NCBI GenBank assembly: GCA_036381035.1
Contig: DASVDQ010000026.1
Location: forward strand, 1-64,000
Source: Trueperaceae bacterium
GTDB taxonomy: Bacteria > Deinococcota > Deinococci > Deinococcales > Trueperaceae
Direction: 5' to 3'
DNA length: 64,000 nucleotides
Both the position numbers and the translations under genes were made by a program. The stretch's first letter is position 1. Each line of letters starts with the position of its first letter. Positions 1-64,000 of this stretch are shown here, piece by piece. Below the pieces are notes generated by a model, which saw only the letters and a program-made list of their open reading frames with translations, was not told where the DNA came from and ran no database searches.

Positions 1-276
1 TTCCGCTTCGCCGAGCCCTTGCGGGTGCTCGTCTGTTGCGACCTCGTCTTCTTGCCCGTGACTGCGCAGACGCGCGGCATGTCTCTCCTCCGTGGCAGGC
101 CCGGCTGGCGCCGGTGCGGTTCGCTGTCGTGACGGGGCGACCCTGCGCCCACAGAACGTCACAGGTTAGCACGGAAGGCGGGAGGTGCGCCACGGAGAGC
201 CTGCCTCGGAACCGCTCGTCTCCCTTTCACTTGTCAGCCGGATCGTTCGACTTTCGCTACATCGGGGAGAGTCTGC
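1..276. other. Left-edge stretch without a recognisable gene
   Basis: No reading frame here resembles a known protein. The open frame on the plus strand starting near 36 runs antisense into the next gene and has an arginine/serine-rich, non-protein-like composition. GC content is visibly lower than in most of the window. I see no clear hairpin terminator for the minus-strand gene that ends at 277. Confidence 0.5.
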
Positions 277-1071
277 TCACCACACCTCGGACCCCACGAC
301 CTGCACCTCGATCCGCACCGCAGACCTCTCACGGGTCACCGGATAGCGAAAGCCGTAACTAGTGCCTGGCCTGATGTTTCTCGTGCTCGCGGGCCAGAAC
401 GTCGCTACGTCGACGAGTCGACCGGTCGCGTCTCTGGCGATTATCTGCAGCTCGACGCCAGCTGCAGCGGCCCCGACGTTCAGCACCTCGCCGACAACCC
501 ACAACGTGTCGCCTTCCCAACGCATGTCATAGGACACGATCCGGAACCCGAGCCCGTCTGCCGAGGGCGCCGGAGCGTGGGCCGGCTGCCCTCCAGCGTC
601 ATCGTCGGCCACGCGAACTCGGTACCTGAATGTGAGGACTTGACCGCTGTCCACGGGGTCTAGCACTCGCCATCGAACGGCGCGGTACTCGTAAGGTTCG
701 TACACCCTTCTGTCCCTTGTGCCGCCAAAAGCGATCGGCGGAACGTAGAAGTTCTCCCCATCGACAGAAAACGTAGCCATCACCGCTTCTTCTGAAGCGC
801 GCCAAGAACCGCGCACGTACTCGAAGCCCGGTACGATTCGGCTGGTTACGACAGCGTCCCCCGCTGGCACAGTCGAAGACCCGTCGTTCACGGCTTCGAT
901 CTGATACTCCAAGATCGCTCCCGGCCCGACGTTCGAAGCCGTCGCAGGCACGAGCCGGCTTCCGCTTACGACGAACACCTGGGTGCGCGTCGCAAGCTCC
1001 TGGTCCTGTGCTGCAGCCCATCCAGCCGAAAGCAAGGTGAACGCTACTACCCGTCTGAACGTCATGGACAT
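277..1071 (-). CDS. Secreted protein with DUF11-like and FxLYD-like beta domains
   Basis: A predicted exported protein of 264 residues. It starts with a signal peptide (charged MTFRR, hydrophobic core, cleavage probably after WAAA near residue 20). Residues about 25-145 look like a DUF11-type beta-sandwich: a conserved-repeat pattern with a VPGFEY motif, a W-R-V strand and a TFRYRVRV strand. Residues about 160-264 resemble an FxLYD domain (GEVLNVG near its start, IRPGTSYGF near its end). Such proteins usually sit on the cell surface; the ligand is unknown. The frame stays open upstream, but ATG at 1071 (or ATG at 1065) is chosen because it puts the signal peptide at the N-terminus and has a G-rich stretch just upstream. 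GC is about 60% by spot counts, clearly below the neighbours, so recent acquisition is possible. The domain names are inferred from pattern only. Confidence 0.7.
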   Translation of the reverse strand: MSMTFRRVVAFTLLSAGWAAAQDQELATRTQVFVVSGSRLVPATASNVGPGAILEYQIEAVNDGSSTVPAGDAVVTSRIVPGFEYVRGSWRASEEAVMATFSVDGENFYVPPIAFGGTRDRRVYEPYEYRAVRWRVLDPVDSGQVLTFRYRVRVADDDAGGQPAHAPAPSADGLGFRIVSYDMRWEGDTLWVVGEVLNVGAAAAGVELQIIARDATGRLVDVATFWPASTRNIRPGTSYGFRYPVTRERSAVRIEVQVVGSEVW

Positions 1072-1224
1072 ATGGTCAGCCCCCCGTCCGCCGTCCCGTA
1101 CCGAGCCCTGCAGTCGCTCGTAGGGTGGGATCCAGTGCCGCACCAGGTACCCGCTGGAACCCAGCTTGGCGCCTGGAGTGATATCTCGGCAACTACCACG
1201 TCTCATCGGGTTAGCTTCTCTCGC

Positions 1225-1938
1225 GTGACCGCTGAGAGGCGCGCGTTCCTCGAGGGCCTGCGCGACGTGCTGCCCATACTGCTCGGCATCGCGCCGTTCG
1301 GGCTCATCACCGGGGTGAGCGCCGTGGGCGCCGGGATGCACCCGTTCGACATCGTCCTGATGTCGGCGCTGGTGTTCGCCGGCGCGGCACAGCTCGCCGC
1401 CATCTCCCTCATCGCCACGGGCGCGGCCGCGTGGGCCGTCGTGCTCACGGTGGCCATGGTGAACCTGCGCCACCTGATGTACGGCCTGGCCCTCTCCCCC
1501 TGGCTGCGGCGCTACGGGGTGCTCAGCCGCGCGCTCGTCTCGTTCCTGATGGTGGACCAGGCGTTCGCCCTGGCCATCGTCAAGTACCCCAGGGCCGACG
1601 ACGGCTTCCCGCGCGTGGCGTACTTCCTCGGCAACGGCGTGACCGCGTGGGTCGCGTGGGTCGCGACCACGGCGGCCGGCGCCGTGCTGGGGGCGCAGCT
1701 GCCGCCCGAGTGGCAGCTCGACTTCGCGGTGCCGCTCATCTTCCTCGCGCTCCTGGTGCCGGCCGTGACCACGCGGCCGCTGCTCGTGGCGGCAGCCGTG
1801 GCCGGCGCCCTGGCCGTGGTGCTGGCCCCGCTCCCCTACAACCTCGGCCTCATCGTCGGCGTGCTGGCGGGCATCGCGGCCGGCATGTTCGCCGAGAGCC
1901 TCCTGGCGCGCCGCGCCGAGGCGGCGAGGGCGCCGTGA
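1225..1938 (+). CDS. azlC: AzlC-family branched-chain amino acid exporter, large subunit
   Basis: A 237-residue multi-pass inner-membrane protein of the AzlC family, which with AzlD exports branched-chain amino acids and toxic analogues. Family signs are the early segment GIAPFGLITG, the AGAAQLAAI helix, and the NLRHLMYGLALSPW stretch that is a hallmark of AzlC. About six to seven hydrophobic helices follow. The frame is open back to 1072, but GTG at 1225 gives a normal family length and starts just before RAFLEGLRDVLPILLG. Its stop overlaps the azlD start (GTGA), so the two are translationally coupled. The 150 bases upstream separate it from the divergent secreted protein. Confidence 0.9.
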   Translation: MTAERRAFLEGLRDVLPILLGIAPFGLITGVSAVGAGMHPFDIVLMSALVFAGAAQLAAISLIATGAAAWAVVLTVAMVNLRHLMYGLALSPWLRRYGVLSRALVSFLMVDQAFALAIVKYPRADDGFPRVAYFLGNGVTAWVAWVATTAAGAVLGAQLPPEWQLDFAVPLIFLALLVPAVTTRPLLVAAAVAGALAVVLAPLPYNLGLIVGVLAGIAAGMFAESLLARRAEAARAP

Positions 1939-2258
1939 GCCGCCCCGAGGTCTGGCTCGCCATCGTGCTGGCCGCCCTGATCACCCTGGCCGAGCGCGGC
2001 ATCTTCCTCGTCACCGCCACCGACAGGCGCCTGCCGGACGTGCTGCAGCGAGCCCTGAGCTACGTGCCGGCGGCCGTGTTCGCCGCCATCACGCTGCCTG
2101 CCCTGGTGAGGCCCTCGGGCGTGGCGTTGGGGCCGGTCGACGTGCGCCTGTTGGCCGGCGTCGTGGCGGGCGTGGTGGCCTGGCGCACGCGCAACGTGAC
2201 CCTCACGTTCCTGACGGGTATGGCCGCGCTGTGGCTGCTGAGCTGGGCGCTGGGCTGA
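1935..2258 (+). CDS. azlD: AzlD-family branched-chain amino acid exporter, small subunit
   Basis: A 107-residue membrane protein with three to four hydrophobic helices, the usual size of AzlD. It pairs with AzlC as the second subunit of the exporter. Typical AzlD features are an early helix, an R-LP-VLQRALSYVPAAVFAAI stretch (residues about 30-50), and a C-terminal helix ending in W. It starts at GTG inside the azlC stop codon (four-base overlap), which fixes the start and indicates an azlCD operon. The next gene, pyrE, has its own -10 element, so the operon probably ends here. Confidence 0.88.
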   Translation: MSRPEVWLAIVLAALITLAERGIFLVTATDRRLPDVLQRALSYVPAAVFAAITLPALVRPSGVALGPVDVRLLAGVVAGVVAWRTRNVTLTFLTGMAALWLLSWALG

Positions 2259-2329
2259 GCGGGTCGGCGCGCCGGAGTCCGGCGGTTCCCCTCTGGCGCG
2301 CTCCGGTCCGCCGGCCGCGAGCACCCTGA

Positions 2330-2335
2330 TAACAT
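2330..2335 (+). promoter_or_regulatory. -10 element TAACAT of leaderless pyrE
   Basis: TAACAT lies 7 bases before the GTG of pyrE, placing the transcription start at or next to the start codon. No Shine-Dalgarno sequence is present between them. Confidence 0.55.
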
Positions 2336-2342
2336 CGCGCGC

Positions 2343-2876
2343 GTGACCAGGGACCAGCTCGCCCGCGCGATCTACGAGCGCTCGCTGCTGCGGGGGGAGT
2401 TCGTGCTGCGGTCGGGCGCCAGGTCGGACCGCTACTTCGACAAGTACCTCTTCGAGTCGGACCCCGAGCTCCTCGCCGAGGTCGCGCAGGCGCTGGCGCG
2501 GCTCGTCCCGCCCGACACCGAGATGCTCGCCGGCCTCGAGCTCGGCGGCGTGCCGCTGGCCGTGATGCTGGGGCAGCTCACGGGCCTCCCGGTCGTGTTC
2601 GTGCGCAAGAAGGCCAAGGAGTACGGCACGATGCGCCTGGCCGAGGGCGGCGAGATCGCCGGCAAGAAGCTGCTCGTCGTGGAGGACGTGGTGACGTCGG
2701 GCGGGCAGGTCGTGATCTCCAGCAACGACCTGCGCGAGCGCGGGGCGGTCGTCGACTCCGCCGTCTGCGTCATCGACCGCGAGGCGGGAGGTGCCGCGGC
2801 GCTGGCGGAGGCGGGCGTGGCGCTGGCCGCCCTCTTCACGATGACCGACCTCGAGCGGGCCGCCGGCCACGCTTGA
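2343..2876 (+). CDS. pyrE: Orotate phosphoribosyltransferase
   Basis: Transfers the phosphoribosyl group of PRPP to orotate to make OMP, the fifth step of pyrimidine synthesis. The 177-residue length is normal for the short bacterial form. The PRPP-binding signature VVEDVVTSGG spans about residues 112-121, the catalytic lysine-rich loop RKKAKEYG about 88-95, and the substrate region SGARSDRYFDKY is near the N-terminus. The start is GTG at 2343, supported by the -10 hexamer 7 bases upstream, so the mRNA is probably leaderless. It is followed by about 170 bases and then an independently promoted HIT gene. No other pyrimidine gene is in the window. Confidence 0.95.
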   Translation: MTRDQLARAIYERSLLRGEFVLRSGARSDRYFDKYLFESDPELLAEVAQALARLVPPDTEMLAGLELGGVPLAVMLGQLTGLPVVFVRKKAKEYGTMRLAEGGEIAGKKLLVVEDVVTSGGQVVISSNDLRERGAVVDSAVCVIDREAGGAAALAEAGVALAALFTMTDLERAAGHA

Positions 2877-3033
2877 GGCGGGGCCGAGCCGAACCTCGGA
2901 CGCTCGAGCCTGTAGCCCGCTGCCGGGCTGCTCGCTGCAGGGGCCCGGGCGAGACCAGCGGCGCCCGCCCCCGCCGGAACCGGCAGCGCTCCCTCCGCCC
3001 AGGACGGCAACCCGAGCACCTCTCCCGACTGCG

Positions 3034-3039
3034 TAAACT
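3034..3039 (+). promoter_or_regulatory. -10 element TAAACT of leaderless HIT gene
   Basis: TAAACT is followed by 6 bases and then the ATG at 3046. No ribosome binding site fits in the gap. This is the first promoter of the run of genes extending to about 8.6 kb. Confidence 0.6.
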
Positions 3040-3045
3040 CGGCTC

Positions 3046-3411
3046 ATGCCAGAGGAGACGATCTTCAGCCGCATCGTCAGGCGCGAGGTGCCGGCGGACG
3101 TCCTCTACCAGGACGACCTCGTCACGGCGTTCCGCGACATCCATCCGCAGGCCCCTACCCACGTGCTGATCGTGACGAACGAGCCCATCCCCACCGTGGC
3201 CGACGTGCGTCCCGAGCACGAGCCCGCGCTCGGGCGCATGTTCACGGTCGCCGCCAAGGTGGCGGAGCAGGAGGGGCTCGAGAAGGGCTACCGGCTGATC
3301 GTCAACTGCAAGGAGCACGGCGGACAGGAGGTCTACCACCTGCACATGCACCTGGTCGGGGGCCGCAGGCTGGGCCGGATGCTGCCGCAGGCGGAGGAGG
3401 GGAAGCGATGA
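3046..3411 (+). CDS. HIT-family (HinT-like) nucleotide-binding hydrolase
   Basis: A 121-residue histidine-triad protein, probably a cytosolic purine nucleoside phosphoramidase of the HinT branch. The catalytic H-x-H-x-H motif is seen as H98-L-H100-M-H102 in [11 protein letters not shown], and the N-terminal [20 protein letters not shown] is typical of the family. The C-terminus GRRLGRMLP also matches HinT proteins. The last codons overlap the start of the aldo/keto reductase gene by four bases (ATGA), giving a coupled operon. The physiological substrate cannot be told from sequence. Confidence 0.93.
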
Positions 3412-4355
3412 AGTACCGCAGGCTGGGCAACAGCGGGCTCAAGGTCAGCGAGGTGAGCCTCGGCGCCTGGACGACGTTCGGGCACACCGTCGACGACCAG
3501 CGCACGATCACGACGATCATGGAGAAGGCGGTCGAGCTCGGCGTGAACTTCTTCGACAACGCGGACGCCTACCGCCGCGGCGAGGGCGAGCGCACGATGG
3601 GCGTGGCCCTGCGCGACCTCGGCCTGCCGCGCCAGTCCTACGTCCTGTCGTCGAAGGTGTACTGGCCGATGTCCGACGCCGTCACCGACAGGGGACTGAA
3701 CCGCAAGCACGTGCTCGAGTCGATAGACATGAGCCTCGAGAGGCTCGGGGTCGAGCACGTCGACATCTACTTCGCGCACCGCTACGACGACGAGACGCCC
3801 CTCGAGGAGATCGTCGAGGCGTTCACCGACGTCGTCCGCAGCGGACGCAGCCACTACTGGGGCACGAGCATGTGGCCGCCGGCGAAGATCGCCGAGGCCG
3901 TCGCGTTCGCCAAGGGCAACGGCCTCGTCGCGCCGGTCGCGGAGCAGCCGAGCTACTCCCTGCTCGACCGCGAGCGCTTCGAGAAGGAGGTCCTCCCCGT
4001 CGCCCAGCCGAAGGGCCTGGGGATCGTCGTGTTCAGCCCGCTGGCGCAGGGCATGCTCACGGGCAAGTACGACGACGGGGTGCCGGAGGGCACGCGCTTC
4101 GCGAACTTCGAGCAGTTCAGGAACCGCTTCATGACGGACGAGAACGTCCGGCGCGTGCGGGCCCTCAAGCCCATCGCCGACGAGCTCGGCATCACCAGGG
4201 CGCAGCTCGCGCTGGCCTGGCTGCTACACCAGCCGGGCGTGTCCAGCGTGATCACGGGCGCGACGCGCGTCGAGCAGGTGGTGGACAACGCCGCCGCCTC
4301 GGACGTCGAGCTGTCGGCCGAGGTGCTCGAGCGCATCGCCGAGGCCGTCGCCTGA
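3408..4355 (+). CDS. Aldo/keto reductase (Kv-beta-like branch)
   Basis: A 315-residue cytosolic NADPH-dependent oxidoreductase with a TIM-barrel fold. The catalytic tetrad is visible as D50, Y55 (DNADAY), K83 (LSSKVYW) and H124 (YFAHRYD). The N-terminal [19 protein letters not shown] and the C-terminal [17 protein letters not shown] are classic for the family, and the overall pattern is closest to the YajO/YghZ/Kv-beta group. Its start overlaps the HIT stop (ATGA). Its stop TGA overlaps a CTG that appears to start the next gene. The natural substrate is unknown. Confidence 0.93.
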
Positions 4356-5905
4356 GGAGGCTCTACACCGCGGCCCAGATGGCCGAGGCCGACAGGCTCG
4401 CCGCCGCGAGCGGCGTGCCCGTCGAGGCGCTGATGGAGGCCGCCGGACGCGCCGTGGCCCGGGAGGTGCGCGAGCGCTTCCCCGGCGCCCGACGAGCGCT
4501 GGTCCTGTGCGGACCGGGCAACAACGGGGGCGACGGCTACGTGGCCGCCGCGACGCTCGCGGCCCACCTCGAGGTCGCGCTCCTCGAGGCGACGGAGGAG
4601 CCGCGCACGCCGGCGGCCCGCGGCGCGCGGGAGGCGGCGCTGCGCGCCGGCCTGGCGCCCGCCCCGCTGTCCGCGGGCGCCGTGACCGCGTGGCTCGCCG
4701 CCGCCGAGCCCGACGCCGCCGTCGCCGTCGACGCGCTCCTCGGCTGCGGGCTCGCGCGCCCGCTCGGGGGCGTCTACGCGGAGGCGGCCGCGGCGCTGAA
4801 CGCCGGCGCCGTGCCGGTGGTGTCCGTCGACGTGCCGACGGGCGTTGACGCCGACAGGGCCGCGCCGCCCGGCGAGCACGTGAGGGCCGACGTGACGGTC
4901 CAGCTCGCCGGCGCCAAGGTCGCCTCGGCGTTCCACCCGGCGCGCGCGTCGTTCGCCGGCGCCCGCCCCGGGCGCCCGAGCGGGGTCGTGGTCGCCGACA
5001 TCGGGATACCAGCGGAGGTGCTGGCGTCCGTCTCCCCCACGCTCTGGCTCGACGCGGAGACGGTCGCCCCCTGGCTCCCGGACCGCGCGCCCGACGCGCA
5101 CAAGTACGAGGTGGGCACGGTCGCCGTGGTGGCGGGGTCCCGGCGCTACCTGGGCGCCGCCGAGCTCGTCTGCCGCGGCGCGTGGCGCGCCGGCGCGGGC
5201 CTGGTCACGCTGGTGAGCCGCGAGCGCCACCCCGCCGCCTGGCCCGAGACCGTGCTCGTCCCGCCGGCCGACGACGGGTCTTGGCCTCCCCCGGGTTCGA
5301 GCGCGAGAGCGTCCGCCGCGCTCGTCGTCGGGCCCGGGCTCGACCCCGAGGAGACGGGCTCTCCCCTCCGCGGGCTGGGGGCCCTGCTCGACTGGGCGCC
5401 AGGCCGCGTGGTGCTGGACGCGACAGCGCTCCACCCGGAGGCGCTGGCGCCGCACCTGCCGGCGCTACGCCGCCTGGCCGAGCGCGGCGCCCCGGCGGTC
5501 CTCACCCCACACGCCGGCGAGGCCGCGCGGCTGCTCGAGGGCCTGGGCATCGACGCCGACGTCCGCGGCGACCAGCTCGGCGCCGGCCGCGCGCTGTCGG
5601 CGGCGACCGCCGCCGTGGTGGTCCTCAAGGGCGCGACGACGGTGGTGGCGTCCCCCGACGGACGCGCTTCCGTGAGCGACGCCGGCCACCCCGGCCTGGC
5701 GAGCGGCGGCACCGGCGACGTGCTGGCCGGCGCCCTCGGCGCCCTGCTCGCCGCGCCGGGCGGCGACGTGTTCGAGCGCGCCTGCGCCGCGGTCCACCTG
5801 CACGGGCTCGCCGGGGAGCGCGCGGCGCGCGACCTGGGCGTCGGGCTGGTAGCCTCTGACGTCGCGGACGCCATCGCCGAGGTCCGCGCCGAGCTGCAGC
5901 CATGA
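4352..5905 (+). CDS. nnr: Bifunctional NAD(P)HX epimerase / ADP-dependent dehydratase
   Basis: Repairs hydrated NADH and NADPH. The N-terminal epimerase domain interconverts R and S forms, with the signature GPGNNGGDGY about 50-60 residues in. The C-terminal ribokinase-like domain dehydrates S-NAD(P)HX using ADP, with LTPHAGEAARLL, VVLKGATTVV and GGTGDVLAGALG near the end. The family N-terminus (R-LYTAAQMAEADR) begins before the first in-frame ATG (4379). The only upstream candidate is CTG at 4352, which overlaps the TGA of the preceding gene (CTGA). From CTG the protein is 517 residues; from ATG it would lose nine residues including the conserved LYTAAQ. It overlaps thrB by four bases (ATGA). 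Confidence 0.88.
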   Translation: MRRLYTAAQMAEADRLAAASGVPVEALMEAAGRAVAREVRERFPGARRALVLCGPGNNGGDGYVAAATLAAHLEVALLEATEEPRTPAARGAREAALRAGLAPAPLSAGAVTAWLAAAEPDAAVAVDALLGCGLARPLGGVYAEAAAALNAGAVPVVSVDVPTGVDADRAAPPGEHVRADVTVQLAGAKVASAFHPARASFAGARPGRPSGVVVADIGIPAEVLASVSPTLWLDAETVAPWLPDRAPDAHKYEVGTVAVVAGSRRYLGAAELVCRGAWRAGAGLVTLVSRERHPAAWPETVLVPPADDGSWPPPGSSARASAALVVGPGLDPEETGSPLRGLGALLDWAPGRVVLDATALHPEALAPHLPALRRLAERGAPAVLTPHAGEAARLLEGLGIDADVRGDQLGAGRALSAATAAVVVLKGATTVVASPDGRASVSDAGHPGLASGGTGDVLAGALGALLAAPGGDVFERACAAVHLHGLAGERAARDLGVGLVASDVADAIAEVRAELQP

Positions 5906-6813
5906 ACGACGCCCCCGACGGACCGCCGCGCCTCCTCGTCACGGTGCCGGCGACCAGCGCGAACCTCGGTCCCGGCTTCGACACCCTGGGCCTGGCCGTC
6001 GACCTGCGCCTCACGGTGCGCGCGACCCTCGCCGGCGACGACGCCTTCGCCTACGCGGGCGAGGGACCGCCGCCCTCGCGCGAGGGGAACCTCGTGCACC
6101 GCGGCTTCGCCGCCGCCTACGCCGCCGTGGGCAGGCAGCCCCCGGCTGTGGCGCTGGAGGTCGAGAACCCGGTGCCCCTGGCGCGGGGCTTGGGCTCCTC
6201 GTCGGCCGCGCTCGTCGCCGGCGTGGCCGCCGCCGACGCCGCGCTGGGCGGGGAGCTGGGCCGCGACGGCGTGTTCAGGCTCGCGGCCGAGCTCGAGGGG
6301 CACCCGGACAACGTCGGTCCCGCCGTCTACGGCGGCTTCGTCGTCGCGGCGCGGGGCGAGGACGGCGCGTTCGTGGCACGCTCCTTCCCGGTCCCCGCGG
6401 ACTGGCGCCTGCTGTTCGGGGTCCCGAGCTTCGCCCTCCCCACGTCCGCCGCGCGCGCCGCGCTGCCGGGCTCGTGCTCGCTGGCCGACGCGTCCCTCAC
6501 GGCCTCCCGGACCGCGCTGTGGGTCGCCGCCGTCGCCACGGGCGACCGCTCGCTGCTGCGCACGGCCTCCCTCGACGTGATCCACCAGCCGCACCGCGCC
6601 GCGCTCGTGCCCGGCCTCGACGGGCTCCTCGCCGACCTGCGCGCTGCCGGCGCCGACGCGGCCTACCTCTCGGGTGCGGGACCGACCGTCGGGGCGATAA
6701 CCGGCGACGAGTCGGCGGACGCCTGCCGCGAGGTGCTGGCCGCCTGGGTGGGCGCGGAAGGTCGCGTCCTGGAGCCGGGTCCGGCGACCGGCTACGCCGT
6801 GACCCGGTGTTAG
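5902..6813 (+). CDS. thrB: Homoserine kinase
   Basis: Phosphorylates homoserine with ATP to O-phosphohomoserine, the threonine branch-point step. This is a GHMP-kinase of 303 residues. The ATP-binding motif GLGSSSAA is at about residues 96-103, the N-terminal VPATSANLGPGFDTLGLA is diagnostic of ThrB, and the C-terminal LSGAGPTVGAI is GHMP motif 3. The ATG overlaps the nnr stop (ATGA). thrA/hom and thrC are not in the window. Its TAG stop codon forms the first three bases of the tsaD -10 hexamer. Confidence 0.95.
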   Translation: MNDAPDGPPRLLVTVPATSANLGPGFDTLGLAVDLRLTVRATLAGDDAFAYAGEGPPPSREGNLVHRGFAAAYAAVGRQPPAVALEVENPVPLARGLGSSSAALVAGVAAADAALGGELGRDGVFRLAAELEGHPDNVGPAVYGGFVVAARGEDGAFVARSFPVPADWRLLFGVPSFALPTSAARAALPGSCSLADASLTASRTALWVAAVATGDRSLLRTASLDVIHQPHRAALVPGLDGLLADLRAAGADAAYLSGAGPTVGAITGDESADACREVLAAWVGAEGRVLEPGPATGYAVTRC

Positions 6814-6816
6814 CAT
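6811..6816 (+). promoter_or_regulatory. -10 element TAGCAT of leaderless tsaD
   Basis: TAGCAT starts with the TAG stop codon of thrB and is followed by 7 bases and the GTG of tsaD. It suggests an internal promoter inside the thrB-tsaD operon. Confidence 0.6.
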
Positions 6817-6823
6817 CGCCCGC

Positions 6824-7810
6824 GTGGGCGTGGTCCTCGGCATCGACACCTCCTGCGACGACACCGGCGTCGGCGTCGTCTCGGGCGGGCGGGTCCTGTC
6901 GAACGTGGTGCTCGGCCAGACGGCTCTCCACGCCGCCTTCGGCGGGGTGGTGCCCGAGCAGGCGAGCCGCGAGCACCTCAGCGTCATCGACGGCGCCGTG
7001 CTCCGCGCGCTGAACGAGGCCGGCGTCGACCTCGCGGACCTCACCGCCGTCGGCGCCACGCACGGTCCCGGGCTCGTGGGGGCGCTGCTCGTGGGGCTGA
7101 GCTACGGCAAGGCGCTGGCCTTCGGGCTCGAGGTGCCGTTCGTGCCCGTGCACCACCTCGCCGGCCACCTCGCCGCCGCCGACGCGGAGCCGCCGTTCCT
7201 GGCCCTCATAGCCTCGGGCGGCCACACCGTCCTCTTCGACGTGGAGGGCTGGGACCGCGTGACCGAGCTGGGCCGCAGCCGCGACGACGCCGCCGGCGAG
7301 GCCTTCGACAAGGTCGCCCGCCTCCTGGGCCTCGGCTACCCGGGCGGCGCGGCGCTCTCCAGGCTCGCCGAGCAGGGCGACGACCACGGCGTCGAGCTGC
7401 CCTGGCCGCTGAAGGGTGACGACGGCCTCAGCTTCAGCTTCTCCGGCCTCAAGACGGCAGTGGCGCTGCTGCTCGAGCGCTGCCCGGACGTCGACAAGGC
7501 GGACGTGGCCGCGACGTTCGAGCGCGTCGCCGTGGGCTCGCTGGTCGAGGTGACGCTGCGCGCCGCCGAGCGCACCGGCGCGCGGCGCCTCGTCGTCGCC
7601 GGCGGCGTGGCCGCGAACCGGCGTCTCCGCGCGGAGCTGGCGCACAGCGGGCTCGAGGTCTCGTTCCCGCCGCCGGCGCTCTCCACAGACAACGGCGCGA
7701 TGATCGCGCTCGCCGCCGAGAGGACGCTGGACCGGCTGCCCGGCGGGACCGCGCCGCCGGGCGCCTGGACCGCCGACGCGCGGCCGTACCTCCCGCTGGC
7801 GGCCGCGTGA
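6824..7810 (+). CDS. tsaD: tRNA threonylcarbamoyladenosine transferase TsaD
   Basis: Catalytic subunit that transfers the threonylcarbamoyl group onto A37 of ANN-decoding tRNAs, working with TsaB and TsaE. The 328-residue length is typical. The N-terminal ASKHA phosphate loop reads LGIDTSCDDTGVGVV, the metal-binding histidines are H111 and H115 in HHLAGHL, and ASGGHTVL, FSGLKTAV and VVAGGVAANRRLR follow in the family order. The GTG start is supported by the -10 hexamer 7 bases upstream. The last bases overlap the DUF692 gene start (GTGA). Confidence 0.96.
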   Translation: MGVVLGIDTSCDDTGVGVVSGGRVLSNVVLGQTALHAAFGGVVPEQASREHLSVIDGAVLRALNEAGVDLADLTAVGATHGPGLVGALLVGLSYGKALAFGLEVPFVPVHHLAGHLAAADAEPPFLALIASGGHTVLFDVEGWDRVTELGRSRDDAAGEAFDKVARLLGLGYPGGAALSRLAEQGDDHGVELPWPLKGDDGLSFSFSGLKTAVALLLERCPDVDKADVAATFERVAVGSLVEVTLRAAERTGARRLVVAGGVAANRRLRAELAHSGLEVSFPPPALSTDNGAMIALAAERTLDRLPGGTAPPGAWTADARPYLPLAAA

Positions 7811-8640
7811 GCCGCCCGCGGCTAGCCGTCAACTACTCGCCGCCGCTGGCCCGCCTCGTGGAGGCCGGGGCGGTCTCCATCGACATCTACAAGGTCCCCG
7901 ACTGGGACGACCTCATCGCCGCGGCGTGCGTCTCGGCGCCCTGCTACGTGCACTTCCCCGCCGAGCTGGGGGCCACGCGCCTCGGACTCGACCCGCGGCG
8001 CGCCGCCGACCTGATGCGCCGCACCGGCACCCGCCACCTCAACGCCCACCTCGTGCCGTCGCGGGAGCGCTTCCCCGACGTGGCCGTGGGCGACGTCTCA
8101 CCCGCGGCGCGGCGCCGCGTGACCGAGGCGCTGGTCGCGGACGTCGAGGTACTGGCGGAGGTCGTGGGCGCCGAGAGCGTGATCGTCGAGAACGTCCCCT
8201 ACCGCGGGGAGGAGCACGGCCTCCTGCGCGCGGGCGTCGACCCGCGGGTCGTCGCGGCGGTCGTGGAGGCCACGGGCTGCGGCCTGCTGCTCGACCTCTC
8301 GCACGCCCTCCTGACGGCGCGGACGCTGGGCCTGGGGCTCTGGGGGTACGTCGACGCGCTGCCCACGCACGCCCTGCGCGAGCTGCACGTGTCCGGCGTC
8401 CGTCCCGTCGACGGACGCCTGCGCGACCACCTGCCGCTCACCGAGGACGACGTCGCGAGCCTGCGCGCGGCGCTGGCGCGGGTGCGCGCCGGCGCCTGGC
8501 CGGCGCCGGAGACGGTGGCGTTCGAGTACGGCGGTGTCGGCCCGGTCTTCGAGTGGCGCACGGACCCCGACGTGCTGGCCGAGCAGGTGCCGCTCCTGCG
8601 CGAGCTGGTGGGCTCGCTGGACCAGGCCGCCCCTACCTGA
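7807..8640 (+). CDS. DUF692-like TIM-barrel protein (possible multinuclear iron enzyme)
   Basis: A 277-residue protein with the layout of the DUF692 / MbnB-like family. Visible features are an early AVNYSPPLARLV strand, acidic and histidine residues in ENVPYRGEEHG, LLLDLSHALL, ELHVSGVRPVDG, a following RDHLPL, and FEYGGVG near the end. In characterised relatives such His/Asp/Glu residues bind two or three iron ions and the enzyme modifies cysteines of a small peptide. No small cysteine-rich precursor peptide gene is seen next to it, so this one may act in core metabolism, or the precursor may lie elsewhere. It is coupled to tsaD by a GTGA overlap. Its last 8 bases overlap, tail to tail, with the next gene on the opposite strand. 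A plain xylose-isomerase-like barrel is the alternative. Confidence 0.65.
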   Translation: MSRPRLAVNYSPPLARLVEAGAVSIDIYKVPDWDDLIAAACVSAPCYVHFPAELGATRLGLDPRRAADLMRRTGTRHLNAHLVPSRERFPDVAVGDVSPAARRRVTEALVADVEVLAEVVGAESVIVENVPYRGEEHGLLRAGVDPRVVAAVVEATGCGLLLDLSHALLTARTLGLGLWGYVDALPTHALRELHVSGVRPVDGRLRDHLPLTEDDVASLRAALARVRAGAWPAPETVAFEYGGVGPVFEWRTDPDVLAEQVPLLRELVGSLDQAAPT

Positions 8641-9205
8641 TCGACCCCCACAGGCCGGCCAGGTACATCTCCTGCGTGACCACACCCTTGACCTCCTGCC
8701 CGTCGACGATCACGACGAGCTGCTCGTGCGCGAGCATGCTGCGGAGCTCGGTGACGGCGACGTCGGAGGGCGCCTTGGCCAGCTCCTCCCACGAGGTGAT
8801 GCGGTCGTGGTGCAGGCCCGTGACGCCGATCGGCACGCGGTCCTGGTGGACGATCACGACGCGGTTCTCGAACAGCGTCTGCACCGCCTGGGCGGCGTCC
8901 ACGACGGGGACCTTCATGGCCGCGTCGCCGGCGGTGGGCGGCGCCGAGAGGCCGAAGGAGAGCAGCGTGGGGCTGGGGATGCGCAGCGAGCTGCGCACCC
9001 AGATCAGCGCCAGGGAGTAGGCGAGCACGAACACGGCGCCCTCGAGGAGGCCGGCGGCGTTGAAGTCGCGGAAGCCCAGCCGGCCCTGGCCGGGCACGAC
9101 GAGCGAGACGAGGAGGGAAACTAGCAGTGCGAACGCCACGGCGGCGAGCGCTCCGAGGAGCGCCGCCAGGCGGAGCTGAGAGGGTCTCCTCACGCGTTCC
9201 TCCAC
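8633..9205 (-). CDS. Membrane-anchored CBS-domain-like protein
   Basis: A 190-residue protein with two N-terminal transmembrane helices (about residues 12-36 and 50-68) and a soluble C-terminal part of about 110 residues. That part looks like a CBS pair: VPVVDAAQAVQTLFENRVVIVHQDRVPIGVTG, then LRSMLAHEQLVVIVDGQEVKGVVTQEMYLAGL (each read here only as a pattern). CBS domains usually sense adenine nucleotides. The start codon lies 16 bases inside the end of the nucleotidyltransferase gene, so the two form an operon. It converges with the DUF692 gene with an 8-base overlap. No channel or transporter domain is present, so its partner is unknown. Confidence 0.6.
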   Translation of the reverse strand: MEERVRRPSQLRLAALLGALAAVAFALLVSLLVSLVVPGQGRLGFRDFNAAGLLEGAVFVLAYSLALIWVRSSLRIPSPTLLSFGLSAPPTAGDAAMKVPVVDAAQAVQTLFENRVVIVHQDRVPIGVTGLHHDRITSWEELAKAPSDVAVTELRSMLAHEQLVVIVDGQEVKGVVTQEMYLAGLWGSIR

Positions 9206-9966
9206 TCAGGCTGGGCGGGGTCGAGGACCCCGGGCAGGTGGTCGAGCCTGTCGACGTCGGCCGCCACCGACGCGTCCTCGGTGGGCAGGGCGCGGGCGCT
9301 CACCCCCAGGAGCCGGCCGACCCGCGCCTCGAGGGCCGCCAGCGTCGCCGTGCCGGTGACCAGCCGCAGGAGCACGCCCAGCCCGACGAGGGCGGCGAGG
9401 CGCAGCGGGTCCTTGCGTCCGCCGAAGGCCCGCGCGATCAGGGGCAGCACCGCCGGGACCGCCTCCGCGGCGAGCAGGGCCAGGTTCCCGCCCGTGAAGC
9501 GCCCGTCCCTGAGCCGCACGTAGGTGCGCCTCTGCTCCGGGAAAGCGCGCGCCATGTCCGCTTCCGACACGACCGGGTAGACGACCTGCGCCCCCGTGGA
9601 CCGGGCGCCGTCGACGAACCTGGCCACGGCGTCGGGGACGAGCCAGGGCAGGTCGGCGGTGGCCAGCAGCACCTCCGTGGCCCCGCGGCCCAGCGCGGCG
9701 CCGAGGCCGAGGGCGAACGAGTCCTCGAACCGCCGTCCGGACGGCAGGCGCACGAGGTCGTAGCCGGCGAGCTCGAGCTCGCCAGGGCCCACGTACACGA
9801 CCTCGTCCACGCGTCCCGAGCCCGCCAGGGCGTCCAAGACGTAGGCCGCGAGAGGACGGCCCGCCACGGGCAGGAGCGCCTTGGCGGGGACCCCGGCGGC
9901 GACGGCTAGCGCGTCGCCGGGGTCGCCCCCGGCCAGCACCACGGCTGTCACCCCTCCCGGCGGCAT
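9190..9966 (-). CDS. MobA-like NTP transferase domain protein
   Basis: A 258-residue protein of the NTP_transf_3 / MobA superfamily. The nucleotide-binding N-terminus reads VTAVVLAGGDPGD and is followed by KALLPVAGRPLAAYVLDAL, with the acidic metal-binding site in LLATADLPWL near residue 107. FTGGNLALL at about residue 165 is a typical downstream motif. These enzymes transfer NMP from CTP, GTP or UTP to a phosphorylated acceptor; the acceptor here is unknown. The hydrophobic stretch at about 190-215 is unusual for MobA itself and could be a membrane-associated helix. A -10 hexamer lies 5 bases upstream of ATG, and a strong hairpin insulates it from the PEGA gene. Confidence 0.8.
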   Translation of the reverse strand: MPPGGVTAVVLAGGDPGDALAVAAGVPAKALLPVAGRPLAAYVLDALAGSGRVDEVVYVGPGELELAGYDLVRLPSGRRFEDSFALGLGAALGRGATEVLLATADLPWLVPDAVARFVDGARSTGAQVVYPVVSEADMARAFPEQRRTYVRLRDGRFTGGNLALLAAEAVPAVLPLIARAFGGRKDPLRLAALVGLGVLLRLVTGTATLAALEARVGRLLGVSARALPTEDASVAADVDRLDHLPGVLDPAQPEWRNA

Positions 9967-9971
9967 GGCGG

Positions 9972-9977
9972 AGTCTA
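9972..9977 (-). promoter_or_regulatory. -10 element TAGACT before the NTP transferase gene
   Basis: On the minus strand TAGACT is followed by 5 bases and the ATG at 9966. It lies immediately downstream of the 12-base-pair hairpin that terminates the preceding gene. Confidence 0.55.
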
Positions 9978-9984
9978 CCTAAGT

Positions 9985-10014
9985 GCCGGAGCCCGCGACC
10001 GTGCGGGCTCCGGC
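9985..10014 (-). terminator. Strong hairpin downstream of the PEGA gene
   Basis: A perfect 12-base-pair stem (GCCGGAGCCCGC paired with GCGGGCTCCGGC) with a 6-base loop lies 23 bases past the PEGA stop. No U-tract follows, so termination may be intrinsic but weak or need a factor. Confidence 0.6.
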
Positions 10015-10037
10015 GTCGAGGACGGGAGGGGGCAGGC

Positions 10038-11261
10038 TCAGAAGCGCGACTGTCTGACGTTCAGCTCGACGGTGCGTCCCGGCTCGAGGGTGAACGTCGT
10101 CACGTACGTCGAGTAGCGGGGCGCGATGACGACGATCTCGTGGCGTCCGGGCTGCACGTCGCGCAGCTCGAGGCGGCCGCTGCCCGAGGGGATGTTGCCG
10201 GCGTAGCTGCCGTCGAGGAAGACCGTCGCCCCGCCGACGTTCGCCTGGATCACGACGACCGAGCTGGTGCCGCGCATGGTGACGTCGACGACGGTGTCGC
10301 GGCCCTCGGAGACGCGGAAGCCGATGACCTGGCTCTCGTAGCCGGGGAGCTCGAAGGTGGCCTCGTACTGGCCGGGCTCGAAGCGGATCGAGCCGGTGGG
10401 CGTGGTGCCGACGTAGCGCCCGTCGACGTAGACGTCGGCGCCCGAGGGCGAGCTCGTGAACGAGGCGCTGCCCGCCCGCACGCGCTGCCGCAGGTTCGCG
10501 GTGACGGGCTCGGTGCGTCCGGGCGAGACGTTCACCGAGGTCGTGAACTCCTCGTAGCCGGCGAGCACGAAGCGCACGTCGTGGCGCCCGGGCCTGGTCC
10601 CGAAGGAGACCGGCGTGTAGCCGACGAAGCTGCCGTCGACGTAGACCTCGGCGCCGCTGGGGTTCGACCGCAGCTGCAGCGTGCCGTAAGCCGCCTGCGG
10701 CGGCCGGTCGCCGACGTAGTAGAGCGCGGTGTCGGTGACCCAGTCCTCCTGCGGGATGGGGTTGACGATGATGCGGAAGCCCTGGACGAAGCCCTCCTCG
10801 CCGATCGAGCTGTGGGCGAACAGGTCGTCCTCGTCGTCGAAGCGCGCCAGCTGCCTGGTGTCCAGCGGCGACCGGCTGGCGACGGCGATGACCTTCGAGA
10901 GGCCGCGCGGCGGCGCGATGTTGAACACGTAGCGCGCGCGGGGCGGCGGGAGCGTCACGGTGCTGCCGCCGCGCACGAAGTTGTCGTCGTCGAACCGGTT
11001 CGGGAAGATCTGCGTGATCTCGCCGTTGGGCTTGACGTCGAAGACGTAGACGTAGCTGTCCTCGGCGGGGCGCACGGAGATCCTCACCTCCTCGCCCACC
11101 TGGTAGGAGGGGGCGCCTTCGCCCGTGGGGTCGCGGTCGAGCCAAACGTCCACGCCGAAGCTCGGACGCGGGTTCACGACTATCGCCTGCGGGCTAACCA
11201 CGATCTGAGCGGACGCCGCGGAGGCGAAGAGCAAGGCTAGGCCTAAGAGTCGTTTGAGCAT
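10038..11261 (-). CDS. Secreted DUF4384 protein with three PEGA repeats
   Basis: A 407-residue exported protein. A signal peptide (MLKRLLGLALLFASAASA) is followed by a DUF4384-type domain (residues about 30-110, with YQVGEEVRISVRPAEDSYVY and a GEITQIFPN strand). Three PEGA beta-sandwich repeats then occupy about residues 195-405. They are recognisable by SGAEVYVDGSFVG-TP, SGADVYVDGRYVGTTP and GATVFLDGSYAGNIP, each followed by a PG-RH/EPGQYE-like strand. PEGA domains are surface or peptidoglycan-proximal modules. The same layout is common in Deinococcus and supports that assignment. ATG at 11261 is chosen over the longer open frame because a perfect AAAGGAGG ribosome site lies upstream and the signal peptide begins there. 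It is one of few genes here with a strong Shine-Dalgarno. Confidence 0.88.
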   Translation of the reverse strand: MLKRLLGLALLFASAASAQIVVSPQAIVVNPRPSFGVDVWLDRDPTGEGAPSYQVGEEVRISVRPAEDSYVYVFDVKPNGEITQIFPNRFDDDNFVRGGSTVTLPPPRARYVFNIAPPRGLSKVIAVASRSPLDTRQLARFDDEDDLFAHSSIGEEGFVQGFRIIVNPIPQEDWVTDTALYYVGDRPPQAAYGTLQLRSNPSGAEVYVDGSFVGYTPVSFGTRPGRHDVRFVLAGYEEFTTSVNVSPGRTEPVTANLRQRVRAGSASFTSSPSGADVYVDGRYVGTTPTGSIRFEPGQYEATFELPGYESQVIGFRVSEGRDTVVDVTMRGTSSVVVIQANVGGATVFLDGSYAGNIPSGSGRLELRDVQPGRHEIVVIAPRYSTYVTTFTLEPGRTVELNVRQSRF

Positions 11262-11386
11262 GGCCTGCCTCCTTTCTGGCAGGAGGGTAGCACCGGCCCA
11301 CATACGCTCGTTATGGACCTCCTAACGGCTTCTTCATCCTGTGCGGGGGATGTCGCAGCCCCGCGTCGCGGCGTGCGGGCGTGGGC

Positions 11387-11392
11387 TAAGTT
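11387..11392 (+). promoter_or_regulatory. -10 element TAAGTT of leaderless LolA-like gene
   Basis: TAAGTT lies 7 bases before the ATG at 11400, with no Shine-Dalgarno between. Confidence 0.5.
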
Positions 11393-11399
11393 GTGCCCC

Positions 11400-12113
11400 A
11401 TGCGAGCCATCACGCCACGATCGCTTCGCCTGGCCGCGGCCGCCGCGCTGCTGGCCGGCCTCGCCGCCGCGCAGGAGCCCCCGTCCGTGGAGACGATCCT
11501 CGACAACGTTACGCAGGCCGCCCGGGACCTCCAGGACGCGTCGTTCCTGCTCACGGGGCGCGTGATCGACGCCGACGGCACCGAGTTCGCGCTCGAGATC
11601 GAGGTGCAGGTGATCCCGGGCCAGGACCTGGCGAGCGCGTACATCATCCAGCCCGACGCCCTGGCGGACAACCAGATCGTCCTCGACGGCGCGTCCGTGT
11701 ACAGCTACTCGTTCCTCACGAACCAGGTGACGATCTTCGACGCCGACGACCCCGACGCGCTGGGCGGCATCCTGCCCACGGGGCAGGACGGCGCCACGGC
11801 GAACCTGTCGCTCGACCTCGGCCAGATCCTGGAGGGCTACGACGCCGAGCTCGTGGGCGTCGAGGACGGCCCCGACGGTCCCGTCTACCGGCTGGCCTTC
11901 GCGAACCGCGACAGGGAGGCGATGATCCTCGACGTCGACGCCTGGGTCCTGGCCGCCGACTGGCTGCCGCGCCGCCTCGTCTTCAAGGAGGAGGACGGCC
12001 GCGTCGTCGCCGAGCTGAACGCCGAGCAGCTCGTCGTGAACCAGGGCCTCGACCCCGCGGAGGTGCGGGCCCTGCCCGAGGACGCCGAGGTCATCGACAA
12101 CCGCTCTGACTGA
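11400..12113 (+). CDS. LolA-like outer-membrane lipoprotein-sorting protein
   Basis: A 237-residue exported protein. The signal peptide (MRAITPRSLRL, hydrophobic core, cleavage after LAAA near residue 24) is followed by one beta-rich domain. The layout VETILDNVTQAARDLQDASFLLTGRV at its start, DGASVYSYSFLTNQVTIFD in the middle and WLPRRLVFKEEDGRVVAELNAEQLVVNQGLDPAEV near the end (each seen as separate short stretches) fits LolA/LolB-type or MucB-like fat-binding half-barrels. The role is probably carrying or sensing lipoproteins or lipids at the cell envelope. ATG at 11400 is chosen because the leaderless -10 and the signal peptide agree on it. The gene stands alone, divergent from the PEGA gene and convergent with fumC. 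Confidence 0.75.
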   Translation: MRAITPRSLRLAAAAALLAGLAAAQEPPSVETILDNVTQAARDLQDASFLLTGRVIDADGTEFALEIEVQVIPGQDLASAYIIQPDALADNQIVLDGASVYSYSFLTNQVTIFDADDPDALGGILPTGQDGATANLSLDLGQILEGYDAELVGVEDGPDGPVYRLAFANRDREAMILDVDAWVLAADWLPRRLVFKEEDGRVVAELNAEQLVVNQGLDPAEVRALPEDAEVIDNRSD

Positions 12114-12145
12114 CGCGGCCGGGGTCAGCGCCGTCCCCTGAGCGC

Positions 12146-12157
12146 CGTCCCGGGACG
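12146..12157. terminator. Palindrome in the LolA-like/fumC convergent gap
   Basis: A perfect 12-base palindrome (CGTCCC/GGGACG) lies between two convergent genes. It has no loop and no T-run, so a terminator role is only weakly supported. Confidence 0.25.
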
Positions 12158-12222
12158 AGCGGGCGCAGCGCGCGCCGACCGGGCGGCCGGCGCCCCTCGA
12201 CCGTCACCCTGGTGCCTCCTAG

Positions 12223-13602
<1,380 letters not shown>

Positions 13603-13608
13603 GGGCCC

Positions 13609-13614
13609 ATGCTA
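13609..13614 (-). promoter_or_regulatory. -10 element TAGCAT of leaderless fumC
   Basis: Minus-strand TAGCAT followed by 6 bases and the fumC GTG. Confidence 0.6.
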
Positions 13615-13632
13615 CCCGCGGCCGCCGCGGGT
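13614..13632 (-). terminator. Hairpin between the G8 lipoprotein gene and fumC
   Basis: A perfect 8-base-pair stem (ACCCGCGG / CCGCGGGT, loop of 3) lies about 80 bases downstream of the G8 gene and directly upstream of the fumC -10 element. It is a likely insulator or terminator for minus-strand transcripts. Confidence 0.4.
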
Positions 13633-13709
13633 CCCGCACCGCCAGGGGAGCCGGGGGCTACCGCCTACCGGTCGGCTCCGCGGACCGTGCGGGCGACGCC
13701 ACGGGGCCG

Positions 13710-16265
13710 CTACGACCCGCACAGCGGCGCCGTGCAGACGTCGAGGTAGGCCCACTCGTGGCCGCCCCGCACCGAGAGCTTCAGCCACAGGCGCCCGTCC
13801 TCCACGAGGTAGGCGGGCCCGGCGTGGGAGCGCAGCTCGTCAAGCGACGCGACCTCCGGCGCCACGTTGCGCTCGTCCACCCACCAGTCGACGTACGGGT
13901 ACGCCTCGGCGCCTTGCCACGGCAGCGACACGACGACCGCGTCCCCGGGCGCGACGCCCTCGGTGAGCCCCAGGCGCAGGTGGTCCGGCGCTCCCGCGTA
14001 CTCGTACGAGTACTCGTCGCCGTAGCGCGCCACCGTCCTGAAGAGGTGGGGCGGCTCGGCGGGCGAGCCGTACATCACGTGCGCGACGCCGTCGCCGCGC
14101 CGCACGGTGACCGGGCCGAGCCCCTCGGCCGGTCCCGCGACGACGTCGAGCGAGAGGCCCACGTACGGCCCGCGGCAGGCGAGGGCGTTCCACTCGGCCC
14201 TGAGGGTGCAGTCGGCGGACGCCAGGAACGGGTCGTTCACCGTGACCCAGAGACCCGGCGTGCCCGTGACGCTGCCGTCGGCGTCGCGGAACACGGCGCT
14301 GCGGTACCCGTCCTCGCCCGCCTCGGCGTTCCCGACGCGGCTGTGCAGGTAGACGCGGTTCACGCCGGGGGCGAACGTGAGGCCGCTGGCCCAGTTGTCC
14401 GCGGCGGTGGCGTAGTGCGTGAAGTCGAGGTAGCTCAGGGCGGCCGCCTGGCGCCGGGCGTTGGGGACGTAGCCGGCGAAGCGGCTGTCCTTCACGTGGA
14501 CGGTGCCGTCGTAGAACTCGAAGCCGCGCAGCGTGAAGCTGGGGTCCCAGGGCCGCGGCAGGTGGCGTCCGGCCGCCGCGCTCTCGTCGTCCCACTCCGG
14601 CCAGGTGCCGACGTTCGGCGTCTCGCCCACGAAGGCCACGCCCTCGGCGCCGCTCTCGTCGGAGGCGAAGGTGACGCCGCGGGCGTTGTCGCTCAGCACC
14701 CCGCCCGCGAGCACGGCGTGGGAGCCGCGGAACCAGGCGCCGCCGCCGCGGTGCTTGTAGGCCACGAACCCCGCGAACACCGCCGTCACGGCGCTGTCCT
14801 CGTCGAGCGGGTCGAGGCGCGGCTCGTACCGCGTGGGCGGGTTGTCGCCGAGGTCGGCGGTGGGGCCGTTGTCGACGAGCAGGCCGAACTCGCGGTTCGA
14901 GTGGGCGGCGTTGCCCTCGAACCTGCCCAGGGGCGTGTGGCGCGGCCACACGTCGGTCTCGTCGGCGGCGAGCCCCGTCGGGTGCTCGGGCAGCGCGTAC
15001 CAGAAGCCGGTACCGCGGGAGCTGGCCGCGACGTTGCCGACGAGGTCGTTCGCGGGGTTCGTGACCCAGAAGCCGGCGGGGCCCAGGTACGAGTGGTCGG
15101 AGGGCAGCACCGCGTCGTCGGCGGGCGGCTTCATGACCACCAGCGCCAGGTTCCGGTAGAGCTCGTTCCCGGTCTCGTCGCCGTCCTCGAGGAAGAAGCA
15201 GTGGCCGTAGGTCGAGTAGCCGACGACGTCCTCGACGAGCACGCCGTTCGTGCCGTGGACCGTCACGCACCGGTGGTAGGCGTCGTGGACGCTGGTCCGC
15301 CTCACGAAGCTCTCCCGCCCGCCGTCGCCGACCTGGTGGAAGTGCACCGGGTAGCGCGCCAGGCGCCCGCGCTGGCCCATGCGGTAGAGCTCGACGGCGT
15401 CGAGCCGCAGGCGCCCCTCGCCCATCACCATCACGTGGCCGCCGAACTGGCCATCGTCGCTCTGCGCGTCGCCCCTGATCACGATGTTGCGGCTGAGGCG
15501 GGCCACCTCGGCGCGCTGGTCCACGACGATCCCCCCGACCTCCATCAGCGTGCCCTGGTGGAAGAACGACAGGGGAGCGTCGAGCTCGACCGTGTCGCCC
15601 GCCACGGACACCACGGTCCGCTCCTCGACCTGGTCGTCGCCGTCCTCGCCGTAGCCGGCGAAGTCCGTGGAGGCCACGACGATCCTCTCGCCCGGCCGCC
15701 AGCCCGTGGCGTCCTGCAGCCAGACCTGGCTGTCGCCCGGGTGCGCGTCGCGCGCCAGCCACGTCCAGCTCGAGCCGACCATGTCGCCGTAGAGCTCGAT
15801 GACGCCGCCCATGGTCGCCAGGAACTTCGTGCCCATGCCCATCAGGTCCGCCTCGCTCTCCGGGCCCGTGAGCGTGATGACGGCGCGTCCGCGGTAGGGC
15901 TCGGCGCTGCTGCCGGCGTAGAGGCCGCCGTGGACCAGGATCCACCCGGCCGTCAGCTCGACCTCGCCCTCGCCCAGGACCAGCGCCCCGTCGATCGTCA
16001 GGCTGGCGAGCGGCGGCGGGGTGACGTCGAGGAGCATCACGGTGCCTTCCGGCACCACGACGTCGTCCCCCGCGGCGGGCACCTCGCCGCCCGGCCAGGC
16101 GGCGGGGTCGGACCACAGGGCCGTGGGCTCCGGCGGCGGGGGGCTGGGGTCGCGCGGCCGCGGGGCGGCGCCCCGGTCGGGCGGCGGCTCCTGGGCGCCG
16201 CAGGCGGCGAGGACGACGACGAGCGCCGCGAGAGCGGCGCGGGAGAGGACGCTCAGCAGGCGCAT
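13710..16265 (-). CDS. Large lipoprotein with G8 domain and right-handed beta-helix
   Basis: An 851-residue exported lipoprotein. The N-terminus MRLLSVLSRAALAALVVV ends in lipobox LAAC (Cys near residue 22) and a proline-rich linker. A G8 domain follows (about residues 48-170: LWSDPAAWPGGEVPAAGDDV, VVPEGTVMLLD, GALVLGEGEVELTAGWILVHGG). Next come repeats typical of parallel beta-helices (IVIRGDAQSDDGQFGGHVMV, YPVHFHQVGDGGRES, VHGTNGVLVEDVVGYSTYGH). The architecture matches the CEMIP/TMEM2 group, some members of which act on or bind hyaluronan. Histidine/aspartate-rich positions in YPVHFHQVG and SVHDAYHRC are conserved-looking. It probably binds or cleaves an extracellular polysaccharide. It follows the esterase gene by 44 bases on the same strand. 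The start is the ATG that exposes the lipoprotein signal. Confidence 0.82.
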   Translation of the reverse strand: MRLLSVLSRAALAALVVVLAACGAQEPPPDRGAAPRPRDPSPPPPEPTALWSDPAAWPGGEVPAAGDDVVVPEGTVMLLDVTPPPLASLTIDGALVLGEGEVELTAGWILVHGGLYAGSSAEPYRGRAVITLTGPESEADLMGMGTKFLATMGGVIELYGDMVGSSWTWLARDAHPGDSQVWLQDATGWRPGERIVVASTDFAGYGEDGDDQVEERTVVSVAGDTVELDAPLSFFHQGTLMEVGGIVVDQRAEVARLSRNIVIRGDAQSDDGQFGGHVMVMGEGRLRLDAVELYRMGQRGRLARYPVHFHQVGDGGRESFVRRTSVHDAYHRCVTVHGTNGVLVEDVVGYSTYGHCFFLEDGDETGNELYRNLALVVMKPPADDAVLPSDHSYLGPAGFWVTNPANDLVGNVAASSRGTGFWYALPEHPTGLAADETDVWPRHTPLGRFEGNAAHSNREFGLLVDNGPTADLGDNPPTRYEPRLDPLDEDSAVTAVFAGFVAYKHRGGGAWFRGSHAVLAGGVLSDNARGVTFASDESGAEGVAFVGETPNVGTWPEWDDESAAAGRHLPRPWDPSFTLRGFEFYDGTVHVKDSRFAGYVPNARRQAAALSYLDFTHYATAADNWASGLTFAPGVNRVYLHSRVGNAEAGEDGYRSAVFRDADGSVTGTPGLWVTVNDPFLASADCTLRAEWNALACRGPYVGLSLDVVAGPAEGLGPVTVRRGDGVAHVMYGSPAEPPHLFRTVARYGDEYSYEYAGAPDHLRLGLTEGVAPGDAVVVSLPWQGAEAYPYVDWWVDERNVAPEVASLDELRSHAGPAYLVEDGRLWLKLSVRGGHEWAYLDVCTAPLCGS

Positions 16266-16309
16266 CCCGAGAAGGTACTCGTCAGCGGGGGCGACGTTCG
16301 TGGCGGACC

Positions 16310-17305
16310 TCATGACGACAACACCGTGCGCAGCGCCGCGGGCAGGGCGTCCTTCCAGTTCGGCCAGTTGTGGCCGGCGCTGCTCTCCGTGTAGGCGCAC
16401 CTCACCCCCTCGCGTTCGGCCAGGGCCGCGGCGGCCTCGCGGTTCACCCCGTGCAGCCACTCGAGCGTGCCCACGTGGAGGTGCCAGGTGCGCGGCAGCG
16501 GCGTGCCGGGGTCGCGCAGGCGCTCCACCAGCCACGACTCCCGCGCACGGTAGGGGTCGAACGACTCGGGCGTGCCGAGGAACGCCCCCGACAGCGAGAG
16601 CATGGCGTCGTCGCGTGCCGCGTCAGGTTCGCGCGCGGCGCGGCGCAGCGCGAGCGTCGCGGAGGCGAGGGCGCCCAGGCTCGCGCCCACCCAGACCCGC
16701 TCGGGGGTGAGGGGGTAGCGCGCGGCCAGCTCCGGCTCCAGCTCCTCCTCCACGAAGCGCTGATAAGCCTCCGAGAAGGCGTACTCGACCATGCGGTCGA
16801 CGGGCTCGACGAACGCCAGGCGCGCGGGGCGGACCTCGCCGCGGCGGAGGAGCGCCTCCAGCACCAGGTGCAGCGCGCCGACGCGCTTGAAGGCCACGCC
16901 GTCCTGCACGACGGCCAGCGGCGTGGCCTCGTCCGCCGCCACCCGCGCGGGCGTGTAGACGGCGACCCGGCGGGTCTGGCCGAGGGCGCGGCTCTCGATC
17001 CGCAGCCTCTCCTCCGTGCCGCCGCCGAGGTCCGCGGGCGGGTCGGCGAGCTCGTGACGCCGGTAGGAGGGGCCGGTCACGCAGCTGACCTCGCCGTACC
17101 AGACGCTGGGCGCGCGGCATCGGCCCGCGGGGTCTGGCCTCACGGCGCCGTCCTCGCCGATGAAGCCGTACTCGAAGTAGACGTCGTCGGGCAGCTCGAG
17201 CTCGAGGGTCTCGCCGGGCGTGACGGGCCGCGGGGCCCTGGCCATGTCGGTGAGGTCGCTGGCGAGCTGCCGCGCCCAGGAGGGGACAGTGACCCTCAGC
17301 ACCAT
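16310..17305 (-). CDS. Enterochelin-esterase-like serine hydrolase
   Basis: A 331-residue alpha/beta hydrolase of the Fes / esterase-D-like group. An N-terminal beta domain (about 1-80) precedes the catalytic domain. The nucleophile elbow is GASLGA with Ser209, and the catalytic histidine is H312 in SAGHNWPNW. VQDGVAFKRVGALHLVLEALL (residues about 133-153) matches the esterase family pattern. No signal peptide is seen, so it is probably cytosolic. Real substrates may be acyl-sugars or siderophore esters. It sits upstream of the G8 lipoprotein in an apparent two-gene operon, so a role in polysaccharide de-esterification is a guess. The -10 hexamer TAGACT lies 6 bases before the ATG. Confidence 0.8.
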   Translation of the reverse strand: MVLRVTVPSWARQLASDLTDMARAPRPVTPGETLELELPDDVYFEYGFIGEDGAVRPDPAGRCRAPSVWYGEVSCVTGPSYRRHELADPPADLGGGTEERLRIESRALGQTRRVAVYTPARVAADEATPLAVVQDGVAFKRVGALHLVLEALLRRGEVRPARLAFVEPVDRMVEYAFSEAYQRFVEEELEPELAARYPLTPERVWVGASLGALASATLALRRAAREPDAARDDAMLSLSGAFLGTPESFDPYRARESWLVERLRDPGTPLPRTWHLHVGTLEWLHGVNREAAAALAEREGVRCAYTESSAGHNWPNWKDALPAALRTVLSS

Positions 17306-17311
17306 GCGCCG

Positions 17312-17337
17312 AGTCTATAGGCGGCCGGAGTTACACT
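17312..17337. promoter_or_regulatory. Divergent pair of leaderless -10 elements (esterase and malY-like)
   Basis: The 38-base gap between two divergent genes holds a minus-strand TAGACT (17312-17317, 6 bases before the esterase ATG) and a plus-strand TACACT (17332-17337, 6 bases before the GTG at 17344). The two promoters are back to back, with their -35 regions inside or beyond each other. Confidence 0.6.
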
Positions 17338-17343
17338 CGCCGG

Positions 17344-18507
17344 GTGCCGAACGAGTTCAGACCGCTTTCGGTGACGCAGCTGAGGGCGCGGGAGTGCGCG
17401 AAGTGGCGGCACTACCCGTCAGACGTGCTGCCTCTGTGGGTCGCCGAGATGGACTTCGCGCTCGCCGACGGGATCAAGGCGGCGATCAAGGCCCACGTGG
17501 ACTCGGACGACCTCGGCTACCCGCCCCGCGAGGGCATGTCGGGCCTGCGCGAGGCCGTCGCCGAGCGCCTGGAGCGCCGCTACGGCGCGCGCTTCCCCGT
17601 CGACGGGATCTCGGCCCTGGGCTCGACCGTCGCGGGCATGGTCTACGGCTGCCGGGCCTTCGCCGAGCCGGGCGACGAGGTCCTCCTCCTCACGCCGCTC
17701 TACCCGCCGTTCAAGCGCTCGGTGGTCGAGACCGGTCGCGTGCCCGTGGAGGTCGAGCTGGTGCGCGGACCCGAGCGCTACGAGGTCGACATGGACGCGC
17801 TGCGGGCCGCCGTGACGCCGCGGACCAGGCTCCTGATGCTGTGCAACCCCCACAACCCCATCGGGATCATGTACCGGCGCGAGGAGCTGGAGGCGATCGC
17901 CGAGCTGGTGCTGGAGCACGACCTGTGGGTCGTGTCCGACGAGCTCCACGCCGACATCAGCTACGGCGGCAGGCACGTGCCGTTCGCCTCGCTCGCGCCG
18001 GAGGTCGCCGCGCGCACTGTGACCCTCTACGGGCCGACGAAGGCGTTCAACTTCCCGGGCCTGGGCATCTGCTTCGCGCTGACGAGCGGCCCGGAGGTGA
18101 AGGAGCGGCTGGCGTCCTCGACGGGCGGCCTGCACTCGTGGCCGAGCCGCCTGGCCGAGGCGGCGGCGCTCGCGGCCTACCGCGGCTGCGACGACTGGCT
18201 CGAGCGGGCCCTCGCCTACCTGCGCGCCAACCGCGACCGCGTGGTGGCCTTCGTGCGCGAGAGCCTGCCCGGCGCCTCCGTGCACGTGCCGGAGGCCACG
18301 TACCTCGCCTGGCTGGACCTGCGCGCGACGGGCCTGGGCGACGCGCCCGCGGCGCGTCTGGCCGAGACCGCCAAGGTGGGCCTCAACGAGGGCGCCGACT
18401 TCGGCGCCGGCGGCGAGGGCTTCGCGCGCCTGAACTTCGCGACCTGTCAGGAGGTGCTAGAGGAGGCACTCGCGCGGCTGGCCTCGGCGCTGGCGCCCGC
18501 CGCCTGA
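17344..18507 (+). CDS. MalY/PatB-type PLP-dependent C-S lyase (aminotransferase fold)
   Basis: A 387-residue fold-type I PLP enzyme. The Schiff-base lysine is K233 in GPTKAFNFPGL, and PLP-contacting residues appear in CNPHNPIG (about 167-174) and VVSDELHADI (about 196-205). The N-terminus with PLWVAEMDFALA is diagnostic of the MalY/PatB branch, which cleaves cystathionine or cysteine conjugates to pyruvate, ammonia and a thiol. An aminotransferase role is the alternative. The GTG start fits the leaderless -10 element. The last 61 bases of coding sequence overlap, antiparallel, the end of the alpha/beta hydrolase gene. Confidence 0.88.
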   Translation: MPNEFRPLSVTQLRARECAKWRHYPSDVLPLWVAEMDFALADGIKAAIKAHVDSDDLGYPPREGMSGLREAVAERLERRYGARFPVDGISALGSTVAGMVYGCRAFAEPGDEVLLLTPLYPPFKRSVVETGRVPVEVELVRGPERYEVDMDALRAAVTPRTRLLMLCNPHNPIGIMYRREELEAIAELVLEHDLWVVSDELHADISYGGRHVPFASLAPEVAARTVTLYGPTKAFNFPGLGICFALTSGPEVKERLASSTGGLHSWPSRLAEAAALAAYRGCDDWLERALAYLRANRDRVVAFVRESLPGASVHVPEATYLAWLDLRATGLGDAPAARLAETAKVGLNEGADFGAGGEGFARLNFATCQEVLEEALARLASALAPAA

Positions 18508-19340
18508 CCGGCCAGGAAAGCCAGCACGGACGCGAAGAACCGCCCCGGGACGCCGGTGTCCGCGGGCTCGTTGTGCAGCTCGTGGTAGGCGCCAGGGAAC
18601 TTGACGAGCTCCAGGGTGCCGGGCGGCGCGTCCGCGGCCAGGCGCCGGCTGCCCTCCGGCGACGCCACCCTGTCTGCCTCCCCGTGCAGCACCAGCGTCG
18701 GCACCGCCAGGGAGCCGGCGCGCGCCAGGAGCTCGCGGCCGCCGGCGATCAGCGTGTGTCCTGTGACGGCAGCTACCGGCCCGGAGTGGACCAGCGGGTC
18801 GGCGACGTAGTCGGCGCCCACGCGCGGCTCGCGCGCCAGTGCGCCGCTGTCGAGCCGCGCGACGGGCAGCGTGGGCAGCGCGGCGGCGAGGGCGCCGGCC
18901 AGCGCGGTCATCCAGCCGGGGCGGGGCACGGGGTCGAGCAGGTAGGGCGCGGAGAGGACGAGCCGCTCCAGCGCCGCCGGCCTCTCCAGCGCGTAGGCGA
19001 GCGCCACTGCGCCGCCCATCGAGTGGCCGAAGAGCACCGGAAGGCCGCGCCCGAGCGCCGTCGCGGCGTCGACGGACGCGCCCACCGCGGCGACGAGCGG
19101 CGCGTACGACCGCACCAGGGCCCGGGGACCGGGGCTGCGTCCGTGGCCGGGGAGGTCGACGGCCACCACCGGGTGGCCGGCGGCGGCGGCCGCCTCCGCG
19201 AGGCGCCCGTGGCGCAGCGCGTGCTCGGCGTAGCCGTGGACGACCACCAGCGGCCGGCCCGTCCCGGGCGCCTCCCAGCGGTAGGCGGCCAGGGAGCCCA
19301 CGCCGGGCGCGCTCAGCTCGAACCGGGTCGGCTCAGCCAC
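18447..19340 (-). CDS. Alpha/beta hydrolase, monoacylglycerol lipase-like
   Basis: A 297-residue Hydrolase_4 / lysophospholipase-type serine hydrolase. The oxyanion HGYAEH is at about residues 35-40, the nucleophile elbow GHSMGG at 105-110 (Ser107), the aspartate in [10 protein letters not shown] and the histidine in [10 protein letters not shown]. These four match monoglyceride lipases. No signal peptide is seen. The C-terminus is a low-complexity Ala/Ser tail ([12 protein letters not shown]) that is exactly the part overlapping the MalY-like gene on the other strand. The start overlaps the purC-purS stop by 8 bases, so it is probably co-transcribed with purine genes. Confidence 0.85.
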
Positions 19341-20460
19341 CCTCCTCCAGCTCCAGGTCGTAGGTCTCCATCACCGGGTTCGAGAGGACCTTCTCCGACA
19401 TGTCGCGGAGCTGCCGCAGCGCGTCCTCCGGCTCGCCCTCCAGCGCCACCTCGACGCGCTTGCCCACGCGCACGTCCCTGACCGCGTCGTAGCCGAGGCG
19501 TCGCAGCGTCTCGAGCACGGCACGGCCCTGGGGGTCGAGGATCGAGGGCTTGAGCATCACGCTCACGACGGCGCGGTGGCTGTGCGAGCGGCCGTGGTCG
19601 TGCCCGTCGCGGCCGGCGCCCGCGGGCCGCTCCCGAGCCGCGTCCTCTCCACCGTCGTGGGCGTGGCCGCCGTGGCCAACCGCTCCTACCGGGCTGTCCT
19701 CGGGCGGCCGGTACTCGGCGGCGAACCTCTCCGGGTCGCCGGCCTCGCCGGTGACCCGCCTCAGCACCTCGGCGTAGGCCTCCTCCACGCCGCCCAGGTC
19801 GCGGCGGAAGCGGTCCTTGTCGAGCCTCTCCCCGCTCGAGGCGTCCCACAGCCGGCAGGTGTCGGGGCTCACCTCGTCGGCGAGGACCAGCGCGCCGTCC
19901 TCGGTGCGCCCGAACTCGAGCTTGAGGTCCACGAGGTCGAGCCCCAGACGGCCGAAGTAGGCCCTCAGCGCGTCGTTGACGGCCGTCGCCAGGTCGAACA
20001 GCGCGGCCAGGTCCTCCTCGGTGGCGAGGCCGAGCGCGACGGCGGCGGCGTCGTTGATGGGCGGGTCGCCCAGGGCGTCCGACTTCACGCACCACTCCAC
20101 GACCATCGGGTCGAGGACGCCGCCCTCCTCCACCCCGTAGCGCTTGGCGAAGCTGCCGGCCGCGCGGTTGCGCACGACGACCTCGAGCGGCACGATCGCG
20201 ACCCTCTCGACGAGCTGCTCGGTCTCCGAGACGCCCGCGACGAAGTGGGTGGGCACGCCCACGGCCTCGAGGGCGGCGAACACGCGCTGGCTTATCGCGT
20301 TGTTCGCCGCGCCCTTGCCCGGGATCGTGCCGCGCTTCTGGGCGTTGAAGGCCGTGGCGTCGTCCTTGAACTCGACGAGGAGGCGCGAGGGCTCGTCGGT
20401 GGCGTAGAGCCGCTTGGCCTTCCCCTCGTAGAGCAGCTGCCTGCGCTCGGGTGCGGTCAC
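19333..20460 (-). CDS. purC: PurC-PurS fusion (SAICAR synthetase + FGAM synthase subunit PurS)
   Basis: A 375-residue bifunctional purine enzyme. Residues 1-250 are SAICAR synthetase, which joins aspartate to [15 protein letters not shown], the TAFNAQKR loop, [21 protein letters not shown] and [10 protein letters not shown]. Residues about 296-375 are PurS, the small subunit of FGAM synthase: [35 protein letters not shown]. They are joined by a linker (about 252-295) that contains seven histidines in 33 residues, such as HGGHAHDGG and [10 protein letters not shown]. PurS normally is an independent protein of about 80 residues that bridges PurL and PurQ, which are not in the window. The GTG start is set by homology and by TATCAT 6 bases upstream. 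It lies downstream of purB and overlaps the hydrolase gene. Confidence 0.9.
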
Positions 20461-20466
20461 GCCGCG

Positions 20467-20472
20467 ATGATA
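20467..20472 (-). promoter_or_regulatory. -10 element TATCAT of leaderless purC-purS
   Basis: Minus-strand TATCAT followed by 6 bases and the GTG at 20460. Confidence 0.6.
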
Positions 20473-20588
20473 CGACCGGCCCGGGGTCGGGCGCGGGCGC
20501 GCCGCCTCCTCCGGCGGGCCGGTCGCGGCGTCGGGAGAGGGTGAGGCAGGGCCGGGCGCTCGAGGTCCGGAGGTCGCCCGCCGGGGGC

Positions 20589-21893
20589 TCAGAGCCCGAA
20601 GCGGGCGAAGACCTCGTCGACGTGCCTGAGGTACCAGCCGGCGTCGAACGCCGCGTCCAGCTCCTCCGGCGCGAGGCGACAGCGCGGGTCGGCCGCCACG
20701 AGGTCCCTCAGGTGCTCGCCGGTCTCGAGGCTCCTCAGCGACGCCGACTGCACGACGTCGTAGGCCTCCTCGCGCGAGAGCCCGGCGCCGATGAGCGCGT
20801 GCAGCACGCGCTGCGAGAACACGAGGCCGCGCAGGAGGTCGACGTTCGCGGCCATGCGCTCCGGGTAGACGACGAGGTCGTCCAGCACGCGGCGCAGCCG
20901 CCTCAGCGCGTAGCTGGCGAGGGTCGTGGCGTCGGGCAGGACCACGCGCTCGACCGACGAGTGGCTGATGTCCCGCTCGTGCCACAGCGCCACGTCCTCG
21001 AGGGCGGCCTGGAGGTGCGCGCGCAGCAGACGCGCCACGCCCGTGAGGTTCTCGCTGGCGATGGGGTTCTTCTTGTGCGGCATCGAGGACGAGCCCGTCT
21101 GGCCGCGCCCGAAGCCCTCCTGGGCCTCGCGCACCTCGGTGCGCTGCAGGTGCCTGACCTCGAGGGCGACGCGCTCGACGCTGGTGCCGATGAGCGCCAG
21201 GGCGGCCAGCAGCTCGGCGTGGCGGTCGCGCGCGACGGTCTGGTTCGTGACGGGGTCTGGCGTGAGGCCCAGCCGCTCCGCCACACGCCGCTCCACGGCC
21301 GGGGGCACGTGGGCGTACGTCCCCACGGAGCCGCTGACCATCGCGACCCCCACGGACGCGCGCGCGGACGCGAGCCGGCGCCTGTCGCGCTCGAAGGACG
21401 CCATGAGGTTCAGCAGCTTCAGCCCGAAGGTCGTGGGCTCGGCGTGGACGCCGTGCGTGCGGCCGATCGTGAGCGTGCGCTTGTGCTCGGCGGCCAGCTC
21501 GCGCAGGCGCGCGATCACGGCCTCGAGATCGTCCGCGATGAGGTCGACGGCGCGCACCAGCAGGGCGTTCTGGGCCGTGTCGACGACGTCCGTAGAGGTG
21601 AGGCCGTAGTGCAGGTACCTGGCCGGCTCGCCCACCCGCTCGGCGAGGGCCCGGGTGAACGCGACGACGTCGTGCCTGGTGACGGCCTCGAGCGCGGCGA
21701 CGCGCTCCGCGAAGTCGTCGTCGAGGGGGCGGTCCGCGAGCGCCAGCCTGATCGCCGCGGCGGTGCCGCTCGGGACCTCCCCCAGCTCCTCGAACGCCTC
21801 GGTGGCGGCGAGCTCCACCTCGAGCCAGGCGCGGTAGCGCTCCGCCTCGCTCCACAGCGCCTTCATCTCCGGCGTCGAGTACCTGTCGATCAT
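20589..21893 (-). CDS. purB: Adenylosuccinate lyase
   Basis: Cleaves SAICAR to AICAR and adenylosuccinate to AMP, the step right after PurC. It is a 434-residue fumarase-superfamily homotetramer. The signature loop [11 protein letters not shown] is at 267-277, [12 protein letters not shown] holds the catalytic histidine region (about 142-153) and [15 protein letters not shown] is at about 95-109. The start is ATG at 21893, supported by TAGCTT 7 bases upstream. It is on the same strand as the PurC-PurS fusion with 128 bases between, and each has its own -10 element. Confidence 0.97.
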
Positions 21894-21900
21894 CGCCGCG

Positions 21901-21906
21901 AAGCTA
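21901..21906 (-). promoter_or_regulatory. -10 element TAGCTT of leaderless purB
   Basis: Minus-strand TAGCTT followed by 7 bases and the purB ATG. Confidence 0.55.
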
Positions 21907-21953
21907 CCACGGGCCCCGCAGCGCCGGGTTCGTGCCGCTGGGGACGCGGATGG

Positions 21954-21959
21954 TAGACT
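21954..21959 (+). promoter_or_regulatory. -10 element TAGACT of gyrA (leadered transcript)
   Basis: TAGACT sits about 92 bases before the gyrA GTG. The transcript would have an 85-base leader and a real ribosome site (AGGAGGG at 22042-22048), unlike most genes here. Confidence 0.45.
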
Positions 21960-22051
21960 CGGGAGTCAGGCCGAGCGTGGCCGTCCCTTCGTGCAGGTCG
22001 TCCGCCCAAGACCGGCGCCTCGCGCGGGCTGCGCGAGGGCCAGGAGGGTTC

Positions 22052-24499
22052 GTGAACGAAGGAGAAGTCGTCCCGGTCCAGATCACGGACGAGATCAAGC
22101 GCAGCTTCATCAACTACGCGATGTCGGTGATCGTCGACCGCGCGCTGCCGGACGTGCGCGACGGTCTCAAGCCGGTCCAGCGCCGCATCCTGCACGCCAT
22201 GAACCAGATGGGCCTGGCGTCGAACCGCAAGCACTCGAAGAGCGCCGGCGTGGTCGGCGAGGTGATCGGCAAGTACCACCCGCACGGCGACCAGGCCATC
22301 TACGACGCCATGGTCAGGCTGGCGCAGCCCTGGAACCTGCGCTACCCGCTCGTCGACGGGCAGGGCAACTTCGGCTCCGTCGACGGCGACCCGCCCGCGG
22401 CGTACCGCTACACCGAGGCGCGGCTCACCGCGGTCGCCGAGGCCATGCTCGCCGACATCGACAAGGACACGGTCGACTTCCTCGAGAACTTCGACGGCAC
22501 CTCGACCGAGCCTGAGGTGCTGCCCTCGGCGGTCCCCAACCTCGTCGTCAACGGCGCGGCCGGCATCGCCGTGGGCATGGCGACGAACCTCGCGCCGCAC
22601 AACCTCGGCGAGGTGGTCGACGCGCTGGTCGCGCTGATCGACGACCCGGCGGCGACCACCGAGACCCTGATGGAGCACATCAGGGGACCCGACTTCCCCA
22701 CCGGCGGCATGATCGCCAGGGAGGGCATCAGGGAGGCGCTCGAGACGGGCCGCGGCTCGATCCGCGTGCGCGGCAGGGCGCGCATCGAGGAGCGCGGCGG
22801 TCGCTCGCTGATCGTCGTGACCGAGATCCCCTACCAGGTCAACAAGACCTCGCTGATCCAGACCGTCGCCCAGCTCGTGCGCGCGAAGAAGATCGAGGAG
22901 ATCGCGACGCTGCGCGACGAGTCCGACAGGCAGGGCATGCGCATCGTCTTCGAGCTCAAGCGCGGGGTCAAGGCGCAGTCGGTCCTCAACCGGCTCTACA
23001 AGTTCACGCAGCTCCAGACGACGTTCGCCGTGAACAACGTCGTGATCGTCGACCGCTCGCCGCGCCTGCTGCCGATGCGCGACATGCTCAAGCACTTCCT
23101 CGAGCACCGCGCCGGCGTCGTGCGGCGCCGCACGCGCTACGACCTCACCAAGGCCCGCGAGCGCGCGCACGTGCTCGAGGGCTACCTGATCGCGCTCGAC
23201 AACCTCGACGCGGTCATCGCGCTGATCCGCTCCTCGCAGGACGGCCCCACCGCCAAGGAGGGGCTGATGCGCGAGTTCGACATGTCCGAGGTGCAGGCGC
23301 AGGCGGTGCTCGACATGCGCCTGCAGCGCCTCACCGGCCTCGAGCGCGAGAAGATCAACGAGGAGTACCGCGAGCTCCAGGAGGAGATCGCCAGGCTCGA
23401 GCTGATCCTCGCCGACGAGACGGAGCTGTGGCGCGTGATCCGCGGCGAGCTCCTCGAGGTCAGGAAGCGCTTCGCCGACGAGCGCCGCACGCAGATCGTC
23501 GACCGCTTCGACGACCTCGACGACGACGACCTGATCCCCGAGGAGAAGATGGTCGTCACGCTCACGCGCCAGGGCTACATCAAGCGCACGCCCATCACCG
23601 CCTACAGGTCGCAGGGACGCGGCGGGCGCGGCGTAGCCAGCCAGCGCACGAAGGACGACGACCTCAACACGATGCTGCTGGTGGGCAGCTCGCACGACTA
23701 CCTGCTGTTCTTCACGAACCGCGGGCGCGTGTTCCGCGAGAAGATCTACGACCTGCCCGAGTACGACAGGAACGCGCGCGGCGGGCACATCAGGAACGTG
23801 CTGCCGCGGCTGGGCGAGGACGAGTTCGTCCAGACCGTGCTGGGCATCGAGAGCTTCGAGCGCCACGGCTACTTCGTGTTCGCCACCAAGCGCGGGCTCG
23901 TCAAGCGCACCGCGATCTCCGAGTACGGCAACATCAACAGCGCCGGCCTGGTGGCCATCAACCTCGTGGGCGGCGACGAGCTCGTCGCCGTGCGCGTCAC
24001 CGACGGCGCCGCCGACATCGTGCTCGGCACGCGCGGCGGCCAGGCGATCCGGTTCGAGGAGGGCGGCGCCCGCCAGACGGGCCGCGCCACGCAGGGCGTG
24101 ATCGGCATCAGGCTAAAGGAGGGCGACGAGGTCGTGTCCCTGGCCGTGGTGCCGAAGGACGAGAAGGACGAGGCGCAGCTCCTCTCCGTCACCGAGAGCG
24201 GCCTCGGCAAGCGCACCCCCCTGAGGGAGTTCCCGGTGCAGAACCGCGGCGGCCAGGGCGTGATCGCCCACAAGCTCACGGCCCGCACCGGCGCGATGGT
24301 CAGCCTCGCCAAGGTGCTCGGCAGCGAGGAGCTCTTCGTGCTGGCCGAGGGCAGCCAGCTGATCCGCACGGCCGTCGACCAGGTGAGCGTCTACGGGCGC
24401 ATCTCGCAGGGCGTGACGATCAAGAGGCTCGACGAGGGCGACAGGGTGGTGGCCGCGATGGTGCTGCCCAGCGACGAAGACCTGGCCGGGGCCGAGTGA
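22052..24499 (+). CDS. gyrA: DNA gyrase subunit A
   Basis: Breakage-reunion subunit of gyrase, which with GyrB introduces negative supercoils. The 815 residues comprise the winged-helix/tower DNA-cleavage part (about 1-490) and a C-terminal beta-pinwheel. The catalytic tyrosine is Tyr120 in AYRYTEARL. The GyrA box is a variant, QGRGGRG, instead of the textbook QRRGGKG, but its presence supports GyrA rather than ParC. In the quinolone-binding helix ([12 protein letters not shown]), position 81, equivalent to E. coli Ser83, is glutamine, while the downstream acidic residue (Asp85, E. coli Asp87) is kept. GTG at 22052 is chosen for its ribosome site and normal N-terminus. It is the first gene of a three-gene operon with nucleoside hydrolase and ftsE. 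Confidence 0.96.
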
Positions 24500-25451
24500 T
24501 GCCGGCGCGCAGGCAGCCTGTCTGGCTCGACTGCGACCCCGGCCACGACGACGCCTTCGCGATACTCACGGCGCTGCACCGCGCCGACCTCGTGGGCGTG
24601 TCGGTGGTGTCGGGCAACGCGCCCGTCGACAGGTGCCTGGCCAACGCGCTCGTCACCCTGCAGCTCGCGGGCGCGCGGGACGTGCCCGTGCACCGCGGCG
24701 CCGAGCGTCCCCTGGCGCGCGAGCCCAGGTACGCGCCGCACATCCACGGCGAGTCGGGCCTCGCCGGCCCCGAGCTGCCGCCCGTCGAGCTCGAGCCGCG
24801 CCCCGAGCACGCGGTGGCGGCGATCATCGACGCCTCGCGGCGCGTCGAGGGCCTGTGGCTCGTCGCCGTCGGGCCCTTCACGAACGTGGCCCTGGCGCTG
24901 CGCGAGGACCCGGGCCTGGCGCGGCGCCTCGCCGGCATCAGCCTGATGGGCGGCGCCTGGGGCGGCGGCAACATCACGCCGGTCGCCGAGTTCAACGTCT
25001 GGGCCGACCCGGAGGCCGCGGAGGCGGTGTTCGCGTCCGGCGCGAACGTCGTCATGGCCGGCCTCGACCTGACCCACCAGCTCGTCGTCGACGCGCAGCG
25101 GCGCGAGCGCGTGCGCGCGCTGAGCACGACGCTGGCGCGCTTCGCCGCCGACCTGCTCGACTACTTCTCGCAGGCCTACGCCAGCGTCTACCGGGTGCCG
25201 GCCGAGGGCCCGCTGCACGACCCCTGCGCGGTGCTGGCCGTCACCGACCCGCGGCTCTTCACGGCCAGCCGCCGGCGGGTGGAGGTGGAGACGACCTCCG
25301 AGCTCACGCGCGGCATGACGGTGGTGGACAGGCGCACGGGACGGCTCGTGGGCGAGCCGAACGCGACCGTGCTCGAGACGATAGACGCCGAGGCCGCGTT
25401 CGAACTGATACTCGAGGCGCTGGGCGCCGCGAGCGCCGAGGGGGTGCGGGC

Positions 25452-25455
<4 letters not shown>
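24499..25455 (+). CDS. Inosine-uridine type nucleoside hydrolase
   Basis: Hydrolyses ribonucleosides to free base and ribose in nucleoside salvage. At 318 residues it has the calcium-binding N-terminal [11 protein letters not shown] motif (residues about 11-19). Other signs are [33 protein letters not shown] with the conserved asparagines, and [10 protein letters not shown] with the C-terminal metal-binding aspartate. The base preference cannot be read from sequence. The ATG overlaps the gyrA stop by one base (TGATG), and the end overlaps ftsE by four (GTGA). This co-transcription with gyrA is unusual. Confidence 0.93.
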
Positions 25456-26132
<677 letters not shown>

Positions 26133-26235
26133 GGGTCGTCCGCCGGCGCGCTCCTCCGCGAAGCTACGGGCGCCGACCATCGGCGGCCGTGAGGCACGGG
26201 CTCCACGGGCCCTGGGCGGCTGGCCTCCGCGCGCC

Positions 26236-27171
26236 TCACGGCGCCACCTTGCGCGCCATGCCGGCCGCCCACCGCCACCACTCGTCGCTCTCGCTGTACT
26301 CGGCCGCGAAGCGCGCGAAGGCCCAGGCCCTGACGCGGACCACGTCGAGGCCCAGCAGGTCCGCCCAGTACCGGAGGAAGCCCGCTGGGTCCGCCGCCAA
26401 GCGCTCCCTGACGTCGAAGAGGTGCCGCGTGGCGTCGTAGGCCCTGTCGCCCACGAACGGCCTGGGGTCGATGATCAGCCACGGCTCGCGCTCGGCGGCG
26501 AGGACGTTGCCGGCGTGGGCGTCGGTGACCAGCAGGACGTCGTCCGGCCCGGGACGCGACAGTTCCCGCCACGACGCGATGCCCTCCCGCACCAGGCCGG
26601 GGTCGGGCCAGCGGGCCTCCTCCTCCGCGGTGACCGCGCTCCAGCGGTCGATCAGCTCGGAGAGGTGCCTGAAGCCGTGATCGGGACCGACCGGTCGCCA
26701 GGCGCGGCGGAGGAGGCCGGCCAGCACGCGGTCGCGCTCCTCGGCCGGACGCGTCCTCAGGCTGTGTCCCGGGACGCAGCGCTCGAGCAGCAGGGCCCCG
26801 CTCTCCTCGTCAGCCGCGAGCAGCCTGACCGTCGGGTCGCCGTCCCAGAACCGCAGGCCGGCGGCCTGGTCGCGGTCCTCCATGAACGGGAACCCGACCT
26901 TCAGCACGACGGCGGTGCCGTCCCTGGTCTCCCCCGGCACCACCGCGGACGTGTAGCCCTCGTGGTCGAGGGGTCTGCCGAGCGAGAGCCCCCAGCGGCG
27001 GGCCAGCTCCTCCACGAGACCCGGCACCGAGTCGAGCCAAGCGGGCCCCCGCGGGTCCGTCATGACCACCATCCGCACGCGCTCCGGGATCAGGGGCGAG
27101 CCGGTCGCGGGCCCCGCGAGCCACCCCGCCGCGTCACCCCCGCGCGCCTCCTCAGGTCCTCCTTCGCTCAC
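26236..27171 (-). CDS. APH(6)-like aminoglycoside/hydroxyurea kinase, copy A
   Basis: A 311-residue kinase of the streptomycin 6-phosphotransferase (APH_6_hur) family. The ATP-binding lobe contains [20 protein letters not shown] and [13 protein letters not shown]. The Brenner-type catalytic loop reads [11 protein letters not shown], followed by the metal-binding [12 protein letters not shown]. Asp of the loop and Asn are kept; the usual histidine two residues before Asp is replaced. It is about 55-60% similar by eye to the neighbouring copy. Chromosomal members of this family often phosphorylate unknown small molecules, so resistance should not be assumed. The GTG at 27171 has a TAAGGT hexamer 8 bases upstream; the N-terminus is about 20 residues longer than in the paralogue. 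Confidence 0.8.
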
Positions 27172-27179
27172 GGGCGGAC

Positions 27180-27185
27180 ACCTTA
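27180..27185 (-). promoter_or_regulatory. -10 element TAAGGT before APH(6)-like copy A
   Basis: Minus-strand TAAGGT followed by 8 bases and GTG at 27171; it helps choose this start. Confidence 0.4.
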
Positions 27186-27258
27186 CACGGTCCGCGGGGT
27201 CGGCGCGGGCGGCCGCCACGACCCCGCGCAGGGTCGCGGCGGGGTGCGGAACCCGGCC

Positions 27259-28131
27259 TCAGGGGGCCAGCCGGCGCGCCAGGTCGTTGGCGCGCCGCCA
27301 ATCCTCGTCGTCGTCGCGGCGCTCCGCGGCGTAGCGCGCGAACGTCCAGGACCTCACCCTCGCCTCGTCCAGGTCGAGCAGGGCGGCCCAGCTCCGCACG
27401 AAGCCGCTCGGGTCCGCCTCGAGCCGCTCCCGCTGGTCGAAGAGGTGCTGCGTCGCGTCGTAGGCCCTGTCGCCCACGAACGGCTTCGGGTCGATGAGCA
27501 GCCAGGGCTCGCGCTGGGCGGCGAGCGCGTTGCCGGCGTGCGCGTCGGTGGCCAGCAGGACGTCGTCGCGGCCCGGTCGCGCGAGCTCGCGCCACGCGGC
27601 CAGCCCCTCCCTCACGAGGTCCGGGTCGGGCCACCTGGCCTCGTCGGCCTCCGTCCCCTCGCTCCAGTAGGCGATCATCCGCTCCAGGTGCCGGAAGCCG
27701 GCCCGCGGTGAGGCGGGTCGCCAGAGCCGGCGCAGGAGCCCGGCCAGGACGGCGTCGCGCTCGGGCTCCGGCAGCGCCCTCAGGTCGTGCCCTGGCAGGC
27801 AGCGCTCCAGCAGCAGGGCGTGGCGCTCGTCGTCGGCCTCGAGCAGCCGGACCGTGGGGTCGCCGTCCCAGAACCGCAGGCCCGCGGCCTCGTCGAGACC
27901 CTCCATGTGCGGGAACGACAGCTTGAGGACGGCCGGCGTGCCGTCCTCGCGCTCCGCCGGCAGCACGACCGCCGTGTAGCCGCCGTGGTCGAACGCCGGG
28001 CCCAGCGAGAGCCCCCAACGGCGGGAGAGGTCCGCGACGAGCGCCGGCAGGCCGGCGAGCCACGCCCTTCCCTCCGGCTCCCGCTCGGCGAGCCCCCTGA
28101 CCCGCGCCGGCACCAGGAGCCCTGCCGTCAA
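27259..28131 (-). CDS. APH(6)-like aminoglycoside/hydroxyurea kinase, copy B
   Basis: A 290-residue paralogue of the gene at 26236-27171, in tandem on the same strand with an 87-base gap. Matching blocks are [46 protein letters not shown] and [21 protein letters not shown]. The catalytic aspartate and asparagine are present, as in copy A. DPKPFVGD is closer to the classical family motif than copy A's DPRPFVGD. The start is a TTG at 28131 with GAGGAG upstream; an alternative downstream GTG (LLV) is possible. The pair is a local duplication that has diverged considerably. The substrate is unknown. Confidence 0.8.
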   Translation of the reverse strand: MTAGLLVPARVRGLAEREPEGRAWLAGLPALVADLSRRWGLSLGPAFDHGGYTAVVLPAEREDGTPAVLKLSFPHMEGLDEAAGLRFWDGDPTVRLLEADDERHALLLERCLPGHDLRALPEPERDAVLAGLLRRLWRPASPRAGFRHLERMIAYWSEGTEADEARWPDPDLVREGLAAWRELARPGRDDVLLATDAHAGNALAAQREPWLLIDPKPFVGDRAYDATQHLFDQRERLEADPSGFVRSWAALLDLDEARVRSWTFARYAAERRDDDEDWRRANDLARRLAP

Positions 28132-28210
28132 CGCGCGCTCCTCGCTCGGCGCGGCCGCGCCCCGCGGACGGCCGACGAGCGTCCCGCTCGCCCCGCCGGT
28201 GCCCTGACCG

Positions 28211-28960
28211 TCACAGCTGCATGACGCTGTAGTCGAGCCGGTCCTCGTCGAGGAGGAGCTCGAGGAACTGCAGCTTGCCCAGGGCGTCGATCATCGCGAA
28301 GCAGTTGTCGCGGTCGACGTAGACGCCCTCCTTCATCACGGTGTGGCCGTAGACGCCGAACCTGTGGCCCGCCTGCCTGACCAGCTCGGGCTTCTTGTAC
28401 CACCAGGTCTTCGTGTCGGGGTCGTGATAGAAGAAGTCGTCGAAGACCTGCATGCCCGGCAGCGGGCCGGCGTGGGCGAACTGCACGCCGTGGAAGACCT
28501 GCTCGCGCGGCATCTCCCTGAACCAGGCCACGAGGTCATCGGGCAGCGCCAGGCCGCCGTGCGACTCGTCGAACTCCACGTGCTTCAGGCCGCCGCGCGT
28601 GCTCAGCTCGTAGCGGTGGTCCATGGCGACCTCGTCGTGGTTGCCGAGGATGACGGTCACGTTGCCGGCGGCGGCGTCGACGAAGCGTTTGAAGCGGTAG
28701 AGCTCACGGATCTGCGCCTTCGCCGCGCGCCTGAGGTGGTCGGGGTTGGCAGGGTCGTAAGGCTCCTCCCCCACGGCGTTCGCGTAGGCGCGCTCGTCCT
28801 TGTAGTGGACGAGGTCGCCGACGCACACGACCTGGTAGCGGCCCTCGAGCACCGGCGCCGTCGGCTCGAGCGCCGGCGTGCACGCGGCCGCCGCCTTGAG
28901 CACGCGCCACAGCTCGGGCCACTGCCCGTGGACGTCGCCCACGGCGATGACCTTGATCAC
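28211..28960 (-). CDS. PPP-family metallophosphoesterase
   Basis: A 249-residue calcineurin-like phosphoesterase. All metal-binding motifs are present in order: GDVHGQ (about 8-13), GDLVH (about 48-52), GNHDE (about 105-109), FAHAGPL and VYGHTVMKEGVYVD. The GDVHGQ/H-A-G layout is that of PPP-type enzymes such as ApaH/PrpE or protein phosphatases, so the substrate could be a dinucleoside polyphosphate or a phosphoprotein. It starts 16 bases after the DdrA-like gene ends and is probably in its operon. That pairing suggests a link to nucleotide or damage signalling, but this is inference. Confidence 0.85.
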   Translation of the reverse strand: MIKVIAVGDVHGQWPELWRVLKAAAACTPALEPTAPVLEGRYQVVCVGDLVHYKDERAYANAVGEEPYDPANPDHLRRAAKAQIRELYRFKRFVDAAAGNVTVILGNHDEVAMDHRYELSTRGGLKHVEFDESHGGLALPDDLVAWFREMPREQVFHGVQFAHAGPLPGMQVFDDFFYHDPDTKTWWYKKPELVRQAGHRFGVYGHTVMKEGVYVDRDNCFAMIDALGKLQFLELLLDEDRLDYSVMQL

Positions 28961-28976
28961 GGGTCGCCCCAGCCGA

Positions 28977-29738
28977 TCACGAGCCCACCGCGACCTTGCC
29001 GACGAGCAGCGACCTCAGCTTGCCGTAGAGCTCGCGCGACTCCTCCGGCGTGCGCCCGTAGCCGCCGTAGCGGACGACGAGCCTGGCGGCCTGGGAGCCG
29101 AGCCCCTCCTCCTTCAGCCTCTCGACGAGCCTGTCTATGACCTGGTGCGCCTCGGGGCGGTCCTCCCGCGGCTCCGTCTCGGGGCGCTCCCCGAGGGCTC
29201 CCGCAGACGCAGACCCCGCCGTCGCGGCGGCCGCCTCCGCCGGGGAGGGCCCGTCGACCGGCGTCCCGAGCCACGCGTCCTCACCGGGCCGGACCGGAGC
29301 GCCGGGGCCGTCGATCGCCTCCTCCAGCTCCTCGACGAGCACGTCGCCGGTCTCCGGGTCGTGCGGCGCCCAGCCGGACGCGCCGCCAGCCGCCATGCCG
29401 AACTGGGCGGCGCAGAGGGAGAGCGCGGCCTCGGCCAGCGCGGAGGCCGAGGATAGCTCCGAGCCGGGCACCGCGCCGGCGGGCAGCGCGGCCACGGCGG
29501 AGCGGGTCACGCCCTCGACGGTCAGGTTGCAGACGAGCGCCGCGCCACCCAGGGGCAGGAGCTGGCACGACCAGCCATCGGGCGACACGGCCTCGTCGAG
29601 GCGCGACCGCACGGCCGCGGCCGTGAGCCGCGGCGCCACGAGCGCCCGCCGACGGTCCGGCGAGAGCTCCTGGAGCGCCCATGCGCGGGCCGAGGGCGGG
29701 AACGGCGCGGAGAGACGGGCCCAAACGGGGCGCGACAT
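28977..29738 (-). CDS. ddrA: DdrA-like Rad52-family DNA-end protection protein
   Basis: A 253-residue protein whose first 130 residues match the Rad52/22-type fold of Deinococcus DdrA. The visible pattern is LSAPFPPSARAW near residue 10, then DRRRALVAPRLTAAAVRSRLDEAV, the WSCQLLP strand, VCNLTVEGVTRSAV and an Ala-rich helix ending AAQFGMAAGG. A low-complexity linker (about 150-200) leads to a C-terminal helix with ESRELYGKLRSLL. DdrA binds 3' single-stranded ends and protects them after radiation. The classical GIG motif of the helix is altered to FGMAAG. The ATG at 29738 is chosen by TATCAT 6 bases upstream. I see no radiation-desiccation (RDRM) operator nearby. The assignment is by eye and moderately sure. 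Confidence 0.6.
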   Translation of the reverse strand: MSRPVWARLSAPFPPSARAWALQELSPDRRRALVAPRLTAAAVRSRLDEAVSPDGWSCQLLPLGGAALVCNLTVEGVTRSAVAALPAGAVPGSELSSASALAEAALSLCAAQFGMAAGGASGWAPHDPETGDVLVEELEEAIDGPGAPVRPGEDAWLGTPVDGPSPAEAAAATAGSASAGALGERPETEPREDRPEAHQVIDRLVERLKEEGLGSQAARLVVRYGGYGRTPEESRELYGKLRSLLVGKVAVGS

Positions 29739-29744
29739 CGGCTC

Positions 29745-29821
29745 ATGATAACAGCGTCCCCATCGCGCCCGACGAGGCATCCTCCACGTGTGGATGGGCG
29801 TTCGGGAGGGTGCTGTAAGGT
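29745..29821. promoter_or_regulatory. Divergent promoters and inverted repeat between ddrA-like and the large membrane protein
   Basis: Minus-strand TATCAT (29745-29750) is 6 bases from the ddrA-like ATG, and plus-strand TAAGGT (29816-29821) is 6 bases from the ATG at 29828. Between them lies a TCCAC-GT-GTGGA inverted repeat (29783-29794), a possible operator serving both genes. Confidence 0.5.
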
Positions 29822-29827
29822 AGTCTC

Positions 29828-32458
29828 ATGTCCCGTTCCGGAGCCGCCTCGGGCGTTAAGGCACCGTCCCTCCTGGTCGTCCTGGCTCTGTCGCTGGCGC
29901 TCTCGTGCGCCGGCGCGGGCGCCGCGCCGGCGGCCCCGCCGCCCGCGCAGGGCACGCCGACGGTGATGGTCGACGCCTTCAGGTACGAGCTCGGCGACAC
30001 CCTCACGGTGAGGGGCAGCGGGCTCGAGCCGGCGGCCGGCTACGTCGTCAGGCTCACCTCGCCGGGCGGCGAGGTCACCGAGACGTCCGTGACGGCGACG
30101 CGCGCCGGCACCCTCACCGCCAGCGCCACGCTCGACGAGGCCGGCGCCTGGACGGTGGCGCTGACTGGCCCGGGCGTCGACGCGCGCCTCGGCGTGAGGG
30201 TCGTCGGTCCCGCGGCGGAGGAGCCGGCGCCGGGCCAGGGGGCCGGGGAGCCTGGCCCCGAGGAGCGGGCCGGAGGAGCGGAAGAGCCGGGCGCCGGAGG
30301 CGACGAGCCGGGCGCCGGAGCGGACGAGCCGGGCGCCGCAGCCGATGAGCCTGACGGCGGGGCTGAGGAGCAGGGCGCCGGAGCCGAGGAGCAGGACCAG
30401 GCCCCTGGGGCCCAGGGCGCGCCCCTGCCGGGCGAGCCCGTCGTCCCGCCCGCGCAGGCGCGCGGCGCCATAGACGTCGCGCTCGAGCGCGGGGACCTCG
30501 TCGGCCGACGCAACGGCGTGGAGGCCTGGCGCCTCTCGTTCGGCGCCGGCAGCGGGGAGACGGCCGGTCTGCTCGAGGACGGGGACACCGTGCTCGTCGG
30601 GCACGGCAACCACCTGCTGCAGGTCGACAGGCTCACGGGCACGGTGCAGAGGCGCGAGCGCCTGCCTGCCCAGGTGACCGACGTGGCCGAGGGCGAGGAC
30701 GGGATCGTCGTCACCGTGCGCTACTCCGGCGGCGAGGAGGCGCGCTTCGCCTGGCCGCCCGAACGTCCGCCGGCGTTCGACCCCGACCCGAGCCTCTACG
30801 CCTGGCTCCGCGCCGAGGCCGAGGTGGCCGACCCGGAGGCGCAGCTGTCGCGCGACCCCACCAACCCTTGGCTCTACGTGGCGGTAGCCAGGCAGCGGCC
30901 GGAGGAGGCCGCGACGCTGCGGCGCGGCGCCCTGGCGCAGGCGCAGACGTTCTACGAGCACGCCCAGCTCGCCCAGGCGTTCATGGCGGCCCCGTCGCGC
31001 GACGAGTCCCTCGCGGCCCAGGCGATGAACGCGGCCCTGGAGGACTTCGCGGCGCGCGGCTACCGCGGCTCGCTGCTCCTCGACCCGGGCCTCGTCGAGG
31101 CGTACGGCTTCCCGCACGTGGGCCTGCGCCGGGCCCTGGAGGCCGAGGACCGCGCGTCAGCCGACTTCTGGGCGCCGTGGCTCAACCGCCTCGCCGGCGA
31201 CGGCGCGCCGGGCGCGCGGGAGCTGCTCGACCGCTACGCCGACGTGCTGCAGGCCGCTGGCGAGGACGATGCCGCCGCCACCTGGCGCGAGCTGGCCGCC
31301 GCCAGCAGCGGCGCCGACACCACCACCGCCCTCGAGAGGGCCGCGGCCGCGGTGGGCAGCACCGGGTGGTACGGGGTGCTCGCTCTCCTGGTCGCCGCGG
31401 TCGCGCTGCGGCTGACGCTCCTCGCCAAGTACTGGCGCGCGCAGACGCTGACGCTCCGCCAGCGACGCGAGGCCGGCCGGAGCACCGGGCGCTTCGCGCG
31501 GGCGCTGACGCTGCGCTACGCGACGTTCACCGAGAAGCTCGTCGTCCTCCTGCTCTTCGCCGCGATGGTCGCCGTGGCGGCGCTGGGCGGCTGGGCGGAG
31601 CGGGCCGACGACCTGCCGGAGGCGCTCGGCTCGGGGAGCCTGGCCACGCCGACCGCCGCGGCGCTGCTGCGGGAGGCAAGGGAGGGCCCCGACACGGTGT
31701 TCCTGCTGGCCTACGCGGCCCAGACCGCGGGCGACGACGAGGCGGCCAACGCGCTCTACCGCGAGCTGACGAGCGACCCCGACGCCATGAACAACCTCGG
31801 CGTGCTGCGCGGCGAGCCGGAGCTGTTCCGGCTGGCCCTCGACCTGAGCCCCGGTCACCCGGAGGCCGCGTTCAACCTCGGCGAGAGGACGAACCCGTCG
31901 CGCCTCATGGAGGCGTACCGCCCCGACGAGCCCCTGCTGGCGGCGCCCGACCGGGAGCGGCTGGCCCGCGCCTTCGGCGGCAGCCCCTGGGAGTCCCTCG
32001 GCGCGGCGTTCACGAACCCGTTCGCGGAGCTGCGCGAGCTGAACCCCATCGCGCCGCCGTGGCTGTGGACGGCGGTCGTCGTGCTGTTCCTAGCCTGGGC
32101 CGCCTGGACGTTCCTGACGGTGTTCTTCCCGCGTCCGCAGGCGGCGCTCAACGCCCCGCGCACGATCGTCTACCACCTGCTCGCCCTGCTGCTGCCTGGC
32201 AGCGGCCTGGCGGACGAGCTGTGGGGCGTGGTGCTGCTCGTGCCGTGGGCGATCTTCGGCCTCGACACGCTGCGGCACCTGACCGGCTTCGGCGGCGCCC
32301 CGGCGCTGCCCTACGACACCGACATCGTGGCGCTGGTCCTGATCTACGTGGTGAACACGGTGGCCTTCGCCGTCGAGTACGCGTCGTACAGCCGCCGGAT
32401 GCGCGACCTGCGCGCCGAGCACCCCGAGCTCGCCGCGGCGTACGGCCTCAGGCCCTGA
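29828..32458 (+). CDS. Large exported/membrane protein with repeat linker and TPR-like region
   Basis: An 876-residue protein of unknown function. It has a signal peptide or anchor (residues 8-33, LLVVLALSLALSCAG, with a possible lipobox at C27) and an immunoglobulin-like segment at about 42-130 (YELGDTLTVRGSGL). A low-complexity linker built from 7-residue repeats of the type DEPGAGA spans about 150-190. A beta-propeller-like stretch (GDTVLVGHGNHLLQVDRLTG) comes near 255. A helical TPR-like region follows at about 320-500, a transmembrane helix near 520, another near 575, TPR-like repeats around 630-700 (DAMNNLGVLRGEPELF, GHPEAAFNLGERTNP) and several C-terminal transmembrane helices. The start is the ATG with a -10 hexamer 6 bases upstream. 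It may be an envelope scaffold. It is coupled to an EamA transporter. Confidence 0.7.
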   Translation: MSRSGAASGVKAPSLLVVLALSLALSCAGAGAAPAAPPPAQGTPTVMVDAFRYELGDTLTVRGSGLEPAAGYVVRLTSPGGEVTETSVTATRAGTLTASATLDEAGAWTVALTGPGVDARLGVRVVGPAAEEPAPGQGAGEPGPEERAGGAEEPGAGGDEPGAGADEPGAAADEPDGGAEEQGAGAEEQDQAPGAQGAPLPGEPVVPPAQARGAIDVALERGDLVGRRNGVEAWRLSFGAGSGETAGLLEDGDTVLVGHGNHLLQVDRLTGTVQRRERLPAQVTDVAEGEDGIVVTVRYSGGEEARFAWPPERPPAFDPDPSLYAWLRAEAEVADPEAQLSRDPTNPWLYVAVARQRPEEAATLRRGALAQAQTFYEHAQLAQAFMAAPSRDESLAAQAMNAALEDFAARGYRGSLLLDPGLVEAYGFPHVGLRRALEAEDRASADFWAPWLNRLAGDGAPGARELLDRYADVLQAAGEDDAAATWRELAAASSGADTTTALERAAAAVGSTGWYGVLALLVAAVALRLTLLAKYWRAQTLTLRQRREAGRSTGRFARALTLRYATFTEKLVVLLLFAAMVAVAALGGWAERADDLPEALGSGSLATPTAAALLREAREGPDTVFLLAYAAQTAGDDEAANALYRELTSDPDAMNNLGVLRGEPELFRLALDLSPGHPEAAFNLGERTNPSRLMEAYRPDEPLLAAPDRERLARAFGGSPWESLGAAFTNPFAELRELNPIAPPWLWTAVVVLFLAWAAWTFLTVFFPRPQAALNAPRTIVYHLLALLLPGSGLADELWGVVLLVPWAIFGLDTLRHLTGFGGAPALPYDTDIVALVLIYVVNTVAFAVEYASYSRRMRDLRAEHPELAAAYGLRP
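30281..30385 (+). repeat. 21-base in-frame tandem repeat (five copies)
   Basis: Five degenerate 21-base units of the type GACGAGCCGGGCGCCGGAGC encode a 7-residue repeat (EEPGAGG, DEPGAGA, DEPGAAA, DEPDGGA, EEQGAGA) in the linker of the large membrane protein. The first units are nearly identical, pointing to recent slippage. Confidence 0.8.
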
Positions 32459-33378
32459 GGACGGCCGCCCCCGCGTCCGCGGCGCCAGGCGCGCCCGCGG
32501 TCGGCGGCTACTGGCTCGTCGCTTCGGCCGCCGTCCTGTGGGCGCTGCTGGGCGTGTTCTCCCAGCGCCTGCTGGCGTCGGGCGTGCCGGCCACCGAGGT
32601 CGCGTTCTGGCGCGCGGCGCTGGCCTCGCCGCTCTTCCTGGCGCACGCGGCCCGCACGCGGGCGCTGCGCGTGCGTCCGCGCGACCTGCCCGCCGTGGTC
32701 GGCTTCGCCCTCGTCGGGGTGACGCTGTTCTACGCCAGCCTGAACCTGGCGATCGACGCGGGCGGCGTGAGCCTGGCGTTCGTGCTGCTCTACACGGCCC
32801 CCGCCTTCGTGGCGCTGCTCGCCGCGGCGCTGCTCGGCGAGAGGCTGACCCGCCTCAAGGGCGCGCTCGTGGCGCTGTCGGTCGTCGGGGTCGCGCTGGT
32901 GAGCGCCTCCGGCGGCGCAGGGGTGCGCCCGTCGCCGGCGGCCGTGGCGTGGGGACTCGCCGCCGGCCTGTCGTACTCGAGCTACTACCTCTTCGGCAAG
33001 TGGGCGCTGCGCCGCTACGCGCCCGCCACGGTGTTCGCCTACGTCATGCCCGTCGGCGCCCTCGGCCTGCTGCCCCTCGTGCGATTCGAGGCCGTGGAGG
33101 CGGGCGGCGGCGCCTGGCTCGACCTGGCTCTGATGGCCGTGCTCTCGACGTACGTGGCCTACTTCGTCTACTACACGGGCCTGCGGTCCGTGGAGGCGTC
33201 GCGCGCCGTGCTCGTCGCCACGCTCGAGCCGGTGCTGGCGACGCTGCTCGCCGCGGCCCTGTTCGGCGAGCGGCTCGGGGCGCTGGGCGTGCTGGGCGGG
33301 CTGCTCGTCCTCGCCGCCGCCGTCCTCGCCTCTGCCCCTGGCGTCCCGCGGGCCCTTGTCGGGCGCCGGCCGCGGTGA
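32455..33378 (+). CDS. EamA-family (DMT) transporter
   Basis: A ten-helix drug/metabolite transporter of about 300 residues with two EamA repeats. The first repeat shows WALLGVFSQRLLASGV and EVAFWRAALASPLF, the second AAGLSYSSYYLFGKWALRRY and YTGLRSVEASRAVLVATLEPVLA with the conserved E-P. The first transmembrane helix (LVASAAVLWALLG) begins before any ATG, GTG or TTG in frame. The likely start is CTG at 32455, overlapping the TGA of the preceding gene (CTGA), just as for nnr. A start inside helix 1 (GTG of GVFSQR) would destroy that helix. The substrate is unknown; amino-acid or sugar export is typical. Confidence 0.8.
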   Translation: MRTAAPASAAPGAPAVGGYWLVASAAVLWALLGVFSQRLLASGVPATEVAFWRAALASPLFLAHAARTRALRVRPRDLPAVVGFALVGVTLFYASLNLAIDAGGVSLAFVLLYTAPAFVALLAAALLGERLTRLKGALVALSVVGVALVSASGGAGVRPSPAAVAWGLAAGLSYSSYYLFGKWALRRYAPATVFAYVMPVGALGLLPLVRFEAVEAGGGAWLDLALMAVLSTYVAYFVYYTGLRSVEASRAVLVATLEPVLATLLAAALFGERLGALGVLGGLLVLAAAVLASAPGVPRALVGRRPR

Positions 33379-33415
33379 TAGTCTTGCATCCTTATTCATG
33401 GTCGGTGCATAGATA
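33379..33415 (+). promoter_or_regulatory. argG promoter with candidate ARG box
   Basis: A GATAGTCT hexamer region (TAGTCT) overlaps an imperfect ARG-box-like inverted repeat TGCAT-CCTT-ATTCA (33385-33398); the consensus half-sites are TGAAT and ATTCA. A second TGCAT half-site lies at 33406-33410. This AT-rich island stands out in the GC-rich context and suggests ArgR control of the arginine operon. Confidence 0.45.
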
Positions 33416-33432
33416 CCGGCCGGCGCAGAGGG

Positions 33433-34719
<1,287 letters not shown>

Positions 34720-34720
34720 G

Positions 34721-35197
34721 TTGCCCGCGACCGCGATCTGGCCGCGGGAGGCCGGCACCGCCCGCTCGTCGGTGAGGCTGAGGGAGGCCACCCCCGCCGA
34801 CGCCGCGCGCCTCGCCGAGCTCTACGCCGCCTCCGGAGCGCCGCACCAGGACGCCGCCGAGATCAGGGCGTGGCTGGCGAGGGGCGGCACGCTCCTCGTG
34901 GAGCGGGTGGACGGCCCCGTGCTCGCCGCCGTGCGTTGGCTGCCGACCGAGGCCGGGTGGCGCGTGGAGCGCGTCACGACGCGCCCCGAGGAACGGGGCA
35001 ACGGCTTCGGCCGCTGGCTGATGACGAAGCTGGAGGCGCTGGCGATACGGGGCAACGTCCCGCTCCTCGACCTCGAGCTCGACGAGGAGGCGCTCCTCCC
35101 CTACTACCGGCGCCTGGGCTACCGCCAGGAGGGCGCCTCGCCGCTGCGGCTCACGAAGCGCGTGGGCGGCGTCTGGCAGCGGCAGGTCGCGCCGTGA
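34721..35197 (+). CDS. GNAT-family N-acetyltransferase within the arg operon
   Basis: A 158-residue GNAT acetyltransferase. The acetyl-CoA loop is ERGNGFGRWLM at about 90-100, preceded by the strand VERVTTRP, with the C-terminal YYRRLGYRQEG. It is inserted between argG and argH, as in some arg clusters where a second GNAT sits next to argH. Whether it acetylates an arginine-pathway compound is not known. The start is uncertain: TTG at 34721, one base after the argG stop, or GTG at 34772, which starts right at VRLREATPADA, the usual GNAT N-terminus. Confidence 0.8.
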   Translation: MPATAIWPREAGTARSSVRLREATPADAARLAELYAASGAPHQDAAEIRAWLARGGTLLVERVDGPVLAAVRWLPTEAGWRVERVTTRPEERGNGFGRWLMTKLEALAIRGNVPLLDLELDEEALLPYYRRLGYRQEGASPLRLTKRVGGVWQRQVAP

Positions 35198-35273
35198 CGG
35201 CGGCGGGTCGCGCTCCGGGAGCGCCGCGGCTCGCCGCGGGCGCGGCGGGGCGCGGGGGCGCACGGTCCTGGCC

Positions 35274-36671
35274 ATGACGACGAAGAAGGGCTCCACGATG
35301 TGGGGCGGCCGCTTCGCCGAGCCCACCGACGAGCTGGTCAGGCGCGTCAACGCCTCGGTGGGCGTCGACGGCGCCATGGTCGAGGAGGACGTCGCGGGCT
35401 CGCTCGCCCACGCGCGCATGCTCACCGAGCAGGGGATCCTCACGGCCGAGGAGGGCAGGGCCATCGAGGAGGGCCTCCGCGGGGTGCTGGACGACGTCAG
35501 GGCGGGCCGGCTCGAGCTCAGCGAGGAGCACGAGGACGTCCACATGAACGTCGAGCACCACCTGACGGCGCGCATCGGGCCGGTCGGCGGCAAGCTCCAC
35601 ACCGCGCGGAGCCGCAACGACCAGGTGGCGACGGACATGCGCCTCCACCTCAAGCGTCGCGGCGGGGCCGTGATCGCGCTCATCGACGAGCTGAGGGCCG
35701 TGCTCGTCGACCTGGCCGAGGAGCACCTCGGCGTCGTCATGCCCGGCTACACCCACCTGCAGGTCGCGCAGCCCGTGCTGCTCTCGCACCACCTGCTCGC
35801 CTACTTCGAGATGCTCGGCCGCGACAGGGGCAGGATGAGTGACGCCCTGGCGCGGGCCGACGAGTCGCCGCTGGGCGCGGGCGCCCTGGCCGGCACCACC
35901 TTCCCGATCGACAGGCGGCGCACCGCGGAGCTGCTCGGCTTCGCGCGCGTGGCCAGGAACTCGCTCGACGCCGTCTCGGACCGCGACTTCGTGATCGAGA
36001 CGGTGGCGGCGCTGGCGGTGCTGATGATGCACCTCTCGCGCCTCAGCGAGGAGCTGATCCTCTGGTCGAGCGCCGAGTTCGGCTTCGTCACCCTGCCCGA
36101 CGCCTACACCACGGGCAGCTCGATGATGCCGCAGAAGAAGAACCCCGACGTGTGCGAGCTGGTGAGGGGCAAGACCGGGCGCGTCTACGGCGCGCTCGTG
36201 GGCATCCTCACGGTGATGAAGGGCCTGCCGCTGGCCTACGACAAGGACATGCAGGAGGACAAGCAGGGTCTATTCGACGCCCTCGACACGGCCGAGGACT
36301 CCCTGCGGCTCTACGTGGGCATGCTGCCGCGCGTGAAGTTCCACGAGCGGCGCATGCGCCAGGCCGCCGAGGGCGGCTTCTCGAACGCCACCGACCTCGC
36401 TGACTACCTCGTCCGCCGGGGCGTGCCCTTCCGGGAGGCGCACCACGTCGTGGGCAGGCTCGTGGCGCTGGCCCTGGACGAGGGCGTGGGCCTCTCGGAC
36501 CTCCCGCTGGAGAGGATGCGCGAGGCGGACGAGCGCATCGGCGAGGACGTGTACGAGGCGCTGAGCCTGGAGAGCGTGGTGAACGCGCGCGCCAGCTTCG
36601 GCGGCACGGCGACGGCGCGCGTCGCTGAGGCCATCGCCGCCGCCAAGGAGGAGCTGGACCGTGGCTCTTGA
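35274..36671 (+). CDS. argH: Argininosuccinate lyase
   Basis: Cleaves argininosuccinate to arginine and fumarate, the last step of arginine synthesis. The 465 residues carry the superfamily signature GSSMMPQKKNPD at 281-292, the ArgH block KLHTARSRNDQVATD at about 107-121, and the N-terminal MWGGRFAEPTDELV. The catalytic histidine region is GYTHLQVAQPV at about 158-168. The gene follows the GNAT by 76 bases. Its last 11 bases overlap the start of the NAGS gene, so the two are coupled. Confidence 0.97.
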   Translation: MTTKKGSTMWGGRFAEPTDELVRRVNASVGVDGAMVEEDVAGSLAHARMLTEQGILTAEEGRAIEEGLRGVLDDVRAGRLELSEEHEDVHMNVEHHLTARIGPVGGKLHTARSRNDQVATDMRLHLKRRGGAVIALIDELRAVLVDLAEEHLGVVMPGYTHLQVAQPVLLSHHLLAYFEMLGRDRGRMSDALARADESPLGAGALAGTTFPIDRRRTAELLGFARVARNSLDAVSDRDFVIETVAALAVLMMHLSRLSEELILWSSAEFGFVTLPDAYTTGSSMMPQKKNPDVCELVRGKTGRVYGALVGILTVMKGLPLAYDKDMQEDKQGLFDALDTAEDSLRLYVGMLPRVKFHERRMRQAAEGGFSNATDLADYLVRRGVPFREAHHVVGRLVALALDEGVGLSDLPLERMREADERIGEDVYEALSLESVVNARASFGGTATARVAEAIAAAKEELDRGS

Positions 36672-37242
36672 GACCTTGCAGCCGCCCCCGGCGGCGGAGG
36701 GCGCGTCCGTGTCCGTCAGGCACGCGCGCGCCGAGGACGTGCCGCTGATCTTCGAGAACATCGGCTACTGGGCGAGCCAGGGGCGCATGCTCGTGCGGCC
36801 CATGCAGAACATCTTCGAGAACCTCCGCGACTTCTTCGTCGCCGAGATCGAGACGGAAGGGGGCAGGCGCTTCGCCGGCAACGGCGCCCTGCACATCCTG
36901 TGGGGCGACATCGCCGAGGTGCGCGGCCTCGCCGTGGCGCCCGAGGTGCGCGCCCGCGGCGTGGGCAGGGCCCTCGTGGCGGCGTGCGAGCAGGAGGCCA
37001 GGCGCGTGGGCATCCCGGTGCTCTTCGCCTGGACCTACGAGGTCGAGTTCTTCCAGCGCTGCGGCTTCACGCTGATCGACAAGACCCGCGACCTCCACCC
37101 GCGCGTGTGGTCGGAGTGCCTGCGCTGCCCGTTCTACGTGGGCTGCAACGAGAACGGCGTGGTCAAGCGCCTCGAGGGCGTGCCGATGCCGGCCAACCTG
37201 CCGGAGCCCCCGCCGGCGCAGGTGCCGCCGGGCATCCGCTGA
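36661..37242 (+). CDS. argA: Short-form N-acetylglutamate synthase (S-NAGS)
   Basis: A GNAT enzyme of 193 residues that probably acetylates glutamate in the first step of arginine synthesis. The pattern ENLRDFFVAEIE, CGALH-like NGALHILWGDIAEVRGLAVAPEVRARGVG (read in short blocks) and FAWTYEVEFFQRCGFTLIDK matches the short NAGS lacking the amino-acid-kinase domain, known from actinobacteria. Three cysteines near the end (ECLRC, VGC) could bind metal. The gene overlaps argH by 11 bases, starting at GTG 36661. The N-terminal extension (MALETLQPPPAAEGA) is atypical. An ordinary GNAT of unknown role is the alternative. Confidence 0.78.
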   Translation: MALETLQPPPAAEGASVSVRHARAEDVPLIFENIGYWASQGRMLVRPMQNIFENLRDFFVAEIETEGGRRFAGNGALHILWGDIAEVRGLAVAPEVRARGVGRALVAACEQEARRVGIPVLFAWTYEVEFFQRCGFTLIDKTRDLHPRVWSECLRCPFYVGCNENGVVKRLEGVPMPANLPEPPPAQVPPGIR

Positions 37243-37374
37243 GACCGGGGCACCCCGCGGCGGCGCGTACCGCCGTGCCGCAGCGGCGGAGCAGGGCGCC
37301 GCGGTCCCAGGCGCGCCGGCTCGCCCTGAGGCGGCCGACGCGCCGGGCGCGGTCCGCCGGGCCGGGTCCTGGGC

Positions 37375-37380
37375 GATACT
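37375..37380 (+). promoter_or_regulatory. -10-like element GATACT before ansA
   Basis: GATACT lies 7 bases before the ATG at 37388. It has the first T of the TANNNT consensus replaced by G, so support is weaker than for others. Confidence 0.4.
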
Positions 37381-37387
37381 CGGGTCC

Positions 37388-38401
37388 ATGACCCGCAAGA
37401 GGGTGCTGCTCGCCCACACCGGCGGCACCGTAGGCATGCGCCGCGGACCGGGCGGCTACGAGCCGGCCCCGGGCCACCTGGCCGGCCTGCTCGCCGGGCT
37501 GCCCGAGCTCTCAGCGCCCGAGCTGCCGGAGACGCAGCTCATAGAGTTCGACCCGCTGCTCGACTCCGCCGACATGGCGCCGAGCGACTGGCTGCGCGTG
37601 GCGCGGCTCATCGCGAGCCGCTACGCGGAGTTCGACGGTTTCGTCGTCCTCCACGGCACCGACACGCTGGCCTACACCGCCGCGGCCCTCTCTTTCCTGC
37701 TCGAGGGCTTGGGCAAGCCGGTGGTCGTCACCGGCTCGCAGCTGCCCCTCGGCGAGGTGAGGAGCGACGCCCGCGACAACCTCGTCGGCGCCCTGCTCGT
37801 CGCCGCCGCCGGCGCCATCCGCGAGGTGAGTGTCTGCTTCGGCGGGCTGGTGATGCGCGGCAACCGCGTGACCAAGGTCTCGTCCACGGGCTTCGCGGCG
37901 TTCGACTCCCCCAACCACCCGCCGCTCGCCCGTCTGGGCGTGACGATCGAGCCGGGCCCGGCCGCGCCTCGTCCGCCGCAGGACGGCCCTCTGCGCGTGG
38001 CGGACCTCGCCCCGGTGAGCGTCGCGGCGCTGCGGCTCTTCCCCGGCATCACGCCGGACCTGGTCGCGAACGTCCTCAGGCCGCCGCTCGCCGGCCTGGT
38101 GCTGGAAACTTACGGCGCCGGCAACGCGCCCGGTCGAGACCCCGCGCTCCTCGAGGCCATCGCTGCGGCCGTGGAGCGCGGGGTCGTCGTCGTGAACACC
38201 ACCCAGTGCCTGCGCGGCGGCGTGGACATGGACGGCTACGCCACGGGCTCGGCGCTGCGCCGCGTCGGCGTCGTCTCCGGCGCCGACATGACGCCGGAGG
38301 CGGCCCTCGCCAAGCTGATCTGGCTCCTGGGGCAAGGCCTGGAGCCGGCGCTGGTGAGGGAGCTCGCCGCCCGCGACCTGCGCGGGGAGCTGACGGCGTG
38401 A
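37388..38401 (+). CDS. ansA: Type I asparaginase
   Basis: Hydrolyses asparagine to aspartate and ammonia; with no signal peptide it is cytoplasmic. The 337 residues carry the first active-site Thr in HTGGTVG (about 10-16) and the second in HGTDT (about 89-93), with VVTGSQLPLGEVRSDARDN and the C-terminal TTQCLRGGVDM typical of the fold. Upstream lies a 145-base non-coding stretch after the arg operon, with its own -10-like element. The stop overlaps the VanZ-like gene start (GTGA). It could supply aspartate for cyanophycin or the arginine pathway. Confidence 0.93.
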   Translation: MTRKRVLLAHTGGTVGMRRGPGGYEPAPGHLAGLLAGLPELSAPELPETQLIEFDPLLDSADMAPSDWLRVARLIASRYAEFDGFVVLHGTDTLAYTAAALSFLLEGLGKPVVVTGSQLPLGEVRSDARDNLVGALLVAAAGAIREVSVCFGGLVMRGNRVTKVSSTGFAAFDSPNHPPLARLGVTIEPGPAAPRPPQDGPLRVADLAPVSVAALRLFPGITPDLVANVLRPPLAGLVLETYGAGNAPGRDPALLEAIAAAVERGVVVVNTTQCLRGGVDMDGYATGSALRRVGVVSGADMTPEAALAKLIWLLGQGLEPALVRELAARDLRGELTA

Positions 38402-38835
38402 GGGGCGACGACGACCACGGGGCGCGCCCGACGCGCCCGGCCGCCGGCACCCCGGCGCCGCGCGGCGCACGCCCCCAGCGGACGCGCCGCCGCCTGGGCT
38501 GGTCCCTGGCTGTGCTGTGGGCGGCCTTCATCTTCTGGCAGTCGAGCACGCCTGACGCCGGCGGGATGCTCGACTGGCTGCCGCCCGGCTCGGACAAGGT
38601 CGCCCACGCCGTCGCGTTCCTGGTCCTCGCCGGCCTGCTCACGCTGGCGACGGGCAGGCCGCTCGTCGCGGCCGCGCTGGCGGTCCTCTACGGCGCCAGC
38701 GACGAGGTCCACCAGGCGTTCGTGCCGGGCCGGAGCAGCGACGCCCTCGACCTCGTCGCCGACACGGCGGGCGCCGCCCTGGGCGCCTGGCTCGTGGCCC
38801 GGGCCCTGCGCCGGCGGGGGCGCGGAGCGGTCTGA
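38398..38835 (+). CDS. VanZ-like family membrane protein
   Basis: A 145-residue membrane protein of the VanZ-like family. After an unstructured, basic N-terminus (about 35 residues) come four hydrophobic stretches. The family marks are WQSSTPDAGG near residue 52, SDKVAHAVAFLVLAGLL with the conserved K-x-x-H, and the SDEVHQAFVPGRSSDALDLVADT motif (D-E-x-H-Q and D-x-x-x-N/D). The function of this family is unclear; VanZ itself gives low-level teicoplanin tolerance. Its start overlaps the ansA stop (GTGA), so it is co-transcribed with asparaginase. Confidence 0.87.
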   Translation: MRGDDDHGARPTRPAAGTPAPRGARPQRTRRRLGWSLAVLWAAFIFWQSSTPDAGGMLDWLPPGSDKVAHAVAFLVLAGLLTLATGRPLVAAALAVLYGASDEVHQAFVPGRSSDALDLVADTAGAALGAWLVARALRRRGRGAV

Positions 38836-38965
38836 GGGCGCGTGGGCCGCGCGCGGCGACGGGCGGCGGGGACGAGGGAGGCGTCACGCCCGGACCGGCC
38901 GCCATGCGACCCTCGGAGTCCGCGAGGTGTGCGCTATCCCCGCGGGCCGCGGACGCGGCGGCGGG

Positions 38966-38971
38966 TACGAT
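38966..38971 (+). promoter_or_regulatory. -10 element TACGAT of leaderless proC
   Basis: TACGAT is followed by 7 bases and GTG at 38979. An in-frame ATG at 38970 overlaps the hexamer itself, which argues that GTG 38979 is the real start. Confidence 0.55.
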
Positions 38972-38978
38972 GGCCGCC

Positions 38979-39791
38979 GTGACCTCCGGCGGGCACGCCC
39001 CCGACCTCAAGCTCGTCATCGTCGGCGCCGGCCGCATGGGCGGTGCCGTGCTGCAGGGCGCCCTCGGCGCCGGCGTCATCGCGCCGGACGAGGTGGCCAT
39101 CTACCACCCCAACGAGCGGCGCGGCGCCGAGCTCTCCGAGCGGCACGGCGTGGCGTACGTGGGCGACGCGGGCATCACGCGCGCCGAGTACGTGCTGCTC
39201 GCCGTCAAGCCGCAGTCGTTCCCGCGCGTGGCGCCCCTCGTGGCGCGCCGCGACGCCGGCTTCATATCGCTGATGGCGGGCGTGCCCGCGCGCCGCATCG
39301 CCGAGCGCGTCGGCAGCCGCCGCGTGATAAGGGCGATGCCGAACCTCGGGGCCAGCCTGGGCGTGAGCGCCACGGCGCTGGCGGCGCTGCCGGAGGCGCG
39401 GCCCGAGGACGTCAGCGTGGCCAGGAGCCTCTTCGGCGCCGTGGGCAGCGTCTACGACCTGCGCGAGGAGCAGTTCGACGCCTTCACCGGCATGGCCGGC
39501 TCCGGCCCGGCCTACGCCGCCGTCGTGGCCGAGGCCCTCGCCGACGGCGGCGTGCGGGTCGGTCTCGACAGGACGCTGGCGCGGGACCTGGCCAGGCAGG
39601 TGCTGCTCGCCGCCGCCAGGCTGCTCGAGACCCGCCACCCGAGCGAGCTGAAGGACGAGGTGTCGTCGGCGGGGGGCACGGCGATCGCCGGCGTGCGCAC
39701 GCTCGAGCGTCACCGCCTGCGCTTCGCCCTCATCGACGCCGTCGAGGAGGCCACCAAGCGCGCCGGCGAGCTCAGCCAGGAGGAGCCATGA
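38979..39791 (+). CDS. proC: Pyrroline-5-carboxylate reductase
   Basis: Reduces P5C to proline with NAD(P)H. With GTG at 38979 it is 270 residues, a typical ProC length. The dinucleotide-binding loop KLVIVGAGRMGGAV is near residues 11-24, the central LLAVKPQ strand near residue 70, and the C-terminal helical domain has FTGMAGSGPAY, LKDEVSSAGGTAIAGV and RTLERHRLR. The start choice rests on the -10 hexamer position. Its stop overlaps the next gene (ATGA). Together with arginine genes upstream it gives a small amino-acid cluster. Confidence 0.95.
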   Translation: MTSGGHAPDLKLVIVGAGRMGGAVLQGALGAGVIAPDEVAIYHPNERRGAELSERHGVAYVGDAGITRAEYVLLAVKPQSFPRVAPLVARRDAGFISLMAGVPARRIAERVGSRRVIRAMPNLGASLGVSATALAALPEARPEDVSVARSLFGAVGSVYDLREEQFDAFTGMAGSGPAYAAVVAEALADGGVRVGLDRTLARDLARQVLLAAARLLETRHPSELKDEVSSAGGTAIAGVRTLERHRLRFALIDAVEEATKRAGELSQEEP

Positions 39792-40438
39792 GACGCTTCC
39801 GGCCCCACGCCGTCGTCTGGCGCGGCGCCCGCCTGCGGCCCCGCGCCGGCGCCGGGTTCGGTGCCCGCGTCGGGCGCCGCGCCGCCCTGGCGCTGGCGGC
39901 CTCGGTCGCCCTGCTCGCCGCGCCTGTCGCGTGGGCGCAGGACTACTACCCGAGCCGGCCCGGCATGAGCTGGACCTACTCCTCGGGCGAGACGCAGACG
40001 CTGTCAGGGCCCCGCGACCTGGGCGGACGCCAGGTGCTCGTGCTGACTCACTACTTCGACGGCGTGCCGATCTCGGAGGACTACCTCGTCTACTCGGAGG
40101 AGGGCGTGTTCACCTACGGCTCGGCCGCGGGCGGCCAGGTCTACCAGTACCAGCCCGCGCTGGTCGTCTACCCGCCGGCGCCGCTCGAGGCCGGCAAGGC
40201 CTGGACCGGCACGACGTCGCTGCCGGGCTTCGACCTCACCCTCAGCGCCGAGGTGCTGGGCCTGCGCGGAGTGGCGACGCCGGCCGGGCGCTTCAACGCC
40301 TTCCTGATCAGGCAGACGACGCTGACGAGCAACGGCGGACGCACGGTCCTCGACATCTACTTCGTCCCTACGGTGGGCATCGTCAGGTTCGAGACCCAGG
40401 ACGGCACCGTCATCGACCTCATCGAGAAGAGCTTCTGA
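39788..40438 (+). CDS. Secreted protein of unknown function
   Basis: A 216-residue exported protein. The n-region is long and arginine-rich (about 30 residues, including RRAALALAAS) before a hydrophobic core and a cleavage site after AWAQ (near residue 50). The mature part starts DYYPSRPGMSWTYSSGETQ and is all-beta. The phrases GEAGKAWTG-like LEAGKAWTGTTSLPG and FETQDGTVIDLIEKSF recall lipoprotein-like YacC/'DUF' secreted beta proteins, but I cannot name the family. It is coupled to proC by ATGA overlap, which is odd for a secreted protein. A convergent gap with tgt follows. Confidence 0.7.
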   Translation: MRRFRPHAVVWRGARLRPRAGAGFGARVGRRAALALAASVALLAAPVAWAQDYYPSRPGMSWTYSSGETQTLSGPRDLGGRQVLVLTHYFDGVPISEDYLVYSEEGVFTYGSAAGGQVYQYQPALVVYPPAPLEAGKAWTGTTSLPGFDLTLSAEVLGLRGVATPAGRFNAFLIRQTTLTSNGGRTVLDIYFVPTVGIVRFETQDGTVIDLIEKSF

Positions 40439-40488
40439 GCCCGCCGGACCGACGGACCGGGTAGGGCGCGGCCGAGCCCTCGTCCAGG

Positions 40489-40503
40489 GGCCCGCGGCGG
40501 GCC
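40489..40503. terminator. Possible convergent terminator between the secreted protein and tgt
   Basis: An inverted repeat GGCCCGC-G-GCGGGCC (40489-40503) sits in the gap between two converging genes. The core stem GGCCC/GGGCC with a 5-base loop could work in both directions, but no T-tract follows. Confidence 0.3.
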
Positions 40504-40533
40504 GAGGACAGCTCTAGGGGGCCGGACGCTCGC

Positions 40534-42024
<1,491 letters not shown>

Positions 42025-42026
42025 TC

Positions 42027-42052
42027 ACGTTCGGCCCATAGGTTCCGAACGT
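42027..42052. promoter_or_regulatory. 8-base inverted repeat upstream of GH26 lipoprotein (candidate operator)
   Basis: A perfect inverted repeat ACGTTCGG and CCGAACGT separated by 10 bases sits about 50 bases before the chosen GH26 start. Symmetric sites of this size and spacing resemble LacI/GntR-family operators, so it may control the polysaccharide locus. Confidence 0.45.
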
Positions 42053-42104
42053 GCCCGAAGCGACAACAAGGCTCCGGTCGAGCGCCCGGAAGGGCGATCG
42101 TCGG

Positions 42105-43115
42105 ATGAGCGTCTTCACACCGCACCTCCCCGCGAACGGTGTCCGGCGGTCGTCCCTCCTTCGCCTGCTCCTCGCGGCCGCCTTCGCACTGGTCGGCACC
42201 GCCTGCGCGAACCCCGACAACGCCCCGGAGAGCGCCTACGACGAGGGCGAGCCCGCGGTGATCGACCACGCCGCCCTGCCCCTGGCCCAGCGCGTGATGG
42301 TGGGGGCGTTCACCTACGGCGGCGTCTGGCAGGGCATGGGGCCCGTGCTCGACCTCGAGGCCGAGCTGGGCCGGCGCCTCGACGTCGTCCACTGGTTCAC
42401 GAACTGGCGCAACGAGGCCTACCCCGAGATGGTCATGGCGGTGGCGGAGGCGGGCAGGTACCCGCTGATCTCCTGGCAGCCGCACGACGTCGACGTCAGG
42501 GACATCGCCGCCGGGAAGCTCGACGACTACATCCGCTCCTGGGCGCGCGACCTCGCCGGCACCGGCGTCACCGTCTACCTGCGGCCGTTCCCCGAGATGA
42601 ACGGCGAGTGGGTGAGCTGGAACGGCGACCCCGCGGGCCTCGTCGCCGCCTGGCGGCACATGGCCGCGCTCTTCGAGGAGGAGGGCGCCACCAACGTCCG
42701 CTGGGTCTTCAGCCCCAACGTCACCGACGAGCCGCGCGTGGCCTCGAACCGCATGGAGCTCTACTACCCGGGCGACGACGTCGTGGACGTCCTCGCGCTC
42801 GACGGCTACAACTGGGGCACCACGCGCCCCTGGACCGAGTGGCGGGCGTTCGAGGAGGTCTTCGCCTCCGGCTACGCGCGCATCACCGCGCTCGGCCCCC
42901 AGCCGGTGTGGTTCGCCGAGCTCGCCAGCTCCACCGAGGGCGGCGACAAGGCGGGCTGGGTGCAGTCCATGCTCGACTCCACGGCGTTCGCGCGCCTCGA
43001 GGCCATCGTCTGGTTCGACGAGCACAAGGAGGCCGACTGGCGCATGGTCGCGGACCCGCGCGTCGCCGACGCCTTCCGCGCCGGCCTGACGCGCGCCGAC
43101 ATCGCGGCGCGCTGA
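42105..43115 (+). CDS. GH26-family glycoside hydrolase lipoprotein
   Basis: A 336-residue secreted lipoprotein. The leader ends in LVGTAC (lipobox near residue 33). The mature part matches glycoside hydrolase family 26 (beta-mannanase or related glucanases). The acid/base glutamate lies in LRPFPEMNGEWVSW and the nucleophile glutamate in PVWFAELASSTEG. Other signs are HWFTNWRNEAYPEM, PLISWQPHDVDV and NVRWVFSPNV. It likely cleaves a beta-linked polysaccharide outside the cell. ATG at 42105 puts the signal at the N-terminus; the frame is open to a GTG at 42051. Close neighbours are a sugar dehydrogenase-like protein and a polysaccharide synthase-like protein, so it may trim a self-made polymer. 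Confidence 0.85.
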   Translation: MSVFTPHLPANGVRRSSLLRLLLAAAFALVGTACANPDNAPESAYDEGEPAVIDHAALPLAQRVMVGAFTYGGVWQGMGPVLDLEAELGRRLDVVHWFTNWRNEAYPEMVMAVAEAGRYPLISWQPHDVDVRDIAAGKLDDYIRSWARDLAGTGVTVYLRPFPEMNGEWVSWNGDPAGLVAAWRHMAALFEEEGATNVRWVFSPNVTDEPRVASNRMELYYPGDDVVDVLALDGYNWGTTRPWTEWRAFEEVFASGYARITALGPQPVWFAELASSTEGGDKAGWVQSMLDSTAFARLEAIVWFDEHKEADWRMVADPRVADAFRAGLTRADIAAR

Positions 43116-43264
43116 GCCGCGCGACCGGGCGCGGCGCGGCTCGCACGCGCGACCCCGGAGCCGCCTGGCCCGGACCATGTGACCCCCTCCCCCGCGGCCG
43201 GGTCCCGGCGCCCGCCCCGGACCACTGGGCGGGATGTCACGGCCGCCTCCGGCCCCTCCGGGGC

Positions 43265-43270
43265 TATGCT
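43265..43270 (+). promoter_or_regulatory. -10 element TATGCT before the PQQ-type dehydrogenase-like gene
   Basis: TATGCT lies 9 bases before the TTG at 43280, a slightly longer spacing than elsewhere. Confidence 0.4.
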
Positions 43271-43279
43271 TGCGGGGCT

Positions 43280-44455
43280 TTGAGACGCCATCTCCCACTC
43301 TTCCTGCCGGTCTCGCTCGCGCTCCTCACAGTCACGGCCGCGGCCCAGCCCGCCTACGGGCTCGACGTCCTCTACGAGGGCCTCGAGAAGCCCGTCTCCG
43401 TGCTCGCGCTCGAGGGCGGCGGGCTCCTCCTCTCCTCCCTCGACGGACGCGTCTACCTGCTCGAGGACGGCGGGGTGCGCCCGCAGACGGTCCTCGACGT
43501 CACGCCCCGCGTCACCGCGCTGCAGGGAGAGCAGGGCTTCTACGGGGTCGCTCTCGAGCCGGAGGGCGCCGCCAGGGGCAGGCCCCGCTGGCTGGTGGCG
43601 GCCTACTCCGAGCGCGACACCGGCGACCTGATCGTCTCCGCGTTCCCCTACGACGACGAGGCCCACGTCGCGGACACGACCGCCGAGCGCGACCTCCTGC
43701 GCGTCGACGTGCCCGAGCCCTTCCACTACGCGGGGCACGTGAGCTTCGGCCCCGACGGCATGCTGTGGGTCAGCGTCGGCAACGGCGAGCGCTCGCCCGC
43801 GTACCTGCGCGTCCGCCCCTACTCCTCGCAGGACCTGTCGACGCTGCGCGGGAAGCTGCTGCGCCTCGACCTCTCCGGCGCCGCCCCGGGCGAGCCTTAC
43901 GCCGTCCCCCCCGACAACCCGTTCGTGGGCCAGCCGGGCGCGCGGCCCGAGATCTACGCGTACGGCTTCCGGAACCCCTGGAAGTTCTCGTTCCACCCCG
44001 AGACCGGCGAGGTGCTGCTCGAGGACGTCGGCGAGGACCGCTGGGAGGAGGTCAACGTGGTACGCCGCGGCGGCGACCACGGCTGGCCGGCGCGCGAGGG
44101 CCGCGAGTGCCTGGCGTACCCCGACGCCCCCGGCCTGGTGGAGCCGCGCTGCGAGGATCTCGACCAGGTGCCTCCCCTCCACGTCTACGGGCACCTCGCC
44201 ATCGACCCCGCGGGCGGCCAGGCCGCGACCGGCGGCGTCGTGGTGCGGGACCCCGAGCTGCCCGAGCTGGCGGGTCGCTACCTGTTCGCCGACTTCGTGA
44301 CCGGGCGCGTCTGGGCGCTCGACCTCGAGACCGGGGCGGCCGAGGAGCTGCTCGACACCGACCTACCCATCACCGAGCTGGCCGAGGGGCCGCACGGCGA
44401 GGTGCTCGTCGCCGAGATCAACGGGACGCTGTCCCGGCTGGTGCGACGGCCCTGA
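43280..44455 (+). CDS. Glucose/sorbosone dehydrogenase-like secreted beta-propeller
   Basis: A 391-residue exported protein of the soluble aldose sugar dehydrogenase (GSDH) family, six-bladed propellers that oxidise sugars with PQQ. The signal peptide is RRHLPLFLPVSLALLTV with cleavage after AAAQ (near residue 21). Visible GSDH marks are LQGEQGFYGVALEP (about 78-91), HYAGHVSFGPDGMLWVSVGNGE (with the conserved histidine in AGH), YAYGFRNPWKFSF, EDVGEDRWEEVNVV and GGDHGWP. The start is a TTG because no ATG or GTG precedes the signal. It ends 38 bases inside the opposite-strand glycosyltransferase gene. Confidence 0.87.
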   Translation: MRRHLPLFLPVSLALLTVTAAAQPAYGLDVLYEGLEKPVSVLALEGGGLLLSSLDGRVYLLEDGGVRPQTVLDVTPRVTALQGEQGFYGVALEPEGAARGRPRWLVAAYSERDTGDLIVSAFPYDDEAHVADTTAERDLLRVDVPEPFHYAGHVSFGPDGMLWVSVGNGERSPAYLRVRPYSSQDLSTLRGKLLRLDLSGAAPGEPYAVPPDNPFVGQPGARPEIYAYGFRNPWKFSFHPETGEVLLEDVGEDRWEEVNVVRRGGDHGWPAREGRECLAYPDAPGLVEPRCEDLDQVPPLHVYGHLAIDPAGGQAATGGVVVRDPELPELAGRYLFADFVTGRVWALDLETGAAEELLDTDLPITELAEGPHGEVLVAEINGTLSRLVRRP

Positions 44456-46997
44456 CCTCGCCGTCGGCCGACGCCAGGCCCGGCCCGTAGAGCCGGTCCA
44501 GCACCGCCGCGTAGAACCCCGAGTCGTCGATGCCGAGCTCGTCGACGAGCCCGGCGACGCGCGCGTAGGCGCTCTCCAGCCCGAGCTCGCCCGCCGCGAC
44601 GGCGCTCGACACGTCGAGCAGCGCGCGCTCGGCGGGCGCCACGGCGGCGGGGTCGGCGCGGTACGCCGCCACGACCGCCGCCAGGCCGTGCACCAGGTCG
44701 GCGAGCTTCGTCATGGCCTCGACGGGCGCCACGTGCGTGGGCGCCACGGCCCCGTCGCGCACGCCGTCGATGGGGTTGATGTAGCGGGCGTACGCGACCC
44801 GGCGGTCCTCCCCGAACGGCTGCGCGACCGCCCACGCGAGCTTCGCGGCGCCGGCGCACAGCGAGAACCCGGGGTCGTAGGCGCTGGCGCGGCGGGCGAA
44901 CAGCGCCGGGTTGGCGAACGGCGAGCCCGGGTCGGAGGAGATCGCCGCGAGCAGCGTCAGGGCGTCGGAGGTGACCTGGGAGAGGCCGAGGTCGTTGGTG
45001 GGCCCGTGCGCCAGCGGGTCGAGGTACGACTCGTTGATCAGCACCTGCAGGAGGAAGCCGGCGTCGACGTCGTAGGCCGTGGCCGCCTCCTCGAGGTGGG
45101 CCAGCAGCGGCGTGAGGCGGGCGAGCATGAACAGGCCCCACGGCGTGAGTGGCTCGTACGCCCCCGGTGCCTCGAGCCGCCGCTGCGCGGGCTCCTCGCC
45201 GTCCGCGAGCCGGTTCGCGTACGTGGCCACGCTCCCCGGCGGGCAGTAGGACGAGAGCCAGGGCGTCGCCGCGGGCGCGGGCTCCTCGACCTGCCGCGGC
45301 TGCTCGACGGCGAGCAGCGGCGGCAGCGGGAGGATCTCGAAGTCCTCCTGGTTCAGGCGCTGGACGGCGTGGACGTAGAGCCACGCGTCGCTGGGCCTGA
45401 GGTAGGTGCGTGCCACGTGGGCCGTGCCCGCGAACACGGAGAGGCTCAGCGCCAGCACCGCGGTGGCCACGCTGCCGGCGCGGCGGTACGCCGAGACCCC
45501 GAGGCTGGCGCGGGGACGCACCCAGGTGGTCACGGCCTCCTTGCGGACGCGCCCGGCCCGCGACGCCCGCCGCTGGGCCACGAACTGCGGCACCATGCGC
45601 GTGGCCGCCGTCACGTAGGCCAGGGCGTTGAGACCCCGCAGCAGCATCAGCGGCGCCACGCCGCGCAGCGCCACCCACAGCGCCCGCCCCCACGGGTCGC
45701 CCAGGCGCCTGGCGCCCGCGACGACGATGAGCAGGCTGGCGAGGGCGTCGATGCCGAGCCAAGCGGCGAGGGCCGTGGCCGGCATCGAGGCGTTCGGGAG
45801 AGCGTAGCGGAGGCCGAGGAGAGCGGGCAGGAGGAGCGCGAGGAAGAGCCCCAGGACGTTCTCGGCCTGCGCGGCGACGACGGTGAACGCCACGTTGGGC
45901 GCCAGGCCGCGGCGGCGCTCCGCCACGAAGAGCCGCTTGAGGGCGTTCTGGATGGCGCCGCCGTTCCAGCGCTCGACCTGGCGCAGGAAGCCGCCGAGGT
46001 GCGGCGGGTCCTCGGTGCGCATGAGCGCAGCGGGCACGAACCGCGCGTCCGCGCCGCGGCGCAGGACGACGGGGGTCCGGGGGCCGATGATGCTCGACAG
46101 CGGCCGCTCGCGGCCGTCCACCTCGAGGCGGAAGCCGCGCGCGTCGAGCTCGCCGGCGGTGGCGAGCTCCTCGGTCACCGGCGCGTTCTGCGCGGCCAGC
46201 GTCAGGTCGTGGTCCTCGGTGATCGTGTCGTCGGGCACCGGCAGCGCGTCGCGGCGCGCCACGAAGCCGCAGCCGACCACCGTGAAGAGGCGCGTGCGCC
46301 CGAACACCGCGCCCTCGCCGACCCGGCGGCACTGGCCGCCGCGCACGACCGCCGAGAACGCGTACTCGGCGTCGCGGCCGGCGGAGATCAGCCGCGACTG
46401 CAGCGAGGCGCCGGGCAGCGACCTCACGGCGCCCGACACCAGGGCGGCGTCCTCGAGGACGTAGCCGTGGCGGCCGTCGCCCAAGCGCCTGAAGTCGAGG
46501 CGGTAGGTGGCGCGGCGCGCCGCGGCGGCGAAGCCGGGGTGCAGCTCGGTGTCGCCGTCGACGATGAGGACCCTCTCGGCGACGAGGAGGCCCCGCTCGA
46601 GCAGCAGGTTGACGCTGCGCGCCTTCGACACCGGCAGGCGGTACTCGACGACGACGACCGCGGTCCTGGCGCCCTCGCGGCGCCAGCGCGTGACCGTGCA
46701 GTCGGCCAGCGCCTCCGGCTCCAGCGCCGCGTAGCCGGACGCGGCCAGCGTCGCCGCGACCACGGCGGGCGTGTCGTCGGTGCCGCCGTTGATGCTGACC
46801 AGGACCTCGTCGAAGGGCTCCGTCTGCGCCAGGAGCGAGCGCAGCGCCCGCGCGGCGCCGGCCTCCTCGTCGTACATGGGCGCCACCACGGCCAGCCGGT
46901 CGGGTCCCAGCGCCACCTTCCCCCGCTCGCGGACCAGGTTGAGGCACGCGTTCATGAGGACCGTCGGCATGGCCATGAGGCCCGGGAAGGGGATCAC
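44418..46997 (-). CDS. Fusion: GT2 polysaccharide synthase + lytic-transglycosylase-like domain
   Basis: An 859-residue membrane protein with two halves. The first half is a processive-type glycosyltransferase family 2 enzyme: an LAVVAPMYDEE start, a D-x-D motif DGDT (about 147-150), TEDHDL (about 260-265) and QVERW (340-344), the Q-x-x-R-W signature of cellulose/chitin/PNAG-type synthases. About three to four transmembrane helices follow (roughly 370-400, 408-427, 441-465) and another near 509-530. The second half (about 570-859) is extracytoplasmic and contains an SLT-like lysozyme fold: LLQVLINESYLDPLAHG with the likely catalytic Glu656, then DLGLSQVTSDAL. The topology puts synthesis inside and glycan cleavage outside in one chain. 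The GTG start is at 46997; ATG codons a few residues later are alternatives. Confidence 0.8.
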   Translation of the reverse strand: MIPFPGLMAMPTVLMNACLNLVRERGKVALGPDRLAVVAPMYDEEAGAARALRSLLAQTEPFDEVLVSINGGTDDTPAVVAATLAASGYAALEPEALADCTVTRWRREGARTAVVVVEYRLPVSKARSVNLLLERGLLVAERVLIVDGDTELHPGFAAAARRATYRLDFRRLGDGRHGYVLEDAALVSGAVRSLPGASLQSRLISAGRDAEYAFSAVVRGGQCRRVGEGAVFGRTRLFTVVGCGFVARRDALPVPDDTITEDHDLTLAAQNAPVTEELATAGELDARGFRLEVDGRERPLSSIIGPRTPVVLRRGADARFVPAALMRTEDPPHLGGFLRQVERWNGGAIQNALKRLFVAERRRGLAPNVAFTVVAAQAENVLGLFLALLLPALLGLRYALPNASMPATALAAWLGIDALASLLIVVAGARRLGDPWGRALWVALRGVAPLMLLRGLNALAYVTAATRMVPQFVAQRRASRAGRVRKEAVTTWVRPRASLGVSAYRRAGSVATAVLALSLSVFAGTAHVARTYLRPSDAWLYVHAVQRLNQEDFEILPLPPLLAVEQPRQVEEPAPAATPWLSSYCPPGSVATYANRLADGEEPAQRRLEAPGAYEPLTPWGLFMLARLTPLLAHLEEAATAYDVDAGFLLQVLINESYLDPLAHGPTNDLGLSQVTSDALTLLAAISSDPGSPFANPALFARRASAYDPGFSLCAGAAKLAWAVAQPFGEDRRVAYARYINPIDGVRDGAVAPTHVAPVEAMTKLADLVHGLAAVVAAYRADPAAVAPAERALLDVSSAVAAGELGLESAYARVAGLVDELGIDDSGFYAAVLDRLYGPGLASADGEVRAVAPAGTASR

Positions 46998-47098
46998 GTC
47001 TCGCGCGTTCCTTCTGATGGTGAGGTCGAGGTCTTGCAGTGCCCGAACGGCCGGCGTCGGCTCACGGACCCGAGCCTATCCCGCCCATGGAGGGTTCC

Positions 47099-47112
47099 GA
47101 CGTACGTACGTC
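47099..47112. promoter_or_regulatory. 14-base perfect palindrome in the GT2-SLT/3D divergent region
   Basis: GACGTACGTACGTC is fully palindromic and lies in the 220-base gap between the divergent GT2-SLT and 3D-domain genes. It is a good candidate binding site for a dimeric regulator of one or both genes. Confidence 0.45.
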
Positions 47113-47119
47113 TCACGGG

Positions 47120-47187
47120 TCTCATGAGCGGGGTGTGCGAGAGCCGGTCCTTCCCTTCACTCATCGGCACCCCGCCTCTCATGAGCG
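47120..47187. repeat. Direct repeat TCTCATGAGCG (two copies)
   Basis: The 11-base sequence TCTCATGAGCG occurs at 47120-47130 and 47177-47187, each with a CTCATGAG palindromic core, spaced 57 bases. Together with the 14-base palindrome it makes this short gap unusually structured. Confidence 0.5.
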
Positions 47188-47192
47188 TCTGA

Positions 47193-47198
47193 TACCAT
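47193..47198 (+). promoter_or_regulatory. -10 element TACCAT of the 3D-domain gene
   Basis: TACCAT lies 19 bases before the ATG at 47218, with GGGAGG at 47209-47214 as ribosome site. It is one of few genes in the window with both a leader and a strong Shine-Dalgarno. Confidence 0.5.
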
Positions 47199-47217
47199 TC
47201 GCCAGGTTGGGAGGCTC

Positions 47218-47859
47218 ATGGCCTGGCACGTAAGCGGCAAGCTCGCGGCCCTGGGGGTCGTGATCACCGCGCTCATCACCGCCTTCAGCGCCCCCCGCGA
47301 GCCCGCCGTCGCGGCGGTCGCCGAGCCCGCTCCCGTACACCTGACGCTGCAGCCCGTCGCCGCCCTGCGCGACCAGCCCGTCGACGCCGACCTCCGCTTC
47401 ACCGTCAGCGTTGGGCCCGAGCCGACGCCTCGCCTGGTGCTGCGCGCCACCGGCTACAACTCGGTGGCCGGCCAGACCGACGCGACGCCCTACGTCACGG
47501 CCACCGGCGCCAGGACGCGGTTCGGCGTCGTGGCCGTGAGCCGCGACCTGCTCGGCAGCAGCCTGCCCTACGGCTCGCTGGTGCGGCTCAGGGACCTGGG
47601 CAGCTACTACACGGGCCGGGGCGCCGGGGCGTTCCAGAAGCTCCTCGACTCGCAGACGCTCTTCATCGTCGAGGACACGATGCACTCGCGGAAGTCGCAG
47701 CAGATCGACGTCTGGTTCCCCGACTACTCGACCGCCATCAGCTGGGGCGTGCGGAAGGTCGAGGTCGAGGTCGTGCGCTACGGACGCTTCGGCCCGGAGC
47801 TGGACACCGCGCACGCCGAGGACTTCGAGGCCGTGCCACAGCTGGTCGCGCTGCGCTGA
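47218..47859 (+). CDS. 3D-domain (MltA/RlpA-like) exported protein
   Basis: A 213-residue exported protein with an N-terminal hydrophobic signal/anchor (residues 8-25). The C-terminal domain carries the three-aspartate '3D' pattern: ATGYNSVAGQTDATPYVTA, GVVAVSRDLL, YGSLVRLRDLG and IDVWFPDYSTAISWGVRKVEVEVV (read in blocks). The 3D fold is a double-psi beta-barrel found in MltA transglycosylases, RlpA and Stationary-phase survival-like hydrolases, so it may cut peptidoglycan or bind a glycan. It is divergent from the GT2-SLT gene through a structured intergenic region. Confidence 0.82.
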   Translation: MAWHVSGKLAALGVVITALITAFSAPREPAVAAVAEPAPVHLTLQPVAALRDQPVDADLRFTVSVGPEPTPRLVLRATGYNSVAGQTDATPYVTATGARTRFGVVAVSRDLLGSSLPYGSLVRLRDLGSYYTGRGAGAFQKLLDSQTLFIVEDTMHSRKSQQIDVWFPDYSTAISWGVRKVEVEVVRYGRFGPELDTAHAEDFEAVPQLVALR

Positions 47860-48009
47860 GGCCGGGGACCGGTCGTCGGCCCGCGGTTAGGCCTGGGCCC
47901 GGCTCGCCTGCCGGCGCCGCGGGCGCGGCCGGAGCCGCGCGCAGCGCCGTGTCCGCGGAACGGCTCGGCGGCTGCCGAAGGGCCCTGGCGCCCGCGCGCC
48001 CCGCCCGTA

Positions 48010-48015
48010 TAGCCT
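48010..48015 (+). promoter_or_regulatory. -10 element TAGCCT of leaderless ABC permease
   Basis: TAGCCT followed by 7 bases and the GTG at 48023. Confidence 0.5.
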
Positions 48016-48022
48016 GCCGGCA

Positions 48023-49207
48023 GTGAGAAGGCCGCTCGTCCCGTACCTCGCGCTCAAGCACGTCAGGCGCCGCCTGCTGCAGTCGTCGCTGACGGTGGCC
48101 GGCGTCGCCACCGGCGTGGCCGTGCTGATCGTCGCGCTCTCCCTGACGAACGGCTTCATCGACGAGCTGGTGACGAGCACGCTGCGCGCCACGCCGATGG
48201 TGACGCTGCAGAGCTACCTCGCCGGCGACACGCTGCCGGACGACCCGGCGGTCCGCGAGGCCATCGCGAGCAGCCCGGGCGTGACGGCCGTCGCCCCCTA
48301 CCTGGGCACCCAGGCGCTGATCGCCAGGAGGGCCAGCGCCTCCCTGGGCATCTCGGCCAGGCAGGGGTACACGCAGGTCGTCGGCATCGACCCGTCCCTG
48401 GAGAACGCGGTCCTCGACCTGCCCGTGCTCGAGGCGCAGGCGGAGGCGATCGGCACCGCGGGAGGCATCGTCCTCGGCTCCTCGCTGGCCCAGCAGCTCG
48501 GCGTCGGCGTGGGCGACGAGGTGATCCTGCGCGACATCACCGGCGCCACCGCGACCTTCACCGTCGCCGGCACCTTCAGGGTGGGCAACGAGCTGATCGA
48601 CGCCGTGACCTCGTACCTCTCGCTCGCGGCCCTCCAGGAGTACATGGGCGTGCCAGGGCGCATCAGCGGCTACCACGTAAGGGTGGCGGAGCCCACGCGG
48701 GCGCAGGCCGTGGGCCTCGACCTGGCCGCCAGGTTCTCGCTCCGGCCCATCACCTGGGAGAGCCTCTTCGCCAGCCTCATCAGCCAGCTGCGCCTGCAGA
48801 AGGCCGTGATCGGCGTGGTCGTGTTCCTCATCGTGGTCGTGGCGGCGTTCGGCATCGCGAACGTCCTGGTGCTCACGGTCGCCGAGAAGACCGAGGAGAT
48901 CGGCATCCTGCGGGCGCTCGGGGCCTCGGAGCGGCAGGTCGTCTCCGTCTTCGTGCTCGAGGGGTTCCTGCTGGGCGCGCTCGGCACGGTCCTCGGGGGG
49001 CTGCTCGGCCTGGCCGTCGCCACGTACTTCCGCGTGCAGCCCTTCCCGCTGCCCGGCGACCTCTACTTCATCACCCAGCTCCCCGTGGAGGTGCAGCCGC
49101 TCGACGTCCTCTGGGTCTGCGGCGTGTCGCTCGCCACCAGCGCGCTGGCGGGGGTCTTCCCGGCGCGCCGCGCCGCGCGCCTCGACCCGGTGAGGGTGCT
49201 GAGGTGA
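48023..49207 (+). CDS. LolC/MacB-type ABC transporter permease
   Basis: A 394-residue inner-membrane permease. Helix 1 (about 18-43, SSLTVAGVATGVAVLIVALSL) is followed by a large periplasmic MacB_PCD domain (about 45-260). Three C-terminal helices form the FtsX domain: VVVFLIVVVAAFGIANVLV, GFLLGALGTVLGGLLGLAV and LWVCGVSLATSALAGV. The EKTEEIGILRALGAS stretch between helices is the typical coupling loop to the ATPase. The C-terminus PARRAARLDPVRVLR is also canonical. No ATPase gene is adjacent; ftsE is 22 kb away. The role could be lipoprotein release or export of a small molecule. The start is GTG with the -10 hexamer 7 bases upstream. Confidence 0.88.
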   Translation: MRRPLVPYLALKHVRRRLLQSSLTVAGVATGVAVLIVALSLTNGFIDELVTSTLRATPMVTLQSYLAGDTLPDDPAVREAIASSPGVTAVAPYLGTQALIARRASASLGISARQGYTQVVGIDPSLENAVLDLPVLEAQAEAIGTAGGIVLGSSLAQQLGVGVGDEVILRDITGATATFTVAGTFRVGNELIDAVTSYLSLAALQEYMGVPGRISGYHVRVAEPTRAQAVGLDLAARFSLRPITWESLFASLISQLRLQKAVIGVVVFLIVVVAAFGIANVLVLTVAEKTEEIGILRALGASERQVVSVFVLEGFLLGALGTVLGGLLGLAVATYFRVQPFPLPGDLYFITQLPVEVQPLDVLWVCGVSLATSALAGVFPARRAARLDPVRVLR

Positions 49208-49229
49208 GCCTCCGACGCGAACCCGCGAG

Positions 49230-49835
49230 GTGGCTCGGGTGAGCCGCCGACGCGGTGGGCGTTCGGCCCGGCGGCGGGCGGGAAGCGGGGCCGGTGAGGG
49301 CGCAGCGCGGGAGGACGCCCGGCGTCCGGCCTCGCGCGAGCGGGCCTGGGAGTACCTGCTGAACCTCCTCACGCGCCAGGACTACACGGTGGCGGAGCTG
49401 CGCGCGAAGCTGGCGCGGCGCGGCGTCGAGGAGGGGCTCGCCGTGGAGCTGCTGGCGCGGCTGGTGGAGCTGCGGCTCGTCGACGACGCGTCCTACGCCG
49501 AGCGCTACGTCTCGAACCGGCGCCTCTCGCACGGCCGGCTGGCCCTGCGGCGCGAGCTGGTCAGGCGCGGCGTCGACGAGCAGGTGGCCGCGCCGCACCT
49601 GGGCGCGCTCGACCCTGACCAGCAGGCGGCGGCCGCGACGGCGCTGCTGCGCAAGCTCGCCTGGCGCTACCGGCCCGCGGAGCCGGACGAGGGCGAGGGC
49701 GAGGAGGACGAGCACGCCAGGTTCGTGCGGCTGAAGCGCGCCGAGGCGCGCGCCCGGGCGTTCCTGGCGCGCCGCGGGTTCGACCCGGAGGCCACCCAGT
49801 CCGCCATCGAGGCCGTGGGCTGGTTCGAGACGTAG
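49230..49835 (+). CDS. recX: Regulatory protein RecX
   Basis: A 201-residue protein that inhibits RecA. After a basic, disordered N-terminus (about 38 residues) there are three RecX three-helix repeats: AWEYLLNLLTRQDYTVAELRAKLARRG, LVDDASYAERYVSNRR and the C-terminal RAEARARAFLARRGFD. An acidic insert DEGEGEEDEH sits near residue 153. GTG at 49230 or at 49239 could be the start. It follows the ABC permease by 22 bases, so it may share its transcript. recA itself is not in the window. Confidence 0.88.
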   Translation: MARVSRRRGGRSARRRAGSGAGEGAAREDARRPASRERAWEYLLNLLTRQDYTVAELRAKLARRGVEEGLAVELLARLVELRLVDDASYAERYVSNRRLSHGRLALRRELVRRGVDEQVAAPHLGALDPDQQAAAATALLRKLAWRYRPAEPDEGEGEEDEHARFVRLKRAEARARAFLARRGFDPEATQSAIEAVGWFET

Positions 49836-49963
49836 CGGGCCGTGGCGCCGTCCGCCCGGCGACGCGCTCGCGGCCGGCACCGCGCGGCTCGGCACGGGGG
49901 CGTCGCGGACCGGCACCTGCGGACGGCGCCGGTGCCGCCGAGGTTGCCTGGCGGCCGCGCGGC

Positions 49964-49975
49964 CTAGTAAACTAG
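49964..49975 (+). promoter_or_regulatory. tRNA-Pro promoter region
   Basis: CTAGT-AA-ACTAG is an inverted repeat that includes a TAAACT hexamer (49968-49973), 12 bases before the mature tRNA 5' end. This fits a -10 element for the tRNA gene. Confidence 0.45.
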
Positions 49976-49985
49976 CTATTCGCGT

Positions 49986-50062
<77 letters not shown>

Positions 50063-50066
50063 GATC

Positions 50067-50095
50067 GGCGGAGCCTTGCGGCTCCGCCGCTTCTC
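50067..50095 (+). terminator. Terminator of tRNA-Pro
   Basis: A perfect 9-base-pair stem GGCGGAGCC / GGCTCCGCC with loop TTGC, followed by GCTTCTCT. It is immediately downstream of the tRNA. Confidence 0.7.
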
Positions 50096-50155
50096 TCGTG
50101 TGCGGCAGCAGGCCCGCGGCCTCTTCCCCGTCCCGGGTCGAGACCCCGGCCGGCC

Positions 50156-50587
50156 TCACCCAGCGATGATCGCGACCGTGCAGCGCGAGACGCAGACGAG
50201 CTTGCCCTCGCCGTTCCTCAGCTCCACGTGCCAGACGTGCGTCCGCCGCCCGCGGTGCAGCGGCGTGCCCACGGCGTGGAGGGTGCCGCTCGACACCTGC
50301 CTGACGTGGTTCGCGTTGATCTCCAGGCCCACCGCCCGCTCGCCGGGAGCGAGGCCCTGGCTGGCGCCGACGCTGGCCACCGTCTCGGCGAGAGCGACGG
50401 AGGCGCCGCCGTGGAGGATCCCGTGCGGCTGGTGGTGGGCCGGCGTCACCGGCATCGTGGCCTCGACCCTCTCCGGTTCGGCCCGCGTGACCACGATGCC
50501 CAGCGTCTCGAGGAGCGTGCCCGGCACGGTCCCCAGGTAGCGAGGCTCCCCCGCGGCGGCGGAGCCCTTGCCCGCTTCTGTCGGCAT
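50156..50587 (-). CDS. PaaI-family hotdog thioesterase
   Basis: A 143-residue hotdog-fold acyl-CoA thioesterase. The family motif [18 protein letters not shown] lies in the middle, including the HGG loop and the catalytic glutamate of [33 protein letters not shown] matches the second half (in short blocks). It likely hydrolyses aromatic or fatty acyl-CoA. ATG at 50587 is favoured over the TTG two codons earlier because a TATCCT hexamer ends 5 bases before the ATG. Only 17 bases separate it from the divergent VUT gene. Confidence 0.9.
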
Positions 50588-50592
50588 GGTCA

Positions 50593-50598
50593 AGGATA
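50593..50598 (-). promoter_or_regulatory. -10 element TATCCT before the PaaI gene
   Basis: Minus-strand TATCCT followed by 5 bases and ATG at 50587. It fills most of the 17-base gap between two divergent genes. Confidence 0.45.
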
Positions 50599-50604
50599 GC
50601 TGAC

Positions 50605-51627
50605 GTGCTTGGTGACGACGCGACGCAAGCTCCGCGCGGAGTAGTACGCGCCCCCTCCCCCGCCGGGCGCCTCAGGCCCGGGGCCGCCACCCTGCTGGTG
50701 GTCACGTCCGCGGTGGCCGGCGTGGGCCCGGCCGTCCTCTACTGGCTCGCCGGCTTCGGCCAGGAGCCGCCGGACCGCCTGCCGCTGGCCGCCGTGCCGC
50801 TCCTCGGCGCGGTGCTCAGCGGACCGCTCACCGACCTCACGGCGGGCCTGCGGCGGCGGGTCGCCCTCGCCTGGCTGGCGGCGGCGCTGGCCGTCGGCCT
50901 CGGCGCGGCGTCGGCGACGCTGGCGCTGCCGGCCGCGGGCGCCTTCTACCTGCTCTGCCCGGCGACGGCCGTGCTGCTGGCCGCCGCCCTGAGGGAGGCG
51001 AGGCCGCTGGGGCTGGCCCCGGCCGTCGTCGTCTACGTCGCCTGCACGCTGCTCGCGAACTTCACCTTCGACAGCTTCCTGCCCCTGGGCGGGTTCTTCC
51101 TCGTCAACGTCGGCACGCTGTTCTTCGGCATCACCTTCACCCAGCGCGACCGCGTCCACCGCTTCGGGCGCCCGACCGTCTACCGGATGATCCTGCTCGC
51201 CGCCGTCAGCAACGTGGCGCTGGCCGCCTCGCTGGGCACGCCGCTGCGCTACGTCGGCGTGAGCTTCCTCAGCATCGTCATGGCCGAGACCGCGGACACC
51301 GAGGTGTTCCACCGCCTGCGCGGGCGCCGCTGGGTGACGCGCGTGGCCAGCTCGAACGCGATCAGCGCGCCCCTCGACACGATCGTGTTCACGCTGCTGG
51401 CGTTCTGGGGCGAGACCTTCGCGACGCCGCTGTGGCTGACGCAGGTGATCGTCACCGACGTGCTCGTGAAGTACGCCAGCGGCCTGCTGGCCGCGCTGGG
51501 CGTGATCGCGCTGGTGCGTTCGGCCCTGCCGTCCGGGCCGGGGGCTCCGCCCGCTCCGCCGCCGGGCGGGCCCGCCGCACCGCTGAGCCCGCGCGGCGCG
51601 GCCGGCGGGAGCGTCGGTCCGGCGTGA
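50605..51627 (+). CDS. VUT-family (YhhQ/queuosine-precursor type) membrane transporter
   Basis: A 340-residue membrane protein. The C-terminal two thirds match the VUT family: NFTFDSFLPLGGFF, GTLFFGITFTQRDRVHRFGRPTVYRMI, VMAETADTEVFHRL and SSNAISAPLDTIVFTLLAF (in short blocks). YhhQ in this family imports queuosine precursors; since tgt is in the window this role is plausible, but vitamin uptake is possible. The N-terminal 150 residues are additional hydrophobic helices not seen in YhhQ. The C-terminal tail is Pro/Gly-rich. The start is GTG at 50605; its stop overlaps the MaoC gene (GTGA). Confidence 0.82.
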   Translation: MLGDDATQAPRGVVRAPSPAGRLRPGAATLLVVTSAVAGVGPAVLYWLAGFGQEPPDRLPLAAVPLLGAVLSGPLTDLTAGLRRRVALAWLAAALAVGLGAASATLALPAAGAFYLLCPATAVLLAAALREARPLGLAPAVVVYVACTLLANFTFDSFLPLGGFFLVNVGTLFFGITFTQRDRVHRFGRPTVYRMILLAAVSNVALAASLGTPLRYVGVSFLSIVMAETADTEVFHRLRGRRWVTRVASSNAISAPLDTIVFTLLAFWGETFATPLWLTQVIVTDVLVKYASGLLAALGVIALVRSALPSGPGAPPAPPPGGPAAPLSPRGAAGGSVGPA

Positions 51628-52079
51628 GCGCGGCCACGCTCGACTTCCTCAGGGAGCTCGAGGGCCGCGAGCTCGGCCCCAGCCGGCCGGTCGTCGTCTC
51701 GCAGGAGCGCATCGACGCCTTCGCCGACTGCACCCTCGACCGCCAGTGGATCCACGTCGACCGCGAGCGCGCGGCGCGCGGGCCCTTCGGCGGCACCGTC
51801 GCTCACGGCTACCTCACCCTCTCGCTGCTCGTGCACCTCTGCACCGACCTGGGGCTCTTCCCGCCCGGCGTCACGGTGATCAACTACGGGATCGACAGGC
51901 TGCGCTTCCCCGCCCCGCTGCCCTCCGGCTCCGCCGTGAGGCTGAGGGCGAGGTTGACCGAGCTGACCCCCAAGGGCGAGGGTCGCCTGCTGGCGAGGCT
52001 CGCCTGCGAGGTGCGCGCCGACGGCGCCGACGCGCCCGCGCTGGTCGCCGACGTCCTCTACCTCTACGCGGCGGGCTGA
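51624..52079 (+). CDS. MaoC-family dehydratase (R-specific enoyl-CoA hydratase-like)
   Basis: A 151-residue single-hotdog hydratase. The catalytic Asp-His pair is in ADCTLDRQWIHVDRERA (about 32-48), and the family block FGGTVAHGYLTLSLL follows. It likely hydrates enoyl-CoA. The GTG overlaps the VUT stop by four bases, fixing the start and indicating coupling. The pairing with a transporter is unexplained. Confidence 0.9.
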   Translation: MSAATLDFLRELEGRELGPSRPVVVSQERIDAFADCTLDRQWIHVDRERAARGPFGGTVAHGYLTLSLLVHLCTDLGLFPPGVTVINYGIDRLRFPAPLPSGSAVRLRARLTELTPKGEGRLLARLACEVRADGADAPALVADVLYLYAAG

Positions 52080-52144
52080 CCCCGTGCGGCGACGCGGTCG
52101 GTGCCGAGCGGTGACCTCGCCGGCGCGACGCCCCGCCGGCCGGG

Positions 52145-53527
52145 CTACGTGGCCGACCGGGCCGCGGAGGCGCGTCCCGCGAGCAGCCCCTCCTCGACCT
52201 GCTTGGCCAGGCCGAGGGCCAGCTCCTCCTCGCCGGGGCGGGTCGCGATCATCAGGCCGACCGAGAGCCCCCCGCCCGTGCGCCCGCACGGCACGCTGGC
52301 CGCGGGGCAGCCGAGCACGTTGAACGGCGCCGTGTTGCGCAGCAGCAGGGCGTTGAAGCGGAAGTAGGCGGCGTCCTCCTCCAGGTCGGCGACGCGCGGC
52401 GGCAGGATCGGGAGCGTCGGCGCCACGACGGCGTCGACCCCCGCCAGGCTCGGCCAGAAGGCGCGCCGCAGCGACTCGCGGGCCAGGCTGAGCCGGACGT
52501 AGTCGGTCGCCGGACGTCCGGCGTGCTCCATGACGCGTCGCACGACCCGCGGGTCCATCTCCTCGCCGCGCTCGGTCAGCTCCCTCTCGTAGAGCGCCAG
52601 CGCCTCGTGGCTCGCGAAGCTCCCGTAGCGTCGGTACAGCTCCGGCGCCTCGGCGAGCGCCGGCACCGGCGCCGACCGCACCTCGTGCCCCAGCGCCTCG
52701 AGGAGCTCCAGGGCGGCGCCGAACGCCGCCTCGACCTCCGGTTCGAGGTCGTCCTGCAGGAGCGTCGTGGGGGCAAGCAGCGTGAGCCGCTCCCGGGGCG
52801 GGCGCAGCGGGGCGTGGCGCTGGGCGGTCATGGCCGTGAAGAGCGTCCAGGCGTCGTCGCAGGTGCGCCCCAGCGGGCCGAGCGTGTCGAGGGTCGTCGA
52901 CAGCGGCGCGCAGCCGGCAGTGGGCACCAGGCCGTCGGTCGTCTTGAGCCCGACGACCCCGTTCACGGACGCCGGTATGCGCACGCTGCCGCCGGTGTCG
53001 GAGCCCACTCCCACCGTGGCGAGGCCGGCGGCGACGGCCACGCCGGTGCCGGAGGACGAGCCGCCAGGCACCCTCGTCTCGTCGAGGGCGCAGGGGGGAG
53101 TGCCGAAGTGCGGGTTGATGCCCACGCCCGAGTAGGCCAGCTCGGTCATGTTCGTGCGGCCGAGGAAGACGGCGCCGGCGGCGTCGAGCCGGGCCAGCAC
53201 GGGCGCGTCCTCGCCGGCAGGCGGGCGCCCGGCGAGCACCCGCGAGCCCGCGGCGGTGACCTCGCCGGCCATGTCGAGGTTGTCCTTGACGGCGACTGGC
53301 ACCCCCTGCAGCGGCCCGAGGTCGACGCCCGCGGCGAAGAGCCGCGCGGCGTGCTCGGCCTGCCTCAGCGCCCGCTCCGCCGTGACGCGCCGGTAGACGA
53401 GCCGCCCGTGGGGGTGAGCGGCGACGCGGTCCAGGAAGGCGCGCGTCACCTCCACGGGGTCGAGGCTCCCCGACCGGTAGGCGGCGCCCAACTCCGCCAC
53501 GCTCGCGCGGACGGGGTCATGGGGCAT
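52145..53527 (-). CDS. Amidase-signature family enzyme
   Basis: A 460-residue amidase of the AS superfamily (AtzF/GatA-like hydrolases). The catalytic triad is visible as K81 (VAVKDN), a cis-serine in GGSSSGT (155-161) and nucleophile S181 (SDTGGSVRIPA). TNMTELAYSGVG and the C-terminal APFNVLGCPAASVP are typical. GatB and GatC are not nearby, so a free amidase is more likely than the tRNA amidotransferase. The substrate is unknown. The ATG has TATCGT 6 bases upstream. Confidence 0.9.
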   Translation of the reverse strand: MPHDPVRASVAELGAAYRSGSLDPVEVTRAFLDRVAAHPHGRLVYRRVTAERALRQAEHAARLFAAGVDLGPLQGVPVAVKDNLDMAGEVTAAGSRVLAGRPPAGEDAPVLARLDAAGAVFLGRTNMTELAYSGVGINPHFGTPPCALDETRVPGGSSSGTGVAVAAGLATVGVGSDTGGSVRIPASVNGVVGLKTTDGLVPTAGCAPLSTTLDTLGPLGRTCDDAWTLFTAMTAQRHAPLRPPRERLTLLAPTTLLQDDLEPEVEAAFGAALELLEALGHEVRSAPVPALAEAPELYRRYGSFASHEALALYERELTERGEEMDPRVVRRVMEHAGRPATDYVRLSLARESLRRAFWPSLAGVDAVVAPTLPILPPRVADLEEDAAYFRFNALLLRNTAPFNVLGCPAASVPCGRTGGGLSVGLMIATRPGEEELALGLAKQVEEGLLAGRASAARSAT

Positions 53528-53533
53528 GTCGGC

Positions 53534-53571
53534 ACGATAACCCGCGGGCCCCGAGCGGCAGGCGCTAGACT
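53534..53571. promoter_or_regulatory. Divergent leaderless -10 pair: amidase and small coiled-coil protein
   Basis: Minus-strand TATCGT (53534-53539) is 6 bases from the amidase ATG and plus-strand TAGACT (53566-53571) is 6 bases from the ATG at 53578. The whole divergent gap is only 50 bases. Confidence 0.6.
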
Positions 53572-53577
53572 CCTGGC

Positions 53578-53874
53578 ATGCAGAGGACCCGCGCGGAGCT
53601 CGAGGCCATGAGCCACGAGGAGCTGGTCAACCGCGTACTCGAGCTGCAGGACATGCTGCGGGAGGGCCTGGCCGTGCGCGACTCCCTCCACGCCGTCCTC
53701 AACACGGTGCTGAACGCCAAGGCGGAGGAGGTCGCCCGCTACGCCGACGCCCCCGACGCCACGCTGGACCCGGAGGAGCTGGAGCTGAAGAGGGCCTGGG
53801 CGGCGGCGCGCCACGCGGTGTCGAACCCGCTGGGCGCCGCGCGCAAGCGCGCCCAGGCCGGCGCGGCGTTCTGA
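53578..53874 (+). CDS. Small coiled-coil protein of unknown function
   Basis: A 98-residue soluble, helix-rich protein. Heptad-like hydrophobic spacing runs through LEAMSHEELVNRVLELQDML and continues to VLNTVLNAKAEEVARYA. I do not recognise the family. The start codon is well supported by TAGACT 6 bases upstream and the composition is clearly protein-like. It stands alone, so no role can be inferred from context. Confidence 0.7.
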   Translation: MQRTRAELEAMSHEELVNRVLELQDMLREGLAVRDSLHAVLNTVLNAKAEEVARYADAPDATLDPEELELKRAWAAARHAVSNPLGAARKRAQAGAAF

Positions 53875-53962
53875 AGGGGGTCGGGCCGCCGGCGCCGCGG
53901 GGCCGGTCCTCGCGCGCCGCAGTCCGCTTACCTTCGGGCCTCGGCGTGCCTGACGGACGCCC

Positions 53963-54469
53963 TCAGTCGACCCAGGCGACCGCGGCGGCCTCCTCGCCCA
54001 GCTCCCTCGCCAGGGCCTCGAGCAGCGTCCTCGTGCCACGCTCGCGCATCTCCACGCCGTCCCCGCCCGCGAAGAACGTCACGGCCTCGTGGTGGGTGAG
54101 CAGCGTGCCGTCGCCGTCCGGCTCGAACGTGACCGTGACTAGCGAGACCGAGAACGGCACCCCGTCGTTGGACATCGAGTAGGCCGCCGTCAGGCGCCGG
54201 CCCTCCGCGATGGCGAAGTAGCGGGTCTCGTTCGCGATCACGCCGAGCGGGACGGGAGCGTCCACGACCCTGAAGCTGACGTGCTCGCGGCCGCCGACGC
54301 GGAAGTCGAGGCCGTAGTCGATGACCTCGAACCCCTCGCCCTCGGCGAACCAGCGCCGCTTGACCTGCGGGTCCGCGTAGGCCCGCCACACGGCGTCGAC
54401 GCCCGAGCGGTAGCGCCGCGTGATCGTGAAGCTGTCGTGTACTACCTCCGGACTGACCTGCGTGGTCAT
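53963..54469 (-). CDS. AHSA1/SRPBCC-domain protein
   Basis: A 168-residue START/Bet-v1-like protein of the AHSA1 group. The pattern SFTITRRYRSGVDAVWRAYADP, KRRWFAEGEGF, DFRVGGREHVSF and DGTLLTHHEAVTFF (in blocks) is typical. The domain binds a hydrophobic ligand or acts as a co-regulator. It lies 45 bases downstream of an ArsR-type repressor gene on the same strand; this pairing is very common, and the repressor usually controls the pair. Confidence 0.92.
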   Translation of the reverse strand: MTTQVSPEVVHDSFTITRRYRSGVDAVWRAYADPQVKRRWFAEGEGFEVIDYGLDFRVGGREHVSFRVVDAPVPLGVIANETRYFAIAEGRRLTAAYSMSNDGVPFSVSLVTVTFEPDGDGTLLTHHEAVTFFAGGDGVEMRERGTRTLLEALARELGEEAAAVAWVD

Positions 54470-54514
54470 GCGCCACCTCCTCGGGCGGCAGCGCGGCGCG
54501 CGCCGGCGCCTCGC

Positions 54515-54853
54515 TCAGCCGCCCTCCTCCTCGTCGGCCTCGCCCAGCACCCGCGCCAGGCGGTCGAGCCTGCGCTCCTGCTCCCGGCGACGCGCGTCGA
54601 TCCACGCCCTGGCGACGCCGAGCCCCTCCTGGTCGAGCCGGCAGACGCGAACGCGCCCCTCCTTGCTCGTCCTGACGAGGCGCGCCTCCTCGAGCACCCG
54701 CAGGTGCTGGAGCACGGCCGCCACGGTCACGCCGAGCGGCTCGGCCAGCGACGACGCCGAGGCCGGCCCGCGGCTCAGGCGCTCGACGATCGCCCGCCTC
54801 GTGCCGTCCCCGAGGGCCTCGAAGACCGTGTCGGGAGCGGGAAGCTGAAGCAC
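54515..54853 (-). CDS. ArsR-family winged-helix regulator
   Basis: A 112-residue dimeric DNA-binding protein. DTVFEALGDGTRRAIVERLSRGPASASSLAEPLGVTVAAVLQHLRVLEEARLV spans the winged-helix (read in short blocks). No metal-binding cysteine pair (CxC) is present; a single Cys is in VRVCRLD, so it belongs to the AHSA1-linked, non-metal group. GTG at 54853 is chosen over upstream TTG because a full promoter (TTGACT, 17 bases, CATAGT) puts the transcript start right at the GTG. It is probably the autoregulator of the pair with the AHSA1 gene. Confidence 0.9.
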   Translation of the reverse strand: MLQLPAPDTVFEALGDGTRRAIVERLSRGPASASSLAEPLGVTVAAVLQHLRVLEEARLVRTSKEGRVRVCRLDQEGLGVARAWIDARRREQERRLDRLARVLGEADEEEGG

Positions 54854-54860
54854 GGACTTA

Positions 54861-54889
54861 ACTATGGCCCGGCCGCGCGCGAAAGTCAA
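54861..54889 (-). promoter_or_regulatory. Complete promoter of the ArsR-AHSA1 pair
   Basis: Minus-strand TTGACT (54884-54889), 17-base spacer, CATAGT (54861-54866), then 7 bases to the GTG at 54853. It is the best complete -35/-10 pair associated with a gene in the window and is leaderless. Confidence 0.65.
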
Positions 54890-54980
54890 GTGACCGCTTA
54901 AGTGTCAGGCGGGCGCGGTCCGGCGCCAGGGCCCGCGCGGCAGGAGCCAGGGCGCGCGGTCCGGCGCCAGGGTCCGCGCC

Positions 54981-57653
54981 TCAGCCGCCGGCCGTGGGGC
55001 TCTCGGCCGGCGCCGGCACGGCCCCGGCTCCTTGCGTCATGGCGGCCAGTGAGGACATCGGCCGCGCGCCCAGGGCGAGGAGGGCCTCGTGGAGCTCCGC
55101 GAAGCGCTCGTAGTAGAAGACGAGCATCGCGCCGGCGGCGACCTCGGGAGCCAGGCGGTGGAGCGCGTCCAGCGCGTCCCCGACGTGCTCGCACGGCAGG
55201 CGCGGCGCGACCCTGGCGACCTCGGCCAGCATCAGCGCGGCGACGGCCCCGGGCGCGCGGCCGCGCAGGTCCTCGTCCTCGCGCACGTAGAGCCTGTCGA
55301 ACGCCCCGGCGGCCGCCCTGGCCGCCGCGAGTACGACGTCGTCGCGCCGGTCGCCGGGCACGCCGACGACGCCGACGACGGGCCCCGGCCAACGCGCGCC
55401 GAGCTCCGCCGAGGCCGTGAACGCCGCCGGGTTGTGCCCGTAGTCGACGACCACGCAGCCGGCGCCCATGGCGTAGAGGTTCGCTCGTCCCTGGTTGTGG
55501 ACGGCGCTGTCGAACGTCGCCAGCGCTCGCGCCACCACCCGGAGGTCGCAGCCCAGCGCGACCGCCGCGGCGACGGCCGCCAGGCAGTTCTCGAGCTGGA
55601 AGGACGTCCCCGAGGCGAGAAGCGGCACGTCGGCGACGCGCGCCACAAGGCGCCGCGCCGCCCCGCGCTCCTCGACGATGGCGCCGCCTTTCACCGTGTA
55701 GCCGAGGCCCCCGCCGGCGACGTGCCGGCAGTAACGCTCGGCGGTGCCGGAGCGGGAGAAGTAGGCGACCCGCAGACGCGAGGCGTCGACCCTCTCGAGG
55801 TCCGCCATGCCGGACGACTCCGGGTCATCGGCGTTCAGCACCAGCGTGCCGCCGTCCCGCACGCGCTCGGCGACGAGGGACTTGATCCACACGAGGTCGT
55901 CGAGCCCCTCGATGCCGTCCTGCCCCACGTGGTCGATGGTGACGTTCGTGACGACCCCCACGTCGGACCAGTCGTAGCCCAGGCCGCGCCTGAGGATGCC
56001 GCCCCGCGCCGTCTCCAGCACCGCCGCGGTGACCAGCGGGTCGGAGAGCACGGCACGGGCCGAGGCCGGGCCGGTGTTGTCGCCGGGCCTGACGAGCTGA
56101 CCGCCGGAGTAGATGCCGTCGGTGGTGGTCATGCCGACGTGCTCGCCGGCCTCGGCCAGCACGTGTCCGAGGAGCCGCGTGACGGTCGTCTTGCCGTTGG
56201 TGCCGGTCACGGCGCAGAGCGGCACCCGGGCCGGCGCCCCGGGCGGGTAGAGCAGCGAGACGATGGCCGCGCCCACGTCGCGCGCCGCGCCCTCGCTGGG
56301 GCTGACGTGCATGCGCAGGCCCGGCGAGGCGTTGACCTCGACGACGCCGCCGTCGAGCGGCGCGGCGATGTCGCTGGTGACGATGTCCACGCCGCAGACG
56401 TCGAGGCCCACGACCCGCGCCGCGCGCTCGCAGACCCGCCCGACCTCGGGGTGCACCAAGTCGGTGACGTCGACGGCCGTGCCGCCGACCGAGAGGTTCG
56501 CCGCGCGCTTGAGGACCACCGCCTGGCCGGCCGCCGGCACGTAGTCGAGGCTCATCCCGACCTCGCCGAGCCGGTCGACGAGCTCCTCGTCCACCGTGAT
56601 GCGCGTGAGCGGCCGCTCGTGCCCCTCGCCGCGGTCCGGGTCGCGGTTCACGGCGTCGATCAGCTCCCTGACGGTGGAGACGCCGTCCCCGACGACCTGC
56701 GGCGGCCGCCTCTCGCAGGCGCCCACGACCTCGCCGCCGACGACGAGGACCCGGTAGTCGCGGCCGCAGAGCTGCCTCTCGACGATCACGCGGTCCGCGA
56801 AACGCCTGGCGAGCTGGTACGCCCCCAGCAGGCGCACGGGCTGCTCCACGCCGACAGTGATGCCCTTGCCCTGGTTGCCGTCGAGGGGCTTGACGACCAC
56901 GGGCCCGCCGAGGTCGAGCAGCGCCCGGAGCGCGCCGTCGATGTCGTCCACGACGAACCCGTCGGGGACCGGCACGCCGGCCTCGCGCAGCAGCGTCTTC
57001 GTGAGCGCCTTGTCGGAGGCCACCTCGACGGCCACGTGGCTGGTCGCGCTCGTCACCGCGGCCTGCACGAGGCGCCTGTGGCGACCATGGCCGAGCTGGA
57101 CGAGGCTGGCGTCGTTGAGACGGCGCCAGGGGATGCCGCGACGCTCCGCCGCCGCGACGATCGCGGCGGTGCTGGGGCCCAGGTCGGTGTGACGCGCGTC
57201 CGCGTCGGCCTCCTCCAGCAGCGCGCGCAGGTCGAACGACTCGCCGCGCAGCACCGCCTCGACGAGCGCCACCGCCCCGCGCAGGAGCCGCCGCATGGCG
57301 TGCTCCGAGCGGAAGCGCACGACGACGTGGTAGAGGCCCGGCTCGGTCCCCCGGCGCGTCTTGCCGTAGGTCACGTGCGAGCCGAGCAGGCTGGCCATCT
57401 CGATGGCCACGTGCTCGACGACATGGCCGAGGTAGGTGCCCGTCCGCAGCCGCTCGAGGAAGCCGCCCTCGCGGCCCAGTCCGCAGTGGTGCCGCGCCAG
57501 ACCCGGCAGCAGCGCGAGCAGTAGGTCGTCGAAGCCAGGGAACTCGCGGCTCTCCCTGCCGTCGAGCTCCTCGAGGTAGAGCTCCATCACGAGGACGGGC
57601 CTGTGGTGGTAGACGTTCGGTCCGTCCAGCGTCCTGATACCGCCGATGCGCAT
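54981..57653 (-). CDS. cphA: Cyanophycin synthetase
   Basis: Polymerises aspartate and arginine into cyanophycin. It is 890 residues long with an N-terminal domain (about 1-160), an ATP-grasp domain that adds Asp (VKPLDGNQGKGITVG at about 254-268, GVDIVT, VEVNASPGLRMH at about 438-449) and a Mur-ligase-like domain that adds Arg (P-loop TGTNGKTTVTRLL at about 483-495, TTTDGIY, NVTIDHVGQDG). All three catalytic units are intact. The ATG at 57653 is chosen for the family N-terminus and the GGAGGG ribosome site. It is divergent from cphB with 233 bases between, forming a compact storage/mobilisation module. Confidence 0.96.
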   Translation of the reverse strand: MRIGGIRTLDGPNVYHHRPVLVMELYLEELDGRESREFPGFDDLLLALLPGLARHHCGLGREGGFLERLRTGTYLGHVVEHVAIEMASLLGSHVTYGKTRRGTEPGLYHVVVRFRSEHAMRRLLRGAVALVEAVLRGESFDLRALLEEADADARHTDLGPSTAAIVAAAERRGIPWRRLNDASLVQLGHGRHRRLVQAAVTSATSHVAVEVASDKALTKTLLREAGVPVPDGFVVDDIDGALRALLDLGGPVVVKPLDGNQGKGITVGVEQPVRLLGAYQLARRFADRVIVERQLCGRDYRVLVVGGEVVGACERRPPQVVGDGVSTVRELIDAVNRDPDRGEGHERPLTRITVDEELVDRLGEVGMSLDYVPAAGQAVVLKRAANLSVGGTAVDVTDLVHPEVGRVCERAARVVGLDVCGVDIVTSDIAAPLDGGVVEVNASPGLRMHVSPSEGAARDVGAAIVSLLYPPGAPARVPLCAVTGTNGKTTVTRLLGHVLAEAGEHVGMTTTDGIYSGGQLVRPGDNTGPASARAVLSDPLVTAAVLETARGGILRRGLGYDWSDVGVVTNVTIDHVGQDGIEGLDDLVWIKSLVAERVRDGGTLVLNADDPESSGMADLERVDASRLRVAYFSRSGTAERYCRHVAGGGLGYTVKGGAIVEERGAARRLVARVADVPLLASGTSFQLENCLAAVAAAVALGCDLRVVARALATFDSAVHNQGRANLYAMGAGCVVVDYGHNPAAFTASAELGARWPGPVVGVVGVPGDRRDDVVLAAARAAAGAFDRLYVREDEDLRGRAPGAVAALMLAEVARVAPRLPCEHVGDALDALHRLAPEVAAGAMLVFYYERFAELHEALLALGARPMSSLAAMTQGAGAVPAPAESPTAGG

Positions 57654-57711
57654 CGAGGTGCCCTCCAAGCGAAGTCGGCGCTCCGCACAAGGACGCCGCA
57701 CGGTTCGCCGA

Positions 57712-57746
57712 TTGACGATTTGTATTCGCGCTGGCGATGAGTAGGG
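57712..57746. promoter_or_regulatory. cphA/cphB divergent promoter region
   Basis: An AT-rich island in the 233-base gap. On the plus strand TTGACG (57712-57717) is followed 17 bases later by a weak -10 region near CGATGA and then TAGGGT. On the minus strand there is a TACAAAT-type hexamer. Exact starts cannot be fixed. Confidence 0.3.
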
Positions 57747-57886
57747 TGCGGCTCGCCTAGGCTTCCGTGAGACCCGGGCCGGCGCCGTCCCGGCGCGCGA
57801 GCGCCTGGAGCGGGCTCGGCCCGCGTGCGGCCGCGCGAGGGGCGCCGGCATCTCGACCGGCGCCGGCGGCTCGGCGGAGGGAGCCC

Positions 57887-58708
57887 ATGGCGGAACCGGA
57901 GAGGTCGCGGCGGGGCCGGCTGCTCCTCGTGGGCGGCGCCGAGCGGCGCGACCCTACCCGCGAGGTCCTGGCGCACTTCACGGCGCTGGCGGGCGGCGAG
58001 GAGGCCAAGGTTCTCGTCGTCGGCGCGGCGACGCGCGAGCCGCAGGACGTCCTGCCGGACTACCGCCGCGTCTTCCTGGACCTGGGCGCGAAGCAGGTCT
58101 GGACCACGGCCCTGCAGGACCGCGGGGAGGGCGAGGACCCGGGCCTGCTCGAGCGGCTGGAGGAGGCCACGGCCGTCTACTTCACCGGCGGCGACCAGCT
58201 CCGGCTGACGATGCGCGTGGCCGGCACCTCGTTCGGCGAGCTCCTCAAGGAGCGCCACAACGCCGGCTCGTTCCTGATCGGCGGCACCAGCGCCGGGGCC
58301 GTGGCCATGGGCAGCGTGATGATCCTCAGCGGGCCCGGCGGCGGCAGCGTGCGACGCGCCGACGTGCGCATGGGGCCGGGACTCGGCTTCATCAGGGACG
58401 CGACGATCGACACGCACTTCAACGAGCGCGGACGCGTGCCGCGCTTCCTGACCCTGTTCGCCCAGAACTCGCAGGTGCTGGGCATCGGGCTCGACGAGAA
58501 CACGGCGCTCGACGTGCGGCTGGGCCACGAGTTCCGCGTCCTGGGCAGCGGCGCCGTCACGATCTTCGACGGTCGCGTCAGCTTCTCGAACGCCGCCGAC
58601 GCCGGCGACCACGACATCATCGCCCTGTCCGGCGTGAAGGTGCACGTCCTGCCCCGGTCGTTCGGCTTCGACCCGGCGGAGATGAAGATCCTCCTGCCCG
58701 CCGACTAG
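57887..58708 (+). CDS. cphB: Cyanophycinase
   Basis: Serine exopeptidase that cuts cyanophycin to beta-Asp-Arg dipeptides. The nucleophile elbow GGTSAGA is at about residues 132-138 (Ser135). AVYFTGGDQLRL and DTHFNERGRVPRFL are further family blocks; the latter carries the substrate-binding histidine and arginine. No signal peptide: it is the cytoplasmic form. The 273-residue length is standard. The start has an AGGGAG ribosome site. Its position next to cphA argues for intracellular storage, not scavenging. Confidence 0.95.
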   Translation: MAEPERSRRGRLLLVGGAERRDPTREVLAHFTALAGGEEAKVLVVGAATREPQDVLPDYRRVFLDLGAKQVWTTALQDRGEGEDPGLLERLEEATAVYFTGGDQLRLTMRVAGTSFGELLKERHNAGSFLIGGTSAGAVAMGSVMILSGPGGGSVRRADVRMGPGLGFIRDATIDTHFNERGRVPRFLTLFAQNSQVLGIGLDENTALDVRLGHEFRVLGSGAVTIFDGRVSFSNAADAGDHDIIALSGVKVHVLPRSFGFDPAEMKILLPAD

Positions 58709-58725
58709 AGCGCCGGGCGCTGCCG

Positions 58726-59691
58726 CTACCGGGCCAGCAGCGCCTCGGCCAGCTCGAGCACGTCCACGGGCCAGTACTCGCGAGGGCGGGGCCTCCTCAC
58801 CCCCGGCCTGCCGGCCTCGGGGCGGCAGGCGAGCACGGCGTCGGTCCAGCGCCGCGGCACCGCGCCGAGGCCGTGCACCGCGCCGAGGAGCGCGCCGGCG
58901 ATGGCGGCGTTCGTGTCGGTGTCGCCGCCGCGGCCGACCGTGTCGACGAGCGCCTCCTCGAGGCTGGCGGCGTTGACGAGCTGGTAGAGGGCGTTCTGGA
59001 AGGCGATGAGCACCCAGCCCATCAGCGTGGTGAAGTCCGCGGGCGGCTCGCTGGCGGCGGCGTCGACTGCCCGCCGCAGCGCCGGGTCGACCGCCATCTC
59101 GGCCGACCAGCGCCTGACGCGCCCGTACAGCTCCGCGGGGGCGGGCCCCTCCTCCACCGCGTGCGCGACCGCCAGGGCGAAGAGCGCGTTCGCCTGCCGG
59201 CAGACGCGGTGCGGGTGGGTGATGGCCGCGTCTGCCTCCGCCCACCCGGCCACCGTGGCGTCGTCCCTGCCCGCACCGAAGACCCCCAGGGGGCTCACGC
59301 GCATCAGCGCGCCGTTCGCCTGGCTGGCGGCGTCCGGCGCGCCCCTCAGACCGGCCCTGACCGTGATGCCGTAGTCGAACGGGCCCGAGTCCAGCCAGGC
59401 GACGTAGGCGGCGCGCGCCGCGCCCGGGTCGTACTCCCGTCCCCCGACCAGCGTCCGCGCCAGGGCCAGGGCCATCTCCGAGTCGTCGGTGGGCTGCCCG
59501 GCCAGCGTGCCCCAATGGCCGCCGTCCTGCAGCTCGCGCACGCCGCCGGGGTAGCGGGCGGCGACGTCCGCCGGCGTGCCGAACTCGACGAGGCCCCCCA
59601 GCGAGTCGCCCGCCACCTGCCCCACCAGGCAGCCGCGCGCCCGGTCGAGCTTCCCCTCACCCGGCTCCACGCCCGCCGACCCCCTCCTCAT
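58726..59691 (-). CDS. ADP-ribosylglycohydrolase family protein
   Basis: A 321-residue DraG-type hydrolase. The two metal-binding motifs are present: GDSLG (near residue 29), TDDSEMALAL (about 68-77) and the C-terminal GGDTDTNAAIAGALLGA (about 252-268). These enzymes remove ADP-ribose from proteins or small molecules; DraG reactivates nitrogenase reductase, but no nitrogenase gene is present. It lies tail to tail with cphB, 17 bases apart. ATG at 59691 is the likely start. Confidence 0.92.
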   Translation of the reverse strand: MRRGSAGVEPGEGKLDRARGCLVGQVAGDSLGGLVEFGTPADVAARYPGGVRELQDGGHWGTLAGQPTDDSEMALALARTLVGGREYDPGAARAAYVAWLDSGPFDYGITVRAGLRGAPDAASQANGALMRVSPLGVFGAGRDDATVAGWAEADAAITHPHRVCRQANALFALAVAHAVEEGPAPAELYGRVRRWSAEMAVDPALRRAVDAAASEPPADFTTLMGWVLIAFQNALYQLVNAASLEEALVDTVGRGGDTDTNAAIAGALLGAVHGLGAVPRRWTDAVLACRPEAGRPGVRRPRPREYWPVDVLELAEALLAR

Positions 59692-59718
59692 GCATCCCGC
59701 CGCCGCGAGCTAGCAAGG

Positions 59719-59750
59719 GGCCCGACCGGGAACCGTGTCCTGGTCGGGCC
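59719..59750 (-). terminator. Hairpin downstream of tRNA-Asn
   Basis: A perfect 9-base-pair stem GGCCCGACC / GGTCGGGCC with a 14-base loop lies just past the tRNA 3' end. It is the likely terminator for the tRNA on the minus strand. Confidence 0.55.
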
Positions 59751-59756
59751 TCGTCG

Positions 59757-59831
59757 TGGCTCGGCGGGTAGGATTCGAACCTACGACCAATCGGTTAACA
59801 GCCGATCGCTCTGCCACTGAGCTACCGCCGA
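59757..59831 (-). tRNA. tRNA-Asn (anticodon GTT)
   Basis: A 75-base tRNA with encoded CCA. The acceptor TCGGCGG pairs perfectly with CCGCCGA. The D-arm is GCTC/GAGC, the anticodon stem ATCGG/CCGAT with loop CTGTTAA gives anticodon GTT, and the T-arm is GTAGG-TTCGAAT-CCTAC. It is a single gene, transcribed toward the ADP-ribosylglycohydrolase gene. Confidence 0.95.
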
Positions 59832-59870
59832 ACGCTGCGGACCGCGAACGGCCTCGCGACAGCGGACGTC

Positions 59871-59900
59871 AGTCTACCAGAGCCGCGGTCGGGGGCACAA
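59871..59900 (-). promoter_or_regulatory. Putative tRNA-Asn promoter
   Basis: Minus-strand TTGTGC (59895-59900), 18 bases, TAGACT (59871-59876). A transcript would begin about 32 bases before the mature tRNA. Confidence 0.45.
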
Positions 59901-60096
59901 GGAATGCGGGCGCCGGCGGTCTCGACGGGCCGCTGCCACGGTCTCGGCGCACCGAGGTCGGTGCGGCCTCACGACGCCCGGTTCAGGGGTCGCGGCGAAG
60001 GGCGGAGTCTCGGGCCGCAAGAGCGGCTCACGGACCCGTTTCCGGGGCACGAGGGCCCGTTTCCCCGGCCCGTGGGGTCGTTCAGCCTGCATCGTC

Positions 60097-60125
60097 TTGA
60101 CGAATCCCGTATACCGCGCTATCAT
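60097..60125 (+). promoter_or_regulatory. Orphan near-consensus promoter TTGACG-17-TATCAT
   Basis: TTGACG (60097-60102), a 17-base spacer, then TATCAT (60120-60125). It is the strongest housekeeping-type promoter in the window, yet no plus-strand gene follows for about 1.6 kb. Confidence 0.6.
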
Positions 60126-60134
60126 TCACTCTAT

Positions 60135-60154
60135 CAGCGCGCGGGAGCGCGCTG
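60135..60154 (+). other. Perfect hairpin at the predicted transcript start
   Basis: CAGCGCGC-GGGA-GCGCGCTG forms an 8-base-pair stem with a GGGA loop, starting about 3 bases after the expected start of the orphan promoter's transcript. It may stabilise a small RNA, act as an early terminator (TTCGTCGTT follows), or be an operator. Confidence 0.5.
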
Positions 60155-60286
60155 TTCGTCGTTAACGGGCCCCCCGCGCGCGAGTCCCGGCGCCCGCTGG
60201 CCCGGGGCCCGCCACAGGTCGGGGTCGGGCCTCCGGCGCGAGACGCGCCACGCTCGGTCTCGCCCGACGCGCCGCGGCGCCCTCGC

Positions 60287-61342
60287 TCAGACCACGTCCT
60301 CGCGGCTCACCCCGTCGCACTCGAGCACCAGGTCCGCCCCGTAGGCGCCCGCCGGCGTCTGCAGGCCGGGCGGCGCGTCACCCGCCAGGGCCCTCTTCGC
60401 CACGGCGATGGCCGACCGCGACGTCCACACCACGGCGCCCTCGGGACCGTGCAGGCGCGACACCGCCACGCCTCCCGCCCCGTCCCGCGCCTCCGCCCAG
60501 GTATCCGTGCGGCTGAGCCGCCGCGCCTCCTCGCTGGGCCCGGGCAGCACGAAGCGCCGCAGCAGCCGCCGGGCGGCCGGCGGACGCAGCAGCGGCCGGG
60601 ATAGGCGCAGGGCGCGGTAGGCGAGCCGCAGCGCGGGCGACAGCGCCACGAACGCCTGGACGTCCGGCACGCCGGTGCTCCTGTTGACGACGAGCGGGTC
60701 CGGGCCCGGGTACCGCACCACGGTCACGTGCCCGTCGCCGAAGTCGACGCGCATCGTCGCCGGCCCGTGCGCCTCGGCGAGGCGCCCGCCGGCGACGACG
60801 CGGCCGGGCAGGTGGGCGAGCTCGATCATCGTCCGCTGCGTTCCCGGCGGCAGGCCCGCCGGGCCGACGGTGCGGAGGGCGAAGCGCAGCCTGGTCGTGC
60901 CCGGCAGGCGCTCCAGCAGGTGGGCGGCGAGGCAGTCGGCCGGCACCGAGTCGAGGCCGGCCGACGGCAGCAGCATCACGTCGCGCTCGCGCGCCGCCGC
61001 GTCGAGGTCGGCCATGGCCGCGAGCACGGGCAGCTCGCCGGTGACGTCGACGTAGTGCGCCCCGGCGCGCAGGCAGCCCTCGACGACCTGGCGCCAGGTG
61101 TTGACGTAGGGGCCAGCCATGTTCAACACGACCCGCGCGCCACGCAGGCCGGCGTCGACCGCCACGGGGTCGTCGAGGGCGAAGGCCCGCCCCTCGAGCC
61201 CGAGCTCGCCGGCCAGGCGCGTGACGGCCTCGCGGTCCCGTCCAGCCAGCACGGGCTGCAGCCCCTCGGCGTGGGCCAGGCGGGCCACCGCCTCGCCGAC
61301 GAAGCCGTTGGAGCCGTAGATCACCAGCCTGTCGCTGGGCAC
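60287..61342 (-). CDS. Saccharopine dehydrogenase-like / trans-acting enoyl reductase-like protein
   Basis: A 351-residue Rossmann-fold protein. The dinucleotide loop is LVIYGSNGFVGEAVARLA (about 6-23), followed by LNMAGPYVNTWRQVVEGC and AHYVDVTGELPVL, the pattern shared by saccharopine dehydrogenase-like proteins and mycobacterial trans-acting enoyl reductases. No lysine-degradation gene is nearby, so the reduced substrate is unknown. The frame is open far upstream; GTG at 61342 is the start just before the Rossmann strand. It follows the MmcQ gene by 11 bases on the same strand. Confidence 0.85.
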   Translation of the reverse strand: MPSDRLVIYGSNGFVGEAVARLAHAEGLQPVLAGRDREAVTRLAGELGLEGRAFALDDPVAVDAGLRGARVVLNMAGPYVNTWRQVVEGCLRAGAHYVDVTGELPVLAAMADLDAAARERDVMLLPSAGLDSVPADCLAAHLLERLPGTTRLRFALRTVGPAGLPPGTQRTMIELAHLPGRVVAGGRLAEAHGPATMRVDFGDGHVTVVRYPGPDPLVVNRSTGVPDVQAFVALSPALRLAYRALRLSRPLLRPPAARRLLRRFVLPGPSEEARRLSRTDTWAEARDGAGGVAVSRLHGPEGAVVWTSRSAIAVAKRALAGDAPPGLQTPAGAYGADLVLECDGVSREDVV

Positions 61343-61353
61343 GTCCGCGGACC

Positions 61354-61728
61354 TCAGGGAGCGCCGGCCCACGCTTCCAACGCGGCGCGGAGGCGCGCCG
61401 GGCAGGCGGTGCGGTGGGCCTCGATCAGCAGGCCCTCCAGCTCGCGCTCGCTCAGGCCGGCGTCGAGGTAGACGCCCAGCCAGCCGCGGTGCCCCACGTA
61501 GGGCGGCCTGAAGTACGCCTCCGGCCGCGCGGACACGAGCGCCTCCTGCGCGCCGGGAGGCGCGGCGCACCAGAGATGCGGGCGCCGGTTGTCGTGATGC
61601 GCGGCGTGGAACGTCGCGAACTGCCGGCCACCCTCGACGAACCACGCCGGGTGGCCGTGGCTCGGCCTCTCCTCGACCTCCGGCAGGGACAGGCAGATCC
61701 GCCTGACGACGCCCAGGGGGTCGGTCAT
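61354..61728 (-). CDS. MmcQ/YjbR family protein
   Basis: A 124-residue protein of the MmcQ/YjbR group, a CyaY-like fold that can bind DNA but whose role is unclear. Marks are LSLPEVEERPSHGHPAWFV, FATFHA, and the C-terminal WLGVYLDAGLSERELEGLLIEAHRTACP. The start has TACACT 6 bases upstream. It is divergent from a MazG-like gene with a 34-base gap and precedes the reductase gene. Confidence 0.9.
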   Translation of the reverse strand: MTDPLGVVRRICLSLPEVEERPSHGHPAWFVEGGRQFATFHAAHHDNRRPHLWCAAPPGAQEALVSARPEAYFRPPYVGHRGWLGVYLDAGLSERELEGLLIEAHRTACPARLRAALEAWAGAP

Positions 61729-61734
61729 GCCGCG

Positions 61735-61756
61735 AGTGTACGCGGGCGGCTAGCAT
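61735..61756. promoter_or_regulatory. Divergent leaderless -10 pair: MmcQ and MazG-like
   Basis: Minus-strand TACACT (61735-61740) and plus-strand TAGCAT (61751-61756), each exactly 6 bases from its start codon, in a 34-base gap. Confidence 0.6.
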
Positions 61757-61762
61757 CGCCGC

Positions 61763-62101
61763 ATGACCCTGGGCGAGTACCAGCAGGCGGCGCGGACCAC
61801 GGCCCTCTACCCCGCTGAGGTGCGGGTCCTCTACCCCACCCTCAAGCTCGCCGGCGAGGCGGGCGAGGTGGCCGAGAAGCTAGGGAAGCTGATGCGCGAC
61901 GAGGGCTACCTGCCGGGACAGCCGCTCACGGACGCGCAGAAGGGCGCCTTGGCCGCCGAGCTGGGCGACGTGCTCTGGTACGTGGCGAACCTCGCCGCCG
62001 ACCTCGGGCTGTCGCTGGAGGAGGTGGCGAGCGGCAACCTCGCGAAGCTGGCCAGCCGCCGCGCCCGCGGCGTGATCCACGGCAGCGGCGACGACCGCTG
62101 A
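61763..62101 (+). CDS. MazG-like nucleotide pyrophosphohydrolase
   Basis: A 112-residue all-helical NTP pyrophosphohydrolase. The metal-binding E-x-x-E and E-x-x-D motifs are GEAGEVAEKLGKL (about 31-43) and AAELGDVLWYVANLAADLG (about 64-82). It probably cleans the nucleotide pool. The ATG start is fixed by TAGCAT 6 bases upstream. Size fits single-domain MazG relatives such as YpjD. Confidence 0.92.
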   Translation: MTLGEYQQAARTTALYPAEVRVLYPTLKLAGEAGEVAEKLGKLMRDEGYLPGQPLTDAQKGALAAELGDVLWYVANLAADLGLSLEEVASGNLAKLASRRARGVIHGSGDDR

Positions 62102-62208
62102 GCGGGCCCACGGGTGCGGCCGCTGCCCGCGTGGCCGGCTCCCGGGGCCCGAGGCACGCCGTCGGGCAGCGCCGGGGCCCTGGCGCGGCGGGCCGCCCGG
62201 GCCGTCCC

Positions 62209-62550
62209 CTACGAGCCCTCGAGCAGCCGCTTGAGCACGACGGCCTGGTTGTGCTCCCTGTCCTTCGCCCCGAAGACCAGCGTCACCCGGCCCTCGGCGG
62301 CGAGCCGCCTCAGCCTCTCGAGGTCGGCGTTGCCCTCGAGCTCGGCGGCGTAGCGCTCGGCGAACTCGTCGAAGCGCTTGGGGTCGTGCCCGAACCACTT
62401 CCTGAGCTCCTCGCTCGGCGCGAGGCCCTTGGCCCACCAGTCGATGGCGGCGCGCTCCTTCGTGACGCCGCGCGGCCAGATGCGGTCGACCAGCACGCGC
62501 GTGCCGTCGTCCTCCGACCTCTCGTCGTAAGCCCTCTTGAGCCTGACCAT
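62209..62550 (-). CDS. DUF488 (YeaO-like) family protein
   Basis: A 113-residue protein of unknown biochemical role. The family signature VLVDRIWPRGVTKERAAID is at about 20-38, followed by LAPSEELRKWFGHDPKRFDEF and VTLVFGAKDREHNQAVVLK. The ATG has TACGAT 6 bases upstream. It stands alone. Confidence 0.93.
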   Translation of the reverse strand: MVRLKRAYDERSEDDGTRVLVDRIWPRGVTKERAAIDWWAKGLAPSEELRKWFGHDPKRFDEFAERYAAELEGNADLERLRRLAAEGRVTLVFGAKDREHNQAVVLKRLLEGS

Positions 62551-62556
62551 GTCGCG

Positions 62557-62562
62557 ATCGTA
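62557..62562 (-). promoter_or_regulatory. -10 element TACGAT of leaderless DUF488 gene
   Basis: Minus-strand TACGAT followed by 6 bases and ATG at 62550. Confidence 0.6.
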
Positions 62563-62634
62563 GCTCCGCGCCGGGAACGCCGGACCGCTACTTGGGCCGA
62601 AGCCGCGCCCGCCTAGGCCGGGGCGCCGTCGGAC

Positions 62635-63216
62635 CTACCGGGGCGCCGCCACCGCGGCCCGGCCCTCCCTGACCAGGCCGACCCACCTGGCGAACGAGTC
62701 CATGACGCCCCTCAGGAACACCTCGGTGCTCTCCACCGTGACGTTCCCGTCCATGTCGATGAGGTCGGAGGGCTTGAAGGTCACGTAGACCTCTGGCTGG
62801 CCCATGACCGGCACGTCGAGGTAGGCGAGGACGTCGCGCAGGTGGGACTGCGCCACGGCCGTGCCGATGCTCCCGGTGGAGACCCCGGCGATCAGCGCCG
62901 GTTTGCCCGCGAAGGGGTTGCCCTCCCTGGGCCGCGAGGCCCAGTCGATGGCGTTCTTGAGCGCGCCGGGGATCGACCGGTTGTACTCGGGCGAGACGAA
63001 CATCAGGGCGTCGGCGGACGCGATGGCCTCCTTCAGCCGCACCACGCTCTCGGGCGGCCGCTCCTGCAGGTCCTGGTCGAAGAAAGGGACCTCGTCGATG
63101 CGGACGCTCACGTACTCCCACTCGGGCGGGCCCAGGCGCTGCAGCGCGAGCGCGAGCCTGTGGTTGTAGGACCTGTCCCTGAGGCTGCCGACGAGCACGG
63201 CGACCGTGACGGTCAT
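62635..63216 (-). CDS. NADPH-dependent FMN reductase
   Basis: A 193-residue flavodoxin-fold reductase. The FMN-phosphate loop is VLVGSLRDRSYNHRLA (about 8-23), and the family motif FVSPEYNRSIPGALKNAIDWASRP is at about 73-95 (read in blocks). It reduces FMN, quinones or metal ions. The start has a GGAGGG ribosome site 5 bases upstream, so it is leadered. It is monocistronic, between the DUF488 gene and nrdJ. Confidence 0.93.
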   Translation of the reverse strand: MTVTVAVLVGSLRDRSYNHRLALALQRLGPPEWEYVSVRIDEVPFFDQDLQERPPESVVRLKEAIASADALMFVSPEYNRSIPGALKNAIDWASRPREGNPFAGKPALIAGVSTGSIGTAVAQSHLRDVLAYLDVPVMGQPEVYVTFKPSDLIDMDGNVTVESTEVFLRGVMDSFARWVGLVREGRAAVAAPR

Positions 63217-63393
63217 GGGACCCTCCTTCGGCGCCGCCGGCGGACGGCGCGGGCGCCGCGACCAGGCGGCGCGCCCATGGACCGACCATAGGCGCGCCGG
63301 CCATGAACGCCGTGAAGGCGGGGGCCCGCGCGCGCGGGCCCCCGGTGCGGACCTGAGCGACCTCGAGCGTCCCGCGGCGCCTCTAGCCCGGTA

Positions 63394-64000
63394 TCACCCG
63401 CACTTGCTGTAGCCGCAGCTCTCGCACTTCTGGCAGCCCTCCTCGAAGCGCAGCGGGGCGCCGCAGTCCGGGCAGGCCTTGCCCCTGTTCAGCACGTTCT
63501 CGACGCCGGCGGTCTCGAGCGCCACGGCGATGATGTCGGCCTTCGAGGCGACCATCCGCCCGTGGTAGGTGCCGTACATGCCGCCGTTGATCCCGCGCAG
63601 GGTCTTCACGATGGCCTCCGCCGGCACGCCGTACTGCAGGGCGATGGAGACCACGCGCCCGAGCGCCTCGCTGTCGGCGTTGGCCTCGTCGCCCCCCTTG
63701 CCGGAGAGGATGAACACCTCGGTGGGGAGCCCGTCCTGCTTGTTCACGGTCACGTAGAAGCCGCGCTTCTCGCCGCTCGGCTCGATCAGCTTGACCTGGT
63801 CGGTGAAGCCGGAAAGGCGCACGGGCCGCTCGAAGAGGGGCTCGCCGGGCAGCCTGTCGTAGCCGCCGCGCCGCGCCGGCGCGCTCGGGCCCTCCGGCGG
63901 TGGGGCGACGCTGACGGCGGTCTCCGTCCGCGCCCCTGTCGACGCGGCGGGCTGGCCGTTCGCCACGGCAGCGCCGGCCGGAGGAGCGGGGCTCTGCGCC
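63394..64000 (-). CDS. nrdJ: Class II (B12-dependent) ribonucleotide reductase, C-terminal part
   Basis: A gene that runs off the right edge; only its 3' end is present. The 190-plus residues show the TSCPD domain (LPTEVFILSGKGGDEANADSEALGRVV, GVPAEAIVKTLRGINGG) and a zinc-ribbon tail CPDCGAP-to-CESCGYSKCG that feeds electrons to the active site. The N-terminal part of what is seen is a low-complexity linker. The frame is open to the window edge, consistent with a much longer protein that reduces ribonucleotides using adenosylcobalamin and needs no oxygen. The catalytic barrel lies outside the window. Confidence 0.88.
   Translation of the reverse strand, partial: AQSPAPPAGAAVANGQPAASTGARTETAVSVAPPPEGPSAPARRGGYDRLPGEPLFERPVRLSGFTDQVKLIEPSGEKRGFYVTVNKQDGLPTEVFILSGKGGDEANADSEALGRVVSIALQYGVPAEAIVKTLRGINGGMYGTYHGRMVASKADIIAVALETAGVENVLNRGKACPDCGAPLRFEEGCQKCESCGYSKCG

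Follow-up and report, generated by a model that had tools for sequence, protein, structure and literature searches.

The passage of polysaccharides from the inner membrane through the peptidoglycan is largely an open question, and a locus of a Trueperaceae bacterium raises the question of whether a glycan synthase may carry a wall cutter of its own. The locus lies on contig DASVDQ010000026.1, in a stretch of 64,000 nucleotides that was analysed as a whole and is referred to here as the window. A preliminary description of the window, made from the sequence alone, had read an ORF at 44418-46997 on the minus strand as a family 2 glycosyltransferase (GT2) synthase fused to a lytic-transglycosylase-like (SLT) domain, and had proposed that one chain could build a glycan inside and cut outside. 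The ORF is present at these coordinates, and the motifs quoted from it, viz., DGDT, TEDHD, QVERW, LLQVLINESYLDP with E656, and DLGLSQV, were all found at the residues assigned to them (Table 1). Profile, alignment and structure-model evidence agrees with a GT2 domain, membrane helices and a predicted extracytoplasmic SLT domain with an intact Glu; on sequence and model evidence, the 859-residue product is confirmed as a putative membrane-embedded, processive-type GT2 synthase joined to an SLT lytic-transglycosylase domain.

Table 1. Features of the fusion gene, its predicted domains and neighbouring genes in the window
Feature	Position	Strand	Basis or remark
Secreted GH26, cassette partner	42051..43115	+	PF02156; nearest Lic26A; both catalytic Glu
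Secreted glucose/sorbosone dehydrogenase-like (GSDH) protein, cassette partner	43280..44455	+	TTG start proposed
GT2-SLT fusion gene, 859 aa	44418..46997	-	GTG start at 46997, stop 44418-44420
Cytoplasmic GT2 catalytic domain, residues 33-370	45888..46901	-	Pfam PF13632/PF00535 and AlphaFold/Foldseek
DGDT (DxD) motif, residues 147-150	46548..46559	-	Invariant, n=22
TEDHD motif (TED, general base), residues 260-264	46206..46220	-	Invariant, n=22
QVERW (QxxRW) motif, residues 340-344	45966..45980	-	Q, E, R, W invariant
Two predicted membrane helices, residues 367-432	45702..45899	-	Hydropathy; AlphaFold model helices 367-399 and 404-431
Last membrane helix, residues 508-532	45402..45476	-	Hydropathy and model; basic loop 466-507 precedes
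Variable tether, residues 533-584	45246..45401	-	Homologue comparison
SLT lytic-transglycosylase-like domain, residues 585-745	44763..45245	-	Pfam SLT, MltC alignment, Slt profile match, Foldseek
Predicted catalytic Glu656 (NES motif)	45030..45032	-	Aligned to E217, E. coli MltC
C-terminal helical extension, residues 746-839	44481..44762	-	Kept across fusion family
Possible 3D-like wall protein, 213 aa, predicted secreted	47218..47859	+	By eye; divergent from fusion

The GT2 half and its membrane helices

The first half of the fusion matches the Pfam families Glyco_trans_2_3 (33.1 bits against a cut-off of 27) and Glycos_transf_2, and a GT2 family was matched by all 22 homologues when each was scanned singly against Pfam. 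GT2 and SLT profiles both score above cut-off in these HMM searches, in agreement with the earlier assignment of the two halves. Among the residues of GT2, D147, D149, E261, D262, D264, Q340, R343 and W344 are invariant in an alignment of 22 sequences, and a full-chain AlphaFold model built on the alignment has a mean pLDDT of 87 and predicts a GT-A catalytic domain integrated with membrane helices. Foldseek searches using the whole chain match hyaluronan, chitin and cellulose synthases, hyaluronan synthases being the best, and a weak NCBIfam match of the protein is NodC; a single-sequence search of the PDB initiated using the fusion returned spurious matches only.

AlphaFold models helices at residues 367-399, 404-431, 436-480 and 501-532; clear membrane helices number only about three by prediction, whereas hyaluronan and cellulose synthases have more. 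The 436-480 helix is likely an interface helix like those of hyaluronan and cellulose synthases. From these features we infer a processive GT2 that makes and translocates a polymer, with the translocation, and hence a self-made export channel, being uncertain given the few membrane helices. The loop before the last helix (residues 466-507) is strongly basic in 22 of 22 sequences (net +3 to +10 over 33-42 residues), and the segment that follows this helix is mostly neutral to acidic. Because of the basic loop, the positive-inside rule would place the SLT domain outside, hydropathy and charge being the two lines of evidence that point to this location. The SLT domain has two invariant cysteines, Cys585 and Cys714; a disulfide between them is possible and would agree with an extracytoplasmic location. 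The tether that joins the last helix to the SLT domain varies from 48 to 184 residues among homologues and is composed mostly of Ala, Gly, Pro, Asp, Glu, Ser, Thr and Gln.

The SLT half

The Pfam SLT family (PF01464) matches residues 636-737 of the fusion at 25.3 bits (cut-off 21.3). The profile scores of the fusion against this family are modest (25.3-28.5 bits). Scanned one by one, 21 of the 22 homologues match the family, and the residues N655, E656, G671, Q674, Y736, Y739 and N741 are invariant in the 22-sequence alignment. The best PDB match of a profile of the C-terminal part is that of E. coli MltC, with E656 on E217, and an MltC entry with Gln in place of E217 likewise aligns to this profile. 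The only other SLT-domain protein in the window's genome is a canonical Slt (contig C5:20923-21258); profile-profile comparison of the C-terminal part with it gives an E-value of 1e-5 and a probability of 82%, with the Glu, GLxQ and Tyr motifs in register between the two, and with the usual GLMQ being GLSQ in the fusion. Matches above the Pfam cut-off in 21 of 22 homologues, together with this motif register, rule out a chance resemblance. When modelled alone using AlphaFold, the C-terminal part has a pLDDT of 88.7, and the matches listed by Foldseek, viz., MltE, MltF, MltC, MltD and Slt, are all lytic transglycosylases, with probabilities of up to 1.00 and a best E-value that is weak (0.013). 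The lysozyme-like fold proposed in the preliminary description is borne out by these structural matches, and the position of Glu656 as the catalytic residue by its alignment with E217 of MltC and its register with the genome's Slt. The substrate of the domain is presumably peptidoglycan. The extension at residues 746-839 did not match any family and could bind the wall or the polymer.

Conservation along the fusion is highest in the SLT core (residues 646-745), at a column mean of 0.76 with 30 invariant residues, followed by the GT2 catalytic domain at 0.63, and is lowest in the last helix (0.40) and the tether (0.38). It has to be asked whether the SLT domain is mainly an anchor that positions the synthase by binding peptidoglycan, with cutting being unnecessary. 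Its modest similarity to canonical SLT domains and the GLSQ in place of GLMQ could be read in this way, but all 22 sequences keep the catalytic Glu, Gln and Tyr unchanged and the core is conserved above all other regions, as would be expected of a working active site, so that we consider an anchoring role quite unlikely. The GT2 and SLT halves diverge in step (Mantel r 0.92, 0/2000 permutations), and the genomes of the relatives yielded no free-standing protein closely related to either half.

Distribution of the fusion

An alignment search found the fusion gene in 23 of 111 Deinococcota genomes, all 23 being within Trueperaceae (39 genomes), and in none of the 72 other Deinococcota genomes; of the Trueperaceae genomes sampled, 23 out of 37 carry relatives of the fusion. 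A genome-wide search of the window's own genome revealed a single copy. Near-complete single fusion ORFs account for 22 of the 23 copies, and the other (G023), a fragment at a contig edge, retains the SLT part with the NES motif. The preliminary description had feared that homologues might lack the C-terminal part owing to an assembly join; the same architecture is present in 22 genomes, and a join is ruled out by the uninterrupted ORF in 22 independent assemblies, including a single-contig genome of 2.9 Mb (G006) that carries the fusion as one ORF.

Outside Deinococcota, the search was made using exact peptide patterns in public contigs, and also covered plasmids and viral contigs. The fusion was not found in plasmids or viral contigs. 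In public contigs, a single-protein query gave no match and an alignment query retrieved 18 Trueperaceae or Deinococcota loci and one contig labelled Hyphomicrobiales. The latter (CSSed10_249R1, locus L047) encodes a truncated relative of the fusion with 49% identity, and is probably a Trueperaceae contig in the wrong bin or else an instance of transfer.

The fusion belongs to a GH26-GSDH cassette

The GH26 encoded in the window (PF02156, 39.3 bits) is closest to the Clostridium thermocellum lichenase Lic26A (endoglucanase H), with an E-value of 5e-50 and both catalytic Glu aligned, and both catalytic-Glu motifs are present in many of its GH26 homologues. Of the 23 fusion genomes, 20 have GH26, as against 0 of the 14 fusion-less ones (Fisher p 1e-7, uncorrected for phylogeny), and two of the three fusion genomes without a detected GH26 are assemblies that are <90% complete. 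The GSDH gene is convergent with the fusion gene and overlaps its 3' end; its best matches (E below 1e-70) are from 15 genomes, every one of them fusion-bearing, and weaker matches look like paralogues.

Where the contig suffices, the gene order is proC, tgt (reverse), one or two copies of GH26, GSDH, the fusion (reverse), the possible 3D-like gene, an ABC permease and recX. Six fusion-less genomes have an empty site, with proC, tgt, the 3D-like gene and the permease present, recX detected in four, and nothing detected from tgt to the 3D-like gene. The comparison of filled and empty slots thus identifies a cassette of GH26, GSDH and the fusion, which some genomes have and others lack between tgt and the 3D-like gene; in a few genera the cassette is located elsewhere. 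Two tandem copies of GH26 were seen in the cassette of several genomes (L066-L069, L071), and up to five copies, on other contigs, in genomes of the genus g2.

Given a partner GH26 that most resembles a beta-1,3-1,4-glucanase, the product of the synthase is probably a beta-glucan. This bears on whether the SLT domain might cut the synthase's own product, a GlcNAc-containing polymer of chitin- or hyaluronan-like kind, so as to trim or release it and set its chain length. GH23 enzymes of the lysozyme fold include chitinases, and such cutting would be in keeping with this, with the structural closeness of the GT2 half to hyaluronan and chitin synthases, and with the weak match to NodC. Two points tell against it: the conserved lichenase-like partner points to a beta-glucan, which one would not expect an SLT enzyme to attack, and the cassette already encodes an apparent trimming enzyme apart from the fusion. 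Own-product cutting is, on balance, unlikely.

The possible 3D-like protein has no Pfam match. Its gene is a core gene, present in 38 of 39 Trueperaceae genomes whether or not they carry the fusion, and was on this ground set aside as a functional partner; it adjoins the cassette in some genomes only, and like the ABC permease is a neighbour rather than a partner. This also bears on the reading that the fusion modifies the wall and makes no free polymer, the GT2 domain making a glycan that is short or attached to the wall, with the SLT domain remodelling peptidoglycan for growth or division. The few membrane helices, the NodC-like layout and the adjacency of the fusion to a core gene for a possible wall protein in several genera are consistent with such a role. 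We nevertheless regard it as very unlikely, since this neighbour occurs in the family irrespective of the fusion, and because 14 genomes do without the fusion, whose actual companions are GH26 and GSDH.

Comparison with known systems

The BcsA-BcsB-BcsZ-BcsC system of cellulose synthesis shares with the Trueperaceae locus a GT2 with DxD, TED and QxxRW motifs and a secreted endoglucanase partner, but the fusion has fewer membrane helices and an added SLT domain. Searches of the window's genome (assembly 96% complete) gave no PF03170 match for a BcsB relative and no PF05420 match for the outer-membrane exporter BcsC, and the fusion was thus not assigned to the cellulose complex; a PilZ domain was not found. 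The absence of a BcsB or BcsC relative from this genome counts against export of the polymer as regards its exit across the outer membrane. The likeness to hyaluronan synthase and NodC is structural, at only 12-14% identity in structural alignment, and the membrane layout of the fusion is nearer to that of NodC, the product of which is short oligosaccharides, than to that of hyaluronan or cellulose synthases. Neither hyaluronan synthase nor NodC is known to carry a wall-cutting domain. Family 1 lytic transglycosylases (Slt, MltC, MltE, MltF, MltD) share the fold of the SLT half, as judged by Foldseek, with Glu, GLxQ and Tyr in register; relative to these, the fusion adds about 12 residues after GLSQ, the invariant Cys pair, the C-terminal helical extension and the synthase.

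The closest working parallel is found in Streptomyces, where the CslA glucan depends for its arrival at the surface on two peptidoglycan remodellers, the glucanase CslZ and the oxidase LpmP (PMC9040799), and the cluster encodes the membrane-associated CslZ and the oxidase GlxA (PMC9040799, PMC11022532). The CslA-GlxA-CslZ system with LpmP resembles the Trueperaceae locus in having a GT2 glucan synthase and dedicated peptidoglycan-remodelling enzymes; Streptomyces opens the wall using stand-alone enzymes (a lytic polysaccharide monooxygenase and a glucanase), whereas the SLT cutter of Trueperaceae is fused to the synthase. Here GH26 and GSDH are compared with CslZ and GlxA by description only. 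BgsA and RiGT2 are bacterial (1,3;1,4)-beta-glucan GT2 synthases with D, D, D, QxxRW motifs (PMC10374906) and, also compared by description, are relevant because of the lichenase-like GH26 partner of the fusion; RiGT2 has a C-terminal PilZ domain, and an SLT domain is not reported.

Proposed function and implications

The preliminary description suggested that no synthase with an SLT partner had been described and, within open-access literature of incomplete coverage, we likewise found no published fusion of a GT2 with a lytic transglycosylase. What is new is the combination of domains from two known kinds of enzyme, within the GH26-GSDH cassette.

We lean, with some reserve, towards a beta-glucan-type synthase that holds a peptidoglycan cutter on a tether to make an opening in the wall at the exit point of the polymer, by analogy with the separate CslA, CslZ and LpmP of Streptomyces. 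On the cytoplasmic side, the GT2 domain would build a beta-linked glycan from a nucleotide sugar; this glycan, probably a beta-glucan, would be fed outward via the membrane helices of the synthase itself. The flexible tether, of about 50-180 residues, would keep the SLT-type lytic transglycosylase at the exit side, where it may cleave MurNAc-GlcNAc bonds locally and allow the polymer to pass the wall, and the polymer would be processed or set free by the secreted GH26 glucanase, the part played by BcsZ and CslZ in cellulose systems. Of the two uses offered earlier for coupling synthesis inside to cutting outside, opening of the peptidoglycan would thus be the better fit; product release would fit less well, the GH26 being lichenase-like and a trimming glucanase therefore apparently encoded separately. 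It is highly improbable, in our view, that the SLT domain acts as a ligase, breaking a peptidoglycan strand and passing its glycan end to the nascent polymer emerging from the same protein, and so linking the exported polysaccharide covalently to the wall where it is made.

A synthase with its own tethered wall cutter would, if true, be a direct physical answer to how a polysaccharide passes the wall, and a point change, E656Q, would separate cutting from synthesis. The co-occurrence of the fusion with a lichenase-like GH26 points to an unrecognised glucan in Trueperaceae, and the conserved pairing of synthase and cutter suggests a route by which a growing polysaccharide may be taken through the wall.
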